Shown here: positions 1-64,000 of the stretch, piece by piece
Layout of the letters: each line of letters begins with the position of its first letter
Numbering within the stretch: position 1 is the first letter of the stretch
NCBI RefSeq assembly: GCF_903903185.1
Contig: NZ_CAIUXT010000074.1
Coordinates: 1 to 64,000, forward strand
DNA: 64,000 nucleotides
Origin: an uncultured Rhodoblastus sp.
GTDB lineage: Bacteria > Pseudomonadota > Alphaproteobacteria > Rhizobiales > Beijerinckiaceae
Reading direction: 5' to 3'
Notes under the pieces: generated by a model
The model's database searches: none
Seen by the model: the letters and a program-made list of their open reading frames with translations, nothing else
What the model was told of the DNA's origin: nothing
Made by a program: the position numbers and the translations under genes

Positions 1-122
1 AGCTCGCGGGTCGGATCGTAGGACACGTTGAGCAGGCGGGTTTCGGCCGCAGGCGCCGCCGAAGCCAAGGCCAGCGCGACAAGGATGGTCGCCGCGCGAA
101 ACACCGGGATCGTGAATTTCAT
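1..122 (-). CDS. Sulfate ABC transporter substrate-binding protein, N-terminal fragment (runs off window start)
   Basis: Reverse complement reads MKFTIPVFRAATILVALALASAAPAAETRLLNVSYDPTREL: signal peptide followed by the LLNVSYDPTREL motif typical of Sbp/CysP. Too short for the ORF track. Confidence 0.85.
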   Translation of the reverse strand, partial: MKFTIPVFRAATILVALALASAAPAAETRLLNVSYDPTRE

Positions 123-509
123 CTTCGCTTATTCTTTCGGCGCGACCCTGGCGGGGGCGGCGCTTCGCCCTGCTCAGGGAATTGATTTTCTCTCGAAATT
201 TCTAGCTTTGCCTATCGAATGGGTCAACTCGCGACCAGCCCCGGCGCGGGCTTGCGGAACAACGATCAGGCCGACGTCGGAGCCGGCGCCTGCCGGCGAT
301 CTGGCCCGGCCAGCGGCCGGGCGCGACGAAAAAACCAATACAGCACCCAAAAACCTTGAGGCTCCGAAAAGCGGATTGCAGCCTTTCGCAAACGATCGTG
401 ACCGCCCGCCCGGCGTGGAGGCGGAGTGTGGCGCGGTTAAGGTTGGGTGGAGCCTATCTGTTGCCGCCTCTTTCGTCTGCGCCGTGCCCCGCATCGGCCT
501 CAGGCACAA

Positions 510-678
510 GCAATTCACCGACGCCACCGCAGGCACGATCCGGCTAAAGTTGTTCAAGATCGGCGCGCTGGCGAAAGTGAGCGCGCGGCGGATCAAATTC
601 GCGCTTCCCGCCGCATGCCCCGACGCCAACGAATGGCGCCTGGCCGCCGGCAACATCGCCCGCGCTGCTCCTGTTTGA
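510..678 (+). pseudogene. C-terminal remnant of an IS1380-family-like transposase
   Basis: The end of ORF 28..678 reads FTDATAGTIRLKLFKIGALAKVSARRIKFALPAACPDANEWRLAAGNIARAA, which resembles the C-terminus of IS1380-type transposases (TIRLKLLKIGA..VSVRRI..A..SACP). Upstream residues show no transposase similarity, so it is truncated. Confidence 0.55.
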
Positions 679-912
679 CGCATCGTCGCGAAGCGCGCAA
701 GCGCGGCAACCCGACCCAAACCCCACCGGAGACACCGAAGCCCCCTCCCAGACAATCGATCCGAATTCCCGGGCGAAAAAGGCGCAACGGACGCCCGCGC
801 CTTTACGATTACGGCCCGCCATGAACGGCCAAAGCTGCGGCGTTACCTGTCGGAGTTCGAGAAAGGCGTTCTTGGGATATCGACATCAGGCGACCGATCA
901 CGAACAATGAGT

Positions 913-3900
913 TTAGGCCCCTTCCTCGCCTAATTCGCGATAACGTGGCTGAATGCCTTCGTCCCGAACCGGCGCTCCCCCCTGCGCCTCGGCGCTCCAG
1001 TCCGACGTCGCGCCAGCGCAGAGCGCGGCGTCCCATGCCAGGAAGGCGCGCGCCACGCGAACGACCATTCCGCGCGCTTCGGTCGGCGCGTCGACTTGGC
1101 TCAGCAATCGGAACATCCTTGGCAGGCGTCGCGCGCGGTCGGCGAACGGAACGAGAATTGTCCATGCTCCGAACAGGTCGCGCTCCATGCGCGCTTCGAA
1201 CTCCTCGCCAAACTCGCGCGTTCTGAACGCCATGCCGAGCAGGGTCTCGCGCGCGATCGCAACCAGTTCGGTCCGGCTCGACGGCTCGGCTTCCAGCCAT
1301 CGCTTGATCGCCGCTCTCAGCGGCCGATGGAACTCCGTCGTCTCTCCGCGCAACAACAGGATTGTTTCAGCGGGATCCGCCCTGGGGCCGATTTCGACGC
1401 GTTCGTCCCGCAGTTCGCTCAGCCGCTTGTTGAAGCTGGCAAGATCTTCGACCCGCTCGAACGGCAGCAAGAGAAGCCGCTGGTTGAAGCCGCCCTCCGC
1501 TTCCAGGAGCTTGTTGAAACGCGCCGGCCAATCAGGCTGCGCCACGAACAGCGCCTCGACATTGGGACGGAAAGTTCCCTTGAAGCCAAACAACAAGCGA
1601 TGCGTCAGATAGGCGCGCACCTGCGTTTCAATGACCCCGCGCGCCTCCAGCCATGCCGGCGGCGTGATCGGGCCGCGCTCGGGCGAGAAGGCTTCCGCAA
1701 CCGCCAGGATCGAAGGCAGGAGCAGCAAAGGGCCATTTACATTGATCCCGGCGACGGCCTCCTGCAACAGGCGCCGGTGCGGCTCGGACAGGGGTCCGGG
1801 TCTGGCGAGCAGCGCAAGCCGCGTCAGCCAGTAGAGGCGCCCGTGGATGATCTGGCGCGCCGCGCGATCCCCCTCGGCGAATTCGATCGCGAGCGCGTCG
1901 ATCGCCGCCGCGATGTCGACGTCTTCAGCATCCCATTGCGCGTCATCGGCGAGCGCCTGAATGACAAAGGTCGGCGGCAACCCGTCCGGCCGCGTCGGCC
2001 GGCGCCGGTAGAGCGCCAACGCCTCCGCCGCGCGCGCGCGCCTGACGAGCCGGCCGCCTTCTCCTTCGGTCTTGCCGTCGCCTTCGAGCCGGAGGCGCCA
2101 CTGCGCGTCGCTCTCGAAACCCTCGACGCCCTCCGGGCTCGCTTCCGTATTGAAGAGACGCGCGCGCGCCGCTTCGGACAGGTCTTCCAGCGCCGCGCCC
2201 AGCGTCGAGGCGGAAAGCGTCCTCCCGTCGCCACGCGGCAGCTTTTCCCCGATCATTTCCGCGTAATAGGAGGCGAGCGTTCGGTCGGCGTCATTCGACT
2301 TGCCGTTGTGATAAGCGAGTCCGGCGCGGCGAACCTTTTCGATGAGCGCGGCCTGTTCCGGGTTCGCCCGCATCATCGACAGGATCAGCCGGCGCACTTC
2401 GGGATGGAAGGAGATCTGGTCGGTCGACAGGTCGATTCTGGTCAGCCAGCCCGCCGCCGCGAGGCCCGAATAGACAGCTTCGGCGGAAACGGGACCGGGC
2501 GCGTCGTCGACCACGGGCGCCACCACCGCGTCGAGGATGTCCCTCGTGACGAAGGGCGGGACGCAGGCCGCGAGCACATAGGGCCGCGCGGCGACCGAGG
2601 AGAGATGCCGCACGACGCGTTCGGTCAGGTACCGCGCGGCGACGGCGCCATCGACTTTTCCGCGCGAAATCGCATCGACGAAACCGGGGCGCTCGGCGTC
2701 ATTCTCCCAGACCCCGGCGGCGATACGCAGCACGAGAGGCGATCGGGGCAGAACCTGCGCGGTCATCGCGGCGATCTTCGGATCGTCGACGCCCAGGGCC
2801 TGCAGCATGGCGACCGCATTCCTTTCGTCGAGGTCCGCCAGTTCGATCGGCGGCGAGACGCTCCAAAAATCAGACAGGGACGTCGCCAGCGTCTGAGGGC
2901 CAAGCGCGGCGGCGGGCGTGCGTCCGGCGAGAATGACGCGCAAATCCGCGACGCCCATCGACCCGCCGATGGTTTCGAACCAATCGCGGAGCACGGAGAC
3001 ATCCTCGGAACCGCGCGCGAAGATCAACTCCGCCGTGTCGATCAGCAGCACGAGCGGCCGCCCGGATGCGCAGACGCGACGCAACGCGTCGAATACCACC
3101 GATTGCAGGACGCTTTGCGTTTCCGTCGCGACGCTTTCGAGGCTCTCGAAGGAAGGCGCGGCCTCGAGCGTCAAGGATCGCCGGGCCGCGAGCTTCGCCG
3201 CCTGCCCGCGATGCGCGCCGATGCGCTCGCCAAGACTGACGATGGCGTCCTGCGCGGCGCCAGCGAGTTGGCGGGACCTTTCGCGCAACGTCTTCGCCTC
3301 TTCCGGCGACACGACGAGGCTCATCTGGCGGAACAGCGTGGTTACCAGCGCGACCGGATCGGCGGGATCGAATCCCGGCTGATCGCAGTCGATATGAACG
3401 AGCAGCGGCGGCGCCGGCAGACCTTGGAAGCGCCTCTCCAGGTGAGCGAAAAGCGTCGATTTTCCGGCGCCGCCGACGCCCCAAACATAGATGTAACGCC
3501 TGACGGGGAGACTATTCCCCGCCTCCAGAACCGCCGCCGGCGCCGTGGCGAATTCGACGAGTTGATCGAGTTCGCCTTCGCGCCCGAAAAAGGGCGCGGC
3601 CGTGATGCGGGCGATGTCGGCGTCCCGGCGGCGTCGGGCGAGCAGCGCGGCGACGCGTTCGCGCAAAAGTTGCGGATCGCCGTAGCCCTCGAAGTCGGGC
3701 GCCCAGGCCAGCGACGCCAGCAGCGCCGACAGACCGTCTTCGTCCAGGCGATCGATGGCGTCGGCCGATGGATCGCGGCGCGCTTTGAGCGCCTTGCGCA
3801 GGGGGTCGTCGTCATTGCCCGGCGAAGGTTCCAGCGCCGCTTCGAGTTCCGCCGGCGACGCCGCTTGAAGCGTCCGTCGCCGCACCGCGTCGCGGAGCCG

Positions 3901-4131
3901 CCATTTTCCGGGATGGACGATATTGGTTTCAACGTCGGGGGCGAGCGCCTCCAGCGTCTCCTCGCTCACCTGTGGCGCGAGGCTGTGCGGATCGGTCCAG
4001 CCGCGGACGGCCATGGCAAGGCGCAAATGCTCGGCCGTCGCCGCAGCCGGCGACGTTTCCGCCAAAGAGCCCGCGCTCGCCTCGAACCGCCCGTCGGCGA
4101 TGCTTTTCAAAATGTTGAGGTAGGCGATCAT
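913..4131 (-). CDS. Large STAND-like P-loop NTPase (1072 aa), third gene of protease/NTPase operon
   Basis: Walker A YVWGVGGAGKSTLFAHLE, Walker B-like RPLVLLIDTAELIF, long helical C-terminal region. Start overlaps the preceding gene's stop (ATGA at 4128-4131). Confidence 0.85.
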   Translation of the reverse strand: MIAYLNILKSIADGRFEASAGSLAETSPAAATAEHLRLAMAVRGWTDPHSLAPQVSEETLEALAPDVETNIVHPGKWRLRDAVRRRTLQAASPAELEAALEPSPGNDDDPLRKALKARRDPSADAIDRLDEDGLSALLASLAWAPDFEGYGDPQLLRERVAALLARRRRDADIARITAAPFFGREGELDQLVEFATAPAAVLEAGNSLPVRRYIYVWGVGGAGKSTLFAHLERRFQGLPAPPLLVHIDCDQPGFDPADPVALVTTLFRQMSLVVSPEEAKTLRERSRQLAGAAQDAIVSLGERIGAHRGQAAKLAARRSLTLEAAPSFESLESVATETQSVLQSVVFDALRRVCASGRPLVLLIDTAELIFARGSEDVSVLRDWFETIGGSMGVADLRVILAGRTPAAALGPQTLATSLSDFWSVSPPIELADLDERNAVAMLQALGVDDPKIAAMTAQVLPRSPLVLRIAAGVWENDAERPGFVDAISRGKVDGAVAARYLTERVVRHLSSVAARPYVLAACVPPFVTRDILDAVVAPVVDDAPGPVSAEAVYSGLAAAGWLTRIDLSTDQISFHPEVRRLILSMMRANPEQAALIEKVRRAGLAYHNGKSNDADRTLASYYAEMIGEKLPRGDGRTLSASTLGAALEDLSEAARARLFNTEASPEGVEGFESDAQWRLRLEGDGKTEGEGGRLVRRARAAEALALYRRRPTRPDGLPPTFVIQALADDAQWDAEDVDIAAAIDALAIEFAEGDRAARQIIHGRLYWLTRLALLARPGPLSEPHRRLLQEAVAGINVNGPLLLLPSILAVAEAFSPERGPITPPAWLEARGVIETQVRAYLTHRLLFGFKGTFRPNVEALFVAQPDWPARFNKLLEAEGGFNQRLLLLPFERVEDLASFNKRLSELRDERVEIGPRADPAETILLLRGETTEFHRPLRAAIKRWLEAEPSSRTELVAIARETLLGMAFRTREFGEEFEARMERDLFGAWTILVPFADRARRLPRMFRLLSQVDAPTEARGMVVRVARAFLAWDAALCAGATSDWSAEAQGGAPVRDEGIQPRYRELGEEGA

Positions 4132-6164
4132 CCCACCGCCTCCGCTAGGTCGGGGACCAGCATCCCGATGACAAGGAGCGCGGCTTCAGCCGTCGCAATG
4201 TTTGGCGCGGCGGCATGCAGCATCGCAGGGCTGTCGAACGCCTGCTCGGCCGCCGCGACCTCCTCGGCGCTGAACGCGGCGCCGTCGAGCCGACCGTTCG
4301 TCCGCAGAAAATCGGCGACATCGCGCCCCGTCAGATGACCAAGCGTCGTCAGGTCGATGATCCCGCCCCTGGTGTCGGGATCGGCCTCCAGAGCATCTTC
4401 GAGCCTGACCCGGCTGTCGCGCGACAAACCGCAAATGAGCAGGCGCGACCAGGGTGCTTTCGCCAGCGCCAGCGTCAAATGCAGCCAGCCCTCGTCATCA
4501 TGGACGAAGGCGTCGGCGTTCTCGCCTGCGTCAATGGCTACGAAGAGCGGATGCGCCTGACGATCGTGCGCGCGGTCCCGCTGGCCCCAGCGCGCGAGCG
4601 CGGCGACGATATCCTCGACCGTATCGTAGCGAATCTGGCCGTCGCGCGTGCGCGTTGCGTCTTCGGCCCGCAACTGCGCTGCAAGCGCCCTGGCCATGTC
4701 AAGCAGGCTCTTGTCCGGCGACATGCCCTCCAGTCTGAGGAGATCGCGCTCGGGGCTCGCGAGCGCGGCCTCGAGCAGATTGATGGAGAAGCTCTTGCCG
4801 CAGCCCGGCGGACCTTCGACGGACATGATCCTTTCCGCCAGAGATCCATCCGACGCGGTCGCCGTTTCGAACCATTTGTTGAGATTGCGCCGCGCGATGT
4901 CTTTCGCGCCCAGAATCGGGTGGCGTGTGAACGGAACGGTCGCCGCATCGGGGGGGGCGCCGACAATTTTCTCAAAGGCGCGGCTCCAGGCCGACCCGAG
5001 GGCCTCGCCGCAAAGCTGCTGGCCTCGCCGTCCCAGGCGCTGCACCAGCGACGCCTTCTGAAGGAGAAGCCGCGGCGCCGCCTTCGCCGCCGCCAGGGCG
5101 GCCTGCGCCGCGATGACGTTCTTGATCGCGCACAGAAGAATGGCGCGATTGGCCTGCCCGCCGGGGGCGCCCGCCCAGGGGATGGAGCCTTCATGCAGGC
5201 CGATGGGAAGAGCGCCCTCGCCGGAGCAGCAACTCCCGCTCATGCCCGGTACGGCGTTCATGGAATGGATGACGCGAGACCCCCCCGGGATGACCTGCAT
5301 CAGCGAGTCCGCGTCCATCGCCGGATCGCTGCCGCCGCGATAACCGATCACGAAAGAGAGCGGACCCTTGCTCGGGTTCTGGACGCCGTCGATGGGCACG
5401 GGCTTTGCGCCATAAATGGTCCGATCGAGTTTCAGCAATGCGAAGTCGAGATGCTTCTGCGGCTCGTCTTGCGCGTCATAGGTCGAAATCAGATGGTCCT
5501 GATTGCTGAAATAGGGTGGCGAGGAGGCGAGGAGGTTCTTGACCGACGCAATCTGTTCGCCGCCCTCCGTTTCTGGAAAAACCAGCTGAAGGTCGCCCGC
5601 CAGTCTTGGACCATATTCGACGCGCGCGTCGGTCTCGCGCTTCTCCAGCGCGACATGGGCGCAGGTGAGCGCCTCGTCCTTTCCGACGAGGAAGGCCGTC
5701 CCGAGATCACCGCCCGCCGCGCGCCGGACGCGCGCTGTCGCCTTGAAGATCTCGGAGAGCTTGCCCAGGATGCGCGGATTCGCGAGGCCCCTTGCCGAGT
5801 TGAGCACCGTATGCGGCGTTCCGCCGCCGCCGATGCGCTCGACGATCGCGTCGGCTTCGGACTTGTCGCGTTGATAATCATCGACCTCGGCATTGGCGAC
5901 CGCGACGCACAATTCTCCAAGCAGACTCGATTTCCGCGCGGCGACGCAGAGCGCCAGCATCGAGGCGAAAGGCTCGCCGCGCGGATCGGAGGGATGGTCG
6001 AGCAAGGCCACTTCGACTGCGGGCATCCCTGCGAAACGCCTTTGCAGCATCCTGTAAATCGCCCGAAAGATCGACAGATCGAGCCGCGTCCACTCGGCGA
6101 GAATCCTTGCGTCGTCCCGCATCGCCGCCGCCATTCCGGCATCGATCGTCGAAGCGTCATTCAT
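4128..6164 (-). CDS. Trypsin-like serine protease fused to P-loop NTPase (678 aa), second gene of operon
   Basis: Protease: GTAFLVGKDEALTCAHV (His), HLDFALLKLD (Asp), PGMSGSCCSGEGALPIGLHEG (Ser). NTPase: VEGPPGCGKSFSINLLEA (Walker A), HPLFVAIDAGENAD (Walker B-like). Small helical N-terminal domain. ATGA overlaps at both ends. Confidence 0.85.
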   Translation of the reverse strand: MNDASTIDAGMAAAMRDDARILAEWTRLDLSIFRAIYRMLQRRFAGMPAVEVALLDHPSDPRGEPFASMLALCVAARKSSLLGELCVAVANAEVDDYQRDKSEADAIVERIGGGGTPHTVLNSARGLANPRILGKLSEIFKATARVRRAAGGDLGTAFLVGKDEALTCAHVALEKRETDARVEYGPRLAGDLQLVFPETEGGEQIASVKNLLASSPPYFSNQDHLISTYDAQDEPQKHLDFALLKLDRTIYGAKPVPIDGVQNPSKGPLSFVIGYRGGSDPAMDADSLMQVIPGGSRVIHSMNAVPGMSGSCCSGEGALPIGLHEGSIPWAGAPGGQANRAILLCAIKNVIAAQAALAAAKAAPRLLLQKASLVQRLGRRGQQLCGEALGSAWSRAFEKIVGAPPDAATVPFTRHPILGAKDIARRNLNKWFETATASDGSLAERIMSVEGPPGCGKSFSINLLEAALASPERDLLRLEGMSPDKSLLDMARALAAQLRAEDATRTRDGQIRYDTVEDIVAALARWGQRDRAHDRQAHPLFVAIDAGENADAFVHDDEGWLHLTLALAKAPWSRLLICGLSRDSRVRLEDALEADPDTRGGIIDLTTLGHLTGRDVADFLRTNGRLDGAAFSAEEVAAAEQAFDSPAMLHAAAPNIATAEAALLVIGMLVPDLAEAVG

Positions 6165-9037
6165 GAGAACAGGCCACCGAATCCCGGCAGGGCGTCTTTC
6201 AGCGCCGGAAACGAAAGCGCGAAATTGCTGTCGCTGTCATAACCCGTGAAATGCAGCCCGAATCCTGGCGTATCCGCGTCCTTGAACGCGAAGAGCAACG
6301 ATCCGGAAGCGCCCTTCAGCGTCGTGGCGTCGTGGCCGATCGTGTTCTTGAGCGTATCCCGGACGTCCGAGCCGAGCGCCCGGGAGTAGGCGCCCGGCGC
6401 CAGCCGCTTCACGCCGAAGCTCCCGCCAAACAGCTGGGACGCAACGAAGCCCCAGTCGATCTTGTCCGAAACGCCTTCGCTGCGCGCCGGCGGACCAGGG
6501 AAGCCGATTGTCGCCAGCGTGGGTTTTTCACCGGTTACATATTCCGCCGCTGCCGACAGTTTGGCGCGCGTGTAGGGCGCGGCGGGCCCCCCGGTGGGCA
6601 AAGGCTTCCCGTCGACCGAGTCGCCGAGCTTCAGCAGCACCGCGTCGATGAAGCCAAACCCTGGCCCGGCGCGCGTCGGGTACACGGCCTCGACAATCTT
6701 GAAGCGACTGAAGTCCGCCCGGCCTGTTTCTCCGAGGAAATCGATTTCGAGTCCGCTCTCGATGGCGGCTCCGCCCGGCTTGTCTACGGCGAGGACGGGG
6801 TAACTCCGGCGCGCCATCGCGAGCACGTGGAAATTGGTCAGCACCCAGGGGCCCTGAGCGTCAACCAGCGTTCCCGTCCCGCAGTAACGATTGGCGTGCC
6901 CGCCGCTCGGCTGAATCCGACCCACCAGCGCGGCCACGGCCTTCAGTCCGTCGCGGCCCCCGACAAGGTCGTTGCGCCATCCGCGGATCAGCGGGTTCGC
7001 TTCGTCGATCCAGTTTTCCTTGATCATGAAGCTCGGCCGCGACCCGTCGGCCTTGATCACGGCCTCCATCGCCGCGACATCGTCGCCGGACAGGACCGCA
7101 GCCGGATCGATGACCTTGCGCAGGCCGGCGGCGCCATGCTCGCGCACAATGTCGAGCGCCCGCTCAAAATCCGCGCGGTCGGCGATTTCGCTCTCCGGCA
7201 TGTCCTTGAATAGCCGCTCGACCGACTTTTCGAATTCGTCCGCGCTCGGCAGATCCTCGCCCGTCGACTCCAGCGCCGCGCGCTCCGCCCGCGCGCCGGA
7301 CGACAACGCCTTGCCCATGCTGAGCGCGCGCTTCACCGCGTCGATGCGCGCAACGAGGGATGTGTCCTGTTCCGCCCTCGGACGCGGGATGGCCGGCGCG
7401 GCGGGAAAAGGCGCGGCGCCGGGTCTGACGATCGGAGGCGCATCGAGCGCCGCGCGGACCGTCGGCGTAAGCGTCGCTTCCAGCTCTTTCGAAAGCGTGA
7501 CGGGCGCCGTCGGGTCGAGACGGCGCGCCAGCAGCGCCGCGGCAAGTTCGCCGCCATGGGCGAGCAGGGCGTCGTCGGCCATCCCCGGATCGGCGCCGAT
7601 CGCTTCCGCGACGAAAACGCGCATCTCCTCGGCCGGCGTACGCGGCGTCGCCGCGACGGGCGCCTCGACGCCGCGGCCAAGATCGAAAGGCGCCTCGATC
7701 AGAGCCAGTGCGTCGATCACGCCGCCGCCCATATTGACGCCGTCCCAACCCGCCGGTCGTCTGGCGCTGGCGCGCGCTATGCGGCGAAACATGGTCTGAA
7801 GCGTCTCGCCCCGGGCCTCGGCCTCATCGATCAGCCTTTCGCGGCCATGATGCGCGATCCAGCAGGCCGCCGCGCCTGCGGCGAGCGCGACGGCGAAACT
7901 CGTGCCCTGGCCCTGGCCGACGCCGTCCTTCTCAATCGTCGCGCGATAGACGTTCTGCGCCGGCGCGGCGAATTCGACCTCGGGTCCCGACGAGGAGCCA
8001 GGCCATTTCTGGTCCTGCGCATTGACGCCGGCGACCGCGATGCACGCTTCGAGGCGCGCCGGGAATACGACGAGGCCGACGCAATTGCCAGCCGCCGCCA
8101 TGACGATCACATGACGCTTGACCGCGCGTTCGATCGCCTCTCTCAGGGGCGAAAACGGCAAAGGCGGACCGCCAAGCGACATGGTGATCACCTGCGCGCC
8201 GTTCTCAACCGCCTTGTCGATCGCCGCCGCGATGGGAATTTCCTCGTGCAGCCAGACGCTGCGAATGGCGCGGATCGGCAGGTGACGCGCTTTCGGCGCG
8301 CTGCCGATAAACGGGTCGCCCGGGCCGGTTCCGCGGCTGACGACGACGCTCGCCGTTCCGGTCCCATGTCCGGGATTGAGCGCGAAACCGGATTGCAGAG
8401 GATCGGTGGCGTCGTTCGCCGGGCCGTCGCCCAAAGTGTTGAAAGCGGCGACGACATCGACGCCCGCGAGTTCCGGATGTTTGGTTATCCCCGTGTCCGG
8501 TTGCGCGATGATGATTCCTTCGCCGCGCGCCGGCCGCCCGAGCGCCTCGGAACGCGCCCAGGCGGCGAAAAGATTCATGCCTTCGAGCGCCCAGCGCGGC
8601 GGAAGCGCCGGCTCCGCCGGACTCCAGCACCCCAGCGGAAAATTGTCGAGGCCTTCGAGATTTTCCTGGCCCGGCTCGCGCGGCGTCTGATCCGGCGCGG
8701 CGACGCGCGGCAGATCGGGTTCGACGAAACGCGCTCCCGTCGCCTTGGCCAAAGCGCGGCCCAGTTCATGCGCCTGGTCGGGTCGCTGATAGGCGCGCGC
8801 AAGCGAGAAGGCGCGCCCGGAGAATTCCAGCACGCCGATTCCTTGCGGGAGCGCTGTCAGTGCGAAGGGCTCGTTGGGCAAGCGCCGCCTCAGCGCCTCG
8901 CGCGCGGCTTCGAGGCCGCCTTCGTTGGAAACGACGAGAAAGCGCGCGGGCGGCGTCCTGGATTGCGCCCCGTCCGCGCGCGGATCCAGTGTGCTGTCTA
9001 TCAGGCCGCCAAGCTCCAGGGAGTCCGAACCCGTCAT
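6161..9037 (-). CDS. Dual protease: subtilisin-like (S8) domain plus C-terminal trypsin-like domain, first gene of operon
   Basis: S8: IIIAQPDTGITKHPEL (Asp), NPGHGTGTASVVVS (His), AAAGN (oxyanion Asn), GQGTSFAVALAAG (Ser). Trypsin-like: GTGTLVDAQGPWVLTNFHVL (His), FIDAVLLKL (Asp), LKGASGSLLF (Ser). No signal peptide. ATG at 9037 is preceded by GAGGAG; the ORF track begins at an upstream TTG (9052). Confidence 0.87.
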   Translation of the reverse strand: MTGSDSLELGGLIDSTLDPRADGAQSRTPPARFLVVSNEGGLEAAREALRRRLPNEPFALTALPQGIGVLEFSGRAFSLARAYQRPDQAHELGRALAKATGARFVEPDLPRVAAPDQTPREPGQENLEGLDNFPLGCWSPAEPALPPRWALEGMNLFAAWARSEALGRPARGEGIIIAQPDTGITKHPELAGVDVVAAFNTLGDGPANDATDPLQSGFALNPGHGTGTASVVVSRGTGPGDPFIGSAPKARHLPIRAIRSVWLHEEIPIAAAIDKAVENGAQVITMSLGGPPLPFSPLREAIERAVKRHVIVMAAAGNCVGLVVFPARLEACIAVAGVNAQDQKWPGSSSGPEVEFAAPAQNVYRATIEKDGVGQGQGTSFAVALAAGAAACWIAHHGRERLIDEAEARGETLQTMFRRIARASARRPAGWDGVNMGGGVIDALALIEAPFDLGRGVEAPVAATPRTPAEEMRVFVAEAIGADPGMADDALLAHGGELAAALLARRLDPTAPVTLSKELEATLTPTVRAALDAPPIVRPGAAPFPAAPAIPRPRAEQDTSLVARIDAVKRALSMGKALSSGARAERAALESTGEDLPSADEFEKSVERLFKDMPESEIADRADFERALDIVREHGAAGLRKVIDPAAVLSGDDVAAMEAVIKADGSRPSFMIKENWIDEANPLIRGWRNDLVGGRDGLKAVAALVGRIQPSGGHANRYCGTGTLVDAQGPWVLTNFHVLAMARRSYPVLAVDKPGGAAIESGLEIDFLGETGRADFSRFKIVEAVYPTRAGPGFGFIDAVLLKLGDSVDGKPLPTGGPAAPYTRAKLSAAAEYVTGEKPTLATIGFPGPPARSEGVSDKIDWGFVASQLFGGSFGVKRLAPGAYSRALGSDVRDTLKNTIGHDATTLKGASGSLLFAFKDADTPGFGLHFTGYDSDSNFALSFPALKDALPGFGGLFS

Positions 9038-9626
9038 CCAGCCACTCCTCAATAAATCAATAAATTAAGGGCGTCTCAACGAAAGAAAAAGCCGGAGATT
9101 TACTGAATGTCTCCACCCGAACTAGATATAATGATGGCCCAATATGACGCTCCTGACAAGCGGCAAGGCGGATACTGTCGATAGCGAATCAAATTGGCCG
9201 GATTTGGTGGCGCCTCAAATATCCGAGAACGGGCTTATGGAAACTGGATAGATCGATAATTGGCTTTTCTGTTGCGCAGGCGAAGCTAGCGTGATCCTGC
9301 CGGCGCAAGTACGGCCGGCTAACCGGGATGATTCACAGCGTGTGATTTTTGGGGTGGCGGACATAGCTTAAGGCCATGATACCGCGTAGGATTCGGGCGC
9401 CTAAGCCAACCCTTCACGCGTTTCACGCCAGCCACGCCCGCCATGATCGAAAATACGATTCTGCCCTTCTCGTTTCCAGCCGTCGCGCGCAAGAAAGTCA
9501 CAACTGATTTCGACGGCGGTCGGCTCACCTAGGCAATCAATTCAATTTTACTAAAAAGATCTGAATTACCTATGGTCATTCACCACAGGCGTCATCGACA
9601 CGCAACGTTGCGGCTGATTTACAAAA

Positions 9627-12600
9627 TCAAGCCATATTCCGCGCCGGGGCTTTCGCCAGAGCTTCGACCAGCGCCGCGTCGAGTTTGACGGCGTCGATTT
9701 CCTCGACGCGCGGTCCGGAAGTGTAGACCAGAAAGCAGCGGATGTTGCGGCCCGGATAAAGCAGCGCTGCGGCGGCGCGATAGAGCGCCATTTGCGCGAC
9801 ATGGGCCGCGGATTGGGCCGGCGGCGTGGATTGGGCCGCGCCGGTCTTGAAATCGGCGAGCCAGACCGCGTCGCCCTGTTCGGCCAGCCGGTCGATGGCG
9901 CCGGCGATCTCGACAAAGCCGCCGCCGGGCTTTTGCAACCGCGCCGCGATGCGCGCCTCGGCGACGGCGTTTTCGCCAAACAAAGGCGCGAGGCGCGGAT
10001 CGTCGAGCACGCGAAAGACCTGGGTTGCCAAAAGCGCCGCCCGGTCCGGCTCGATTTTTTGCGCCGCCAGATCGCGCAAAACCGCATCGCGGCGCAAAGC
10101 CGGCGCCAACGCCGGAACGAACTGGAACAGGCGGTGCAATTGCCGCCCCTCTTCGAGCGCCCGCAGACGGGTCGCCGCCATGGCGCCGCCCTCGGCAAAA
10201 TCCTCCTCCGCGCCATCGAGCGCGCCGGAGGGACGCAAGGGGGGGGCGGCGGAAACTTCCGCCGGCGCGGGCGCGAAAAGCCAGGAGGGCGGCGCGGGCG
10301 GCGCGCCGGCCGGCGCGGGCGCCACGGCGGGATCGGGCGGTTGGGGCAGGAATTCCGGCCCAAAGCGCAACACCTTGTCGTCGCCGCCCCAAGGCGCCGG
10401 CGCGACAAAACTCTCATTGGCCAGCGCCGTCGCGATCATCGCCCGCCAGCTTTCCGGCGAAAGCTCCTTCTTGCCGCGATGTCCCGCGATATAGAGCCGT
10501 TCCTCGGCGCGCGTCATGGCGACATAGAGCAGGCGGCGATATTCCTGCGCCGCCGCCTCGCGTCGCCCCTCCCGCGCCCGCGCGACGACCGCGCAATCGC
10601 TCGCCCGGTTGGGCGACCACAGCGGAAAAATCCGGCCGTCCAGGGCCGTCGCGGCAAAAAGCTTGCCGTCATGATGGCCGCCCGGCGCGGCGCAGGTGTC
10701 GGGCAGAAAAACGATCTTGGCTTCGAGCCCCTTGGCGGCATGGACGGTCATCACCCGCACGTAACGCTCCGACAGGTCCATATCGCGCTTGATCGAGACG
10801 TCGAGCGCTTCGACCTCGGCGAGAAAAGCCCCGAGCGAAGGCGCGCGTTCGCGCTCATGCGCCAAAGCGAGGTTGAGGAATTCGTCGAGCGCGTCGCCGG
10901 CCTCCGGCCCCAGCCGGGCGAGAAAGGCCCGCCTGCCGCCGCGCGGGCCGAGCAGGCGCGCAAAAAAGGCGAAAGGCGGCAAGGCGCGGCCCATGTCGCG
11001 CAACAGATCGAGCCTGGCGCAGGCCGCCTGAACCTTGAGATCGCCGGACGCCAGCATCGCCTCGTGCAGCGAGCCGGCGCGCCTTGGCGCGATGGCGATG
11101 AGATCGTCGTCGTCGAAGCCAAACAAAGGGGTTTTCAACACGGTCGCCAGATTGAGATCGTCGGCCGGCATCAAAGCCGCGCGGCCGATGGCGACAAGAT
11201 CCATCACCGCGATATGTTCGGCAAGTTTCAGACGATCGGCGCCGGCGACGGGGACGTTTTTTTCCTTGAGCGCCCGGATCATCGCCTCGAAAAACGCATC
11301 GCGCCGGCGCACCAGAATCATGATGTCGCCGGGACGGACCGGGCGGCGCTTGCCCTCCGCCAGCACGGTCTCGCCGGAGCCGGGTTCGAGCCAGCGGCGG
11401 ATGGTTTCAGCGATTCTCCGCGCGCTCGCCACGGGAGGGTCGGCCTCGTCGGAATAATCGAGCGGCAGTTTCCAGTCGCGCGGCTCCTCCTGCTCCGCCC
11501 GCGCGAGCACGTCCCAGATTTCGACGCGCGACGGCGCATCGCGCTTGAGCGCCTCATGGACGGTGTTGACATGATCGGCCTGCGCCGACAGGCCGCGATA
11601 ATTTTCAGGATAGGAGAATACCTTGTCCACCGCCGCCAGCACGCCGGGCGCCGAGCGGAACGACAGGGTCAGTTCGACCGGCTCGAAACGCTTGCCGGCG
11701 TGCGTCGCGCGGCGCTGGAAATCCCCTTTCATCCGCGCGAAAAGATCCGGCGCCGCGCCCTGGAAGGAAAAGATCGACTGTTTCTCGTCGCCCACCGCGA
11801 AAAAGCTGCGATTGGCCCGGCTCTGCCCGGCGCCCGCGAAAAAATCCTCGCAGATGCGGGTGAGGATTTTCCATTGCGCGGCGCTGGTGTCCTGCGCTTC
11901 ATCGACCAATATGTGATCGATGCCGGCGTCGAGTTTCTTTAACACCCATTGCGCCGAGGAACGGTCGAGCAGGCGCTGGGTGAAGGCGATGAGATCGTCG
12001 AAGTCGAGATATTGCCGCTCGGCCTTGAGCCTCTCGTAACGATCGAGAATGGCGTTGACGATCAGGCTCAGGCTCAGCGTGCGCTCCGCCGTTTCCGCCG
12101 CCTTCATCTTTTCGCGCATCCGGATCAGCCGGACCTGTTCGTCCTCGAGTTCGCGCAGCAACCCGGGGTGAGACTCGGCCAGCTTCTTGTTGAGAAGCGT
12201 TTTCGCCGGCTCGCCTTGCTGGGTGAAAAAGATGGCGGTGATTTTATCGAGCGCCTCGTCGAAATTCTTGCCGAGCCAGTCCGCATAGGCTTGCGAAAAC
12301 AGCACGGCCTTCTTGGCGTCCGTGCTGGTTCCGCCGACCAGCACGCTGGCCAGATCGGGCCAGCGCGCCGGCGCCAGACCGCCTTCGAGCGTGTCGCGCA
12401 GGACCGTTTCGGGCGTGTCGTCGGGGCCAAGCCCCAGCGTCAGTCTCAGTGCCCTGTCAGCGTCCGATGAAGCGGCGGCGCGAAACATCGGCCTTTGGCG
12501 CAATGCCTCTTCGAGCAGCTTTGCGAAGACCAGTCCGGCGTCCTCGGCGATCCGCTCCAGCGCCGCCGCCATTTTCCCGTCATGGCGCGCCCGCGCCAGC

Positions 12601-13100
12601 ACGTCCTGCCTGGCGCGGGCGATCAATTGCGCCTGTTCGACCTCCTCGACGATCGAAAATCCCGCCGCGACATTGGCCTCGAAAGGCGCGGCGTGCAGCA
12701 CGCTTTCGCAGAAGGCGTGCAACGTCTGGATCTTTAAACCGCCCGGCGTCTCGACGGCGCGAGCGAAAAGTTTGCGCGCAGAATCGAGCTGGCTTTTTTC
12801 ATCGGGCCGTCTGGCGCCGGTCGCCTCGATGGCGCTCGCCAGCCTTTCGTCATCGAGCGACGTCCATTCGCCCAGAGTCTTGAACACCCGCTCGGCCATA
12901 TTGGCCGCCGCCGCCTTGGTGAAAGTCAGGCACAAGATTCGCCCCGGCGCGAAATCCGCCAGCAGCAGGCGCACCACCCTTTGCGCCAGCACATGGGTCT
13001 TGCCCGAGCCGGCATTGGCCGAGACCCAGGCAGACAGATCGGGATCGGAAGCCATGGCTTGAAGCGCCAGCGTCGATGACGGAATTTTCGGCGCTTTCAT
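9627..13100 (-). CDS. addA: Double-strand break repair helicase AddA
   Basis: LSAWVSANAGSGKTHVLAQRVVRLLL, UvrD-like motifs (DEAQDTSAAQWKIL, VMTVHAAKGLEAKIVFLPD), C-terminal nuclease region. Start MKAPKIPSS overlaps the addB stop (TCAT at 13097-13100). Confidence 0.95.
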   Translation of the reverse strand: MKAPKIPSSTLALQAMASDPDLSAWVSANAGSGKTHVLAQRVVRLLLADFAPGRILCLTFTKAAAANMAERVFKTLGEWTSLDDERLASAIEATGARRPDEKSQLDSARKLFARAVETPGGLKIQTLHAFCESVLHAAPFEANVAAGFSIVEEVEQAQLIARARQDVLARARHDGKMAAALERIAEDAGLVFAKLLEEALRQRPMFRAAASSDADRALRLTLGLGPDDTPETVLRDTLEGGLAPARWPDLASVLVGGTSTDAKKAVLFSQAYADWLGKNFDEALDKITAIFFTQQGEPAKTLLNKKLAESHPGLLRELEDEQVRLIRMREKMKAAETAERTLSLSLIVNAILDRYERLKAERQYLDFDDLIAFTQRLLDRSSAQWVLKKLDAGIDHILVDEAQDTSAAQWKILTRICEDFFAGAGQSRANRSFFAVGDEKQSIFSFQGAAPDLFARMKGDFQRRATHAGKRFEPVELTLSFRSAPGVLAAVDKVFSYPENYRGLSAQADHVNTVHEALKRDAPSRVEIWDVLARAEQEEPRDWKLPLDYSDEADPPVASARRIAETIRRWLEPGSGETVLAEGKRRPVRPGDIMILVRRRDAFFEAMIRALKEKNVPVAGADRLKLAEHIAVMDLVAIGRAALMPADDLNLATVLKTPLFGFDDDDLIAIAPRRAGSLHEAMLASGDLKVQAACARLDLLRDMGRALPPFAFFARLLGPRGGRRAFLARLGPEAGDALDEFLNLALAHERERAPSLGAFLAEVEALDVSIKRDMDLSERYVRVMTVHAAKGLEAKIVFLPDTCAAPGGHHDGKLFAATALDGRIFPLWSPNRASDCAVVARAREGRREAAAQEYRRLLYVAMTRAEERLYIAGHRGKKELSPESWRAMIATALANESFVAPAPWGGDDKVLRFGPEFLPQPPDPAVAPAPAGAPPAPPSWLFAPAPAEVSAAPPLRPSGALDGAEEDFAEGGAMAATRLRALEEGRQLHRLFQFVPALAPALRRDAVLRDLAAQKIEPDRAALLATQVFRVLDDPRLAPLFGENAVAEARIAARLQKPGGGFVEIAGAIDRLAEQGDAVWLADFKTGAAQSTPPAQSAAHVAQMALYRAAAALLYPGRNIRCFLVYTSGPRVEEIDAVKLDAALVEALAKAPARNMA

Positions 13101-16100
13101 CCCTCGTCTCCGCCGGTCGCGTCCGCGCCCGAAGCCGACCATTCGCGGGTGCGCGCCAGATGATCGAAATCATTGTAGCGCGCGGCAAATTGCGGGTAGG
13201 GCCGCGCCGGATAGCCCTTGCTCAAAATGCGGAAGTCGTTCAGCAGGCCGATCAGCTGGGCGAAATGCCCGGCGATCAGATCGGCGAAGGTCCCCTTTTT
13301 CGGTTCGTCGAGATTTTGCGGTCTGGTCTTGTCGCCGCCGAGCGGCAGGTAAAAGGCCGTCTCGACCTTGCGTGGGCCAAGGCCGCGAAAGGCCCCGCGC
13401 TCCATCATCGCCGCCTCCAGCGTCAATTGCGGCGCCCAGCCGGCGCGCACCTCCTTGTTGGAGGGCGGCTTGCCGGTCTTGTAATCGACGATGACCGCGC
13501 CGCCGTTGTTCAGCAATTCGATGCGATCGGCTTCGGCGGTGAGCGAGAATGTCGAGCCGTCGGCGAGCAGCAGCGACAAATTGCCGCCAATCTCGACGAC
13601 GATTCTTTCGATGTACGGACGCCGCCTGGCCTCGAAGGCCAGATAGGCCTCGAGCCCGCGCACCAGACGCGGCCAGCGAAAGCTCAGGAACTCCGCGTCG
13701 CTTTCGAATTCCGCAAGCTTTTCCCTTGCGGCGACGAGGAGAATTTCGCGGGCGCGCTCCGGCAAGACGCCGCTCTCATGCGCGCGCACGAATTCTTCCA
13801 GCACTTCATGAATGGCTTCACCGATTTCGCGCGGTCCCGGATTGGCGTCGAGCCCGGGCATGGGCTTCAATTTCAGGATATGTTCGGCATAGATCGCATA
13901 GGGGTCGCGGCGCAGCATTTCGATGCGCGTCACCGAAAGCCTTTGCGGACGCAATTCGAGCGGCGGCCGGGGCTCGGGACGGGCCAAAGGTTTTTCCGCC
14001 GGCGCGGCGTCGATTTCTTGCGCCAGATCGAGCCAGCGCGCGCCACGCTCCCGAAGCCCGGAGAAGATCTCGGGGCCGGCCAGAGCCTCGATGCGCAGCA
14101 GAAAGCGCGAGGACGTCGTCGGCGATCCGCCGCGCTTTTTCGCGCGGGTCAGAATCACTTCGGGAGCGCCGAACGCCTGCGCGAAATCATGCGCCGTCTG
14201 GCCGATGCGCCGGTCGGGCGAAGACAGGCCGAGCGCCGCGCGAAATTGCCGGTTGAGGAAGGAATCGGTCTCGCCGCGTGGCGGCCAGACGGTCTCGTCC
14301 AGTCCCGCCAGCACCATCAGGTCGGCGCCGATCAGGCGCGCTTCGAGCAGGCCGAGAATTTTCAGACGCGGATGGGCGCGCGCCGGGCCGCGCAGGATGC
14401 GCTCGCCGATCAGCGCGTCGAAAAACACCGCATAGCTTTCGCCGTGAAAGGTGAAAGCCTGATTGGCGGCGGCGGCCAGCTCCTCGAACATCGCAGCCAA
14501 AGCCTCGCCGTCGGCGCCGCCGGGAAAGGCCTGCTCGTCGCCGGCGACGATCAGGCCCAGCGTCTTTCGATGGGCGTCGAGCCAGGGTTTGAGGTCCGTC
14601 TCGCCGGCTTGCGCCAGAACCCGAAGCGACGCGAAAGCCATGTCAAGGCTCCGCGCGAAATCTTCCAGCGCCGACCAGTCGGCGTCGGAAATTTCCCTTT
14701 GGCGCGGATGGGCGTGGCGGTCGGCCGCCGCAGCGCGGGCGGGCGCGACGCAATCGGCGAAAGGCGGCGCCTGAAAGCCGGAGCGCAGCACCCCGATTTC
14801 GAACAGGGCGCAAAGCCTTTGCGCCCGCGGCCCGAACCCGAGCGAAAAATCGGGATGGGCGAGCAAAGGCGCCCAGTCGTCGGCGCCGCCGCACAGCGCG
14901 GCGAGCGCCAGCCGCGCCAGCACGCCGGCGCGCGAAGCGCCGAGCGGCGAGCCGCCGGAATCGTCGATCTCGACGTTCCAGCGCAACAATTCCGCGCGCA
15001 CGCGCTCCCCCAGCCCCCGATCCGGCGTCACCAGCGCCGCTGTGCGGCCCGGCGTCTCCAGCGCCTCGCGTAGCGCAATCGCGATCGCCAGCGCCTCCTC
15101 GCGCTCGCCGTCGGCCTCGATCAGGGCGACCTCGGCCAGGGCCGCCGACACTTCCCTTGCGTCATTTCTGGCCCGCCAGAGCGGCCAGAGGTCGGTGCTG
15201 TCGGCGGGCCGGAAAGCCTCGCAGAGGAATATTTCGCGCGCCGCCAGCCGGGGCGCCCTTTCGCCAAGCGCCACGACATTTTCGCGCGCGACGCCGATGG
15301 TTTCGATCAGGCGCGCGAGAAAAGCCTGCGGATGGGTGGCGCAGGGCTCCTTGGCGTCCCGGATCGCAGCGAAGGATGGGTCGTCGAGAGTCTGGTCGAG
15401 ACCGGGCAGCACCACGGCGCCGTTTTGCGCATGGGCGATGGCGGCGAGCAGCCGCGCGGTGACGATGTTCGAACCGGTCGAACCGATGGCGACGACCGGC
15501 GTGGAATCGCGCCCGACCGCCTCGATGGCCCGGGCGATCAGCGCCTGCTGGCGCGCCGCCGGATCGACAAAGCCGCGCTCGCTCTGGATTTGCGGCCAGC
15601 TGGCGATGGCGATGTCGAGAAAGCGCAAGGTGATGCGCCAGTAATCGTCGAAATCGCCGCCGAGCGCCTCCAGCCCGCGCCAGGCGACATTCTCGACGAT
15701 CATTTCGTCGATCAGCGCCGCCAGTTCGCCGGACAGGTTCCAGGCGTCGGCGGGATGCGTGGCAACAAGCAGGCTTTCCTCGGCGTAGCGCGCCTCCCCA
15801 TTTGCGTCGATGGAGACGATGGCTTGCCGGAGGCTGCGCCCCCATTTCAGAATCAGTTCGCCCAAAATCATCCGGCGCTCCATGTCTCCCACGGCGCGCG
15901 GAAAATCGGGGTCGAGCGGATTGTCGAAACCGGCCTCCCCGCTCTCGCCGTCGAGCGCGCCAAGGGCCAGGATGTTGGGCAGCAGCATGGCCGGGGCTCC
16001 GGCGCAGCGCGCCAGTTCCGCCGCCAGCGCCCGGCCGGCGCGCCGCGTCGGCACATAGATTTTTGCCCGGGCCAGCGCCAGCGGGCCGGAAGCCCGGTCG

Positions 16101-16198
16101 AGACCGGGAACGATGTTTCCATCGAGAAATGCCTCAGCGAAAGTCGCCAGAAAGGGCGCGCCCGGAGCAATGGTGAAAACACGCGGCGTCACGGGCAA
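13097..16198 (-). CDS. addB: Double-strand break repair protein AddB
   Basis: 1033 aa; characteristic alphaproteobacterial AddB sequence (ARAKIYVPTRRAGRALAAEL...), directly upstream of and overlapping addA. Confidence 0.93.
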   Translation of the reverse strand: MPVTPRVFTIAPGAPFLATFAEAFLDGNIVPGLDRASGPLALARAKIYVPTRRAGRALAAELARCAGAPAMLLPNILALGALDGESGEAGFDNPLDPDFPRAVGDMERRMILGELILKWGRSLRQAIVSIDANGEARYAEESLLVATHPADAWNLSGELAALIDEMIVENVAWRGLEALGGDFDDYWRITLRFLDIAIASWPQIQSERGFVDPAARQQALIARAIEAVGRDSTPVVAIGSTGSNIVTARLLAAIAHAQNGAVVLPGLDQTLDDPSFAAIRDAKEPCATHPQAFLARLIETIGVARENVVALGERAPRLAAREIFLCEAFRPADSTDLWPLWRARNDAREVSAALAEVALIEADGEREEALAIAIALREALETPGRTAALVTPDRGLGERVRAELLRWNVEIDDSGGSPLGASRAGVLARLALAALCGGADDWAPLLAHPDFSLGFGPRAQRLCALFEIGVLRSGFQAPPFADCVAPARAAAADRHAHPRQREISDADWSALEDFARSLDMAFASLRVLAQAGETDLKPWLDAHRKTLGLIVAGDEQAFPGGADGEALAAMFEELAAAANQAFTFHGESYAVFFDALIGERILRGPARAHPRLKILGLLEARLIGADLMVLAGLDETVWPPRGETDSFLNRQFRAALGLSSPDRRIGQTAHDFAQAFGAPEVILTRAKKRGGSPTTSSRFLLRIEALAGPEIFSGLRERGARWLDLAQEIDAAPAEKPLARPEPRPPLELRPQRLSVTRIEMLRRDPYAIYAEHILKLKPMPGLDANPGPREIGEAIHEVLEEFVRAHESGVLPERAREILLVAAREKLAEFESDAEFLSFRWPRLVRGLEAYLAFEARRRPYIERIVVEIGGNLSLLLADGSTFSLTAEADRIELLNNGGAVIVDYKTGKPPSNKEVRAGWAPQLTLEAAMMERGAFRGLGPRKVETAFYLPLGGDKTRPQNLDEPKKGTFADLIAGHFAQLIGLLNDFRILSKGYPARPYPQFAARYNDFDHLARTREWSASGADATGGDEG

Positions 16199-16244
16199 TT
16201 CCTCGTCGGGTCAACACACGAAACGATGGCTTTGGCGCCCCGCC

Positions 16245-16970
16245 TCACACGGCGACGGCGCTGGCGTAAATCCTTTCCGCTTCGCCGATCGCTTCGGGGT
16301 CGCCGACATGCAGCCAGCGGCCTTCGAGCGGCAGGCCGAACAGGCGCCCCTGTTCCGCCGCCGCGAAGAAAAACGGCGCGAGACGGAAGGGCGCGAGCGG
16401 ACAATCGACGAACAGCGAACTCTTGATGATCCCGACGCCGGAATAGACAAAAGGCGCCGTCTCGCCCGGACCCGGCCGTCGCAGCCGGCCTTGCGCGTCG
16501 GCGAAAAAATCGCCGCGCCAATCGACGCCGACGCTGGTTCCGGTTTCGGCGAGCAGCAGCAGCACGTCCATCTTGTCGCCGTCCCAGGCGCACGCCAGAC
16601 GCGCGAGCTGCGATCTCGGCTCTTCGATCCACAAGGCGTCGGTATTGCAGATGAAAAACGGCCGGCCGTGAAATTCGTCCAATACCTTGACGATGCCGCC
16701 GCCCTGGTCGAGCAGCGTCTCGCGCTCGTCCGAAATCTTGATGCGCGGCGCCGTTCGGTCGCGCAAATGATCCTCGATCTGGTCGGCCAGCCAGTGGACA
16801 TTGACGATGGCCTCAGCGATTCCCGCCTCGTCGAGCCGGTCGAGCATGTGATCGAGCATGGCCCTGCCGCCGACGCGCACCAGAGGCTTCGGGACGGTCA
16901 AGGTGATCGGGCGCATCCGCGTGCCGAGCCCGGCGGCGAAGACCAGCGCCTTTTCCGGACGCGCGCTCAA
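16245..16970 (-). CDS. murU: Nucleotidyltransferase, N-acetylmuramate-1-phosphate uridylyltransferase (MurU) type
   Basis: KALVFAAGLGTRMRPITLTVPKPLVRVGGRAMLDHMLDRL; adjacent to an AmgK-like kinase. Confidence 0.85.
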   Translation of the reverse strand: MSARPEKALVFAAGLGTRMRPITLTVPKPLVRVGGRAMLDHMLDRLDEAGIAEAIVNVHWLADQIEDHLRDRTAPRIKISDERETLLDQGGGIVKVLDEFHGRPFFICNTDALWIEEPRSQLARLACAWDGDKMDVLLLLAETGTSVGVDWRGDFFADAQGRLRRPGPGETAPFVYSGVGIIKSSLFVDCPLAPFRLAPFFFAAAEQGRLFGLPLEGRWLHVGDPEAIGEAERIYASAVAV

Positions 16971-18517
16971 GTGGCCGCCTCCTGGTCCTCATTGGCGAAA
17001 ATCTGCGGCATCGCGGCGTCGAACCAGTTCTTCAGATCGGCCATGACCGGATGGCCGAGGTTTTTTCGCAGGTAATTTTTCACCCGGGGAATATGGGCGA
17101 GATAGTTCGGCTTGCCGTCCCGCTTGTCGAGCCGGGCGAAAATGCCGAGAATCTTGCTTGAGCGCTGCGCGCCCATCAGCGCATAGGCGCAAGCGAAGGC
17201 CGCCATGTCGAATTCCGGCTGCGCCTGTTTGCGCGCCCGGGCATAATGGCCGAGCAGCTTCAATTCCAGATCGTCGGGCACATCGACCCGCGCGTCCTGC
17301 AAAAGCGAAACCACGTCATAGGCGGGCGGTCCCAGGACGCAATCCTGAAAATCCAGCAGGCCGATCCGGCGCGCGCCCTCGCGCTCTGGCAGCCAGAGCA
17401 GATTGGGCGAATGAAAATCGCGCAGGCTCCAGGTCCGCGCCTCGGCGAGCAGCGGCGCCAGCAGGCCGCGCCAGATGTTTTCATATTGCGCCCGCGCGCC
17501 CGACGCGATGTGCCTGCCGCCAAGATGCGGCGCATACCATTAGGGCAGCAGATCGGCCTCGATCAGCAGCGCGTCGAGATCGTAGGGCGGGATTTTATAG
17601 GTTCCCCCGTCTATCGGCAGGCTTTCGGGCAGGTCGCGGGCGTGCAATTGCGCCAGCAGCGCCGCCGCCTGCGCGTAGCGCTCGAAGTTCGGCCCGTCGG
17701 GTCCTGCCACGCCCTCGGTTCCGAAATATTCGAGTACGGCGAAGCCGGTCTCGAGATCGGAGGCGTAGATTTCGGGCGCCGACAGATCTTGCGCGCGCAG
17801 GGCTTCGTCCACGGCGACAAAGGGAAGGATGTTTTCGGCGAGACGGGCGATGGCGCTATAGGGCTTGCCGAAGCGCACCGGCGGCCCGTCGGGGCGCGGC
17901 GGCGAAATCATCAAAAGGGCCTTTTCGCCGCTCGCCTTGGTCAAAAGCTCATAGGCGCGCGAAGAGGCGTCGCCCTGCAAATGTTCGCGTTCGGCCTCGT
18001 CCCAGCCCGAGCGCTCGAGCACCGATTGGGCGCCGCGCTTGGACAGGAGTCTTGCCGCCATGGCGCCGTGGCCGGTGATTTCGGCGCGGCGATAGTCCGC
18101 GCCGCGCCGCGCGTCGGTGAACAGCGCGATGTCGAGCCGGTCGCCGGTCAGCGCCGCGCCGGCGCGCTCGGCCCATTCGACCAGCACCAGCGCGCCCTCC
18201 GCCGCCTCGTCCCAACCGAGTTCCGCCAGTTCGGACGGGTCCTTGACCCGATAGAGATCGGCGTGAACGATGGGAAAGGCCGGCGTATCGTAAATCTGCA
18301 GCAGGGTGAAGGTCGGGCTTGGCGTCTCGAGTTCCGGGTCGCCGGTCAGGCGGCGGATCAGCGCCCGCGCGAAAGTGGTCTTGCCGGCGCCAAGCTCCCC
18401 GGACAGGGTCACCAGATCGTCGGCGCCGACCAGCGCCGCCACCTCGCGCGCCAGACCTTGCGTCGCCGCCTCTGTGGGCAATTCGGCGCGCCACACCGGC
18501 GCGATGACGGAATTCAT
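16967..18517 (-). pseudogene. TsaE-AmgK fusion (tRNA t6A ATPase domain plus anhydro-sugar kinase domain) interrupted by an in-frame TAA at 17540-17542
   Basis: MNSVIAPVWRAEL...LSGELGAGKTTFARAL (TsaE Walker A), then AmgK N-lobe ending ...LDALLIEADLLP-stop. Reading continues in the same frame as WYAPHLGGRHIASG...TWSLRDFHSPNLLWLPEREGARRIGLLDFQDCVLGPPAYDVVSLLQDAR...EAAT to 16967. The TsaE-containing part (17540..18517, 325 aa) is intact. Confidence 0.85.
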
Positions 18518-21021
18518 GCCTCTTCCCTCGCCTCGTCCATTGTCGGCGGGCGCCTCTCCGCTCCGGCCTCCGCCAGAGGGAACAGACAGGTCACCACCGT
18601 TCCTTCGCCCGGCGCCGAATCGATCAGCACCTTGCCGCCATGGCGCTCGACAAAGGCGCGCACGATCGACAGGCCGAGGCCGACGCCGCGATGACGCGAT
18701 TGCAGCGTGTGGCTCTCGAAGCGGTCGAACACCTTGTCGAGCAGTTCCGGCGGAATGCCCCGCCCCTGATCGGAAACCTTGAACACGATTTCCCCCTCGC
18801 GACGCAAGGCGGCGAGGGTCACCGTCTGACCCGGCTCGGAAAAGCCGATGGCGTTGGACAGAAGATTGAACAGGATCTGGCGGATGCGCTTGCCGTCGGC
18901 CCGGAAGGCGCCGATGCCCTTGCCGGCGACCACGCACAGTTCGACCTGCGATTCGGCCAGCCGGTCCTGCACGCCCGCCGTCGCCTCTTCGATCGTGCGC
19001 GCGATATCGACGTCGCCAAGCTGCAATTCCATGGCGTCGCGGTCGATGGTGGCGAGGTCGAGAATATCGTTGATGATCGCCAGCAGCGCCGCCGAGGATT
19101 TCATCACATAGCCGGCATATTCGCGCTGCTTTTCATTGAGCGGGCCGACGCCCTGGTCGCCGAGCAGCTGGATGAAGCCGATGATATTGGTCAAAGGCGA
19201 GCGCAACTCGTAGGACACATGGTGGACGAAATCGTTGCGCAATTGTTCGGCGGCGAGCAAAGCCGCATTCCGTTCGGTCAGCGCGCGCTCGACATTGACC
19301 CCGTCGGTCACGTCGATGAAGGTGAGCAGCGTGCCGCCGTCCGGCAGCGGCGCCGCGGCGCAATCGACGATCGAGCCGTCGGTGCGCGCCATCCGCCGCT
19401 GGAACCCCGTGCGCGCGTCATGGAGGCCCGCCACCGCCGAGCGCAGGTCGGCCCAGGCGCCCTCGTCCGGCAGCAGCGCCTTGCAGTCCGCCGTCACCGT
19501 GTCGATATGCGGTTTGGCGGCGAGTTGCGCCACCGGCAGGCGCCAGATCTTGCCGAAGGCCGGATTGTAGAATTTGAGCCGCCCGTCGGCGCCGAAAACC
19601 GCTACCCCTTCCTGCAGCGCGTCGAGCGTCTCGCTCTGCACCCGCGCCAGGGCGTTATATTGCGATTCGAGATTGAAGCGTTCGGTGACGTCGTCGAACA
19701 GATAGGTGACGCCGCCCTGCGGGTTGGCGTCGAAACCGACCCGAAGCGTTTTCCCGTCCGGCAGGTGCCAGACCTGCGGGGCCGGCTCCAGACTGTGATA
19801 GATTTCCAGCAGCGCGCTTTTCCAGGCGCGGTAGTCGGCCTGTTCGGGCAGCCGGCGGGCGGCGCGCAGGCGGTCGAGGATTTCCGAATCGCTCGGCCCC
19901 TGGTCGAGAAAGGCCTGGTCGAGCGACCATAATTGCCGATAGGCGGCATTGGCGAAGACCAGTTTTTTCGCGCGGTCGAAAATGGCGACGGCGGTGGCGA
20001 GCTGGTCGAGGGTGCGGATATGCGATTCCATCTGCCGCGCATGATCGACGCGTAAAGTTTCGAGCTCGGACAGATCGTCGGCCATGCCGGCGGCGCCATT
20101 GGGCAAGGGCGCCTCGATCACGTCCATCAGCCGCCTTTCGCCAGCCGCGACCACCGGCAGGCGCTGGCGGAAGACGTCACCCGCTTCGCGCGCGCGAACC
20201 GCCGCATCGCGCGCGCCGCGGTCCAGAAGTTCGAGATCGCGATCGATGGCCTCCTGGGCGGTCCGGGCGTCCACGGCGCGGGCATAGGCCCGATTGACCC
20301 AGTTCAGCCGCCGGTCCGTCCCGCGCGTCCAGACGAGATGCGGCGAGAGGTCGAGCAGTCCGCGCAGCATTTCGAGCTGCGCCTTCTGTTCGGCCTGGAT
20401 CTCGCGCAGCCGCACCAGTTCGAGCCGCTCCCCGGAAACGTCGCGCACCCGCATCACCACGCGACTGCCGATGGCGCGGCCTTCGGCTTCGAGATGGCGC
20501 CCGTTGAGCCCGATCAGATTCTGGCAGAACCCCTGGCCTCGTTCGCGCAGCCGCGCGACATTGGCCTCCAGCGCCTGCGCCTGTTCGGGCGGCAGCCAGG
20601 CGCCGAAGCCAAGCGCGCGGCGCGGCGCCGGCGTGTCGAGCACCAAAGTCACGTCGCCCTCGATGTCGGGTTCGCCGCGCGCGCCGCCCCAGACCACGAC
20701 GAATTGCGTCTCGGCGGCGAGAAAGGCGCGCGAGCGCTCGGCCTGCTGGCGCAAATGCTCGGCCCCGGCGAGCAGTTCCGCCTCGCGCCGGCTCCAGTTT
20801 TTCCGCCCGGCGAGCAGCAAGAGGGCGGCGCCGGCGGCGAAAACCACCAGTCCGGCCCCGAGCGAAAGCCGGGCCAGACCATTGGCGCCGTCGAATTGCG
20901 CCAGCGAAGCCAAAGCCTGGGCGCGGACGCCGGACGCAAGCAGGACCGGCGATACGGCGAAACAGGCCGCGAGACGCAGGCGCGCCGGTCGGCGCGCGAT
21001 CTGGCTTTCTCGCTCGGACAT
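18514..21021 (-). CDS. Membrane-associated PAS-domain sensor histidine kinase
   Basis: N-terminal hydrophobic segments, several PAS-like regions, H-box HVSYELRSPLTNIIGFIQLL, ATPase motifs FKVSDQGRGIPPELLDKVFDRFE and RGVGLGLSIV. Start chosen at MSERESQIARR rather than the ORF-track start 21141. Confidence 0.88.
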   Translation of the reverse strand: MSERESQIARRPARLRLAACFAVSPVLLASGVRAQALASLAQFDGANGLARLSLGAGLVVFAAGAALLLLAGRKNWSRREAELLAGAEHLRQQAERSRAFLAAETQFVVVWGGARGEPDIEGDVTLVLDTPAPRRALGFGAWLPPEQAQALEANVARLRERGQGFCQNLIGLNGRHLEAEGRAIGSRVVMRVRDVSGERLELVRLREIQAEQKAQLEMLRGLLDLSPHLVWTRGTDRRLNWVNRAYARAVDARTAQEAIDRDLELLDRGARDAAVRAREAGDVFRQRLPVVAAGERRLMDVIEAPLPNGAAGMADDLSELETLRVDHARQMESHIRTLDQLATAVAIFDRAKKLVFANAAYRQLWSLDQAFLDQGPSDSEILDRLRAARRLPEQADYRAWKSALLEIYHSLEPAPQVWHLPDGKTLRVGFDANPQGGVTYLFDDVTERFNLESQYNALARVQSETLDALQEGVAVFGADGRLKFYNPAFGKIWRLPVAQLAAKPHIDTVTADCKALLPDEGAWADLRSAVAGLHDARTGFQRRMARTDGSIVDCAAAPLPDGGTLLTFIDVTDGVNVERALTERNAALLAAEQLRNDFVHHVSYELRSPLTNIIGFIQLLGDQGVGPLNEKQREYAGYVMKSSAALLAIINDILDLATIDRDAMELQLGDVDIARTIEEATAGVQDRLAESQVELCVVAGKGIGAFRADGKRIRQILFNLLSNAIGFSEPGQTVTLAALRREGEIVFKVSDQGRGIPPELLDKVFDRFESHTLQSRHRGVGLGLSIVRAFVERHGGKVLIDSAPGEGTVVTCLFPLAEAGAERRPPTMDEAREEA

Positions 21022-21122
21022 GGACTCAGGGTTCCTCCATCCGCCGGACGCGCGCGCCTCAAACGAATCACCCCAATTTACCCCCTCGATTCGCCTCAGA
21101 GAAAGGGGAACGAATAGGAAAA

Positions 21123-21148
21123 CGCCTCCGTGAAGGGTCACGGAGGCG
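21123..21148 (-). terminator. Intrinsic terminator downstream of ahcY
   Basis: Perfect 11-bp stem CGCCTCCGTGA / TCACGGAGGCG with 4-nt loop. Minus strand continues TTTTCC after the hairpin; it lies 54 bp past the ahcY stop. Confidence 0.7.
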
Positions 21149-21201
21149 CAGTATTTTTCCCGGCGCGTGTTTCGCGCGGCGAAAGCCTGAGCGAAACCGG
21201 C

Positions 21202-22614
<1,413 letters not shown>

Positions 22615-22670
22615 GGTTTTTTGGTTCCCGTGAATTTCGCGTTCTATAGCAGGCGCGCGCGACACAGACA

Positions 22671-22696
22671 ATAAAGATATAAGCAACTCTTTATAT
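22671..22696. promoter_or_regulatory. Candidate operator (AT-rich inverted repeat) upstream of ahcY
   Basis: ATAAAGA-N10-TCTTTAT (22671-22677 / 22688-22694), with overlapping ATATAA-N8-TTATAT; about 57 bp upstream of the ahcY ATG. Confidence 0.4.
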
Positions 22697-22714
22697 GGTT
22701 TCGCAAAGCGGACC

Positions 22715-23161
22715 TCAATCTTTTGGCCGCCGCGCCTGCATCGCCCGGAAATCCAGCGCCTTGTCGCCGATGTTGAGGCCCATCTGGAAACTTTCGGCGA
22801 TGCGCCGGGCGCGGGCGATGAAGAAAGCCGCGCCTTCGGGCGGCAGAACCTCGCGCGCCGTCGCCTCGAACAGGCCGAGCCAGGCCTCGAAATGCGCCGG
22901 TTCGAGTCCCATCCCGAAATGGGCGGGCAGCGGCCGGCCGCTGTAGCGCCCGCTGCGCAGGCCGATCTGCGACCAGAAATCGGTCAGCTTGGCGATATGC
23001 TCTTCCCAGTGGCCGGCAAGCCTTTCCTCGAAAATCGGCCCGAGCACGGGGTGCTTCCGCCCGGCCCCGTAAAAGGCGCGCACCAGATTCTCCATCATCG
23101 CTTCGGTGAGGCCGGCGGGCGGCTCGGCGTCGGGGGCGCGGTCGGCGGGCGGATGGACCAT
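22715..23161 (-). CDS. Group III-like truncated haemoglobin
   Basis: [77 protein letters not shown]. Start at [11 protein letters not shown]. Confidence 0.85.
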
Positions 23162-23439
23162 GATTTCTCCCTTTCGCAGCGGCCCCGGTCCCTGGCGCGA
23201 CGGCGCAAGTCCGGGGCATGTTCGCGGCTTATAAGGGCCCAGGAAAAAATTGTCTTGGTTCCGCGACACACAACTTGCTACATGAAGGGGCGTCGCGCGG
23301 CCTTCCCGCAAGCCTTTCGCGGCGCTCCCGAAGGCTCTCGGGCTGGCGCGCGGAAAACGCCCCGCCCCGCAAGACCGGGGAATTTCAAAATGCAATCAAG
23401 GGTGCGCCAGTGAATTCGGGTCCGAACGAAACGCAATCC

Positions 23440-23685
23440 ATGACCAGCGAAATCATCGACGTGATCGCCACAGAGGGCATGATCCCGCGCGAAAAACTCG
23501 AGGACGACGCCACGATCGAAAGCCTCGGCTTGAAATCGATCGACATCGTGATGATCCTCACCGCCATCGAGGAAAAGTTCGACGTCTATATCCCGATGGA
23601 CGGCTCTTTTCAGGAAGCCAAGGATCTCAAGGGACTGGTCGATGCGATCAGCGCGCATATCCTGCGCGAAAAAGCCGCCAAATGA
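23440..23685 (+). CDS. Acyl carrier protein
   Basis: 81 aa; DDATIESLGLKSIDIVMILTAIEEKFDVYI with the phosphopantetheine-type Ser in LGLKSID. An alternative GTG start lies about 30 nt upstream. Confidence 0.88.
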   Translation: MTSEIIDVIATEGMIPREKLEDDATIESLGLKSIDIVMILTAIEEKFDVYIPMDGSFQEAKDLKGLVDAISAHILREKAAK

Positions 23686-24902
23686 GTCAAAGACGCGTCG
23701 TGGTCACCGGCATGGGCGCGGTGTCGGCCGCCGGAATCGGGGCGCAACTGCTGTGGCGCGCCGCCCGCGACGGCAAGCCCTGCATCGGCCCGGTGCAGGT
23801 GCGCCAACCCTATGGCGGCCGCATCAAGATTACCGCCCAGGTGCGCGATTTCGACATCGAAGCGCTGCTCGGTCCTAAAATCACGCCCTTTTGCGATCCC
23901 TTCGCCGCCTATGCGCTGGTCGCCGCCGACGAAGCGGTCGCACAGGCCGGACTCGACCCGGAAGTGCGCCAGGGCGCGCGCTGCGCCGCCCTGCTCGGCA
24001 CCGGAATCGGCGGCATGAACACCATCGACGACGGTATTTTCAACGTCTATTTCGCCGACAAGCGCCCCGAGGCGCTGACCGTCCCGCGACTCATTCCGAG
24101 CGCCGGGCCGTCGCAACTCTCGATGCGCTATGGCGCCACCGGACCCTGTTTCGCCGTCGCCAGCGCCTGTTCCTCCGGCAGCCAGGCGGTGGGCCTCGCG
24201 TTCCAGATGATCCGCGCCGGCATGATCGACCGCGCCATCGTTGGCGGCTCCGAAGCCTGCGTCACCAATGGTTCGATGCGCGCCTGGGAATCGCTGCGGG
24301 TGCTGACGCCAGACTTTTGCCGGCCCTTCGCCAAGAACCGCAACGGCATGGTGCTCGGCGAGGGCGCGGCGATGTTCGTGATCGAAGCCGAGGAGGTTGC
24401 GCTGGCGCGCGGCGCGAAACCGCTCGCCGTGCTGGCGGGCTACGGCACCAACGCCGACGCGCTCGATCCGGTGCGTCCCGACGCCGCCAGCGCCAGCGCC
24501 TGCATGGACATGGCGCTCGACGACGCCGGCCTGACGCCGCGCGACATCGACTATGTCAACGCCCATGGCACCGCGACGGTGATGAACGACGTCACCGAGG
24601 CGGAGGCGCTGAACCGCAGTTTCGGGGACCATATCGCAAAGCTGCTGGTCTCCTCGACCAAGCCGGTGCATGGCCATGCGCTCGGCGCCGGCGGCGCGCT
24701 CGAACTGCTGATTTCGATCCAGGCGCTGCGGGAAAACATCGCCCCGCCAAATCTCAATGTCGAAATCCAGGACCCCGCCTGCGCGATCCGGCTGGTCGGG
24801 CTGCAGGCCATCGAGGCGCCGATGCGCGCCGTGCTCTCCAATTCCTTCGCTTTCGGCGGGATCAACGCTTCGCTGATCGTCACCCCCGCCGCACCGGCCT
24901 GA
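23682..24902 (+). CDS. Beta-ketoacyl-ACP synthase (FabF/KAS-II-like)
   Basis: RRVVVTGMGAVSAAG, active-site ASACSSGSQAVGLAFQMIRAG (Cys), VNAHGTAT (His), GHALGAGGALEL (His). Confidence 0.92.
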   Translation: MSQRRVVVTGMGAVSAAGIGAQLLWRAARDGKPCIGPVQVRQPYGGRIKITAQVRDFDIEALLGPKITPFCDPFAAYALVAADEAVAQAGLDPEVRQGARCAALLGTGIGGMNTIDDGIFNVYFADKRPEALTVPRLIPSAGPSQLSMRYGATGPCFAVASACSSGSQAVGLAFQMIRAGMIDRAIVGGSEACVTNGSMRAWESLRVLTPDFCRPFAKNRNGMVLGEGAAMFVIEAEEVALARGAKPLAVLAGYGTNADALDPVRPDAASASACMDMALDDAGLTPRDIDYVNAHGTATVMNDVTEAEALNRSFGDHIAKLLVSSTKPVHGHALGAGGALELLISIQALRENIAPPNLNVEIQDPACAIRLVGLQAIEAPMRAVLSNSFAFGGINASLIVTPAAPA

Positions 24903-24906
24903 CGGG

Positions 24907-25320
24907 ATGGACAGCGCCGCGCCCCCGATCCAGCGCGCCGGGCCATTGCGCGTCTCGGCCTCGCCCGACGCGGTGCGCCGGTTTCGCCGCGAGACCGGCT
25001 GGAGCGAGGCCGACGGCCCGCCGCCCGCCAGCTTTCCCGTGGTGTGGATGCGCCTGCCGGAAATCGGCGAGCCGATCAGGGCGGCGGCGCAAGAAGTCGG
25101 CCTGCCGGTGCACGAAGCCCAGCATTTCGACTATGCGCGGCCGCTGGAAACCGGCCGCGATTACGATCTGATGCTGGAATTGCGCCGCGAGGCGCATCCG
25201 GCCCGGCTCATCGCCACGGCCGAGGTCTTAGACCTCGACGGCGCCTTCGTCGCGCGCATCGTCTCGATTTTGCGGCTCATCGATCCGAAATCCGTTCCCG
25301 CGCCGGCGGCAAAGTCATGA
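24907..25320 (+). CDS. MaoC/hotdog-fold dehydratase-like subunit
   Basis: 137 aa; hotdog-like pattern (VHEAQHFDYARPLETGRDYDLMLELRR...), coupled to the next MaoC gene and a KS/ACP pair. Confidence 0.65.
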   Translation: MDSAAPPIQRAGPLRVSASPDAVRRFRRETGWSEADGPPPASFPVVWMRLPEIGEPIRAAAQEVGLPVHEAQHFDYARPLETGRDYDLMLELRREAHPARLIATAEVLDLDGAFVARIVSILRLIDPKSVPAPAAKS

Positions 25321-25739
25321 GCGCCGATGTTGCCGCGCCGCTGCCCGGCGAAAAACTGTCTTCCCTGCCGATCGGTCCGTTTCGCGCCGCCGATCTCGCC
25401 TCTTACGCCGAGGCTTCGGGCGACGACAATCCGCTGCACCTCGACCTCGCTTTCGCCCAAAGCTTCGGCTTTCCGTCCCGGCCTGCCCATGGCATGAGGC
25501 TGTTGGCGGCGTTCGAGCCGCTGCTCAGCGACTGGCGCCCCGATCTGATGCTGATCGGACTGCGCGGCCATTTCCTGACGCCGGTGTTCGAAGAGGAGAT
25601 CGCCACCCTGAGCGGCCGCGTCGCCAAGATCGAACCGACCGAAACCGGGTATATCGCCATTTTGCGGCTGATGGCGCATACAGGCAGCGGCGCCCCGGCG
25701 CTGATGGGCGAGGCGCGGCTGACGCCCGCCGCCAGGTAA
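25317..25739 (+). CDS. MaoC-family dehydratase/hydratase
   Basis: 140 aa; ASYAEASGDDNPLHLDLAFAQSFGFPSRPAHGMRLLA (hydratase 2 motif). ATGA overlap with the previous gene. Confidence 0.85.
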   Translation: MSADVAAPLPGEKLSSLPIGPFRAADLASYAEASGDDNPLHLDLAFAQSFGFPSRPAHGMRLLAAFEPLLSDWRPDLMLIGLRGHFLTPVFEEEIATLSGRVAKIEPTETGYIAILRLMAHTGSGAPALMGEARLTPAAR

Positions 25740-25837
25740 AACCGGATCGTCAAAACTTTGCCGAAGAGTCGGATGGACGCGCGGCCCCGTTTTGACTAAG
25801 CAACAAGCCGCGCGCGCTCGAATCGAAAGCCCTGCCG

Positions 25838-26845
25838 ATGACCGAATTTCTCGAACCCACCGATCGCATCATCACTGTTTTCGGCGGCTCCGGGTTCATC
25901 GGCCGCCATCTGGTGCGGGCGCTGGCGCGCGACGGCTGGCGCGTGCGCGTCGCCACCCGGCGTCCGGATCTGGCCTTTTATCTCCAGCCGCTCGGCGAAG
26001 TCGGTCAGGTTCATGCGGTCCAGGCCAATCTCCGCTATCCCGACTCGCTGGCGCAGGCTTTGCGCGGCGCCGTCGCCGCCGTCAATCTGGTCGGTATTCT
26101 CGCTCCCTCGGGCGCCCAGACTTTCGACGCCGTGCAGGCCGAGGGCGCCGGGGCCGTTGCGCAAGCCGCGCAGGCGGCGGGGATCCCCAATTTCATCCAT
26201 TTTTCAGCCATCGGCGCCGACGCCAACTCCGCTTCGGCCTATGCGCGCAGCAAGGCGGCCGGCGAAGCGGCGGTCCTCGCCGCCGTTCCCTCGGCCAAGA
26301 TCCTGCGTCCCTCGGTGGTGTTTGGCCCGGAAGACCAGTTTTTCAACCGTTTCGCCGCCATGGCGCAGAAAATGCCGGCGCTGCCGCTGATCGGCGGCGG
26401 CGCAACCAGGCTGCAACCGGTCTACGTCGGCGACGTCGCCGAAACCGCCGCGCGGCTGTTGAACGGCGCGGGCGCGGCGGGCGCGGTCTATGAACTGGGC
26501 GGCCCCTCGATCAAGACCCTGCGCGAAATCTTCGAATTCGTGCTGGCGACGACCCACCGCGCGCGCCCCCTGGTCGCGCTGCCGTTCGGCGTCGCCGGCG
26601 CCATCGGCGCGGTCTCCGAAACCTTGAACAAATGGCTGCTCGGCCTGATCCCGGCGGAATTTTCCGTCACCCGCGACCAGGTGGAGCTGTTGCGCCACGA
26701 CAATATCGTCTCGGAAAAAGCCATCGCCGAGGGCCGCACTCTGGCCGGCCTCGGATTGACGCCGGAATCGGTCGAGGCGATCGTCCCCGCCTATCTCTAC
26801 CGCTATCGCAAGAGCGGCCAGTTCGCCGACGAGCGCGCGGTATAA
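25838..26845 (+). CDS. NAD(P)-binding complex I NDUFA9-like protein
   Basis: ITVFGGSGFIGRHLVRALARDGWRVRVATRRPD...NLVGIL; atypical SDR/NDUFA9 pattern. Confidence 0.85.
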   Translation: MTEFLEPTDRIITVFGGSGFIGRHLVRALARDGWRVRVATRRPDLAFYLQPLGEVGQVHAVQANLRYPDSLAQALRGAVAAVNLVGILAPSGAQTFDAVQAEGAGAVAQAAQAAGIPNFIHFSAIGADANSASAYARSKAAGEAAVLAAVPSAKILRPSVVFGPEDQFFNRFAAMAQKMPALPLIGGGATRLQPVYVGDVAETAARLLNGAGAAGAVYELGGPSIKTLREIFEFVLATTHRARPLVALPFGVAGAIGAVSETLNKWLLGLIPAEFSVTRDQVELLRHDNIVSEKAIAEGRTLAGLGLTPESVEAIVPAYLYRYRKSGQFADERAV

Positions 26846-26914
26846 GGTTTTCCCCTTCGACGCGCCCTCCTTCGGGCATGGCGCCGTTTGGGCCGGGCGC
26901 ACGTTCGCCGGCGG

Positions 26915-28165
26915 CTATTGCGCCACGGCGCCGATGATCTTGACGGGCGCGCCGAGCAATGTGACCAGCGAATTCGTCGCCACCGCCGCAGCGCCGGGGC
27001 CGCGACCCGCTTTGACTCCCGTGGCGAGAACAGAGCGCAGCTGCGGTCCGATCGTGGCGAGTTCCATGAACTTGCCGTGATTGACCGGATCGTTCGCCTG
27101 GACGTCGCTCAGATCGATGACCGTCGCGCCGAGCGCCGTCAGTTCGGCGGCGTTGGTCGCGTTGCCGACCCTTGTTTGGCCGCCGGCGATGAAACTCGAA
27201 ATCCCCAGCGCCTTGTCGTCGCGGGAAAGGATCACATAGAACGGGTGGTTGATTTTGCCGAAGCTGCGCAACTGCGATTTGAACACGTCGAAATCGAGGT
27301 CGGGCGCCGCCAGCAGGATCACGCCGATCTTGGACTTGTCCTTGACGCCGTTGGTCAATTTCAATTGCCGGAACGCCTCGACCGTCGCCCAGTTTCCCAT
27401 CGAATGGGCGAGGATGTTGATCTTCTCGGCGTTGCTGGCCAGCAGCAGCTTCAGCGTGTGGACGAGGTTGTCGCGCGCCACGGTGGCGCTGTTGTTGTCG
27501 TAGACATATTGGAAAGGATCGCCGCGCGACGCCCAGGTGAAGACCACGGGCACCGAGACCGTGGCGGAATCGTGCACCACCTGCGCCTGGGTATAGGCCG
27601 CCTCGGCGAATAAAGTGTTGAATCCGTGAATGAAAAGGAAGATATCGCGCTTGCCTTTCGGGCGCTGCGCGAGTTGCGCGTTCAGCGCCTGCAGGAACGC
27701 CCTGTCGCCGTCGAGAATTTCCGCGCTGCGCGCCACGAACTCGGTGTTGGGGTCGCCCGGCGCCGCTCTTGCAAATTCGACCGCGCCGGGAACATGGGTG
27801 GGCGGGACCGAAACCGTCAGTTCGGCGAAACTGAGCGTGGGCGACCTTTCGCCGTTGAACAGCGTCCCCGGCGTGGCGTCGCGCTGACGAGTCGTGGCGA
27901 CGAATAAAGTGTGTTCGGTCGCGCCTTGCACCTGCGTCGCCACGGGAGCGAGAAACCCGCTTACCGGTCGCGGCGGCGCGCAGGCGGCCAAAGTCCCCGC
28001 GACCAGCAGCACGGCGACGACGGTCCGCGACCGGCGCAGCGCGGCGAAAGCAACGACAAAGCGCGTCCGTCGATCGGATTTTCGAACCAAATTCGTCTCC
28101 TGGACATGCACGCCGCTACCGACAAACCGAAACTTTCTCGCCAATACCATCAAATATGTCCACAA
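26915..28165 (-). CDS. Alpha/beta hydrolase (DUF900 esterase-like) lipoprotein
   Basis: Lipobox-like VAGTLAACAPP; KRDIFLFIHGFNTLFAEAAYTQAQ..., NILAHSMGNWATVEAFRQL (Ser nucleophile). Confidence 0.8.
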   Translation of the reverse strand: MWTYLMVLARKFRFVGSGVHVQETNLVRKSDRRTRFVVAFAALRRSRTVVAVLLVAGTLAACAPPRPVSGFLAPVATQVQGATEHTLFVATTRQRDATPGTLFNGERSPTLSFAELTVSVPPTHVPGAVEFARAAPGDPNTEFVARSAEILDGDRAFLQALNAQLAQRPKGKRDIFLFIHGFNTLFAEAAYTQAQVVHDSATVSVPVVFTWASRGDPFQYVYDNNSATVARDNLVHTLKLLLASNAEKINILAHSMGNWATVEAFRQLKLTNGVKDKSKIGVILLAAPDLDFDVFKSQLRSFGKINHPFYVILSRDDKALGISSFIAGGQTRVGNATNAAELTALGATVIDLSDVQANDPVNHGKFMELATIGPQLRSVLATGVKAGRGPGAAAVATNSLVTLLGAPVKIIGAVAQ

Positions 28166-28282
28166 AAATCGTCGGGCGCCCGGCGGATCGTGCGAAGTTC
28201 GAACGGCGGCCGAAGTCCGGAAAGCCGAGGCGCGCCGCCGTTGACCCCGCCAGTTTAATTTCCTATCGCATTAGAAGGATGG

Positions 28283-29362
28283 ATGATTGCAGCGAGGGCG
28301 ACCATGGTCGAAACCGGGAACAGCCGCAAGCCGGACACAGCCTCGGCCGCGCCAGGCGTGAACCCGCCCTCGGCGCCCTCCGTCGCCAGGGCGCCCGCCG
28401 CCATCCTGACCATCGTCATTGCTTCGATTGTCGGGCTGTCGATGTGGTATCTGATGCGGCCGCAGCCGATCCTCATCCAGGGCGAGGTTGACGCGACCCG
28501 CATCGACATTGCCGGGCGGGTCAATGGCCGCGTCGGCAAACTTCCCGTGGCGCGCGGAGAGAATGTCGCCAAGGGCCAGCTGCTGGTCGAAATCGACAAT
28601 CCGGAATTGATGACCAAACTGCGCGCCGCGACGGCGGCGCTCGGCGTGGCGAAGGCCAATCTGGCCAATATCGAAGCCGGCGTGCGGCCGGAACAGATCG
28701 CCCAGAAAAAGGCCGCGACGGACATCGCCAACGCCAATCTGCTGCTGTCCGACAAGACCTACAAGCGCGTCAACGAACTCGCCGCCGGCGGCAACGCGCC
28801 GCTGCAACGTCTCGACGAGGCCAGCAACGCGCTTCAGGTCGCCCAGCGCAGCGCCGAACAGGCGAAACTGGCCCATGAGGAGGCCGTAGCCGGCGCCACC
28901 GCCGAACAGAAGGCGATTGCGCGGGCGAATGTCGCGCAGGCCGAGGCGTCGATCGATACGGTGCAGGCGCAGGTCGACGAACTCGTCGTGCGGGCGCCGA
29001 TCGCCGCGCAGGTCTATCAGGTCGGGGCCGAACTCGGAGAATTCGTTTCTCCGGGAGCGCCGCTCTTGTCCCTGGTCGATCTCAACGACGTCTATATCCG
29101 CTTCGATCTGCGCGAGGATCTGGTCCGGGGACTGAAGGTCGGCGACGAGATCGCGATGCAGGCGCCGGCCCTCAGCGACCGCGCCTTCAAGGCAAAGGTC
29201 AAGACCATCGCCGCGCGCGGCGAATATGCCGGCTGGCGCGCGACCCGCGCGACCGGCGATTTCGACCTCAGAACCTTCGAGGTGCGGCTCAGCCCCACGC
29301 CGGCCGTTCCCGAACTGCGGCCCGGAATGAGCGTCTACGCCGAAGCGCCCTCGCGCAAATGA
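28283..29362 (+). CDS. HlyD-family secretion/membrane fusion protein
   Basis: Single N-terminal TM, GEVDATRIDIAGRVNGRVGKLPVARGENVAKGQLLVEIDNPEL, coiled coil, barrel domain. Confidence 0.88.
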   Translation: MIAARATMVETGNSRKPDTASAAPGVNPPSAPSVARAPAAILTIVIASIVGLSMWYLMRPQPILIQGEVDATRIDIAGRVNGRVGKLPVARGENVAKGQLLVEIDNPELMTKLRAATAALGVAKANLANIEAGVRPEQIAQKKAATDIANANLLLSDKTYKRVNELAAGGNAPLQRLDEASNALQVAQRSAEQAKLAHEEAVAGATAEQKAIARANVAQAEASIDTVQAQVDELVVRAPIAAQVYQVGAELGEFVSPGAPLLSLVDLNDVYIRFDLREDLVRGLKVGDEIAMQAPALSDRAFKAKVKTIAARGEYAGWRATRATGDFDLRTFEVRLSPTPAVPELRPGMSVYAEAPSRK

Positions 29363-31701
29363 AGCGGCCGCCCCGCCCCGGCCTCCTGCTCGTGATGGCG
29401 CGCGAAGCGCGCTGGATGCGCCGCGACAAGCATGCGCTGCTGCTGACGCTGGCCGTGCCGCTGCTGGCCTTCGCGCTGCTGGCCTATACGTTCAGCGGCG
29501 CCGTGATCCGCAATCTCGGCGTCGCCGTGGTGGACGCCGACCGCACGCCGACGTCGATCGAATATGTTCAGAAGATCGACTCCGCGCCCGGCGTCCAGGT
29601 GACTTTGCGCGCCGACGACCTGTCGGCCGCGATGGAGGCGGTGCGCAGCGGCGGCGCCCTTGCGGCAGTCTATATTCCCCGAAACTTCGAACGCGATCTG
29701 ATGGCCAGCCGCCGGCCGCAGATCGTCTCGTTCTACAACCGGCAATTCTTCACGCCCGGCAACAACGCGTCGAGCGCGATCTCCGGCGCCATCGGCGCGG
29801 CGACGGCGGCGCTGCCATCCTTTGCGCCGCCGCAAGGGGGCGGCGCTCGAATCGGCGCCATCGCAATCGAAAAATATGTTCTCACCAATCCGGAGCTAAA
29901 TTACGCCCAGTTCCTGCTTCGCGCGATCCTGCCGACCGTGCTGCACGTGATCGCGGCGATCGCCGGCGGTTACGCCGTCGGGTCCGAATTCGCCTCCCGC
30001 AGCATGGGGGCCTGGCTGCGCACGGCGGGCGGCAGCCCGCTTACGGCGCTGGTCGGCAAACTCGCGCCGCTGTTTGGCATTCTGGTTCTGATGATGGTGG
30101 TCGTCGCCGCGATCATCCACGGCGTGTTCGCCGTTCCATTCCGGGGCGACGCGATCCTCATGGGCGCGTCGGCCTGCCTGATGCTCATCTCCTATCTGGC
30201 GATGGGCGCCTTGTTCCAGCTGCTGGTCAGGAAGCTCGCGCTCGGCTTGAGCCTCACCGCCATCATTTGTTCGCCGGCTTTCGGCTTCGCCGGCATCGGC
30301 TTCCCGATCCTCGCGATGAACGGTTTCTCCAGGGCCTGGGGCGCGGCGCTGCCGCTGCGCTGGTACATGCAGGTGCTGTTCGATCAGGCGGTCCGGGGCT
30401 TGCCGGCCTCGGTATCGGTCGCGCCCTTCGCCATTCTCGGGGCGATCGCAACGATTCTGTTCGGGCTGGCGTGGCTGCGTCTCGCCGCCATTGCCGGTTC
30501 GCCCGCCAAGGCGGCGGCGCAGCCGGCGCGAGCGGTCGTAAAGGGCTACGGCGTCGCGAGCGCGATGATGGCGGAATTGCGCGCCGCGCTCAACGATTCC
30601 GGGGCGTTCGGCCTGATCGTGATCGCGCCCCTCGTCTATGGCGTCCTCTATCCGCAGCCCTATCTTGGACAATTGCTGCGCAACCTGCCCATCGCGGTCG
30701 TCGATCAGGACCAGACCGAAGTCAGCCGCCAACTCATCCAGGCGCTCGACAGCGACGAAGCGCTCAGCGTCGTCGCACGCGCCGGCGCCCTGGCCGAGGC
30801 GCAGGCGATCCTGGCGCGACGGGACGTCTTCGCCATCGTCGCCATTCCCAAGGGGACCGAACGCGACATTCTCAAGGGCGCCAGGGCGCGGGTGGCGGCC
30901 TATGTCGATTCCGCCTATTTCCTGCTCTACAATCGCACGCTTCAGGGAATTCTGGAGGCGACCGCCGCCGCCAACCGGGATTTATCGGCCGGCGCCGCCC
31001 GGGCCGACGGCAGCCTCGCCCGCGCGGCTCTCGTCAGGGCCTCGCCGGTCGAATTCGTGAACGAACCTTTGTTCAACCCGACGGGCGGCTATGCGAGCTA
31101 TGTCGTGCCGGCTGCGTTCATTCTGATCGTTCAGCAAACTTTGCTGATGGGGGCGGCGACGCTCGGCGCGGTCGGTTTCGAGCAAGGCGGCGCCGCGGCG
31201 CGACGGCGGCGCGGCGGTTTCCGGGCGATGCTCGGCCAGGCTTTCGCCCACGCCAGCCTCGCCCTGCCCGGCCTCTTGCTCTATCTGATCGTGCTGCCGC
31301 GGGTTTATGGATTTTCCACTCTGGGACGGCCGCTGGATATGCTCCTGTTCGCCGTTCCGTTCCTTTTGTCGGCGAGTTTCCTCGGACAATTCGTCAGCCT
31401 GGGGTTCAAGCGGCGCGAGCGGGCGGTTCTGGTGTTCATCGCCACGAGCCTGCCGCTGTTCTTCATGGTCGGCGTGGCCTGGCCGATCGAGGCCCTTCCG
31501 GAAACCTTGCGCGTTTTCAGCCGCGCCTTCCCGAGCACCTCGGCCATCGACGGACTGGTGCGCATCAACCAGATGGGCGCGACGCTGGAGGACGTCCGGC
31601 GCGACTGGATCAATCTCTGGATCCTGACCGGCGCCTACGCGGGCCTCGGCGCAGCCGCCGCATGGCTGATGAACCGGGCGGAGACCACAGATGCAGGCTA
31701 G
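29359..31701 (+). CDS. Tandem-fused ABC-2-type transporter permease (780 aa)
   Basis: Two repeats of the ABC-2 permease architecture: N-terminal TM, extracytoplasmic LGVAVVDADRTP.. / LPIAVVDQDQTEVSRQL.., then TM blocks. ATGA overlap with the upstream HlyD gene. Confidence 0.85.
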   Translation: MKRPPRPGLLLVMAREARWMRRDKHALLLTLAVPLLAFALLAYTFSGAVIRNLGVAVVDADRTPTSIEYVQKIDSAPGVQVTLRADDLSAAMEAVRSGGALAAVYIPRNFERDLMASRRPQIVSFYNRQFFTPGNNASSAISGAIGAATAALPSFAPPQGGGARIGAIAIEKYVLTNPELNYAQFLLRAILPTVLHVIAAIAGGYAVGSEFASRSMGAWLRTAGGSPLTALVGKLAPLFGILVLMMVVVAAIIHGVFAVPFRGDAILMGASACLMLISYLAMGALFQLLVRKLALGLSLTAIICSPAFGFAGIGFPILAMNGFSRAWGAALPLRWYMQVLFDQAVRGLPASVSVAPFAILGAIATILFGLAWLRLAAIAGSPAKAAAQPARAVVKGYGVASAMMAELRAALNDSGAFGLIVIAPLVYGVLYPQPYLGQLLRNLPIAVVDQDQTEVSRQLIQALDSDEALSVVARAGALAEAQAILARRDVFAIVAIPKGTERDILKGARARVAAYVDSAYFLLYNRTLQGILEATAAANRDLSAGAARADGSLARAALVRASPVEFVNEPLFNPTGGYASYVVPAAFILIVQQTLLMGAATLGAVGFEQGGAAARRRRGGFRAMLGQAFAHASLALPGLLLYLIVLPRVYGFSTLGRPLDMLLFAVPFLLSASFLGQFVSLGFKRRERAVLVFIATSLPLFFMVGVAWPIEALPETLRVFSRAFPSTSAIDGLVRINQMGATLEDVRRDWINLWILTGAYAGLGAAAAWLMNRAETTDAG

Positions 31702-32683
31702 AATCGCGCGTCGGCTCATTTTTTTGCTGGCCCTGCTGGCGGCGGGCGGCGGGCTCGCCTGGAACGCCCTGGAACGGCGGCGCGCCGGCGCGAACGCGTC
31801 CGAAATAATCGGCGTCGTGCGCGAGACGGAGATCCGCATCGCCGCCGAAAAAGGCGGGCGGCTCGGCTCCATCGCGGTCGCGCCGGGACAAGGAGTCCGG
31901 ACGGGCGATCTCCTCGCCGTCCTCGACAGCCCCGAACTGGCGGCTTCGGTGGAAGAGACGCGAGCGGCCGAGAAACAGGCGCGCGCCGACCGCGACAACG
32001 TCCTCGCCGGCGTGCGAAACGAGCAGATCGACACCGCCGAGCATAATGTGCGCATCGCCGAGGCGAATATCGGCCTCGGACGCAAGGAGTATGAGCGGAC
32101 GCGCGTCCTTGCCGGCAAGAATGTCGCAAGCCAGCAAAAGCTCGATGAGGCGACGGCGTCGCTGCGCCGGGCCGACGCCAGTCTCGAACAGGCGCAGGCG
32201 TTTTATCGCCAGCTGGTCGCCGGCGCGACGGCTGAGGAACGCGCAAAGGCCGAAGCCGAATTCGCCCTCGCCAGGGCGAAGACCGCCGACATCGAAGCGG
32301 TTTTTGCAAAAACCCGCGTCCTCTCCCCCGTGGACGGCGTCGTCGGGGTCCTTGTCGCGACGCCGGGCGAAGTCGTATCGCCGGGCCAGGCGATCATGAC
32401 GCTCAATGCGCCCGCGCGCCGATGGTTTTCCTTCACCGTGCGCGAGGATCGGCTCGGCGGCCTCGCCATCGGTTCGAAGACGACGGTCGCCGTTGCAGGC
32501 CACAGCGTGGCGGGCCGCGTCACGGAACTGCGCCCGCTTGGCGAGTTCGCGACCTGGCGCGCCGCGCGGGCGGTCGGCGACCATGACCTCAACAGTTTTC
32601 TGGTTCGCGTCGATCCGGAAACGCCGGACGATTCCATCGAACCCGGAATGACCGTCCGCCTCGCGCCCGCCGGATCACGTTAA
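31691..32683 (+). CDS. HlyD-family membrane fusion protein (second)
   Basis: N-terminal TM, EIIGVVRETEIRIAAEKGGRLGSIAVAPGQGVRTGDLLAVLDSPEL, VLSPVDGVVGVLVATPGEVVSPGQ. Confidence 0.87.
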   Translation: MQARIARRLIFLLALLAAGGGLAWNALERRRAGANASEIIGVVRETEIRIAAEKGGRLGSIAVAPGQGVRTGDLLAVLDSPELAASVEETRAAEKQARADRDNVLAGVRNEQIDTAEHNVRIAEANIGLGRKEYERTRVLAGKNVASQQKLDEATASLRRADASLEQAQAFYRQLVAGATAEERAKAEAEFALARAKTADIEAVFAKTRVLSPVDGVVGVLVATPGEVVSPGQAIMTLNAPARRWFSFTVREDRLGGLAIGSKTTVAVAGHSVAGRVTELRPLGEFATWRAARAVGDHDLNSFLVRVDPETPDDSIEPGMTVRLAPAGSR

Positions 32684-33279
32684 AGCCTGTTCGACGAATT
32701 GCGTCGCGAGGATTGTGGGAGCGCCTTTACGGCGAGGATCGAACCGATTGCGGCGCTCTCCCTCGCGACAATGAATATTGGCGGCTGCTTTGGCAGGTCA
32801 GCGGTTTCGTCCGCGCTGAAACCGCCGCATGCTTCTGCTTTTGTGTTGCGCCAAAGTCGCGGCCGCCGGGTTTTTTCCGCGAATGCGCCGCCGCCGGCTT
32901 GACGCTTGTCGCAAGCCGGCGGACCAGGCCGCAGAAGAAAGCGACGACAGGATTGGGGAGAATCGGTCATTCCGGATCGTTTCGACACAGCGCCGGGGAT
33001 TGATGCGAGGATTTGCTGTTCCGTTGCGTAACTCTTTAAATTCAGTTGGTTATAAAACTCTGCAAACGCTTCGAAATTCCGTCGAAGCCGGAGTCTATGC
33101 AGGCGACGATCCCGTTCTATCCATCAACGACTTATTTCAAAATGCGGAATTGCCAAAACTTCCTGCGCCTTTTTACCCGCACCGGACAGGTCAACTCTGC
33201 CCATAATTCCATTAAGTGCTTGTAGTTGCTTTATCATCGAGCCTAGCATGTCCTCCATTGTTTTCGAGGGAGACGCGCC

Positions 33280-36200
33280 ATGAGACGTTCGTTGGCGCAT
33301 TTGTGGCTTTCAGCAGGCGTCGCATCGATGGCGACAGCGCTTTGCATTGAAGCGGCGTGGGCGGAATCCCTCAACGATGAGGCGGCGCTCGCGGCCGGCG
33401 GCATCGGCAAATACTATGACGACGCCGCAGTCTACGCCCGAGTGCTGAATGGGCAGCCAGCCGGCGGCGTCGCCGCCTATTTTGTCGACGGAAACGCCTT
33501 CTCGGACGTGGTTGCGCTAACAAACAAAATTGAGGACAAGAAAAACCCTGGCCCTGACTGCACCGGGACTTTGATCGATGCTCGAACGATCCTGACGGCG
33601 GCGCACTGCAAGTTCGACCCGGCGACCGACGTGATCGTCACCACGTCGAAGGGCGTCTCCCAGAAAGTCCTCGTAACAAGCGTCTACTCCCACACGGGCT
33701 ACCGCTCGGAGAGCGGGGCCGCCGACATCGCCTTGCTATCGCTCGCCAAGCCGGTGACCGGGATCACGCCCGCGACTTTGGTGACGTCGCTGGATTCGCC
33801 GCCGAGTTCAAAGTCGCTCGTCGGCAGACAGTTCGTCAGCGTCGGGTTTGGCATGATCGGCACGGGAACGAAGTCGCCCGGCAACAACACCGAATACTAC
33901 CGGCTCGCGACGACCGGGACGATTGGCGCCTACGCGCCCGGGAACACTTTTATAAAAGTGGCGACCTACAACCCCAATCCGCCGGAAACCTGCTCGAACA
34001 AGGTAGGCACGCCAGACTGTATATGGGGACATTCAGCCCAATATTATTTTGCAGCTCAGTTCCAGAATCTCAATTCCAACAATCCTGCTCCCACTCCAAA
34101 TCCAAATTATTTCGGTCGGACAAAAAGCTCAAAGCCGGGTTACTATACGTTCGAAGGCGCCGTCGCGGGCGGCGACAGCGGTGGCCCGCTTTTTGTCGTC
34201 ATCGATGGCCGTCTGGTCGAAATCGGCATCGTTGGAGGGGGAAGCAATCCAGTCGGTAAAGACGGCCAGTATGGCGACGTCAATCTCTGGACGCCGCTCA
34301 GCCGGTTCTCCAGGTGGCTGGCGCGCAACAACCCATTGCGCACCGTCACCGCCGTTGCTGGGTCCCACGACTGGAGCGATGCCGCCGCCTGGAAGGACAA
34401 CGCCACGGACCGTATCTATGGAAAGAAAGGCGTGGCGCCCGACAATACCGATTCGGCAAATGAAACGAACGTCGCCCGCTATTACAACGTCGAGTTGAGG
34501 AACGATGGGACCATCACACTCGACAGGAATGTGACCATCGACAAGCTGACCGTGTCCGGAATGGAATCGGTTTTGGTCCTGCAGACCGGAACCTCGCTGA
34601 CAACGGTGCTGAACACGAGCCTCTCGGCGGGAAAACTCAGTTTCACTGGCGGCGCCCTGGTGTCTCCGGAAGTCGGCGTCACCGGCGGCGTCGTGACCGG
34701 AAACGGGACGATCGTGGCGACGGGCGGCAATACCGGGGTTTGCCCCACCGGCGTCTGCAACACCGGCGGCGTATTCGCGCCCGTCGGCACGTTGAAGATC
34801 GAGGGCAATTATACCCAGGGTCCGAAGGGGACACTCTCGGTTGTCTTCGGTTCCGCCGGGCCGGACAAACTGGACGTGAGCGGGGATGTCACCCTGGGCG
34901 GCGCGCTGCAGGTCAAGCTTGGCCCGTTGACCAGTCCGGTCAAGAGCGGCGTGACCTCTACAATTGTGGATCCGAAATCGGTGACCGGGAACTTCTCTTC
35001 GGTCACAACCAACCTGTCGGAGTTCATCAGCGACAAGGTCTCCTATGAGCAGAAAGACGTAAAGCTGTCGTTGATTCGCAGCGCCAGCTACGCCTCCGTG
35101 GCCGACCGGAAAAATCAGAAAGACTTCGCCAACGGCCTGAGCGCCGGCCTCGCCACCGAAACCCTGACGCCGGACATGAACGGCATCCTCGGCAGGCTCG
35201 ACGGCGCCCAGACCGCCGACGAAGCCAGACATTTCTTCGATCAGGCGGACGCGGACGGGGGCGAGGAAGACGTCGTTGGCAACCAGCTGCTGGCGAACCT
35301 CGCGGCGAACCGCGTCGTCGGCGCCGCGCTCGACCGCCACCTCGAAGTGATGAGCGACGACGACGCGCTCGAAGCGCGCCGCGCGGCCGGTCTGCACGGT
35401 CTCAGCTTCGACTATGGCCGCGCCACCGGACTCGGACTGACCCCATCAGCCAGCGATCCCGCCCCCGGCGACGCCGCGCTCCCGGCGGCCAAAGGCCCGT
35501 CGCCGGCGCCGGCGCCCGGCGTCGGCGGATGGGCGCAGGCGATCGGCGGCTGGCAGAACCTCAGCGGCGACAACAACGCCTATGGCCTGTCGCAGACCCT
35601 CGGCGGGTTTGTCGGCGGCGTCGACATCAACCCGTTCGGCGGTTGGGACCCGAACTTCAAGGGCGGCGTCGCCTTCAGCTATCTGCATGGGTCGCTCGGC
35701 AGGGGCTCGGAAACCGGCTCGACCAACGCCTACAGCGGGTACGTCTATGCGACGCAGCCGTTCGGGCGGGCCTACGTCGAAGGGCGCGCGGGCTTCGGCA
35801 TGACGCAAATGTCGACGATCCGGCGAATCACCGCGCTCGGCCTCGATCGAACGGCTTATGGCTCCGCATCCGGAAACGACTGGTCGGCCGCGCTCGGCGC
35901 CGGCTATCGCTTCAGCCAGCACCTTTTCAACATCGAGCCCTCGCTTCATGTCGCCTGGGATCAGGTCGGGCGCCGCGCCTATACCGAAACCGGCGCCGGC
36001 GCCCTGAACCTCGCGATCGAAAACAATATGCTCAACGCCCTGCAGTTTTCCGCCGGACTGCGGATCAACGCCAATTTCGCCCTCGGCAACGGACTCGCGG
36101 CCCAACCGGAACTGCGCGTCCGCTATGCCTACGACGCGCTCAATCTCGTCCCGGCCACCACGGCAAGCCTGGTGGGCATGCCGGGCATCCCATTCACGTT

Positions 36201-36357
36201 CGAAGGGGTGAACGTCGGACGCAGCGCCGCCGTGCTCGGCGCCAGCCTGACCGTCGTCCGCCGCAACTCCGTGGCCGTTTTCGCCGACTATAATGCGGAG
36301 TTGCGCCAGCACGAGACCGCGCAGGTTGTCATGGGCGGCGTGCGGATCGTCTGGTGA
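33280..36357 (+). CDS. Autotransporter with trypsin-like serine protease passenger (1025 aa)
   Basis: Signal peptide; CTGTLIDARTILTAAHCKF (His), ADIALLSL (Asp), GGDSGGPLFVV (Ser); repeat-like passenger stem; C-terminal beta-barrel ending RIVW. Confidence 0.9.
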   Translation: MRRSLAHLWLSAGVASMATALCIEAAWAESLNDEAALAAGGIGKYYDDAAVYARVLNGQPAGGVAAYFVDGNAFSDVVALTNKIEDKKNPGPDCTGTLIDARTILTAAHCKFDPATDVIVTTSKGVSQKVLVTSVYSHTGYRSESGAADIALLSLAKPVTGITPATLVTSLDSPPSSKSLVGRQFVSVGFGMIGTGTKSPGNNTEYYRLATTGTIGAYAPGNTFIKVATYNPNPPETCSNKVGTPDCIWGHSAQYYFAAQFQNLNSNNPAPTPNPNYFGRTKSSKPGYYTFEGAVAGGDSGGPLFVVIDGRLVEIGIVGGGSNPVGKDGQYGDVNLWTPLSRFSRWLARNNPLRTVTAVAGSHDWSDAAAWKDNATDRIYGKKGVAPDNTDSANETNVARYYNVELRNDGTITLDRNVTIDKLTVSGMESVLVLQTGTSLTTVLNTSLSAGKLSFTGGALVSPEVGVTGGVVTGNGTIVATGGNTGVCPTGVCNTGGVFAPVGTLKIEGNYTQGPKGTLSVVFGSAGPDKLDVSGDVTLGGALQVKLGPLTSPVKSGVTSTIVDPKSVTGNFSSVTTNLSEFISDKVSYEQKDVKLSLIRSASYASVADRKNQKDFANGLSAGLATETLTPDMNGILGRLDGAQTADEARHFFDQADADGGEEDVVGNQLLANLAANRVVGAALDRHLEVMSDDDALEARRAAGLHGLSFDYGRATGLGLTPSASDPAPGDAALPAAKGPSPAPAPGVGGWAQAIGGWQNLSGDNNAYGLSQTLGGFVGGVDINPFGGWDPNFKGGVAFSYLHGSLGRGSETGSTNAYSGYVYATQPFGRAYVEGRAGFGMTQMSTIRRITALGLDRTAYGSASGNDWSAALGAGYRFSQHLFNIEPSLHVAWDQVGRRAYTETGAGALNLAIENNMLNALQFSAGLRINANFALGNGLAAQPELRVRYAYDALNLVPATTASLVGMPGIPFTFEGVNVGRSAAVLGASLTVVRRNSVAVFADYNAELRQHETAQVVMGGVRIVW

Positions 36358-36469
36358 ACCGCCATCGCGGAACCGCGGCGTGAAACGCAAAACGTCGCCG
36401 CCAACCGTTCGCCATCATATTCCCGATCGTCGCACCCGCGCGAATTGCGGCCGCGCGTCGAGATCGGGT

Positions 36470-37588
36470 TCAAAGATCTGTTGCTCCGCCCGCCTCGGGT
36501 TGCGGACCGGAGGGCTTCGATTCGTCGGCGTCGAGCCAGGTTGAAATCAGCTCCCAGGTCACGGCGAGGACGATCGGGCCCAGAAAGAGCCCGGTGACGC
36601 CGTAGGAGAGCGTCCCGCCGATGACGCCGAACAGGATGACGATCAGCGGGGTCGAGATCCCTCGAGTCATGACCAGCGGTTTTAGAATATTGTCGATGAC
36701 ATTGACCGGGAGCATGTAGAGCGTGAACAGCAATGCCGATTTTGTGTCCAACGCCATCCACGCCCAGCCCATCACCGGGAGTATGATCACCGCCCCCCCG
36801 ATCTGCACGATCCCCAGCACCAGCACCGCCGTGGTCAGCAACGTCGCGCCGGGAACGCCGGCTACCGTGAACCCGATGCCGGCGAGTGTCGCCTGCAACG
36901 CGGATACGCCGACCACACCGCGCGCGACGGTGCGGATCGTGGCGCCGGTCATGCTGACGAATTTGTCGCCCCGCTCGGGCGAGAGCCGCCGGGCGACCGA
37001 CCGGACCGATTCCACCATTTTGGGCGCCGGCGCGAACAAGAACCCGGCAACGCAGATGGCGGCGAACAGCCGCAGCGCGCCGGCCCCCGCGCCGGCGGCG
37101 ATGGCGAGCAGTCCCGACGCGGCCGAATGCAGCTGCGGAGCGACCTTCGCCGCCGCCGCCTTCAGGTTGGTCGACGCCAGCATCCAGAATTCATAGAGCG
37201 GCCCGCCGATCAGCGGCCATGACTTGATCTCGGCCGGCGGCGGCGAAAAGATTTTGGGATCGACCCAGTCCGAAAGCAGCCGAAGCGAATCGACCAGCCC
37301 CCCGATCAGCCACAACGCCGGCCCGACGACAACCACGAGGCAAATGAAGGTCAGCAGGGCGGCGGCCAACTTCCTGCGTCCTCCGAGCGCGGAGGCGAGC
37401 CTTTCATAGGCGGGATAAAGCGCGACGGCGAGAATCACGCTCCAGGCGACGATCGTCAGAAAGGGCTGAACCAGCGTGAACGACCAATAGGCGAAGGCGC
37501 CGATGGCGCAAAACCTGAGAATCCAGTCGATGGAGACGGGTGGAGCGCTTTTCGACGCGCTATCCCGACGATTGGCTTGATAAGACAT
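36470..37588 (-). CDS. AI-2E family transporter (PerM/UPF0118)
   Basis: Multiple TM segments; GVVGVSALQATLAGIGFTVAGVPGA, GGTLSYGVTGLFLGPIVLAVTWELI. Start at MSYQANRRD. Confidence 0.88.
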   Translation of the reverse strand: MSYQANRRDSASKSAPPVSIDWILRFCAIGAFAYWSFTLVQPFLTIVAWSVILAVALYPAYERLASALGGRRKLAAALLTFICLVVVVGPALWLIGGLVDSLRLLSDWVDPKIFSPPPAEIKSWPLIGGPLYEFWMLASTNLKAAAAKVAPQLHSAASGLLAIAAGAGAGALRLFAAICVAGFLFAPAPKMVESVRSVARRLSPERGDKFVSMTGATIRTVARGVVGVSALQATLAGIGFTVAGVPGATLLTTAVLVLGIVQIGGAVIILPVMGWAWMALDTKSALLFTLYMLPVNVIDNILKPLVMTRGISTPLIVILFGVIGGTLSYGVTGLFLGPIVLAVTWELISTWLDADESKPSGPQPEAGGATDL

Positions 37589-37627
37589 GCGCGCCCCCGA
37601 AACCCGCAAAAGATGAGCTTAACAAGC

Positions 37628-38635
37628 TCAACCCCTTATGCCGACGCGCAGACCGGGCGACGGGCGTTCCTGCAACACTTCGCGGCGGAAGCGGAACAGC
37701 GCCGCCGGGCGCCCGCCGGTGGCGTGCGACATTTCACCGGTCGCCTCGACCACGGCGGCGGCTTCGACGAGACGGCGGAAATTCTGCTTGTGCAGATGGC
37801 GCCCCGATATGGCCTCGACCGTGGTTTGCAGCGCGGTCAGGGTGAAACTTTCCGGCATGAGTTCGAAAATCACCGGGCGATATTTCATCTTGGCGCGCAG
37901 CCGGCCCATGGCGGTGGCGAGGATGCGGCGATGGTCGGCCTGCATGGACTCCCCCAGCGGCGGCCAGTTGGCGACGCCCGGCGCCGGTTCGCGCCCGTCG
38001 CGCGCGCTTTCCTCGACCAGTCCGGCCTCGTAGAGCAATTCATAGCGGTCGAGCACGTTGTCCTCGTCGAAACGGTCGCCCTCCTCGCCGAATAATTGCC
38101 GCATCCGCTCGATCCGGGTCAGACCGCGCCGGTGCGTCGAGGCGCCGGCGTCGCGCCCGCGCTCGACGAAAGCGCGCAAGCCCGGCATGATGGTCGAGTC
38201 GATCAAGGCGGGGCGGCCGTTGCGCCAGTCCTCCCAGGGGAAGAAGCGATACCATTCGCGAAAGCCCGCGCCCGGCGCCGTGGCGAGATCCTCGCGCAAA
38301 AGCCGGGTCAGCGCCAGATAGCCGACCGATACTTCATGCGGATCGCGGCTGCCGGCGCGGCTTTGGCGGCCCCGGTCGCCGAATGTATAAAGCTGTTCGA
38401 CATAGCCGACCGGCACGCCGGTCTGTTCGGCCACCCAGGCGCGCAGGCCCATCTCGAAAGTGCGGTGATGGAGCGGATCGAAGGGACCGGATGGCAAGGC
38501 CGCGCCGGCGCCGCGCAAATCCCTGCCGTCGGCGCCGCGCGCCACCAGAATCAGCGGCGTGTCGCCGCGCACCGCGACAATGGCCGCCGTCAGGCCGATT
38601 TCGACGGCGATCGAAGGATGGGGTAAGTCTTTCAT
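37628..38635 (-). CDS. NrtR-like NAD regulator (degenerate Nudix domain plus winged helix)
   Basis: C-terminus RLRAKMKYRPVIFELMPESFTLTALQTTVEAISGRHLHKQNFRRLVEA...RPAALFRFRRE is NrtR-type. N-terminal Nudix-like fold, but the Nudix box reads RAWVAEQTGV instead of REUXEEXGU. ORF-track start 39781 is an artefact. Confidence 0.75.
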   Translation of the reverse strand: MKDLPHPSIAVEIGLTAAIVAVRGDTPLILVARGADGRDLRGAGAALPSGPFDPLHHRTFEMGLRAWVAEQTGVPVGYVEQLYTFGDRGRQSRAGSRDPHEVSVGYLALTRLLREDLATAPGAGFREWYRFFPWEDWRNGRPALIDSTIMPGLRAFVERGRDAGASTHRRGLTRIERMRQLFGEEGDRFDEDNVLDRYELLYEAGLVEESARDGREPAPGVANWPPLGESMQADHRRILATAMGRLRAKMKYRPVIFELMPESFTLTALQTTVEAISGRHLHKQNFRRLVEAAAVVEATGEMSHATGGRPAALFRFRREVLQERPSPGLRVGIRG

Positions 38636-39141
38636 GCCGTCTCCATCCAGAAAACCTCGCCCTCGAAACAATCCGCGCCGCGCCCGATCGACTCGATCGC
38701 GGCCACCATCCGGCCATCGCGCGACAATAGCGCGTCGGCGAGTTCCACCAGCCGCTTGTTTGGCGTGGCGGACGGCGAAAGCCGTCGCAAATTGCGCGCG
38801 ATCTCGATTTCCGGCGCAGCTTCGAGCGCGCAGAGCCCGATGAAAGCCGCCGCCGGCGAACGGCTGACCCCGGCATAGCAATGCACGACCAGCGGCCGGG
38901 CGCGGTCCCAGTTTTGGAAAAAGGCGATCAGGCTTTCGACATGCCGGCTTTCGGGCAGCACCTGCCCGGCCATTGGCGCAACGATGTCGGACAGGCCGAT
39001 CGCCAGATGGCGGTCGCGCGCGATCGCCGCCAGCCGGGGCGCCCGATAGGGCGGGCTGAGCAGCGACACCAGCGAATCGGCCCCGCATTGCGCGACCACC
39101 TGCTCGACCCGGCTCAAAGGGCAGACATAGACGAGGCCCAT
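38632..39141 (-). CDS. Protein tyrosine phosphatase-like protein
   Basis: PTP signature VVHCYAGVSRSPAAAFI (CX5R); ATGA overlap with the downstream gene. Confidence 0.8.
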   Translation of the reverse strand: MGLVYVCPLSRVEQVVAQCGADSLVSLLSPPYRAPRLAAIARDRHLAIGLSDIVAPMAGQVLPESRHVESLIAFFQNWDRARPLVVHCYAGVSRSPAAAFIGLCALEAAPEIEIARNLRRLSPSATPNKRLVELADALLSRDGRMVAAIESIGRGADCFEGEVFWMETA

Positions 39142-39741
39142 TCACCGCCCCCCGTCGAAATCTTGGAAGCGGCGCAGAAAAATCGCCTGCGCCGCTTCCG
39201 GCGGCATTGGCGCCAGCAGGGTTTTCAGACGATTCGGCTCGATGTCCGGGGCGCCGAACAGCCGCGCCGCCTCGTCGGCGTCGAATCCGGCGTAAAGCGT
39301 GGCCTCGAAATAGGCCGAAATGCGGTCGGCCCGTTTGGTCAGGCGGCGCAGCGCCGGCGCGGGCTCGGGATTGAGCGAGAACCGCAGCAGGATGGCGCGC
39401 TCCAGCCGCGCCTCGAACTCGCGGTAGGCCTCGCCGAGCGCCGCCTTGAACGGCGAGATCATGTCGCCGATGACATATTCCGGCGCATCGTGCAGCAGCG
39501 CGAACAGCCGCCAGCGCGCAGGGGCGGCGGGATCGAGCAGGCCGAGCACTTCCGCGACCAGCACGGAATGCTGCGCCACCGAGAAAATCACCCCGCCCCG
39601 CGTCTGGCCGTTCCAGCGCGCGACGCGGGCGAGGCCATGGGCGATATCCTCGATCTCCACGTCGAGCGGCGACGGATTCAAGATGTCGAGCCGACGCCCG
39701 GAGAGCATCCGTTGCCAGGCGCGCGGGCTTTTGCCGTTCAT
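39142..39741 (-). CDS. HD-domain phosphohydrolase (YfbR-like)
   Basis: FSVAQHSVLVAEVLG...FALLHDAPEYVIGDMISPFK: HD motif with conserved spacing. Confidence 0.85.
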   Translation of the reverse strand: MNGKSPRAWQRMLSGRRLDILNPSPLDVEIEDIAHGLARVARWNGQTRGGVIFSVAQHSVLVAEVLGLLDPAAPARWRLFALLHDAPEYVIGDMISPFKAALGEAYREFEARLERAILLRFSLNPEPAPALRRLTKRADRISAYFEATLYAGFDADEAARLFGAPDIEPNRLKTLLAPMPPEAAQAIFLRRFQDFDGGR

Positions 39742-40367
39742 CCGCGCCCCGTCTTTTGGTAAGCGAGCTGACAGGCCTCATGTCTATGGCAATCGACGAG
39801 GTGGTCGTTGACCATGCCGACCGCCTGCATGAAGGCGTAGACGATGGTCGGGCCGCAGAATTTGAAGCCGCGCTGCTTGAGATCGCGCGCCATTTTTTGG
39901 GAGGTTTCGGTCAGGGCCGGGACTTCCTCCATCGCGCGAAAGGCGTTGACGATGGGCCGCCCCTCGACAAAATCCCAGATATAGCCGGAAAAACCCCGGT
40001 CGGCCTCGATGTCGAGATAAAGCCGCGCCGCGCCGACGGCGCCGAGGATCTTGGCGCGGTTGCGGACGATGCCGGCGTCCTGCATCAGAAGCGCGATTTT
40101 GGCTTCGTCATAGGCGGCGATTTTCCGCGCGTCGAAACCATCGAAGGCGGCGCGGAAATTGTCGCGCTTGCGCAGGATGGAAATCCACGACAGGCCGGCC
40201 TGAAACCCATCGAGCAGCAGCTTTTCGAACAAGGCGCGCGAGTCGAATTCGGCCACGCCCCATTCCTCGTCATGATAGGCAAGGTAGGCCGGATCGCAGC
40301 CCGGCCAGGGGCAGCGATGCAGCCCGTCGGGATGTTCCCGAACGATTCGTTTCGGCGCGTCGGTCAT
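39738..40367 (-). CDS. tag: DNA-3-methyladenine glycosylase I
   Basis: CPWPGCDPAYLAYHDEEWGVAEFDSRALFEKLLLDGFQAGLSWISILRKRDNFRAAF; FKFCGPTIVYAFMQAVGMVNDH. Confidence 0.95.
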   Translation of the reverse strand: MTDAPKRIVREHPDGLHRCPWPGCDPAYLAYHDEEWGVAEFDSRALFEKLLLDGFQAGLSWISILRKRDNFRAAFDGFDARKIAAYDEAKIALLMQDAGIVRNRAKILGAVGAARLYLDIEADRGFSGYIWDFVEGRPIVNAFRAMEEVPALTETSQKMARDLKQRGFKFCGPTIVYAFMQAVGMVNDHLVDCHRHEACQLAYQKTGRG

Positions 40368-40462
40368 GCGCCAGATTTAGCCAATCCGGAGGGTTCCGCC
40401 AATGGCGCCCTGCGGCGCGCCAGCGCGTCGAGCGACTTTCGGGCCAGAAAATCGCCGCCCGA

Positions 40463-41290
40463 TCACATCAGCCGCAGCCGCGTCTCGCCGCTGACCAGGA
40501 CCTGGCCGGTCTGCGCCGCTTCTTCGGCGCGGTCGAGGCGCAACAGCGCCAGGCCGCGCGCGCCGGCGCTCGATCCCATCACGCCGACACGCAGATCGCC
40601 AGCCATGACGGCGGCGCCGGGCGTCGCCGGGGCGCCTTCGAGAGTGACCTTGATCACCCGGTTGCGGGTCAAGCCGCGATATTGCATCCGCGCCACCACT
40701 TCCTGCCCGACGAAACAGCCTTTCTTGAAATCGACGCCATTGAGCTGGTCCATGTCGGCCTCATGCGGAAAGGCGTCGCCATAGACGAAATCGACGCCGC
40801 CCTCGGGAACGCCAAGCGCAATGCGATGCGCGTCATAAGCGGCGATTCCGGCGTCGCCGCCAAAGGTCAGCATCACCGCTGCGATGTCGGCAGCCGGCGC
40901 GACGAGGCGCGCGCCCATGTCGGGATGGCGGCTGTCCTGCGCGCCCTCGGCGACGACGCCGCCATAAAGCGCGATCACGCCAAGCGACTCGCTGAGGTCG
41001 GCGATCTCGACCTTCGCCCGCAATTTATACATCGACAGGCGCTTGACCAGTTCCGGGATTTTCTCGCGCTTGACGTCGAGCAGAATGGCGTCGGGCCCAT
41101 TGGCGCAAGAATTGGCGGTCATCAGAAAATCGAACAGGATCTTGCCCTGTGGCGTCAACAGCGCCGCCCAGCGCGCCTCGTCGGCGCCGAGCGTCACGAC
41201 ATTGCCGGTGACCAGCCCTTGCAGGAAGGCGCGCGCTTCCGCTCCGCCGACGCGAACGATACCACGATCCGACAAATAAGACGCTTTCAT
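40463..41290 (-). CDS. ygfZ: Folate-binding protein YgfZ (GcvT-like)
   Basis: GVDFKKGCFVGQEVVARMQYRG signature; start at MKASYLSDRG. Confidence 0.9.
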   Translation of the reverse strand: MKASYLSDRGIVRVGGAEARAFLQGLVTGNVVTLGADEARWAALLTPQGKILFDFLMTANSCANGPDAILLDVKREKIPELVKRLSMYKLRAKVEIADLSESLGVIALYGGVVAEGAQDSRHPDMGARLVAPAADIAAVMLTFGGDAGIAAYDAHRIALGVPEGGVDFVYGDAFPHEADMDQLNGVDFKKGCFVGQEVVARMQYRGLTRNRVIKVTLEGAPATPGAAVMAGDLRVGVMGSSAGARGLALLRLDRAEEAAQTGQVLVSGETRLRLM

Positions 41291-41452
41291 GCCATTCCCC
41301 GTCGTCCGCCGGCCCGACGAGGTCCTGCCTCCGGCCTGTTCCGCCCCTGTTCCAGCCAATCCGCCCATTGTTTCATGGCGAAAGCCGTTATGATAACGCA
41401 TGCATGCAAGCTTCGGTCCGTAGCCGCGGCAAAATTTCCGGAAAAAGCCTCC

Positions 41453-42781
41453 ATGACTGCGAAAAATTTCGATTTCATCCTGCGCGGCGGCCTGGTGGTC
41501 AATCACGACGGCGTCGGCCCGCGCGACATCGGCATTCGGGCTGAAACCATCGCCGCCATCGGCGACCTGTCGCTGGCGAGCGCCGGAACGACCATCGATT
41601 GCGACGGCCTGCATATCCTGCCGGGCGTCATCGACACCCAGGTGCATTTCCGCGAGCCGGGGCCCACCCACAAGGAAGATCTCGAAACCGGCTCGCGCGC
41701 CGCCGTGCTTGGCGGCGTCGTCGGCGTGTTCGAAATGCCCAATACCAATCCTTTGACCACGACGCCGGAAGCGCTGGCCGATAAAGTGGCCCGGGCGACC
41801 GGGCGGATGCACTGCGATTTCGCCTTCTATGTTGGCGGCACCCATGAAAACGCCAAAGATATCGCGGAGCTGGAGCGCCTGCCCGGCGCCGCCGGCATCA
41901 AGGTCTTCATGGGGTCGTCCACCGGTTCGCTGCTGGTCGCCGACGACGCCGGCGTGACCGAAATCCTGCGTCATGCGCGCCGCCGCGCCGCCTTCCACAG
42001 CGAGGACGAATTTCGCCTGATCGAACGCATGGGCGAGCGCGTCCCCGGCGATCCCGCCTCGCATCCGGTCTGGCGCGACGTCGAGACCGCGATGGCCTGC
42101 ACCCGGCGTCTCATCGCCATCGCCCGCGCGCAGCGCGCGCGCATCCACGTGCTGCATGTCTCGACCGGCGAAGAGATCGAGTTATTGAGCCGGCACAAGG
42201 ACATAGCCAGCGTCGAGGTGACGCCGCACCACCTCACCCTGTCGGCGGACGACTACGCGACTTTGGGGACGAAAATCCAGATGAACCCGCCGGTGCGCGA
42301 CAAGAGCCATCGCGAGATCCTCTGGCGGGGGCTCGACCAGGGCGTCGTCGATGTGATCGGCTCCGACCATGCGCCGCATACGCTGGAGGAAAAGGCGAGA
42401 GCCTATCCCGACAGCCCCTCCGGCATGACCGGGGCGCAGACGCTTGTGCCGATCATGCTCGACCATGTCGCGGCGGGGCGGCTGACGCTGCAACGCTTCG
42501 TCGATCTGACCAGCGCCGGCCCGGCCCGGCTGTTCCAGATCGCGCGCAAGGGGCGCATCGCGGTCGGCTTCGACGCCGACCTGACCATCGTCGATCTGAA
42601 GCGGCGCGAAACCATAAGAAACAGCTGGATCGCCTCGCGCTGCGGCTGGACCCCCTATCACGGCAAGCAAGTGACAGGCTGGCCGGTGGGGACCTTCGTG
42701 CGCGGCGCCCGGGTAATGTGGGAGGGCGAGGTCTTGGCGCCCTCGACGGGCCAGCCGATCCGCTTTCTGGAGGCTTTGTGA
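41453..42781 (+). CDS. pyrC: Dihydroorotase
   Basis: GVIDTQVHFREPGPTHKEDLETGSRAAVLGGV, GSDHAPHTLEEKARAYPDSPSGMTGAQT. Start MTAKNFDFILRGG. Confidence 0.9.
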   Translation: MTAKNFDFILRGGLVVNHDGVGPRDIGIRAETIAAIGDLSLASAGTTIDCDGLHILPGVIDTQVHFREPGPTHKEDLETGSRAAVLGGVVGVFEMPNTNPLTTTPEALADKVARATGRMHCDFAFYVGGTHENAKDIAELERLPGAAGIKVFMGSSTGSLLVADDAGVTEILRHARRRAAFHSEDEFRLIERMGERVPGDPASHPVWRDVETAMACTRRLIAIARAQRARIHVLHVSTGEEIELLSRHKDIASVEVTPHHLTLSADDYATLGTKIQMNPPVRDKSHREILWRGLDQGVVDVIGSDHAPHTLEEKARAYPDSPSGMTGAQTLVPIMLDHVAAGRLTLQRFVDLTSAGPARLFQIARKGRIAVGFDADLTIVDLKRRETIRNSWIASRCGWTPYHGKQVTGWPVGTFVRGARVMWEGEVLAPSTGQPIRFLEAL

Positions 42782-42796
42782 CGCCGCCGCCCGGCG

Positions 42797-43165
42797 TCAG
42801 TCCTTTGGCGGCTTGCGGCATACCCGCAGGTAGGGGTGCTGGAAATCCCAGGTGCTGATCGGGACGCGTTTCCTGAAGACGCAGTTCTGCTTGCCGGCAT
42901 GATCGGCATAGACCGTCATTTCATGCAACTGGTCGGCGTCGCGCCAGTTTCTCTCCAGATAGCCGTTTGGATCGTATTTATACAGACCCGAGGTCCAGTA
43001 GGAACCGGGGTCAATGGGGCCGGGATCGACATCCCAATAGGCCGTGCCATTGGCGTAGCGCATTTTTTGCGCCTGCGCCGGCGATGTCAACGCCCAGCTT
43101 GCGAAGACGGCGAGCGCCACAACGCCGGCCAACTGAATTTTCAAAAGCCAAGCCTGATGATTCAT
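42797..43165 (-). CDS. Small secreted protein of unknown function
   Basis: Signal peptide (LAGVVALAVFASWALTSPAQAQ), 122 aa, good codon pattern; embedded in ORF 42797..43513. Confidence 0.6.
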   Translation of the reverse strand: MNHQAWLLKIQLAGVVALAVFASWALTSPAQAQKMRYANGTAYWDVDPGPIDPGSYWTSGLYKYDPNGYLERNWRDADQLHEMTVYADHAGKQNCVFRKRVPISTWDFQHPYLRVCRKPPKD

Positions 43166-43269
43166 GCGATCGGCTCCTTGTCGCCGCGCCCGCCGACGGC
43201 GCCATGCCCGCATCCATTGCATATAGGCAAAAATTGCGGCGGCGCGAGACCCGATCGAAGAACAACGCT

Positions 43270-45483
43270 TCAGAATTTTTGTCCGAACAGCTGTTCGAAA
43301 AAATTGCCGCTTTCCGCGGCCGGACGCGGGCGGCGGCCCGGCGGCGAATTGGGAATGTTTTCCGGCGGCGTCGGCTCGTCGTCGCGTTCGGGCGCATCGG
43401 CCACGACCCGGCCGGGACCATTGATCGCCATCGGCGCGCCGGGATTTGACGTGTCCATATGGACGGCGGCCAGACGCGGCGGCGCGGCGGGCGGCGGCGT
43501 CGGCTGCGGCCAAAGCGACGCCGCCAGCCCCGCCGCCAGACTTTCGCTGCGCCAGCCCCCCGTCGGCAGGCCGGCGACGACCATTCCCTTCAACGCCTCG
43601 CGCATGTAGCGCGACCAGATTTCGACCGGCAGATTGGCGCCCGAGGCTTTTTTGGTCGGCGCATTATCGTCGTTGCCGAGCCAGACGCCGGTGACGAGCT
43701 GGCTGGTGTAGCCGACGAACCAGGCGTCGCGGTAATCCTGGCTGGTGCCGGTTTTCCCCGCCGCCTCCCAGCCCGGCAGGTCGGCTTTCTTGCCGGTGCC
43801 GATGGTCAGGGTCTGCTCCAGCATGGCGTTCATCATCGCCACATATTGCGGATCGACGACGCGCCCGTTGCTTGAGCCTTTTCGCGCGTAAAGCAGCTTG
43901 CCGTCCGCCGTCCGCACCTTGGTGACGATGTGCGGCTGCACGCCGATGCCGCCATTGGCGAAGGGGACGTAGGACGAAACCAGCTCCAGCGGCGTGACCT
44001 CGGAAGTGCCGAGCGCGATCGAGGCGTTGGGCTGCATTTCCGAGACGATTCCGAGCCGATGCGCGGTCTGGATCACCGCGCGCGGACCGACCTCCCGCCC
44101 CAGCCGCACCGACACCGTATTGAGCGAGAGAGCCAGCGCCGTGGTGAGGTTGACCGGGCCCAGGTATTTATGGGTGGAATTTTCCGGCCGCCAGCCGTTC
44201 ACATCGATGGGCGCGTCGTCGCGCACACTGTCGGGCGTCAGGCCATGTTCGAGCGCGGTCAGGTAGACGAAGGGCTTGAAGGCGGAGCCGGGCTGGCGCC
44301 GCGCCGAGACCGCGCGGTCAAACTGGCTGTCCTCGTAATCGCGCCCGCCGATCAGCGCGCGGATGGCGCCGGCGCTGTCGAGCGAGACCAGCGCGCCTTG
44401 CGCCACGCCATATTTCCCGCCCTGCCGGTTGAGCACATCGACGAGCGCGCGTTCGGCGGCGGCCTGCATCGCCGGATCGATGGTCGAGGTCACGACAATA
44501 TCCTCGTCGATGGCGCCGATGGTGTCGTCGAGCACGTCCATGACGTAGTCGGCGGCGTAATTGAGCGAGCCGCCGGCTTTCGCGCGCACCGCATGGGCCG
44601 GGTGGGACAAGGCCACCTGCGCCATGGCCTCGGTGATATGGCCCTCCTGCGCCATGGCGGCGACGACCTGGTTGGCGCGCTCGACCGCCGCAGGCTCATT
44701 ATGATTGGGCGCTAGCTTGCTCGGCGCCTTCATCAGGCCGGCCAGCATCGCCGACTCGGGCAGGGTGGCGAGCCTGGCCGAATGGCCGAAATATTTCTGC
44801 GCCGCCGCATCGACGCCATAGGCGCCCGAGCCGAAATAGACGCGGTTGAGGTAGAGTTCGAGAATCTGGTCCTTGGAATAGCGATGCTCCAGCCAGAGCG
44901 CCAGAATGGCCTCCTGAATCTTGCGCGAGACCGTGCGCTCCTGAGTCAGGAACAGGTTTTTCGCCAATTGCTGGGTCAGGGTCGAGCCGCCCTGGACGCC
45001 GCCCCGCCCGAGCGCGTTGCGAAACAGGGCGCGGACAACCCCGACCGGATCGAGGCCCCAGTGGCTGTAGAAGCGGCGGTCCTCGATGGCGACGAAGGCT
45101 TTCGGCAGATAGGGGGGCAGGTCCTGCAGGCGGATCGCCGCCCCGCCGGTGTCGCCGCGATTGGCGAGCAGGGAGCCGTCGACGCCGAGCACGGCGATAT
45201 TGGGCGGGCGCTTGGGCACTGCGAGATGGTCGATATGGGGCAGTTGCGAACCGTAATAAATGACCATCCCGCCGGCTCCGATCAGGCCCCAGACGGCAAG
45301 GACGAAGCCCCAATAGACCAGCCGGCCGAGGCCGAAACCCTTTTTGCCGCGCGCCGGCTTTTCGGTTCTTTGGGCTCGTCTCGGACCGCGCGGCTCCGCC
45401 TCGACGCGCGGCGCGCGGCCGGAATCGGCTCGGGCGGCAAAGCCAGGCTCGATTCGCTCGCCGCCCGATTTCTTTCGCGCCAT
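43270..45483 (-). CDS. Class A penicillin-binding protein (PBP1A-like)
   Basis: Transglycosylase IEDRRFYSHWGLDPVGVVRA, GGSTLTQQLAKNLFLTQERTVSRKIQEA; transpeptidase RQPGSAFKPFVYL, AGKTGTSQDYRDAWFVGYT. Confidence 0.95.
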   Translation of the reverse strand: MARKKSGGERIEPGFAARADSGRAPRVEAEPRGPRRAQRTEKPARGKKGFGLGRLVYWGFVLAVWGLIGAGGMVIYYGSQLPHIDHLAVPKRPPNIAVLGVDGSLLANRGDTGGAAIRLQDLPPYLPKAFVAIEDRRFYSHWGLDPVGVVRALFRNALGRGGVQGGSTLTQQLAKNLFLTQERTVSRKIQEAILALWLEHRYSKDQILELYLNRVYFGSGAYGVDAAAQKYFGHSARLATLPESAMLAGLMKAPSKLAPNHNEPAAVERANQVVAAMAQEGHITEAMAQVALSHPAHAVRAKAGGSLNYAADYVMDVLDDTIGAIDEDIVVTSTIDPAMQAAAERALVDVLNRQGGKYGVAQGALVSLDSAGAIRALIGGRDYEDSQFDRAVSARRQPGSAFKPFVYLTALEHGLTPDSVRDDAPIDVNGWRPENSTHKYLGPVNLTTALALSLNTVSVRLGREVGPRAVIQTAHRLGIVSEMQPNASIALGTSEVTPLELVSSYVPFANGGIGVQPHIVTKVRTADGKLLYARKGSSNGRVVDPQYVAMMNAMLEQTLTIGTGKKADLPGWEAAGKTGTSQDYRDAWFVGYTSQLVTGVWLGNDDNAPTKKASGANLPVEIWSRYMREALKGMVVAGLPTGGWRSESLAAGLAASLWPQPTPPPAAPPRLAAVHMDTSNPGAPMAINGPGRVVADAPERDDEPTPPENIPNSPPGRRPRPAAESGNFFEQLFGQKF

Positions 45484-45717
45484 GATGCCGCTGTCCGAGT
45501 CTGTAAGGTGAGGAGCATGGAGAAGTGAAAGGCGTGTTTTCAATTTAAAGGGGGCGAATTAAGGGCCGGTTAAGTGTTTTGCCGCCGCGCTCGATTTGGG
45601 GCTGGGCGCCGCATCGGCTAAAATCTTGGGCTCACGTCCTTGCTTTGGCGGCGCAGCCGCTGCAAAGTTGCGCCCCCGTAAAACCTCCGGTTTTTTCTGC
45701 ATTCGGATTGCCGCCCC

Positions 45718-46836
45718 ATGAAAGTCACGCTCGAGAGATCGGCTCTCCTCAAATCGCTCGGCCATGTGCATCGCGTCGTCGAGCGGCGCACGACCATTCC
45801 GATCCTCTCCAATGTCCTGCTCAGCGCCGGCGGCGGCGGATTGCAGCTCAAGGCCACCGATCTCGATCTCGAAGTCACCGAAACCGTCCCCGCCGATGTC
45901 GGCAAGGCCGGCGCCACTACCTTGCCGGCCCATGTTCTCTACGAAATCGTCCGCAAATTGCCCGATGGCGCCCAGGTGTCGCTGGAGTCGGGGACCGACG
46001 GCGGCCAGCTGCAACTGCGTTCGGGCCGCTCGCGCTTCAACCTGCAATCCCTGCCGGAAAGCGATTTTCCCGACCTCGCCGCCGGCGACATGAGCCATAA
46101 GTTCAAGCTCCCCGCGGGCGAACTCAAGCGGCTGATCGACAAGACCCAATTCGCCATCTCCAACGAGGAAACCCGCTATTACCTCAACGGCGTCTTCATG
46201 CACGTCGCCGAGGCCGACGGCGTGTCGGTGCTGCGCGCGGTGGCGACCGACGGCCACCGTCTCGCGCGGCTGGAGACGCCGGCCCCCGCAGGCGCCGCCG
46301 GAATGCCGGGCGTCATCGTGCCGCGCAAGGCGGTGGCGGAAGTGCAGAAACTGATCGAAGAGCCGGATCTGGAAGTCGGCGTCGAGCTTTCCGCGACCAA
46401 GATCCGCTTTACGCTTGGCGAAGTGGTGCTGACCTCGAAACTGATCGACGGCTCCTTCCCCGATTACGGGCGGGTCATTCCGGCGCATAACGACAAGTTT
46501 CTGACCGTCGAGCGCAAGGATTTCGCCGATGCGGTCGATCGCGTCTCGACCATTTCCTCGGAGCGCGGACGCGCCGTCAAACTCGCGGTTTCCGAAGGCA
46601 AGCTGGTGCTCTCCGTCACCAATCCGGATTCAGGGTCGGCGGTGGAGGAGCTGGAGGTCGATTACAACGCCAGCCCGCTGGAGATCGGGTTCAACGCCCG
46701 CTACCTGATCGATATCGCCAACCAGCTCGACGGCGACACGGCTTTGTTCAAGCTCAACGATTCCGGCTCGCCGACCATCGTGCAGGACCGCGAAGGCGCG
46801 AGCGCGCTTTATGTCTTGATGCCGATGCGGGTGTGA
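45718..46836 (+). CDS. dnaN: DNA polymerase III subunit beta
   Basis: MKVTLERSALLKSLGHVHRVVERRTTIPILSNVLL; C-terminal ALYVLMPMRV. Confidence 0.97.
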   Translation: MKVTLERSALLKSLGHVHRVVERRTTIPILSNVLLSAGGGGLQLKATDLDLEVTETVPADVGKAGATTLPAHVLYEIVRKLPDGAQVSLESGTDGGQLQLRSGRSRFNLQSLPESDFPDLAAGDMSHKFKLPAGELKRLIDKTQFAISNEETRYYLNGVFMHVAEADGVSVLRAVATDGHRLARLETPAPAGAAGMPGVIVPRKAVAEVQKLIEEPDLEVGVELSATKIRFTLGEVVLTSKLIDGSFPDYGRVIPAHNDKFLTVERKDFADAVDRVSTISSERGRAVKLAVSEGKLVLSVTNPDSGSAVEELEVDYNASPLEIGFNARYLIDIANQLDGDTALFKLNDSGSPTIVQDREGASALYVLMPMRV

Positions 46837-46848
46837 ACGGCGCCGCTT

Positions 46849-48849
46849 GTGCCGGCAATGCCCCAATTCCCTATGCACCTGACTTTCCGGCCCGATATCA
46901 ATGGATTGCGCGCCATCGCGGTGGTCAGCGTGGTCGCCTTTCATGTCGAGCGGCGGCTGGCGCCGGGCGGCTTCGTCGGCGTCGATATTTTTTTCGTCAT
47001 TTCCGGCTATCTGATTTCGCGGATCATTTTTTCCGAAATTTCGGTGGGCCAATTCAGCTTGCGGCGGTTTTACGCGCGCAGGGTGCGCCGCATTTTCCCG
47101 GCTTTGGCGCTGGTGCTCGGCGCCGTCTGGCTTGGCGGCCTGTTATGGCTGCCGCCGCCGGCCCTGACCGTGCTCGGCCAGCATCAGCTCGAAGCCGCCG
47201 CCTATATCCTCAATTTCAGTCTGGCGGCGGAGGTCAATTATTTCGCCCCCTCGGCGCAAGGCAATCCGCTCCTGCATTTGTGGTCGCTGAGCATCGAGGA
47301 GCAATTCTACATCGTCTGGCCGGCGCTGCTGATTCTGGGCCTCCGCCTAAGGCTGCCTACCGCCGCGCTGATCCTTGCCGTCACGGCGCTGTCATTCGGG
47401 TTCAATCTCTATTCCACGCCTCGCGATCCCACCGCCGCCTTTTATCTCCCCTGGGGTCGCGTCTGGGAGCTGGCGCTGGGCGCCGCCGTAGCGCGCTTCG
47501 AGCTTTCGCGCGGACCGCCGCCGGGCGGCGCACGGCGAGGAGGACTGGCGCTCGCCGGAATCGCGCTGATGGCGGCGGCCATCGTGCTGTTCGACGAAAA
47601 CCAGGCTTTTCCGGGCTGGCGCGCGGTGGTTCCGACGCTGGGCTGCGCCATGGTCATCGCCTTTCCGGGCCGCTGGAGCGAAAAACTCCTTTGCGCGGCG
47701 CCGATGCAATTTTTCGGCAATCTGTCCTATCCCTTCTATCTCTGGCACTGGCCTTTGCTGGCTTTCGCCTTTCTGCGCTGGGGCGCGCTGGCGCCGCCGG
47801 GCCTGCGGCCGGCGCTGGCGGCGCTGGCGCTGATTCTCGCGGCGCTGACCAATCGCTTCGTCGAGCGGCCGATCTTCGCTTTTTCCGTTCGGCGTCCATG
47901 GAAAACCGTCGCGGCGCTGGCGGCGGCGCTGGCGGCGCTCGGGCTGATCGGAATGCTGACGCGCGCCGAAAAAGGCTTCCCCGGCCGCTATCCCGCGCAG
48001 GTCGCGGCGATATTCGCCTTCCCGCCGCATGGATTCGAGCAGCAAGCCTATCGCGCCGGCCTTTGTTACGACGACCGGCGCGACGAACACCTGACGCCTG
48101 AGACGGTAGCGCAGGCCTTTGCGCCCCAATGCCTGCAAAAGGCCGATCCCGCCAAACCCACCCTCCTGCTGCTCGGCGATTCGCATGGGGCGCATCTTTA
48201 TGCGGGGCTTAGCGCCGTATTCGGCGACAGGGCCAATATCCTGCAACTCAACGCCAGCTATTGCGCGCCGCTGATCGAAAACATCGAACCGGAAGCGGGG
48301 AGCAAGTCGGCGACGCCACGCTGCCGCGCCATCAATGACCATGTGTTCGCCCAGGTCGAAGCGCTGAAGCCCGATATTGTGGTTGTAGGCGCCTATTTTG
48401 GCGTCTTTCTGGACACGCCGGGCTGGGCCACGCGCGATTTTCTCCAGAATTTCCGCGCCGGCGCCCAGGCCTTGCGGGCGCGCGGCGTCGGCCGGGTGAT
48501 CGTCGCCGGACAGATTCCGACCTGGACGCCGAGCCTGCCGCAGCTGGCGGCGAACGAGATTTTGCGCGACGGGAGGACGCCGGTCTTTTCCTCGAATGGT
48601 CTCAATCGCCAGAGTCTTGACGTTGACGCCGCCTTGCGCCGGCAGGATTTTGGCCCGGGCGTGTCTCTTATATCGTTGGCCGAGAAGCTCTGCGACGACA
48701 GAGGCTGCCGCCGCCGCCTTGGCGACGATCTGCCCGAAGATCTGATGGCCATCGATTACGGCCATTTTTCAACGCGCGGATCGGCTTATGTCGCGCGCGA
48801 AATTCTGGGCCCGGCGATCGAGCAAGCGCTCGCCGGCGTCAAACGCTGA
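46849..48849 (+). CDS. Acyltransferase family (OafA/YrhL-like) with C-terminal SGNH domain
   Basis: TFRPDINGLRAIAVVSVVAFHVERRLAPGGFVGVDIFFVISGYLIS; LWSLSIEEQFYIVWP; C-terminal LLLGDSHGAHLYAGL. Confidence 0.93.
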   Translation: MPAMPQFPMHLTFRPDINGLRAIAVVSVVAFHVERRLAPGGFVGVDIFFVISGYLISRIIFSEISVGQFSLRRFYARRVRRIFPALALVLGAVWLGGLLWLPPPALTVLGQHQLEAAAYILNFSLAAEVNYFAPSAQGNPLLHLWSLSIEEQFYIVWPALLILGLRLRLPTAALILAVTALSFGFNLYSTPRDPTAAFYLPWGRVWELALGAAVARFELSRGPPPGGARRGGLALAGIALMAAAIVLFDENQAFPGWRAVVPTLGCAMVIAFPGRWSEKLLCAAPMQFFGNLSYPFYLWHWPLLAFAFLRWGALAPPGLRPALAALALILAALTNRFVERPIFAFSVRRPWKTVAALAAALAALGLIGMLTRAEKGFPGRYPAQVAAIFAFPPHGFEQQAYRAGLCYDDRRDEHLTPETVAQAFAPQCLQKADPAKPTLLLLGDSHGAHLYAGLSAVFGDRANILQLNASYCAPLIENIEPEAGSKSATPRCRAINDHVFAQVEALKPDIVVVGAYFGVFLDTPGWATRDFLQNFRAGAQALRARGVGRVIVAGQIPTWTPSLPQLAANEILRDGRTPVFSSNGLNRQSLDVDAALRRQDFGPGVSLISLAEKLCDDRGCRRRLGDDLPEDLMAIDYGHFSTRGSAYVAREILGPAIEQALAGVKR

Positions 48850-48855
48850 AACACT

Positions 48856-49296
48856 TCACAGCGCCTTGCTCAAAAAGGTCCGCTCGGCGCCGGGCGGGAA
48901 ATTCTCGATCCGCCCGGAGATTGCAAAACCGCATTTGCAGTAAAAATCCAGCGGACCCGCTTCGAACGTGTCGAGATAAAGCCCGACGCAGGCGGTTTCG
49001 CGGGCGAAATTTTCGACTTCGGCGAGGAGGGCGCGGCCAAGCCCGTTGCGGCGCCAATCCGGCGCCAGATAGAACTGGCTGATATAAAGCCAGCGCCAGT
49101 GGATCACGCCATTGACGCCGCCGATCCACTCGCCTCGTTGATCGCGCGCCGCCAGCGTGAAGGTTTTTTCATTGCGCGGGCCGTGGCTCCCGGCGATTTC
49201 CCGTCCCAGACGCGCCGAAACCAGTTTTGAAGCCTCGCTCCCGGCGACTTCCCTTGCGATATGAAAGGGCTTGGTCGGGACCTGTTTTTTTGTCAT
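48856..49296 (-). CDS. GNAT-family N-acetyltransferase
   Basis: YISQFYLAPDWRRNGLGRALLAEVENFARE acetyl-CoA motif; start MTKKQVPTKPF. Confidence 0.85.
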   Translation of the reverse strand: MTKKQVPTKPFHIAREVAGSEASKLVSARLGREIAGSHGPRNEKTFTLAARDQRGEWIGGVNGVIHWRWLYISQFYLAPDWRRNGLGRALLAEVENFARETACVGLYLDTFEAGPLDFYCKCGFAISGRIENFPPGAERTFLSKAL

Positions 49297-49306
49297 GGAT
49301 CCGCGC

Positions 49307-50290
49307 ATGAAAAAAGTTCTGGGTTTTCTCGCCGCACTCTGGCCGCTCGCCGGCATCGGCGCAAGGGCCGAGCCCGATTGCGCTTCCCCTGCCAGAATCG
49401 AGGCGCCGATTGGCGGACCGCTGCAACGGCTGCATCGCGTGGAAGATTACCAGGCGATCCTGCAAAGCTGCACAAACGCCGACAAGGAGCGGTTGGCCAT
49501 CCGCGCCATGCGCGTCGGCGGCGAGGAATTCTTGCTGACCGTGGACTCGAAAAGTCTCGACACGAGCATCGAGCGCCGCACTTGCTGGACCTGCCGCGAA
49601 CCGAAGGGGACGAGCCGCTTCCAGCAATTGGTCGCGCAATTCGCCGACGATCCGGGGAACAGGCTCAAACCCGGCGCTACATGGCTCGACAATGCGGGGC
49701 TGAAACATGGACACGGCGAAGGCGCCTTCCTCACCGCCGACCTCTGTCCGTCACGAAAATCGCTCGACCGCGACTTCCTGCAAAAGCTCGAAAAGGCCGG
49801 CCCCGCGACGCAGATCGCCCTGTCGGTCTCCGGCCTCTGGATCGCCCATCACCCCGAGGATTTCGACTGGCTGCGGCGGGAAAAGGCGGAAGGCCGGCTG
49901 GCCATCACCTTCGTCAATCACTCTTACACCCATCCCTACCGCCCCGGCCTGCCGACAGGGCAGAATTTCCTGCTCGCGCCCGGCCTCGACAAGGACCGCG
50001 AGATTTTCGACGTCGAAAGGCTGCTGATCGCCAATGGCGAGACGCCTTCGGTGTTTTTCCGTTTTCCCGGCCTGATTTCCGACGCCGGCTGGATGCAGGC
50101 GCTAAAGGACGACCATCTGATACCGCTCGGCGCCGACGCCTGGCTGGCGCTGGAGCAAAAGCCGCGCGAGGGCGCCATTATTCTGGTCCACGTCAATGGC
50201 AACGAGCCGCTGGGACTGAGCAAATTTCAGGATCTAAGCCTCCGGGGCGCTCTGCCGACGCCGTTCCTCCCGCTCACCCGGGCGCCTTGA
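49307..50290 (+). CDS. Polysaccharide deacetylase-like secreted protein
   Basis: Signal peptide; AFLTADLCPSRKSLDRDFLQKL, ITFVNHSYTHPYRP (NodB-like H-S-x-x-H). Confidence 0.75.
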   Translation: MKKVLGFLAALWPLAGIGARAEPDCASPARIEAPIGGPLQRLHRVEDYQAILQSCTNADKERLAIRAMRVGGEEFLLTVDSKSLDTSIERRTCWTCREPKGTSRFQQLVAQFADDPGNRLKPGATWLDNAGLKHGHGEGAFLTADLCPSRKSLDRDFLQKLEKAGPATQIALSVSGLWIAHHPEDFDWLRREKAEGRLAITFVNHSYTHPYRPGLPTGQNFLLAPGLDKDREIFDVERLLIANGETPSVFFRFPGLISDAGWMQALKDDHLIPLGADAWLALEQKPREGAIILVHVNGNEPLGLSKFQDLSLRGALPTPFLPLTRAP

Positions 50291-51173
50291 GCGCCGTCTC
50301 GATAAAGGCGATGGCGTCGTCGAGGACCGGCGCGCGCCAGCGGAACGGACGCGAAAGGGTCAGCACCAGCCCGACGTGGCCAAGTCCCGGATAGATCCTG
50401 TTCTCGACGAAAACGCCGTTTTCCTCCAGAGCCTTCGCCATGTCGTCGGCGTTGAAGTCGGCGACCACGCCGTCCTTGTCGCCGCGCGCCAACAGCATGG
50501 GCGGCGCTTTCGCCGAGGCGAAGGCCAGGGGCCGCGCGCTTTCCGGATTTTGCGCGGCGGCGGCGAAAATTTTCTGGGTGCGCGGCCAGGTGGTCGGATC
50601 GAAGGCATAGGGACCGGCGAGACCGACCACGGCGGCGGGCGGCGGCGCGCCCATGGCGGCCTCGTCCAGATAATGCGGGTCGAGCGCCAGCAGCGCGGCG
50701 ATATGGGCGCCTGCGGAATGGCCCATCAGCACGATGCGGCGCCTTTCCCTGGGCGTGGCGACATGGCGCTGCACCCAGGCATAGCTGAGCGCCGCATCCT
50801 CCATGAAATCGGGGAAGGCCGACTGCGGGAACAGACGGTAATCGGGAATCACCGCCGTATAGCCCCGCGCCGCCAGAGCCGCGCCGACGAAACGATAGAC
50901 GGCGCGTTCGCCCCGCCGCCAGCCGCCGCCATAAAAGAAAATCACGATCGCCTTGCGGTCGATTTCCGGCGCCGGGCGGTAAATATCGAGCTTCTGGCGC
51001 GCCAACGGGCCATAGGCGAGGCCTCGGGCGACGGCGCCGTGCTTTTCCGCGACGATGGCGTTGAACAGGACGCCCGGCAGGCGCCATTCGGTGTCGGCGC
51101 GCGCGCCGGCCTCCGCATAGGCCGCGATCGCGCCCATCAGGGCGACGCTGACAGCCAGAGTTTTCTTCGACAT
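50274..51173 (-). CDS. Secreted alpha/beta hydrolase
   Basis: Signal peptide; IVIFFYGGGWRRGERAVYRFVGAALAARGYTAVIPDYRLFP; LMGHSAGAHIAALLALD. Confidence 0.87.
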   Translation of the reverse strand: MSKKTLAVSVALMGAIAAYAEAGARADTEWRLPGVLFNAIVAEKHGAVARGLAYGPLARQKLDIYRPAPEIDRKAIVIFFYGGGWRRGERAVYRFVGAALAARGYTAVIPDYRLFPQSAFPDFMEDAALSYAWVQRHVATPRERRRIVLMGHSAGAHIAALLALDPHYLDEAAMGAPPPAAVVGLAGPYAFDPTTWPRTQKIFAAAAQNPESARPLAFASAKAPPMLLARGDKDGVVADFNADDMAKALEENGVFVENRIYPGLGHVGLVLTLSRPFRWRAPVLDDAIAFIETALKAPG

Positions 51174-51437
51174 TCCCGTTACGTTTCCTTCTGATAGGCG
51201 TTGCTCTTTGTTGCATACTGTCAGCCGCCGAAAAAGTTTCATCGGCCCGCAACCGCGCCGGCGACACGGCGCGGTTGTCACCGCAGACAGGAGGCTTGCT
51301 CGAAGCGCGCTCTCGACAAGGCATTTTGTTCGAAAGACTCTCGTTTCAAGCCATCCCGGCCCAAAGCATCTTGGCCGGCGGCGAACGCCATGCGAACTTG
51401 TCGGCCAAGACCAATCCGGGCGGGTCGGACGGATCCG

Positions 51438-52925
51438 ATGAAACATGTCGACAAGCGTTTTCTTGCCTATCATGTGCTGCTGGCGGCCGCCGCCGGCGCG
51501 GTATTGCTATGGATTTCGCTGCGGGCCGCCGAATATGGCAAGGCGGTCCAGCAGGATTTCAAATTATCGGAGAGCGTCGGCCGGGCCGAGCGCGCGCTCG
51601 GCGACCTGATGGAGACCCTGCTCCAGTCCGAATCCGGGGTGCGGCGTTTCCTGCTGACTCCCGAGGACAAGTGGCTGGCGGACCCGGCCGGCGCCAAAGC
51701 CAGGGCATTGGCGGATGTCGAGAATTATCGGGCCGAACGCATGGCGGGCGATGGGGCGCCGGCCGTCGAGACCCTGCTGCGTCAGGAGGTCGAGGCGAAA
51801 TTCGAGCATTGGTCGCGCATGGTCGAACTGGCGCGCGCCGAGGGCGCCGAGGCCGCGCTGCGGGTCGCCGCCGACGAGCCGGGCGCCGCTTCGATGCGCC
51901 GCATCGGCGACGCCGTGGCCGAGGCGCGCAACAACACTGGAATCCTTCGCCAGAAACGTCATGACGAAACCTCGCGGACGCTGCAAAGCCTGCGGCGGAC
52001 CACCTGGGAGGGGATGGTCGCCATTCTCGCCTTGTCGGGCGCCGCCATTTTCGCCATCGCCACCCGCACCAGCCAGTTGATCCGCGCGCGGCACGACTTG
52101 CGCGAGGCCAACCGGCAGCTGGAATCGCGCGTGCGCGAACGAACCCGCGAACTCCAGCGCTCGAACGAGGACATCCAGCGTTACGCCCATGTCGTCGGCC
52201 ACGATCTGCGGGCGCCGCTGGTCAATATCATGGGATTCACCCGCGAACTGGAAAACGCCGCCGAAGTGCTCAAGGCCTATGTCGACTCGATGCGCGCCGG
52301 CGCGCCTTTCGCGCGGATGGACGAGGTTTACGCCGCCGTCGACGAGGAGGCGCCGGAAGCCTTGCGCTTCATTCAATCCTCGCTCAAGCGCATGGACTCG
52401 CTGATTGCCGGCATTTTGCAATTGTCGCGGCTCGGGCGCGCGCCGCTGCATCCCCAGCGCATCGACATGGGCGAGTTGCTCGAAGACTGTTTGTCGCAGA
52501 TCCGCAAGCAGCTGGTGGAGAGCGGCGGCGAGGCGAGCGTCGTCAAGCCGCTGCCCGACATTGTCAGCGACGCCAATGCGGTGAAGCAGATCTTCACCAA
52601 CCTTCTCGACAACGCCGTCAAATATTTCGCTCCCGGCCGCGCCGGAAAAATCGCGATCAGCGGAGAGGCGCGCGGGGCGATGGCCTATTTCGAAATCCGC
52701 GACAATGGCCGGGGCGTCGCGGCCAAGGACCGCGAGCGCGTTTTCGACCTGTTTCGCCGCGCGGGTCCTCAGGACCGGCCGGGCGAAGGCGTCGGCCTCG
52801 CCCATGTGCGCAGTCTGACGCGGCGGCTCGGCGGCGAAATCCAGGTCGAGTCCGATGGCGTCACCGGTTCGGTGTTTCGCTTCTCGCTGGCGCGCAATCT
52901 CGACCGAATCGTGCAAGAGAACTAA
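51438..52925 (+). CDS. CHASE3-like sensor histidine kinase
   Basis: TM-flanked sensor with LLQSESGVRRFLLTPEDKWLADP; H-box HVVGHDLRAPLVNIMGFTRE; GEGVGLAHVRSLTRRLGG. Start MKHVDKRFL. Confidence 0.88.
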   Translation: MKHVDKRFLAYHVLLAAAAGAVLLWISLRAAEYGKAVQQDFKLSESVGRAERALGDLMETLLQSESGVRRFLLTPEDKWLADPAGAKARALADVENYRAERMAGDGAPAVETLLRQEVEAKFEHWSRMVELARAEGAEAALRVAADEPGAASMRRIGDAVAEARNNTGILRQKRHDETSRTLQSLRRTTWEGMVAILALSGAAIFAIATRTSQLIRARHDLREANRQLESRVRERTRELQRSNEDIQRYAHVVGHDLRAPLVNIMGFTRELENAAEVLKAYVDSMRAGAPFARMDEVYAAVDEEAPEALRFIQSSLKRMDSLIAGILQLSRLGRAPLHPQRIDMGELLEDCLSQIRKQLVESGGEASVVKPLPDIVSDANAVKQIFTNLLDNAVKYFAPGRAGKIAISGEARGAMAYFEIRDNGRGVAAKDRERVFDLFRRAGPQDRPGEGVGLAHVRSLTRRLGGEIQVESDGVTGSVFRFSLARNLDRIVQEN

Positions 52926-52954
52926 AGGGCGAAAATTGAAGGCCGGAGAATGGA

Positions 52955-53413
52955 ATGGCGGAGACCGTGAACACCAGCGACGCCAAGCCCGTCCTGATCG
53001 TCATGATCGAGGACGACGAAGGCCATGCCCGGCTGATCGAGAAACATATCCGCCGCGCCGGCGTCACCAATGACATCGTCGGCTTCCGCGATGGCGCCAG
53101 CGCGCTGGATTTTCTGCTCGGCGACGGCCCCGACCGGATGAAACCCGGCGCGCCCTGCCTGATTCTGCTCGATCTGAACCTGCCGGACATGACCGGGATC
53201 GACATTCTCGCCAGAATCAAGGGCGACGCCCAATTGCGCCGTTCCCCGGCGATCGTGCTGACCACCGCCGACGACCAGCGCGAAATCCAGCGCTGCTACG
53301 ATCTCGGCGCCAATGTCTATATCACCAAGCCCCTGATTTACGAGCACTTCGCCAACACCATCCGGCAACTCGGCCTGTTCCTTTCGGTGATGCAGATCCC
53401 GGAGGTCGATTGA
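52955..53413 (+). CDS. Stand-alone response regulator (Rcp1-like)
   Basis: LIVMIEDDEGHARLIEKHIRRAG...CLILLDLNLPDMTGIDILARIK...YITKPLIYEHF. Confidence 0.92.
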   Translation: MAETVNTSDAKPVLIVMIEDDEGHARLIEKHIRRAGVTNDIVGFRDGASALDFLLGDGPDRMKPGAPCLILLDLNLPDMTGIDILARIKGDAQLRRSPAIVLTTADDQREIQRCYDLGANVYITKPLIYEHFANTIRQLGLFLSVMQIPEVD

Positions 53414-53414
53414 C

Positions 53415-54467
53415 ATGACGCAGGCGGCCGAGGGAAGGCATCCCATCCGAGTGCTCTATATCGACGACGATCCGGCCTTCGCCGCCCTGACGCGCAAGGC
53501 GCTGTCGCGGCGCGGGCACGAGGTCGCGCATGTCAAGAGCGGCGCCGAGGGGCTAAGTCTGCTCGCCGAAGGTAAAATCGACGTGATCGCGCTCGACCAC
53601 ATGCTCGAAGGCGAGACCGGCTTCGACGTGCTGCGCCGCCTCGGACCGCGCGAAAGCCGCCCGCCGGTGGTCTATGTCACGGCGGCGATCGACGCCCAAA
53701 CCGCGATCCAGGCGATCCGCGCCGGCGCCGACGAATATGTCGTCAAGGATTCAGCCGAGGCCTTTTTCGATTTGCTGGTCGTCGCCATGGAACAGGTACT
53801 AGAACGCTGGCGCCTCAGGGAGGTGCAGGAGCGCAACGAACGCGAAGTGCGCGTCGCGCGCGACCGCGCCGAAACCCTGTTGCGCGAGGTCAATCACCGC
53901 ATCGCCAATAGTCTGGCGCTCGCCGCCGCCATGGTGCGGATGCAGGCCGGCGCGCTGACGGACCCCGCCGCCGTCGCCGCCCTGAACGAGACGCGGCGGC
54001 GCATCATCGCCATCGCCGGCGTGCATCGCCGCCTTTACGTATCGGACAAGGTCGGCCAGGTCGAAATCGACGACTATCTCGGCCATCTGACGGCGGAACT
54101 GGCGGAATCCCTGCGCGACACCGCTCACGACCACCGCATCGCGCTCAGCGCCGAAAAATTCGCCATTCCCATCGACAAGGCGGTGACGCTCGGCGTCATC
54201 GTCGGCGAACTGGTGACCAACGCCTTCAAATATGCTTATCCGCACCAGCGCCGGGGCGAAATTCGCGTCGCCGTCGGCCGGGCCGGCGCCAAAGGCTTTG
54301 TCAGCGTCGAGGATGACGGCCAAGGGTTCGACGCCGCGGCGCCAAGCCAGGGCACCGGGCTGGGGTCGAAAATTCTCTCCGCCATGGCCCGGACCTTGGG
54401 CGCAACCCTGACGCAGAACGTCGGCGCCAGCGGGGTGCGGACCCGGCTCGAATTTCCGCTGGCGTGA
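53415..54467 (+). CDS. Receiver domain fused to HisKA_2/HWE-type histidine kinase
   Basis: RVLYIDDDPAFAALTRKAL...IALDHMLEGETGFDVL; LLREVNHRIANSLALAAAMVRMQ; ELVTNAFKYAYP. Confidence 0.88.
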   Translation: MTQAAEGRHPIRVLYIDDDPAFAALTRKALSRRGHEVAHVKSGAEGLSLLAEGKIDVIALDHMLEGETGFDVLRRLGPRESRPPVVYVTAAIDAQTAIQAIRAGADEYVVKDSAEAFFDLLVVAMEQVLERWRLREVQERNEREVRVARDRAETLLREVNHRIANSLALAAAMVRMQAGALTDPAAVAALNETRRRIIAIAGVHRRLYVSDKVGQVEIDDYLGHLTAELAESLRDTAHDHRIALSAEKFAIPIDKAVTLGVIVGELVTNAFKYAYPHQRRGEIRVAVGRAGAKGFVSVEDDGQGFDAAAPSQGTGLGSKILSAMARTLGATLTQNVGASGVRTRLEFPLA

Positions 54468-54473
54468 TTTTCC

Positions 54474-54773
54474 TCAGCCGCAGGCGATCACTTTCTTTTT
54501 GCCGTGACCGTCCCTGTCGCGCAGGTCCGCGATCTTTTCGCGGCCCTTGCGCGCGTCCGTTGCGGAATCGGCCTCTTCGCGCGGAACCAGCAGGCATTGT
54601 TCGGGAACGGTCCGTTCCATGACCGTGGCCAGAATGATCGGCTCGGGGCGCGGCGTCTGGACCCTCATTCCGGGCTTTTCAGGCCGCGCCGCATGAGCCG
54701 CCATTCCGGCCAGACCGCTCCCGAGCGCCAGAACCAGTGAAAAACGCAAAATTTGGCGATTCCATTCACCCAT
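54474..54773 (-). CDS. Small secreted protein of unknown function
   Basis: 99 aa with signal peptide (ILRFSLVLALGSGLAGMAAHA); start MGEWNRQ. Confidence 0.55.
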   Translation of the reverse strand: MGEWNRQILRFSLVLALGSGLAGMAAHAARPEKPGMRVQTPRPEPIILATVMERTVPEQCLLVPREEADSATDARKGREKIADLRDRDGHGKKKVIACG

Positions 54774-55048
54774 GACCAACCCCTCCTGCAGAGCCTCGAC
54801 CCAATGACCAATACGACTGAAAATTAGAATAGTTCCGCTCGTCCTCAGGCGATTTGACACTTTTTTTACCTCCGAAGCCGGAGGCCGCGCCCAAATGGCT
54901 TCAGCACAACCATTGACGCGTAAACCGGACGGCGCGACAAAAGTTCCGCAACAATTTTCGGGCAGGATCGCGCTCCTGCCGAATCGCTCAGGTTGAAGCC
55001 TCGGGGATTGGGCGGGGGCGCGAGGGCGCCGCCGAACGGGAGAGGGAG

Positions 55049-55078
55049 TCGTCGATCGCGAGGAGCCGCGATCGACGA
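55049..55078. repeat. Perfect 12-bp inverted repeat (possible operator or leader hairpin)
   Basis: TCGTCGATCGCG-AGGAGC-CGCGATCGACGA, about 40 bp upstream of the ATG at 55119. Confidence 0.75.
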
Positions 55079-55118
55079 AAAAGGGAAAAATCCGGCGTCT
55101 CGGGGAGAAACGCACCAA

Positions 55119-56453
55119 ATGGCGGGAATATTGGCCAGAACCTTGGCCAGAGCCGAAACCCCGGACGCGATCCAGCCGCAGGGCTGGCTGATTGTCTGCG
55201 ACTCCGGCGCCTCCCGGGTGCGGCGCCATTCGAGCAATCTCGCCGGGCTGTTTCCCGCCTGGCCGGGACCGTTCATCGGCGCCAACTTGCGGGAAATACT
55301 GGGTCCTCAGGTCACGCACAGCCTCCGCAACGCTCTGTCGCGCTTCGCCTCCCCGGCGCCGCCGGCCTTGCTTACGGGATTGCTGCTTCCCGGCTGCGCA
55401 GGCGCCTATGATCTCGCCGTCCACGCGATCGAAGACGAAACCGTGATCGAAATCGAACCGGCGGCGCCGGAAAACGACCGTTCGCTGCTGGACCGTCTGA
55501 GGGCGTTTATCGCGCGCCTCGCCCAGGCCGGCGATCTCGACAAGACCTTGCAGGCGGCGGCGCGCCTGTGCTTCGCGATGTTGCAATATGATCGCGTCGC
55601 GGTGCTGCGCCTCGACGCGCTGGGGCGGGCGACCCTCGTCGCGGAGCAAAAAGCCGGGGACCTCGACTCCTGGTCCGGCTCCGCCGGTCCACCGGCGATT
55701 TTCAGCGAGGAAACCCGCGCGAAATGGCTCGCCTGTCGCCTCCGGCTGCTCATCGACGCCGATTCGCCGCCTGCCGCCATCCTCGGCGCGCCCGAGGCGG
55801 GGGCGCTCGACCTGACGCTGGCTTTCTTGCGCGCCCCCAGCCCCGACGAGCGCGCTGTCTTGCGCCAGAGCGGCGCCGCCGCGGCGCTGGCGATCGCGAT
55901 CGTCGTCGATGGCCTGCTGTGGGGTCTGGTGTTCTGCGCGCACCGGACGCCGCGCCATCCGGCGATGGAACTGCGCGCCGCCGCCGAACTATTCGGCGAA
56001 TTCCTCTCGCTGCGCCTGCAGGTCCTGTCGCCGCAGCGGACCGCACAAAAACGCGCGGCGCGGCCAGCGGCGGCGCTTGACGGGTTGCGGGTGATGATCG
56101 TCGAGGATCAGGCGCTGATCGCGATGGATCTCGAAGCCTCGCTCACCGAAACCGGCGTGACCGTCGCCAGCGTCTGCACCAGTTGCGCAGAAGCGCTGAT
56201 GGCGCTGGAAAGCGTCGAGATCGACGCCGCCATACTCGATTACCATCTCCACGGCGAAACCTCGCTCGCGGTGGCGGAGGCGCTGGAAAAACGGGCCATT
56301 CCGTTCATTTTCGTCACCGGGGAGAGCCTGTCGGGCCAGGGCGACGACCCGAAGCCGCTGACCCGTCTCGCCGGCAGGGCGCTGGCGCGCAAGCCCTATG
56401 AAATGGGGCGAATCATGGCGGCTCTCGGCGAGGCTCTGGCGGATCCTGAATGA
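55119..56453 (+). CDS. Phytochrome-like PAS-GAF protein with C-terminal receiver domain
   Basis: PDAIQPQGWLIVCD (bacteriophytochrome PAS motif IPGAIQPHG), GAF end VVDGLLWGLVFCAHRTPRHPAMELRAAAELFGEFLSLRL, receiver LRVMIVEDQALIAMDLEASLTETG...AAILDYHLHGE. RBS-like GGGGAGA before the ATG. Confidence 0.82.
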   Translation: MAGILARTLARAETPDAIQPQGWLIVCDSGASRVRRHSSNLAGLFPAWPGPFIGANLREILGPQVTHSLRNALSRFASPAPPALLTGLLLPGCAGAYDLAVHAIEDETVIEIEPAAPENDRSLLDRLRAFIARLAQAGDLDKTLQAAARLCFAMLQYDRVAVLRLDALGRATLVAEQKAGDLDSWSGSAGPPAIFSEETRAKWLACRLRLLIDADSPPAAILGAPEAGALDLTLAFLRAPSPDERAVLRQSGAAAALAIAIVVDGLLWGLVFCAHRTPRHPAMELRAAAELFGEFLSLRLQVLSPQRTAQKRAARPAAALDGLRVMIVEDQALIAMDLEASLTETGVTVASVCTSCAEALMALESVEIDAAILDYHLHGETSLAVAEALEKRAIPFIFVTGESLSGQGDDPKPLTRLAGRALARKPYEMGRIMAALGEALADPE

Positions 56454-56518
56454 GGCCGGCGCCCGATGAAGGCAGAGGCTGGACTTCTCTCCTGGGCCGC
56501 GGCTCCGGTCGCCTTCCG

Positions 56519-56977
56519 TCAGTCGCCCGCTATGCCGCCGACGGCGACGCCGGTGATCTTGCCGGCGGTGTCGAATCCGAACAGGAGGCTGGTCGCATCG
56601 CCGCGCGGAAAGACGAATTTCACGATGGCGAACGTCTGATCGCCGTCCTTCCTGGTTTGCACGATTTCGGCGCGCAGCGGCGCGGCGCCGTATTCGTTGA
56701 GGTCGTGCGCCATCCCTGCGACTGCCGCATCGGTGACCTGGGACGCAAAGGCGGTCGCATATTGAGAGCGGTCGGTCCGTCCGGCCATCATCTCCGTGAA
56801 CCAGCGCATCGCCCACGCAGAGAGGCCAGCCGAATCGGTCGGCTCGGAGACAGCCGGGATTTCGCCGGCGCGAACGGTCGCGACCGGAGAGGCTGCGAAC
56901 ATGGCGATGGCGAAGGCGGCGGCGACGCGTCGCACCCGCTTGGCCGTGCTTTGAAATGAGACCTCGGATCGTTTCAT
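56519..56977 (-). CDS. Secreted protein of unknown function
   Basis: Signal peptide; 152 aa; start MKRSEVSFQ. Confidence 0.6.
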   Translation of the reverse strand: MKRSEVSFQSTAKRVRRVAAAFAIAMFAASPVATVRAGEIPAVSEPTDSAGLSAWAMRWFTEMMAGRTDRSQYATAFASQVTDAAVAGMAHDLNEYGAAPLRAEIVQTRKDGDQTFAIVKFVFPRGDATSLLFGFDTAGKITGVAVGGIAGD

Positions 56978-57043
56978 CAGCCTTCGCGCTTCATGAAATC
57001 GAAGCATGGGGCGGCCAGGACCGCCCCTTCCATTTGCTCACGA

Positions 57044-58735
57044 TCAGCCGCCGCCGCCCTGGACATGCGGATCGCCATGCTTCTCGATCTGCTCCCTCAA
57101 CAGCGGCGCCGGGTCCTCGGGACGCTGGAGATTGGGGATGAGATCGGTGGAGGCGCCGCCGACAAAGCGCTTGATATTCGGGAACTTGATGATCGTCTTG
57201 TCGAACTCGATCATCACCGGGCCCGTCAACCCGGCGATCCAGCCATTGTCCTGTCCGGCATATTTTCCCGGCGAGGCCTGCCGAACCGTCGACGGCGCCG
57301 CGCCATTGAACGTCATGTCATATTTCTCGAACGGGTCCATGGTCAAATTGTAGATAGCGGGAACGGCGCCGAGGTCCGACTTCACGCCGAGCCAGGAGTC
57401 TCTGGCGGTGTAGAGCATCTTCCAGGCGATGTTGAGCCACGGCTCCTTGGGATCGCCGGCGATATCGACCCGGGTTCCCTCAAAGACCTCGCCGTCGATA
57501 TAGATCCAGGACCGGCGCGCCGAATGCTCGGCCTTTCCCAAAATGTAGGCGCTGTTGTCGATCGAGTCGAAATAGATCGGTTGGCCGTCATTGCCGACCC
57601 ATTCGTGCGGCGGAGGCGTCAGGCCGACCATGGACGCGAGCGTCGCCCAGGCGTCGATATGCGACATCATCTCGTCGTACTTCGCGCGCGCGGGGATATG
57701 GCCCGGCCACCACATGATGCCGGGAACCCGCCACCCGCCTTCGAACGGCGAGCCCTTCTCGCCGCGGAACGGAGTCGTGCCCGCGTCGGGATAAGCGTCC
57801 AGCCACGCGCCGTTGTCGGCGGTCACGATCACGATGGTGTTGGGCGCATGCTTGCGGACCGCGTCAATGATCTTGCCGATGTCGGCGTCAAGCTCCATCA
57901 GCGAGTCCGAATAGTCCCCAAGATGCGACCGGCCCGCAAAGTCCGGCGCGGCGTTGGTCGGGTTGTGCATCTTGAGAAAGTTTACATCCATGAAGAACGG
58001 CCTTTCGGCGCTGGCGTGCGCTTTGATGTAGGCGACTGCATTTTCTGCCTGCTCCTCGTCGAAGGTGGCGAAGCGTTCGTAAGTAATCTTGCCGAGGTTC
58101 TTCGCCGGCTTACCGGCAAACCCTTCCCATTCGGCCAGGTTCACGTTTTCGGTATAATATTTGGCGAATTGCGGATTATAGGAGGGGAACCAGGGATGAA
58201 ACCACTTGTTGGTATAGTCGTAGGCATAGACGCCGGCGTAGTAGGCGGCGAAGTTCTTCATCTCGTCGAAACCGTGCTCCGTCGGATAGGATTCCGGAAT
58301 GTCGCCCATATGCCACTTGCCTGAAAAGTACGTCGAATAGCCTTTCTTCTGGAAGAACTCGGCGATCGTCGGCGTTTCCTTGCGCAAGTAGTTCGGATCT
58401 CCCGGCGCCACGACGATAGACAGCGCCGAGCGGACCGGGATTCGTCCGGTCATGAATGAGGCGCGTCCGGCCGTGCAACTTGCCTGGCCGTACCAATTGG
58501 TGAAGGTCGCGCCTTCCTCGGCGATCCTGTCGATGTTGGGCGTCGGGTGGCCGAGCGCCTTTCCGCCGCCGGAGTAGGCGCCGAAGTCGTTCCAGCCCGT
58601 GTCGTCCGTCATCAACATGATGATGTTCGGCTGTTTCTGCGTCTGGGCTTGTGCGGGGGTCAGGGGGAAGGTCGCCAAGGCTGCGGTGACGACCGTTACG
58701 CCGCCGAGGAGCGACGTGCGCTTGCATGATTTCAT
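57044..58735 (-). CDS. Arylsulfatase
   Basis: Signal peptide; KQPNIIMLMTDDTGWNDFG; sulfatase signature QASCTAGRASFMTGRIPVRS (formylglycine Cys in C-x-A-x-R). Confidence 0.93.
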   Translation of the reverse strand: MKSCKRTSLLGGVTVVTAALATFPLTPAQAQTQKQPNIIMLMTDDTGWNDFGAYSGGGKALGHPTPNIDRIAEEGATFTNWYGQASCTAGRASFMTGRIPVRSALSIVVAPGDPNYLRKETPTIAEFFQKKGYSTYFSGKWHMGDIPESYPTEHGFDEMKNFAAYYAGVYAYDYTNKWFHPWFPSYNPQFAKYYTENVNLAEWEGFAGKPAKNLGKITYERFATFDEEQAENAVAYIKAHASAERPFFMDVNFLKMHNPTNAAPDFAGRSHLGDYSDSLMELDADIGKIIDAVRKHAPNTIVIVTADNGAWLDAYPDAGTTPFRGEKGSPFEGGWRVPGIMWWPGHIPARAKYDEMMSHIDAWATLASMVGLTPPPHEWVGNDGQPIYFDSIDNSAYILGKAEHSARRSWIYIDGEVFEGTRVDIAGDPKEPWLNIAWKMLYTARDSWLGVKSDLGAVPAIYNLTMDPFEKYDMTFNGAAPSTVRQASPGKYAGQDNGWIAGLTGPVMIEFDKTIIKFPNIKRFVGGASTDLIPNLQRPEDPAPLLREQIEKHGDPHVQGGGG

Positions 58736-59339
58736 TGACCAGCTCCCGGAACAAATTCGAAAATTGACCGGTCACGACGATAGCACAAGAGAGACTTTTA
58801 ACCTATTGTTTTTTATTAATAAAGCGCCGCGTTCGAGTCCGTTCGGGATTAAAAAGTTCCCGGTCGGCTGGGTCGTTATTGTAATATTGGGGCCGTTTTT
58901 ATTGTGCCCTCAAACTGGAGAAGGGTGGTATACAGATTATAAAATCACGGGGAATTTCACTTGAAAATTATTTGCCCGGGTTTGACGCGAGAGGTTGCTC
59001 TCGCCTGCTGGATGGCATCGGCGTTATCGTCCAAAATCCTGAATTTTGCTTTTCGAAACAATGCTCGACTTGTTCGCCAGCGTGAACGCCGGGCGATGCT
59101 CGGCGAATCCGTTCGGCTGCCGCCGCCGTTCGAGATTTACACGCGGAAGAATATCGAATTGGAAGGGCAGGAAGTCGGATCGACGCGGCTTCGGCCCCCA
59201 AGGCTCTCGCCTTGGTCGTTCAGGAAGGACCGCAAATGCGCATCCTTGCCGTTCCGGGCGCCACTTTCCGCAGTCCGCTCGCCGCCGCGAACCGACTCCG
59301 GTTACCCTTCGCGAACGTCGGGATTTCGCCTTCGGCGCC

Positions 59340-59849
59340 TCAGGCGCCGCAGCACTTCTTGTATTTCTTGCCCGATCCGCAGGGGCAGGGATCGTTGCGG
59401 CCGGGTTGCGGGCCGAGCACCACGGGTTCGCTCTTGATCGTCAGTTCGCCGGCGAATTGCCAGCGCCGGCTTTTGGAATCACGGGCGAACAGCGACTTTT
59501 CCTTGTGCGTCAGCTTTTTGCCGTCGTGCGTGTAATGGGCGACAAAGGTCACCGTGCCGGTCTCGTCCTCCTCCAGCCCCTTTTCGGTCTCGACGATCTC
59601 CAGTCCGAGCCACTCGGACTGGCGCGCCCATTCGGTCGTCGCCTTGCGGTTGAAATCGCTGCGCTGGTCGAGCGACAGGGTTTCATGGAGGTAATCGACA
59701 TCGCCCTTGGCGAAGGCGCTGTAGCGCGCACGCATCAGCGCCTCGGCGGTGGTGGGCAGCTTTGCGCGGGCCAGATAGGGACCGCAGCAGGCGGCGAATT
59801 CGAGCTTCTCGGGCGCCGTGGCGCGGCAGGGGCAGATTTCTTGCGTCAT
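59340..59849 (-). CDS. YchJ-family protein with C-terminal SEC-C zinc motif
   Basis: CPC...[21 protein letters not shown]...[20 protein letters not shown]. Confidence 0.92.
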
Positions 59850-59892
59850 GGCGCGCAAACTAGCCGATTTTGCACGGCATGCAATTGCAACA

Positions 59893-60300
59893 TCAGGGTT
59901 TTGGGAAACTTTCGAGGCTCAGTTCGCCATAAGGCGAGAGCGAGGGCGAAACGGCCGACGACGGCGGCTTGGGCTTTTTGGGGGGCACGGCGGCCGCCGG
60001 ACGGTCCGCCAGCAAGTCCGCGCCGCCCGCGCGCGAGTCCGGCTCAAGGTTGGCGGCCTGTTCTTCCGGCTCGCTCGACGGTTTGGTGGGCCCGCGATAG
60101 GTCGGTCCATAATAAACATGCCGCCCGACCGCCTCGCGTTTCGCGACGCAGACATTTTTCGAAACCCGCAGGATCTGGCCGCGCGGGCAATGCCGGGCCA
60201 GCGCCGGTCCCGCCGCGAGCGGCAGCAGGGTGGAAAAGGCCAGCGCGAGACGCGGCAAAAAGGTTGGGCCGACGCGAGGCCCCTTGAGAATTCGGCGCAT
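59893..60300 (-). CDS. Small secreted protein of unknown function
   Basis: Signal peptide-like N-terminus ([18 protein letters not shown]), proline-rich C-terminus. Confidence 0.5.
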
Positions 60301-60476
60301 GATCCGATCTTTGGTCGTGGCGGCCCGATTTTAAGCAGGCCTATCGTGACCAAATTAAGGCTGCGATTAAGCCGCGCGCGGGCTTGCCTTTTGCGTTCCT
60401 GCGCCGCATAGGGCGCAAAGCCACGGGCGCCGCGTTGGCGCGCCGCACGCTTTCACTCTCAGGCGAGCCAGATTCC

Positions 60477-61574
60477 ATGGGTTTCAAATGCGGCATTGTC
60501 GGCCTGCCGAACGTCGGCAAATCGACGCTTTTCAACGCCCTGACGCAAACGGCGGCGGCGCAGGCGGCCAATTATCCGTTCTGCACCATCGAACCCAATG
60601 TCGGCGACGTCGCGGTGCCCGATCCGCGCCTCGAAACCCTGACCAAAATCGCCGGCTCCAAAGAGATCATCCCGACCCGGCTGACATTCGTCGATATCGC
60701 CGGGCTGGTGCGCGGCGCCTCCAAGGGCGAGGGCCTCGGCAACCAGTTTCTCGCCAATATCCGCGAATGCGACGCCATCGCCCATGTCGTGCGCTGTTTC
60801 GTCGATGGCGACATCACCCATGTCGATGGCGAGGTCGATCCGATCCGCGACATCGACACCATCGAGACAGAACTGATGCTGGCCGATCTCGATTCGCTCG
60901 AAAAGCGCATCGTGGCGCTCGAAAAAAAGGCCAAGGGCGGCGACAAGGAGGCGAAGGAAATCGTCGACCTGATGAACCGCAGCCTCGTGCTGTTGCGCGA
61001 GGGCCAGCCCGCCCGCCTCGCCAAGATCGAGCCGTTCGAGCGCAAACTCTTCAACCAGCTCGGGCTGCTGTCGTCCAAGCCCGTGCTTTACGTCTGCAAT
61101 GTCGAGGAGGCCTCCGCCGACCAGGGCAATGAATTTTCCCAAAAAGTGCTGGCGCGGGCGGCGGACGAAGACGCGGTGGCGGTGGTCGTCTCGGCGCAGA
61201 TCGAGAGCGAAATCGCCGTCATGCCCGCCGCCGAGCAGAAGGATTATCTCGAAGCCGTCGGCCTCGACGAGCCCGGCCTCAACCGCGTCATCCGCGCGGG
61301 CTACGGGCTGTTGCACCTGATCACCTATTTCACTGTCGGCCCGAAAGAGGCGCGCGCCTGGACGGTGGAAAAAGGCACCAAGGGACCGGCGGCGGCGGGC
61401 GTGATCCATTCCGATTTCGAAAAAGGCTTTATTCGCGCCGAGACCATCGCCTATGACGATTATGTCGCCTGCAACGGCGAGGCGGGCGCGCGCGAGGCGG
61501 GAAAGTTCCGGCTCGAAGGCAAGGAATATGTAGTCGCCGACGGCGATGTGCTGCATTTCCGGTTTGCGAACTAA
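60477..61574 (+). CDS. ychF: Redox-regulated ATPase YchF
   Basis: MGFKCGIVGLPNVGKSTLFNALTQTAAAQAANYPFCTIEPNVG; C-terminal TGS domain ending DGDVLHFRFAN. Confidence 0.97.
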   Translation: MGFKCGIVGLPNVGKSTLFNALTQTAAAQAANYPFCTIEPNVGDVAVPDPRLETLTKIAGSKEIIPTRLTFVDIAGLVRGASKGEGLGNQFLANIRECDAIAHVVRCFVDGDITHVDGEVDPIRDIDTIETELMLADLDSLEKRIVALEKKAKGGDKEAKEIVDLMNRSLVLLREGQPARLAKIEPFERKLFNQLGLLSSKPVLYVCNVEEASADQGNEFSQKVLARAADEDAVAVVVSAQIESEIAVMPAAEQKDYLEAVGLDEPGLNRVIRAGYGLLHLITYFTVGPKEARAWTVEKGTKGPAAAGVIHSDFEKGFIRAETIAYDDYVACNGEAGAREAGKFRLEGKEYVVADGDVLHFRFAN

Positions 61575-61706
61575 ACGGCGAGTCCTGCGCGCAATTCTTC
61601 CCGCCAGCTTGACGCCGACCGCTCTTGCCTCGGCAGGACGACCTAGCTTAATTTTCCGCCTCGCCGAACCGCCGGTCCAGCCGCGCGCGGCCTTAACGAG
61701 GTTCAG

Positions 61707-63146
61707 ATGATGATCACAAGACGAAACCTGCTCAGCCAGACCGCCCTTTCCGCCGCCCTTGTTTCGATTTCAGGTCTCGCCGCGCGGGCCGAGGAAACCG
61801 CCGGGCGTCCCGGCTTCTTCGCCGCCAAAAATATTGCCGAGGCCGGCTATGTCTATGGTCTGCCGATCGTGATGAATTACGCTGTGCTCTATGAATTCTT
61901 CATCGACAAGACGTCGAGCCAATATAAAGGCCCGTTCAACGAGATTCACAGCGCCGCCAATGTGTTCACCTACAAAGACACGGCGGTGGTCACGCCCAAC
62001 AGCGACACGCCCTATTCGATGCTGGGGATGGATTTGCGCGCCGAACCCATTGTGATTTCGGTCCCCGCCATCGAGAAGGAGCGCTATTATTCGGTGCAAC
62101 TCGTCGACGGCAATACCTATAATTTCGGCTATATCGGCACCCGCGCCACCGGCCCCGAAGCGGGCGACTATCTGGTCGTCGGCCCGGACTGGCAGGGCGA
62201 CAAGCCGCAGGGGATCGGCAAGATCTTCCGCTCGACGACGCAATTCGCGGTGGCGATTTTCCGCACCCAATTGTTCAATCCCGCCGACATCGACAATGTG
62301 CGCAAAATCCAGGCGCTTTACCGGGCGCAGCCGCTTTCGGCGTTTTTGCATCAGCCGGCGCCGCCCGCCGCGCCGGCGCTCGATTTTCCGAAGATCGACA
62401 AGGAACTGGCGAAGCAGAATTTCTTCGACTATCTCGACTTCGCCCTGCAATTCGCCCCGGCAGCGGAAAATGAAAAGGAGATCAGGGCGCAGCTTGCCCA
62501 GATCGGCGTCGGTCCCGGCAAGACATTCCGTTTCAAGGAACTGTCGCTCGAAAAGAAGCTCGAAACCGTGATCGGGCTCAAGCAGGGCAAGGACAAGGTG
62601 GACGCCGCCGTCGAGACGGCCGGGACGAAAATCAACGGCTGGAACATTTCCGCGCCGTTCGGCGACGCCGCGCATTTCAACGGCGACTGGCTGTTGCGCG
62701 CCGCCGCCGCCCAGGCCGGCATTTACGGCAATAATGCCGAAGAGGCGATGTATCCGATGACGCGCAACGCCGTCAGCGGCGAGATCATCGACGCCGGCGC
62801 CCATGCCTATACGCTGACCTTCCCCGCCGGCGATCTGCCGCCGGTCAACGCCTTCTGGTCGGTGACGATGTATGACAGCAAGACGCAATTGCTGATCAAG
62901 AATCCGATCGACCGCTATCTGATCAATTCGCCGATGTTGCCGGGCATGAAGAAAAACCCCGACGGTTCGGTGACGATTTACATCCAGCACGCCTCGCCCG
63001 GCCCGGACAAGGAATCGAACTGGCTGCCGGCGCCCGACGGTCCGGTCTATCTGGTGATGCGGCTCTACTGGCCGAAGAAAAACCCGCCCTCGATTTTGCC
63101 CGCCGGCAAGGGCGACTGGAAACCGCCGGGCGTGGTCAAGGTTTAG
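61707..63146 (+). CDS. DUF1254 domain-containing protein (exported)
   Basis: Twin-arginine-like N-terminus TRRNLLSQTALSAAL; YVYGLPIVMNYAVLYEFFID...VTPNSDTPYSMLGMDLRAEPIVISVP; C-terminal LRLYWPKK. Confidence 0.88.
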   Translation: MMITRRNLLSQTALSAALVSISGLAARAEETAGRPGFFAAKNIAEAGYVYGLPIVMNYAVLYEFFIDKTSSQYKGPFNEIHSAANVFTYKDTAVVTPNSDTPYSMLGMDLRAEPIVISVPAIEKERYYSVQLVDGNTYNFGYIGTRATGPEAGDYLVVGPDWQGDKPQGIGKIFRSTTQFAVAIFRTQLFNPADIDNVRKIQALYRAQPLSAFLHQPAPPAAPALDFPKIDKELAKQNFFDYLDFALQFAPAAENEKEIRAQLAQIGVGPGKTFRFKELSLEKKLETVIGLKQGKDKVDAAVETAGTKINGWNISAPFGDAAHFNGDWLLRAAAAQAGIYGNNAEEAMYPMTRNAVSGEIIDAGAHAYTLTFPAGDLPPVNAFWSVTMYDSKTQLLIKNPIDRYLINSPMLPGMKKNPDGSVTIYIQHASPGPDKESNWLPAPDGPVYLVMRLYWPKKNPPSILPAGKGDWKPPGVVKV

Positions 63147-63170
63147 CAGGCTGGGAAAAACCCACGGGCC

Positions 63171-63291
63171 GCCCTCGTGGTTCGAGACGCCCGCTTCGCG
63201 GGCTCCTCACCATGAGGGCTACCCTATTGATTCCATTGACCCTCTCATGCTGAGGAGCGATGCGAAACATCGCGTCTCGAAGCACGGGGGG
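63171..63291. repeat. Pair of inverted REP/BIME-like intergenic palindromic elements
   Basis: Unit 1 GGTTCGAGACGCCCGCTTCGCGGGCTCCTCACCATGAGG; unit 2 CCTCTCATGCTGAGGAGCGATGCGAAACATCGCGTCTCGAAGCA, an imperfect reverse complement of unit 1. Confidence 0.75.
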
Positions 63292-63328
63292 ATCAACCCA
63301 AGCATTTTTCAGCAGCCTGTCAGGGCTT

Positions 63329-64000
63329 CTAAAAATTCCACAAAGGCGCGTTGGCGACGATAAAGTCGCGGAACGCCTGCAGCCGCGCGACGTTCTTCAT
63401 TTCCTCGGGGTAGGCCAGCCAGCATTCGAACACCGGCATATCCGCGTTGAGATTGAGCCGCGACAGCGCCGAAGTCGCGGAGACGAAATAATCGGGCAGC
63501 ACGCCGACGCCGCCGCCTTTTTCGATCACCTGCATCATGGCGAAAATATTATTGATCGAGATCGCGGGAATGCGCGGCTTTTTCGCCTCGCGTCCAAGCG
63601 TCAGCAACAGGTTGAGATTATTCAGAAAGGTCGCGCCGGCGACGCCGAAGGCGACGATGCGATGGTCGTCGAGGTCCGCCACGGATTGCGGCCGCCCGAA
63701 GCGCTCGAGATAAGCGCCCGAGGCATAGGCGTGGTAGTGGACCGGGAAGAGTTTCTTGCGGATCAGGTCGGGCTGGGTCGGTTCGCGCAGGCGCAGGGCG
63801 ATGTCGGCCTCGCGCATCGACAGGTCGAGTTCCTCGTCGGTCAGGATGACGGTGAGGTCGATGTCCGGATAAAGCTCGCGGAATTCCGCGAGACGCGGCG
63901 CGAGCCAGGCGCCGCCGAAGCCGGTATTGGCGGTGACCTTGAGTTCGCCATGCGGCTTGTCGCGCGCGTCCGACAGGCGCAGCCGCGCGCCTTCGAGCTT
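63329..64000 (-). CDS. LysR-family transcriptional regulator, C-terminal part (runs off window end)
   Basis: Frame open through 64000: ...ELYPDIDLTVILTDEELDLSMREADIALRLREPTQPDLIRKKLFPVHYHAYASGAYLERFGRP; LysR substrate-binding domain. Confidence 0.88.
   Translation of the reverse strand, partial: KLEGARLRLSDARDKPHGELKVTANTGFGGAWLAPRLAEFRELYPDIDLTVILTDEELDLSMREADIALRLREPTQPDLIRKKLFPVHYHAYASGAYLERFGRPQSVADLDDHRIVAFGVAGATFLNNLNLLLTLGREAKKPRIPAISINNIFAMMQVIEKGGGVGVLPDYFVSATSALSRLNLNADMPVFECWLAYPEEMKNVARLQAFRDFIVANAPLWNF

Follow-up and report, generated by a model that had tools for sequence, protein, structure and literature searches.

The coupled operon and its subtilase-trypsin protein

The window (the whole stretch of 64,000 nucleotides that we analyzed) carries on its minus strand a translationally coupled three-gene operon encoding an S8-trypsin protein (P1), a helical-trypsin-NTPase protein (P2) and a STAND/NLR-like NTPase (P3). 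ATGA overlaps are found at both joints, P1/P2 and P2/P3. No nuclease gene lies in the operon of the window, and the contig ends 912 bp past P3, so that another gene might follow farther downstream. The addA and addB genes are located directly upstream on the same strand (window 9627-16198); a link of the operon to addAB was set aside because related loci do not share that position. The features are as follows.

9045..9050, minus strand, ribosome-binding site GAGGAG, read from the sequence 7 nt before the ATG of P1
9035-9037, minus strand, ATG start codon of P1
6161..9037, minus strand, P1, S8 subtilase-trypsin protein of 958 aa and first gene of the operon (open reading frame, Pfam, 12 full-length homologues, AF2 model)
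8717..8947, minus strand, predicted prodomain of P1, about aa 31-107 (AF2 secondary structure and Foldseek)
7799..8524, minus strand, S8 subtilase domain of P1, aa 172-413, with D181, H224, N318 and S380 (Pfam, PDB subtilisins, alignment)
6938..7690, minus strand, helical spacer of P1, aa 450-700, with a disordered stretch at aa 536-594 (AF2 pLDDT <50)
6287..6880, minus strand, trypsin-fold domain of P1, aa 720-917, with H737, D798 and S911 (Pfam, PADLOC, PDB profile, alignment)
4128..6164, minus strand, P2, 678 aa, with a helical N-terminus, a trypsin-like protease and a P-loop NTPase-like C-terminus
913..4131, minus strand, P3, STAND/NLR-like NTPase of 1072 aa with a long C-terminal region

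The original prediction placed two unrelated serine protease folds, each with a complete catalytic set, in one non-secreted polypeptide, and Pfam, profile comparisons and the AlphaFold model of P1 (mean pLDDT 76.8) bear this out. Pfam Peptidase_S8 matches aa 172-413 (E 4.8e-25), the modeled domain resembles subtilisins with a TMt of about 0.84 in Foldseek, and both the Asp/His/Ser triad and the oxyanion Asn of the S8 family are in place. A further Pfam match, to OPT (E 0.004), was rejected as a chance overlap with the S8 core. The linker, foreseen at about 250 aa, spans roughly 250-300 aa. Inspection of the N-terminus and a hydropathy scan revealed neither a signal peptide nor a transmembrane segment, and the protein is apparently cytoplasmic.

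For the second domain, Pfam Trypsin_2 scores just under its cut-off (27.0 against 27.6 bits, E 8.5e-6), a weakness offset by the agreement of PADLOC, a V8-type PDB profile and the AlphaFold model. PADLOC model PDLC03010 covers residues 600-955 (E 5.2e-92), and a nine-sequence profile finds V8 protease and other glutamyl endopeptidases as its best matches in the PDB (E about 1e-9). The structure prediction proposed as a check on the C-terminus did not fail to give a trypsin fold: residues 700-950 are modeled as a beta-rich domain which, together with the triad and the profile, points to a chymotrypsin fold of the Trypsin_2 / V8-like kind. Just past this domain, H929 in GLHFTG is invariant in the alignment and aligns with the substrate-binding GIHWGG of V8, suggesting that P1 may prefer Glu. 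PDLC03010 carries the label 'nacht', which looks misleading since its match is the trypsin half of P1 (window 6164-7240).

All seven catalytic residues (D181, H224, N318, S380, H737, D798 and S911) are invariant in 12/12 full-length homologues, P1 counted in, the others being 31-55% identical to P1. At such identities the residue pattern is not a matter of chance, and both active sites are under selection; judged by this conservation, both protease sites are probably functional.

The original prediction had missed an inhibitor-like prodomain in P1 as well as the two coupled genes downstream. The N-terminus of P1 (about residues 31-107) is modeled as strand-helix-strand-strand-helix-strand, resembling the I9 inhibitor prodomain of subtilisins. 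The region has no Pfam match, and the assignment is supported by Foldseek, which matches P1 over 430 columns to pro-subtilisin E in its unautoprocessed state (3whi). Since the modeled subtilase thus has a pro-subtilisin-like N-terminal domain of its own, the S8 part may mature without the trypsin domain.

P2 contains a trypsin-like region (aa 155-311) with an intact triad (H170, D240, S309) and a C-terminal P-loop region with the Walker A motif GPPGCGKS. N-terminal helices appear in its AF2 model, a weak one (pLDDT 61). With the E threshold set at 1, Pfam finds neither bDLD2 nor EAD1 in P2, an hhalign comparison with the bDLD2 group was empty, and no CARD was identified, Foldseek of this weak model returning only the trypsin fold among the matches listed. 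Pfam matches of P3 to AAA_16/nSTAND1 are weak, and its Walker A (GVGGAGKS) and Walker B (LLID) motifs are intact, as in an NLR-like STAND NTPase. With two NTPase proteins in the operon, the likeliest role of P1 shifts from a self-contained zymogen, as first envisaged, to a tier of an NTPase-triggered protease relay.

Related loci and the NucA nuclease

We searched genomes at three taxonomic levels (order, 298; class, 385; phylum, 399), together with one genome-contig scan and a plasmid collection, and retrieved 12 S8-trypsin proteins, window included; a phage collection gave one weak match, to the S8 part only. The operon is spread over Alphaproteobacteria, more distant Proteobacteria and conjugative plasmids. 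The full S8-trypsin / trypsin-NTPase / STAND arrangement is found in Ancylobacter polymorphus (L014/L015), G106 (L018), the complete genome G873 (L040), a Rhizobium phaseoli conjugative plasmid (L035), a Ruegeria pomeroyi megaplasmid (L036) and a Polaromonas plasmid (L037). A further copy, in Sinorhizobium meliloti (L034), has a truncated third gene: on this plasmid the STAND NTPase gene is reduced to fragments (L034:13677-14634), the S8-trypsin and trypsin-NTPase genes being intact.

This distribution bears on whether P1 could be a housekeeping or secretion-linked protease, for example of the mycosin- or PatA-like maturation type. NCBIfam mycosin and PatA models do match the S8 part, yet far under their curated cut-offs (133 against 279 bits and 41 against 421), and we rejected membership in either family, the similarity being confined to S8. 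Matches to the P1-type S8 subfamily are sporadic, occurring in 9/298 order genomes, and the operon travels on plasmids. No type VII or cyanobactin genes accompany it, no signal peptide precedes P1, and no peptide precursor or secretion gene was seen beside the operon in 12 loci. We regard a housekeeping or secretion role as highly improbable.

Three loci (L016, L020 and L039) have S8-trypsin genes with no adjoining P2 or P3. These would suit a self-contained zymogen in which the main task of the trypsin is cis activation of the subtilase (or vice versa), with P2 and P3 as incidental neighbors, as would the two intact and co-conserved sites of P1, its flexible linker at 536-594 and its prodomain-like N-terminus. 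Against this, the P1-P2-P3 order and the tight overlaps are kept in several loci from different families and on plasmids, and loci of this kind can also encode S8 and trypsin separately (S8 alone in L021; trypsin alone in L024 and L026), so that a closed cis-acting unit seems unlikely. At L016 the genes clustered with S8-trypsin encode a caspase-domain protein, another S8 protease and an AAA protein resembling ClpB (L016:5924-17688), and the 681-aa protein encoded upstream has no Pfam or NCBIfam match.

Several loci bring the two proteases together with a nuclease. A trypsin-NucA gene is divergently adjacent in L015 (Ancylobacter) and in L021, where the S8 protease is a separate gene, and solo NucA genes lie near the S8-trypsin loci L018, L020 and L037. 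In both L022 and L023 a single polypeptide of 1,278-1,310 aa combines trypsin, NucA and S8. After the fusion gene come a solo trypsin, then a trypsin protein at the place of P2 and a protein in the STAND position; the P2-position protein of L022 bears bDLD2 (Pfam, E 1.8e-38). As the same modules are split into genes at different places, S8, trypsin and NucA would belong to one pathway by the Rosetta-stone argument. In the trypsin tree, the P1 trypsin groups with solo trypsins and those of trypsin-NucA proteins, and the P2 trypsins stand separately.

The STAND-position protein of L022 ends in a GAAD adaptor domain (L022:1618-5235; Pfam E 2.1e-16), a link to GTPase-centered conflict systems. At L017, a trypsin fused to a PLD-family domain is divergent from the S8-trypsin gene (L017:11424-14237), an apparent effector swap for NucA.

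We then compared the S8 subfamily with NucA across the order. Endonuclease_NS (PF01223, NucA) genes are present in 38/298 order genomes and in all nine that encode a P1-type S8 protease, which represent nine genera (9/9 versus 38/298, hypergeometric p 3.6e-9, kinship ignored). The association persists among the unlinked cases (3/3 with NucA, p 0.0012, kinship again ignored). Such co-occurrence suggests that the S8 subfamily and NucA work together; computed with phylogeny ignored, it is no proof of interaction.

The genome of the window is one of these cases. Its sole PF01223 gene encodes a trypsin-NucA protein on contig C120 (G000:C120), unlinked to the operon, which rules out a NucA hidden in the window. 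There the trypsin-NucA gene (734 aa) sits beside an nSTAND1-WD40 protein, in a cluster that also encodes a solo trypsin of 367 aa and a 1040-aa protein joining caspase and trypsin (L025:3269-15539). On the same contig, a gene that looks by eye like a calcineurin-like phosphoesterase is followed after 22 bp by a P1-type trypsin (L026:2149-4638), possibly another effector-protease pair.

Outside the order, NucA is absent from the complete genome G873 and from the plasmid records of L035 and L036 (for which the plasmid records alone were considered), and L035, L036 and L040 have no effector gene near the operon. Together with the nuclease-free operon of the window, these cases favor a reading in which the P1 subtilase would itself be the killing effector, unlocked by its own trypsin or by P2 and degrading essential host or phage proteins with no need of a nuclease. 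In the L022/L023 fusions the position of the S8 domain is like that of an effector, a PADLOC 'subtilase' model matches the Ancylobacter homologue, and the endonuclease activity of LypC, discussed below, is dispensable. Conversely, the presence of NucA in every order genome with a P1-type S8 suggests joint work, and the fungal S8 protease HET-Q2 acts as an activator rather than an executioner. We hold a subtilase effector to be a real possibility, if short of probable.

Comparison with known protease-based systems

The closest predicted relatives are the NucA-trypsin 'System 3' operons of Alphaproteobacteria, which encode trypsin, NucA, S8 and bDLD2-trypsin-STAND proteins (Kaur et al. 2020 eLife, PMC7159879). 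In these, trypsin and S8 domains can flank NucA in one polypeptide, and a cascade of proteolysis has been proposed to deploy the nuclease (PMC7159879). The original prediction called two serine protease folds in one protein unusual; the fusion is real, but S8 plus trypsin in a single polypeptide was already known from the NucA-trypsin systems (Kaur et al. 2020). The operon of the window shares with System 3 the alphaproteobacterial bias, several trypsin-like peptidases, the joining of S8 to trypsin, a trypsin fused to a STAND NTPase, and the proposed cascade; the domains of P1, P2 and P3 give the System 3 combination of trypsin-like peptidases, S8 being optional, encoded alongside a trypsin-STAND protein in one operon. 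It differs in having no NucA at the locus, trypsin-NucA being unlinked at G000:C120. Moreover, the S8 domain of P1 is joined directly to trypsin with no nuclease between them, and neither bDLD2 nor EAD1, which a subset of the System 3 loci carries, was detected in P2.

LypABC of Caulobacter crescentus, which controls gene-transfer-agent (GTA) lysis in that organism, consists of LypA (CARD-trypsin-ATPase), LypB (NLR-like) and LypC (trypsin-endonuclease); mutants show that lysis depends on both active sites of the trypsins and on the NTPase, the endonuclease site being dispensable (PMC13236601). P2 resembles LypA and P3 resembles LypB, with P1 in the place of LypC. In P1, however, an S8 protease replaces the endonuclease, and the trypsin domain is C-terminal rather than N-terminal as in LypC. 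P2 has retained a Walker A motif, which is missing from LypA, and, compared with the CARD-bearing LypA, has N-terminal helices, a trypsin and an NTPase region in a model of pLDDT 61 with no CARD identified. The operon could instead be a domesticated lysis-control module for gene-transfer-agent release and not a phage defense, LypABC being by architecture its closest experimentally studied relative. Carriage on conjugative plasmids argues instead for mobile conflict cargo, and P1 is by domain content not an orthologue of LypC; we consider this reading distinctly unlikely.

CARD-NLR / bacterial gasdermin systems (as described by Wein et al. in 2025) reportedly combine an NLR-like NTPase, an adaptor-bearing trypsin, a second trypsin and a swappable death effector. 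The operon shares the NLR-like NTPase, a trypsin that may bear an adaptor, the second trypsin and a presumed swappable death effector, but no gasdermin gene was seen beside it. DefenseFinder presumably includes a CARD-NLR subtype with a subtilase, which would be the nearest filed class for the operon. If that subtype has the same architecture, the operon simply belongs to that class.

Proteolytic unlocking of a proenzyme is also a feature of Hachiman, AVAST and Lamassu pairs, in which, as here, a trypsin-like protease is coupled to an effector enzyme; trypsin has been shown to activate the pro-nucleases of Hachiman and AVAST (PMC12799240). Their nuclease is of the MBL fold, not S8 or NucA, and the protease is fused to the sensor side, not to the proenzyme. 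In fungi, the S8 protease HET-Q2 activates the gasdermin HET-Q1 (PMC10989679), and P1 resembles it as a cytoplasmic S8 protease that may trigger regulated cell death. The likeness is limited to the S8 domain: HET-Q2 has no reported trypsin domain and acts on a gasdermin substrate.

Taken together, the operon is best called a variant of the System 3 / CARD-NLR kind, built from homologous parts. We rate it a variant because neither NucA nor bDLD2/EAD1 was found at the locus and no CARD was identified.

A proposed intracellular protease relay

We think it fairly probable that P1 serves as the protease on the effector side of an intracellular conflict system that consists of three proteins, brings about cell suicide and belongs to the NucA-trypsin / CARD-NLR (LypABC-like) kind; the operon is probably a cell-killing defense system. 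This relay proposal draws on the cascade proposed for System 3, the LypABC mutants and the pro-nuclease unlocking in Hachiman and AVAST.

Beyond the observed domain content, intact conserved sites, operon, recurrence and genome-level NucA co-occurrence, we infer the following sequence of events. P3 would act as the NLR-like sensor NTPase, oligomerizing upon an infection-related signal, presumably set off by phage. P2 would be the adaptor and initiator protease, comparable to LypA, clustered by P3 through its N-terminal helical domains so that its trypsin is switched on by proximity. P2 would then cleave and activate P1, or P1 would cleave itself, and the P1 trypsin domain may free or stimulate the pro-subtilisin. 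Activated P1 would serve as an amplifier or executioner, releasing a trypsin-NucA nuclease whose gene lies in cis or at another genomic site, degrading host proteins itself, or both; where present, trypsin-NucA would be its likeliest downstream target. The most elaborate version is a multi-tier serine-protease relay in which NLR oligomerization activates a Glu-specific P2 trypsin, the P1 trypsin unlocks the pro-subtilisin and the subtilase frees a trypsin-caged NucA in trans; we put it forward tentatively, as rather unlikely in its entirety.

Several points weigh against assigning P1 an effector-side role in such a conflict system: the operon of the window has no nuclease and NucA is absent from G873 and from the L035/L036 plasmid records; the LypABC endonuclease site is dispensable for lysis; the P2 N-terminus has no bDLD2 match by sequence or profile, in a weak AF2 model; and the S8-trypsin genes of L016, L020 and L039 have no neighboring P2 or P3.

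The fusion of two proteases is genuine and informative, but it falls inside an already predicted class. We found no report of a reconstitution of the cascades predicted by Kaur et al. A subtilase standing in the place of the nuclease, and conserved there in different families and on plasmids, offers direct access to the substrates of these proteases, and the co-occurrence of S8 and NucA in the order, unlinked cases included, makes the release of a caged nuclease by the subtilase-trypsin protein testable. If the multi-tier relay is true, bacteria would have an equivalent of the initiator and executioner caspases, made of serine proteases throughout and with its last tier acting in trans.
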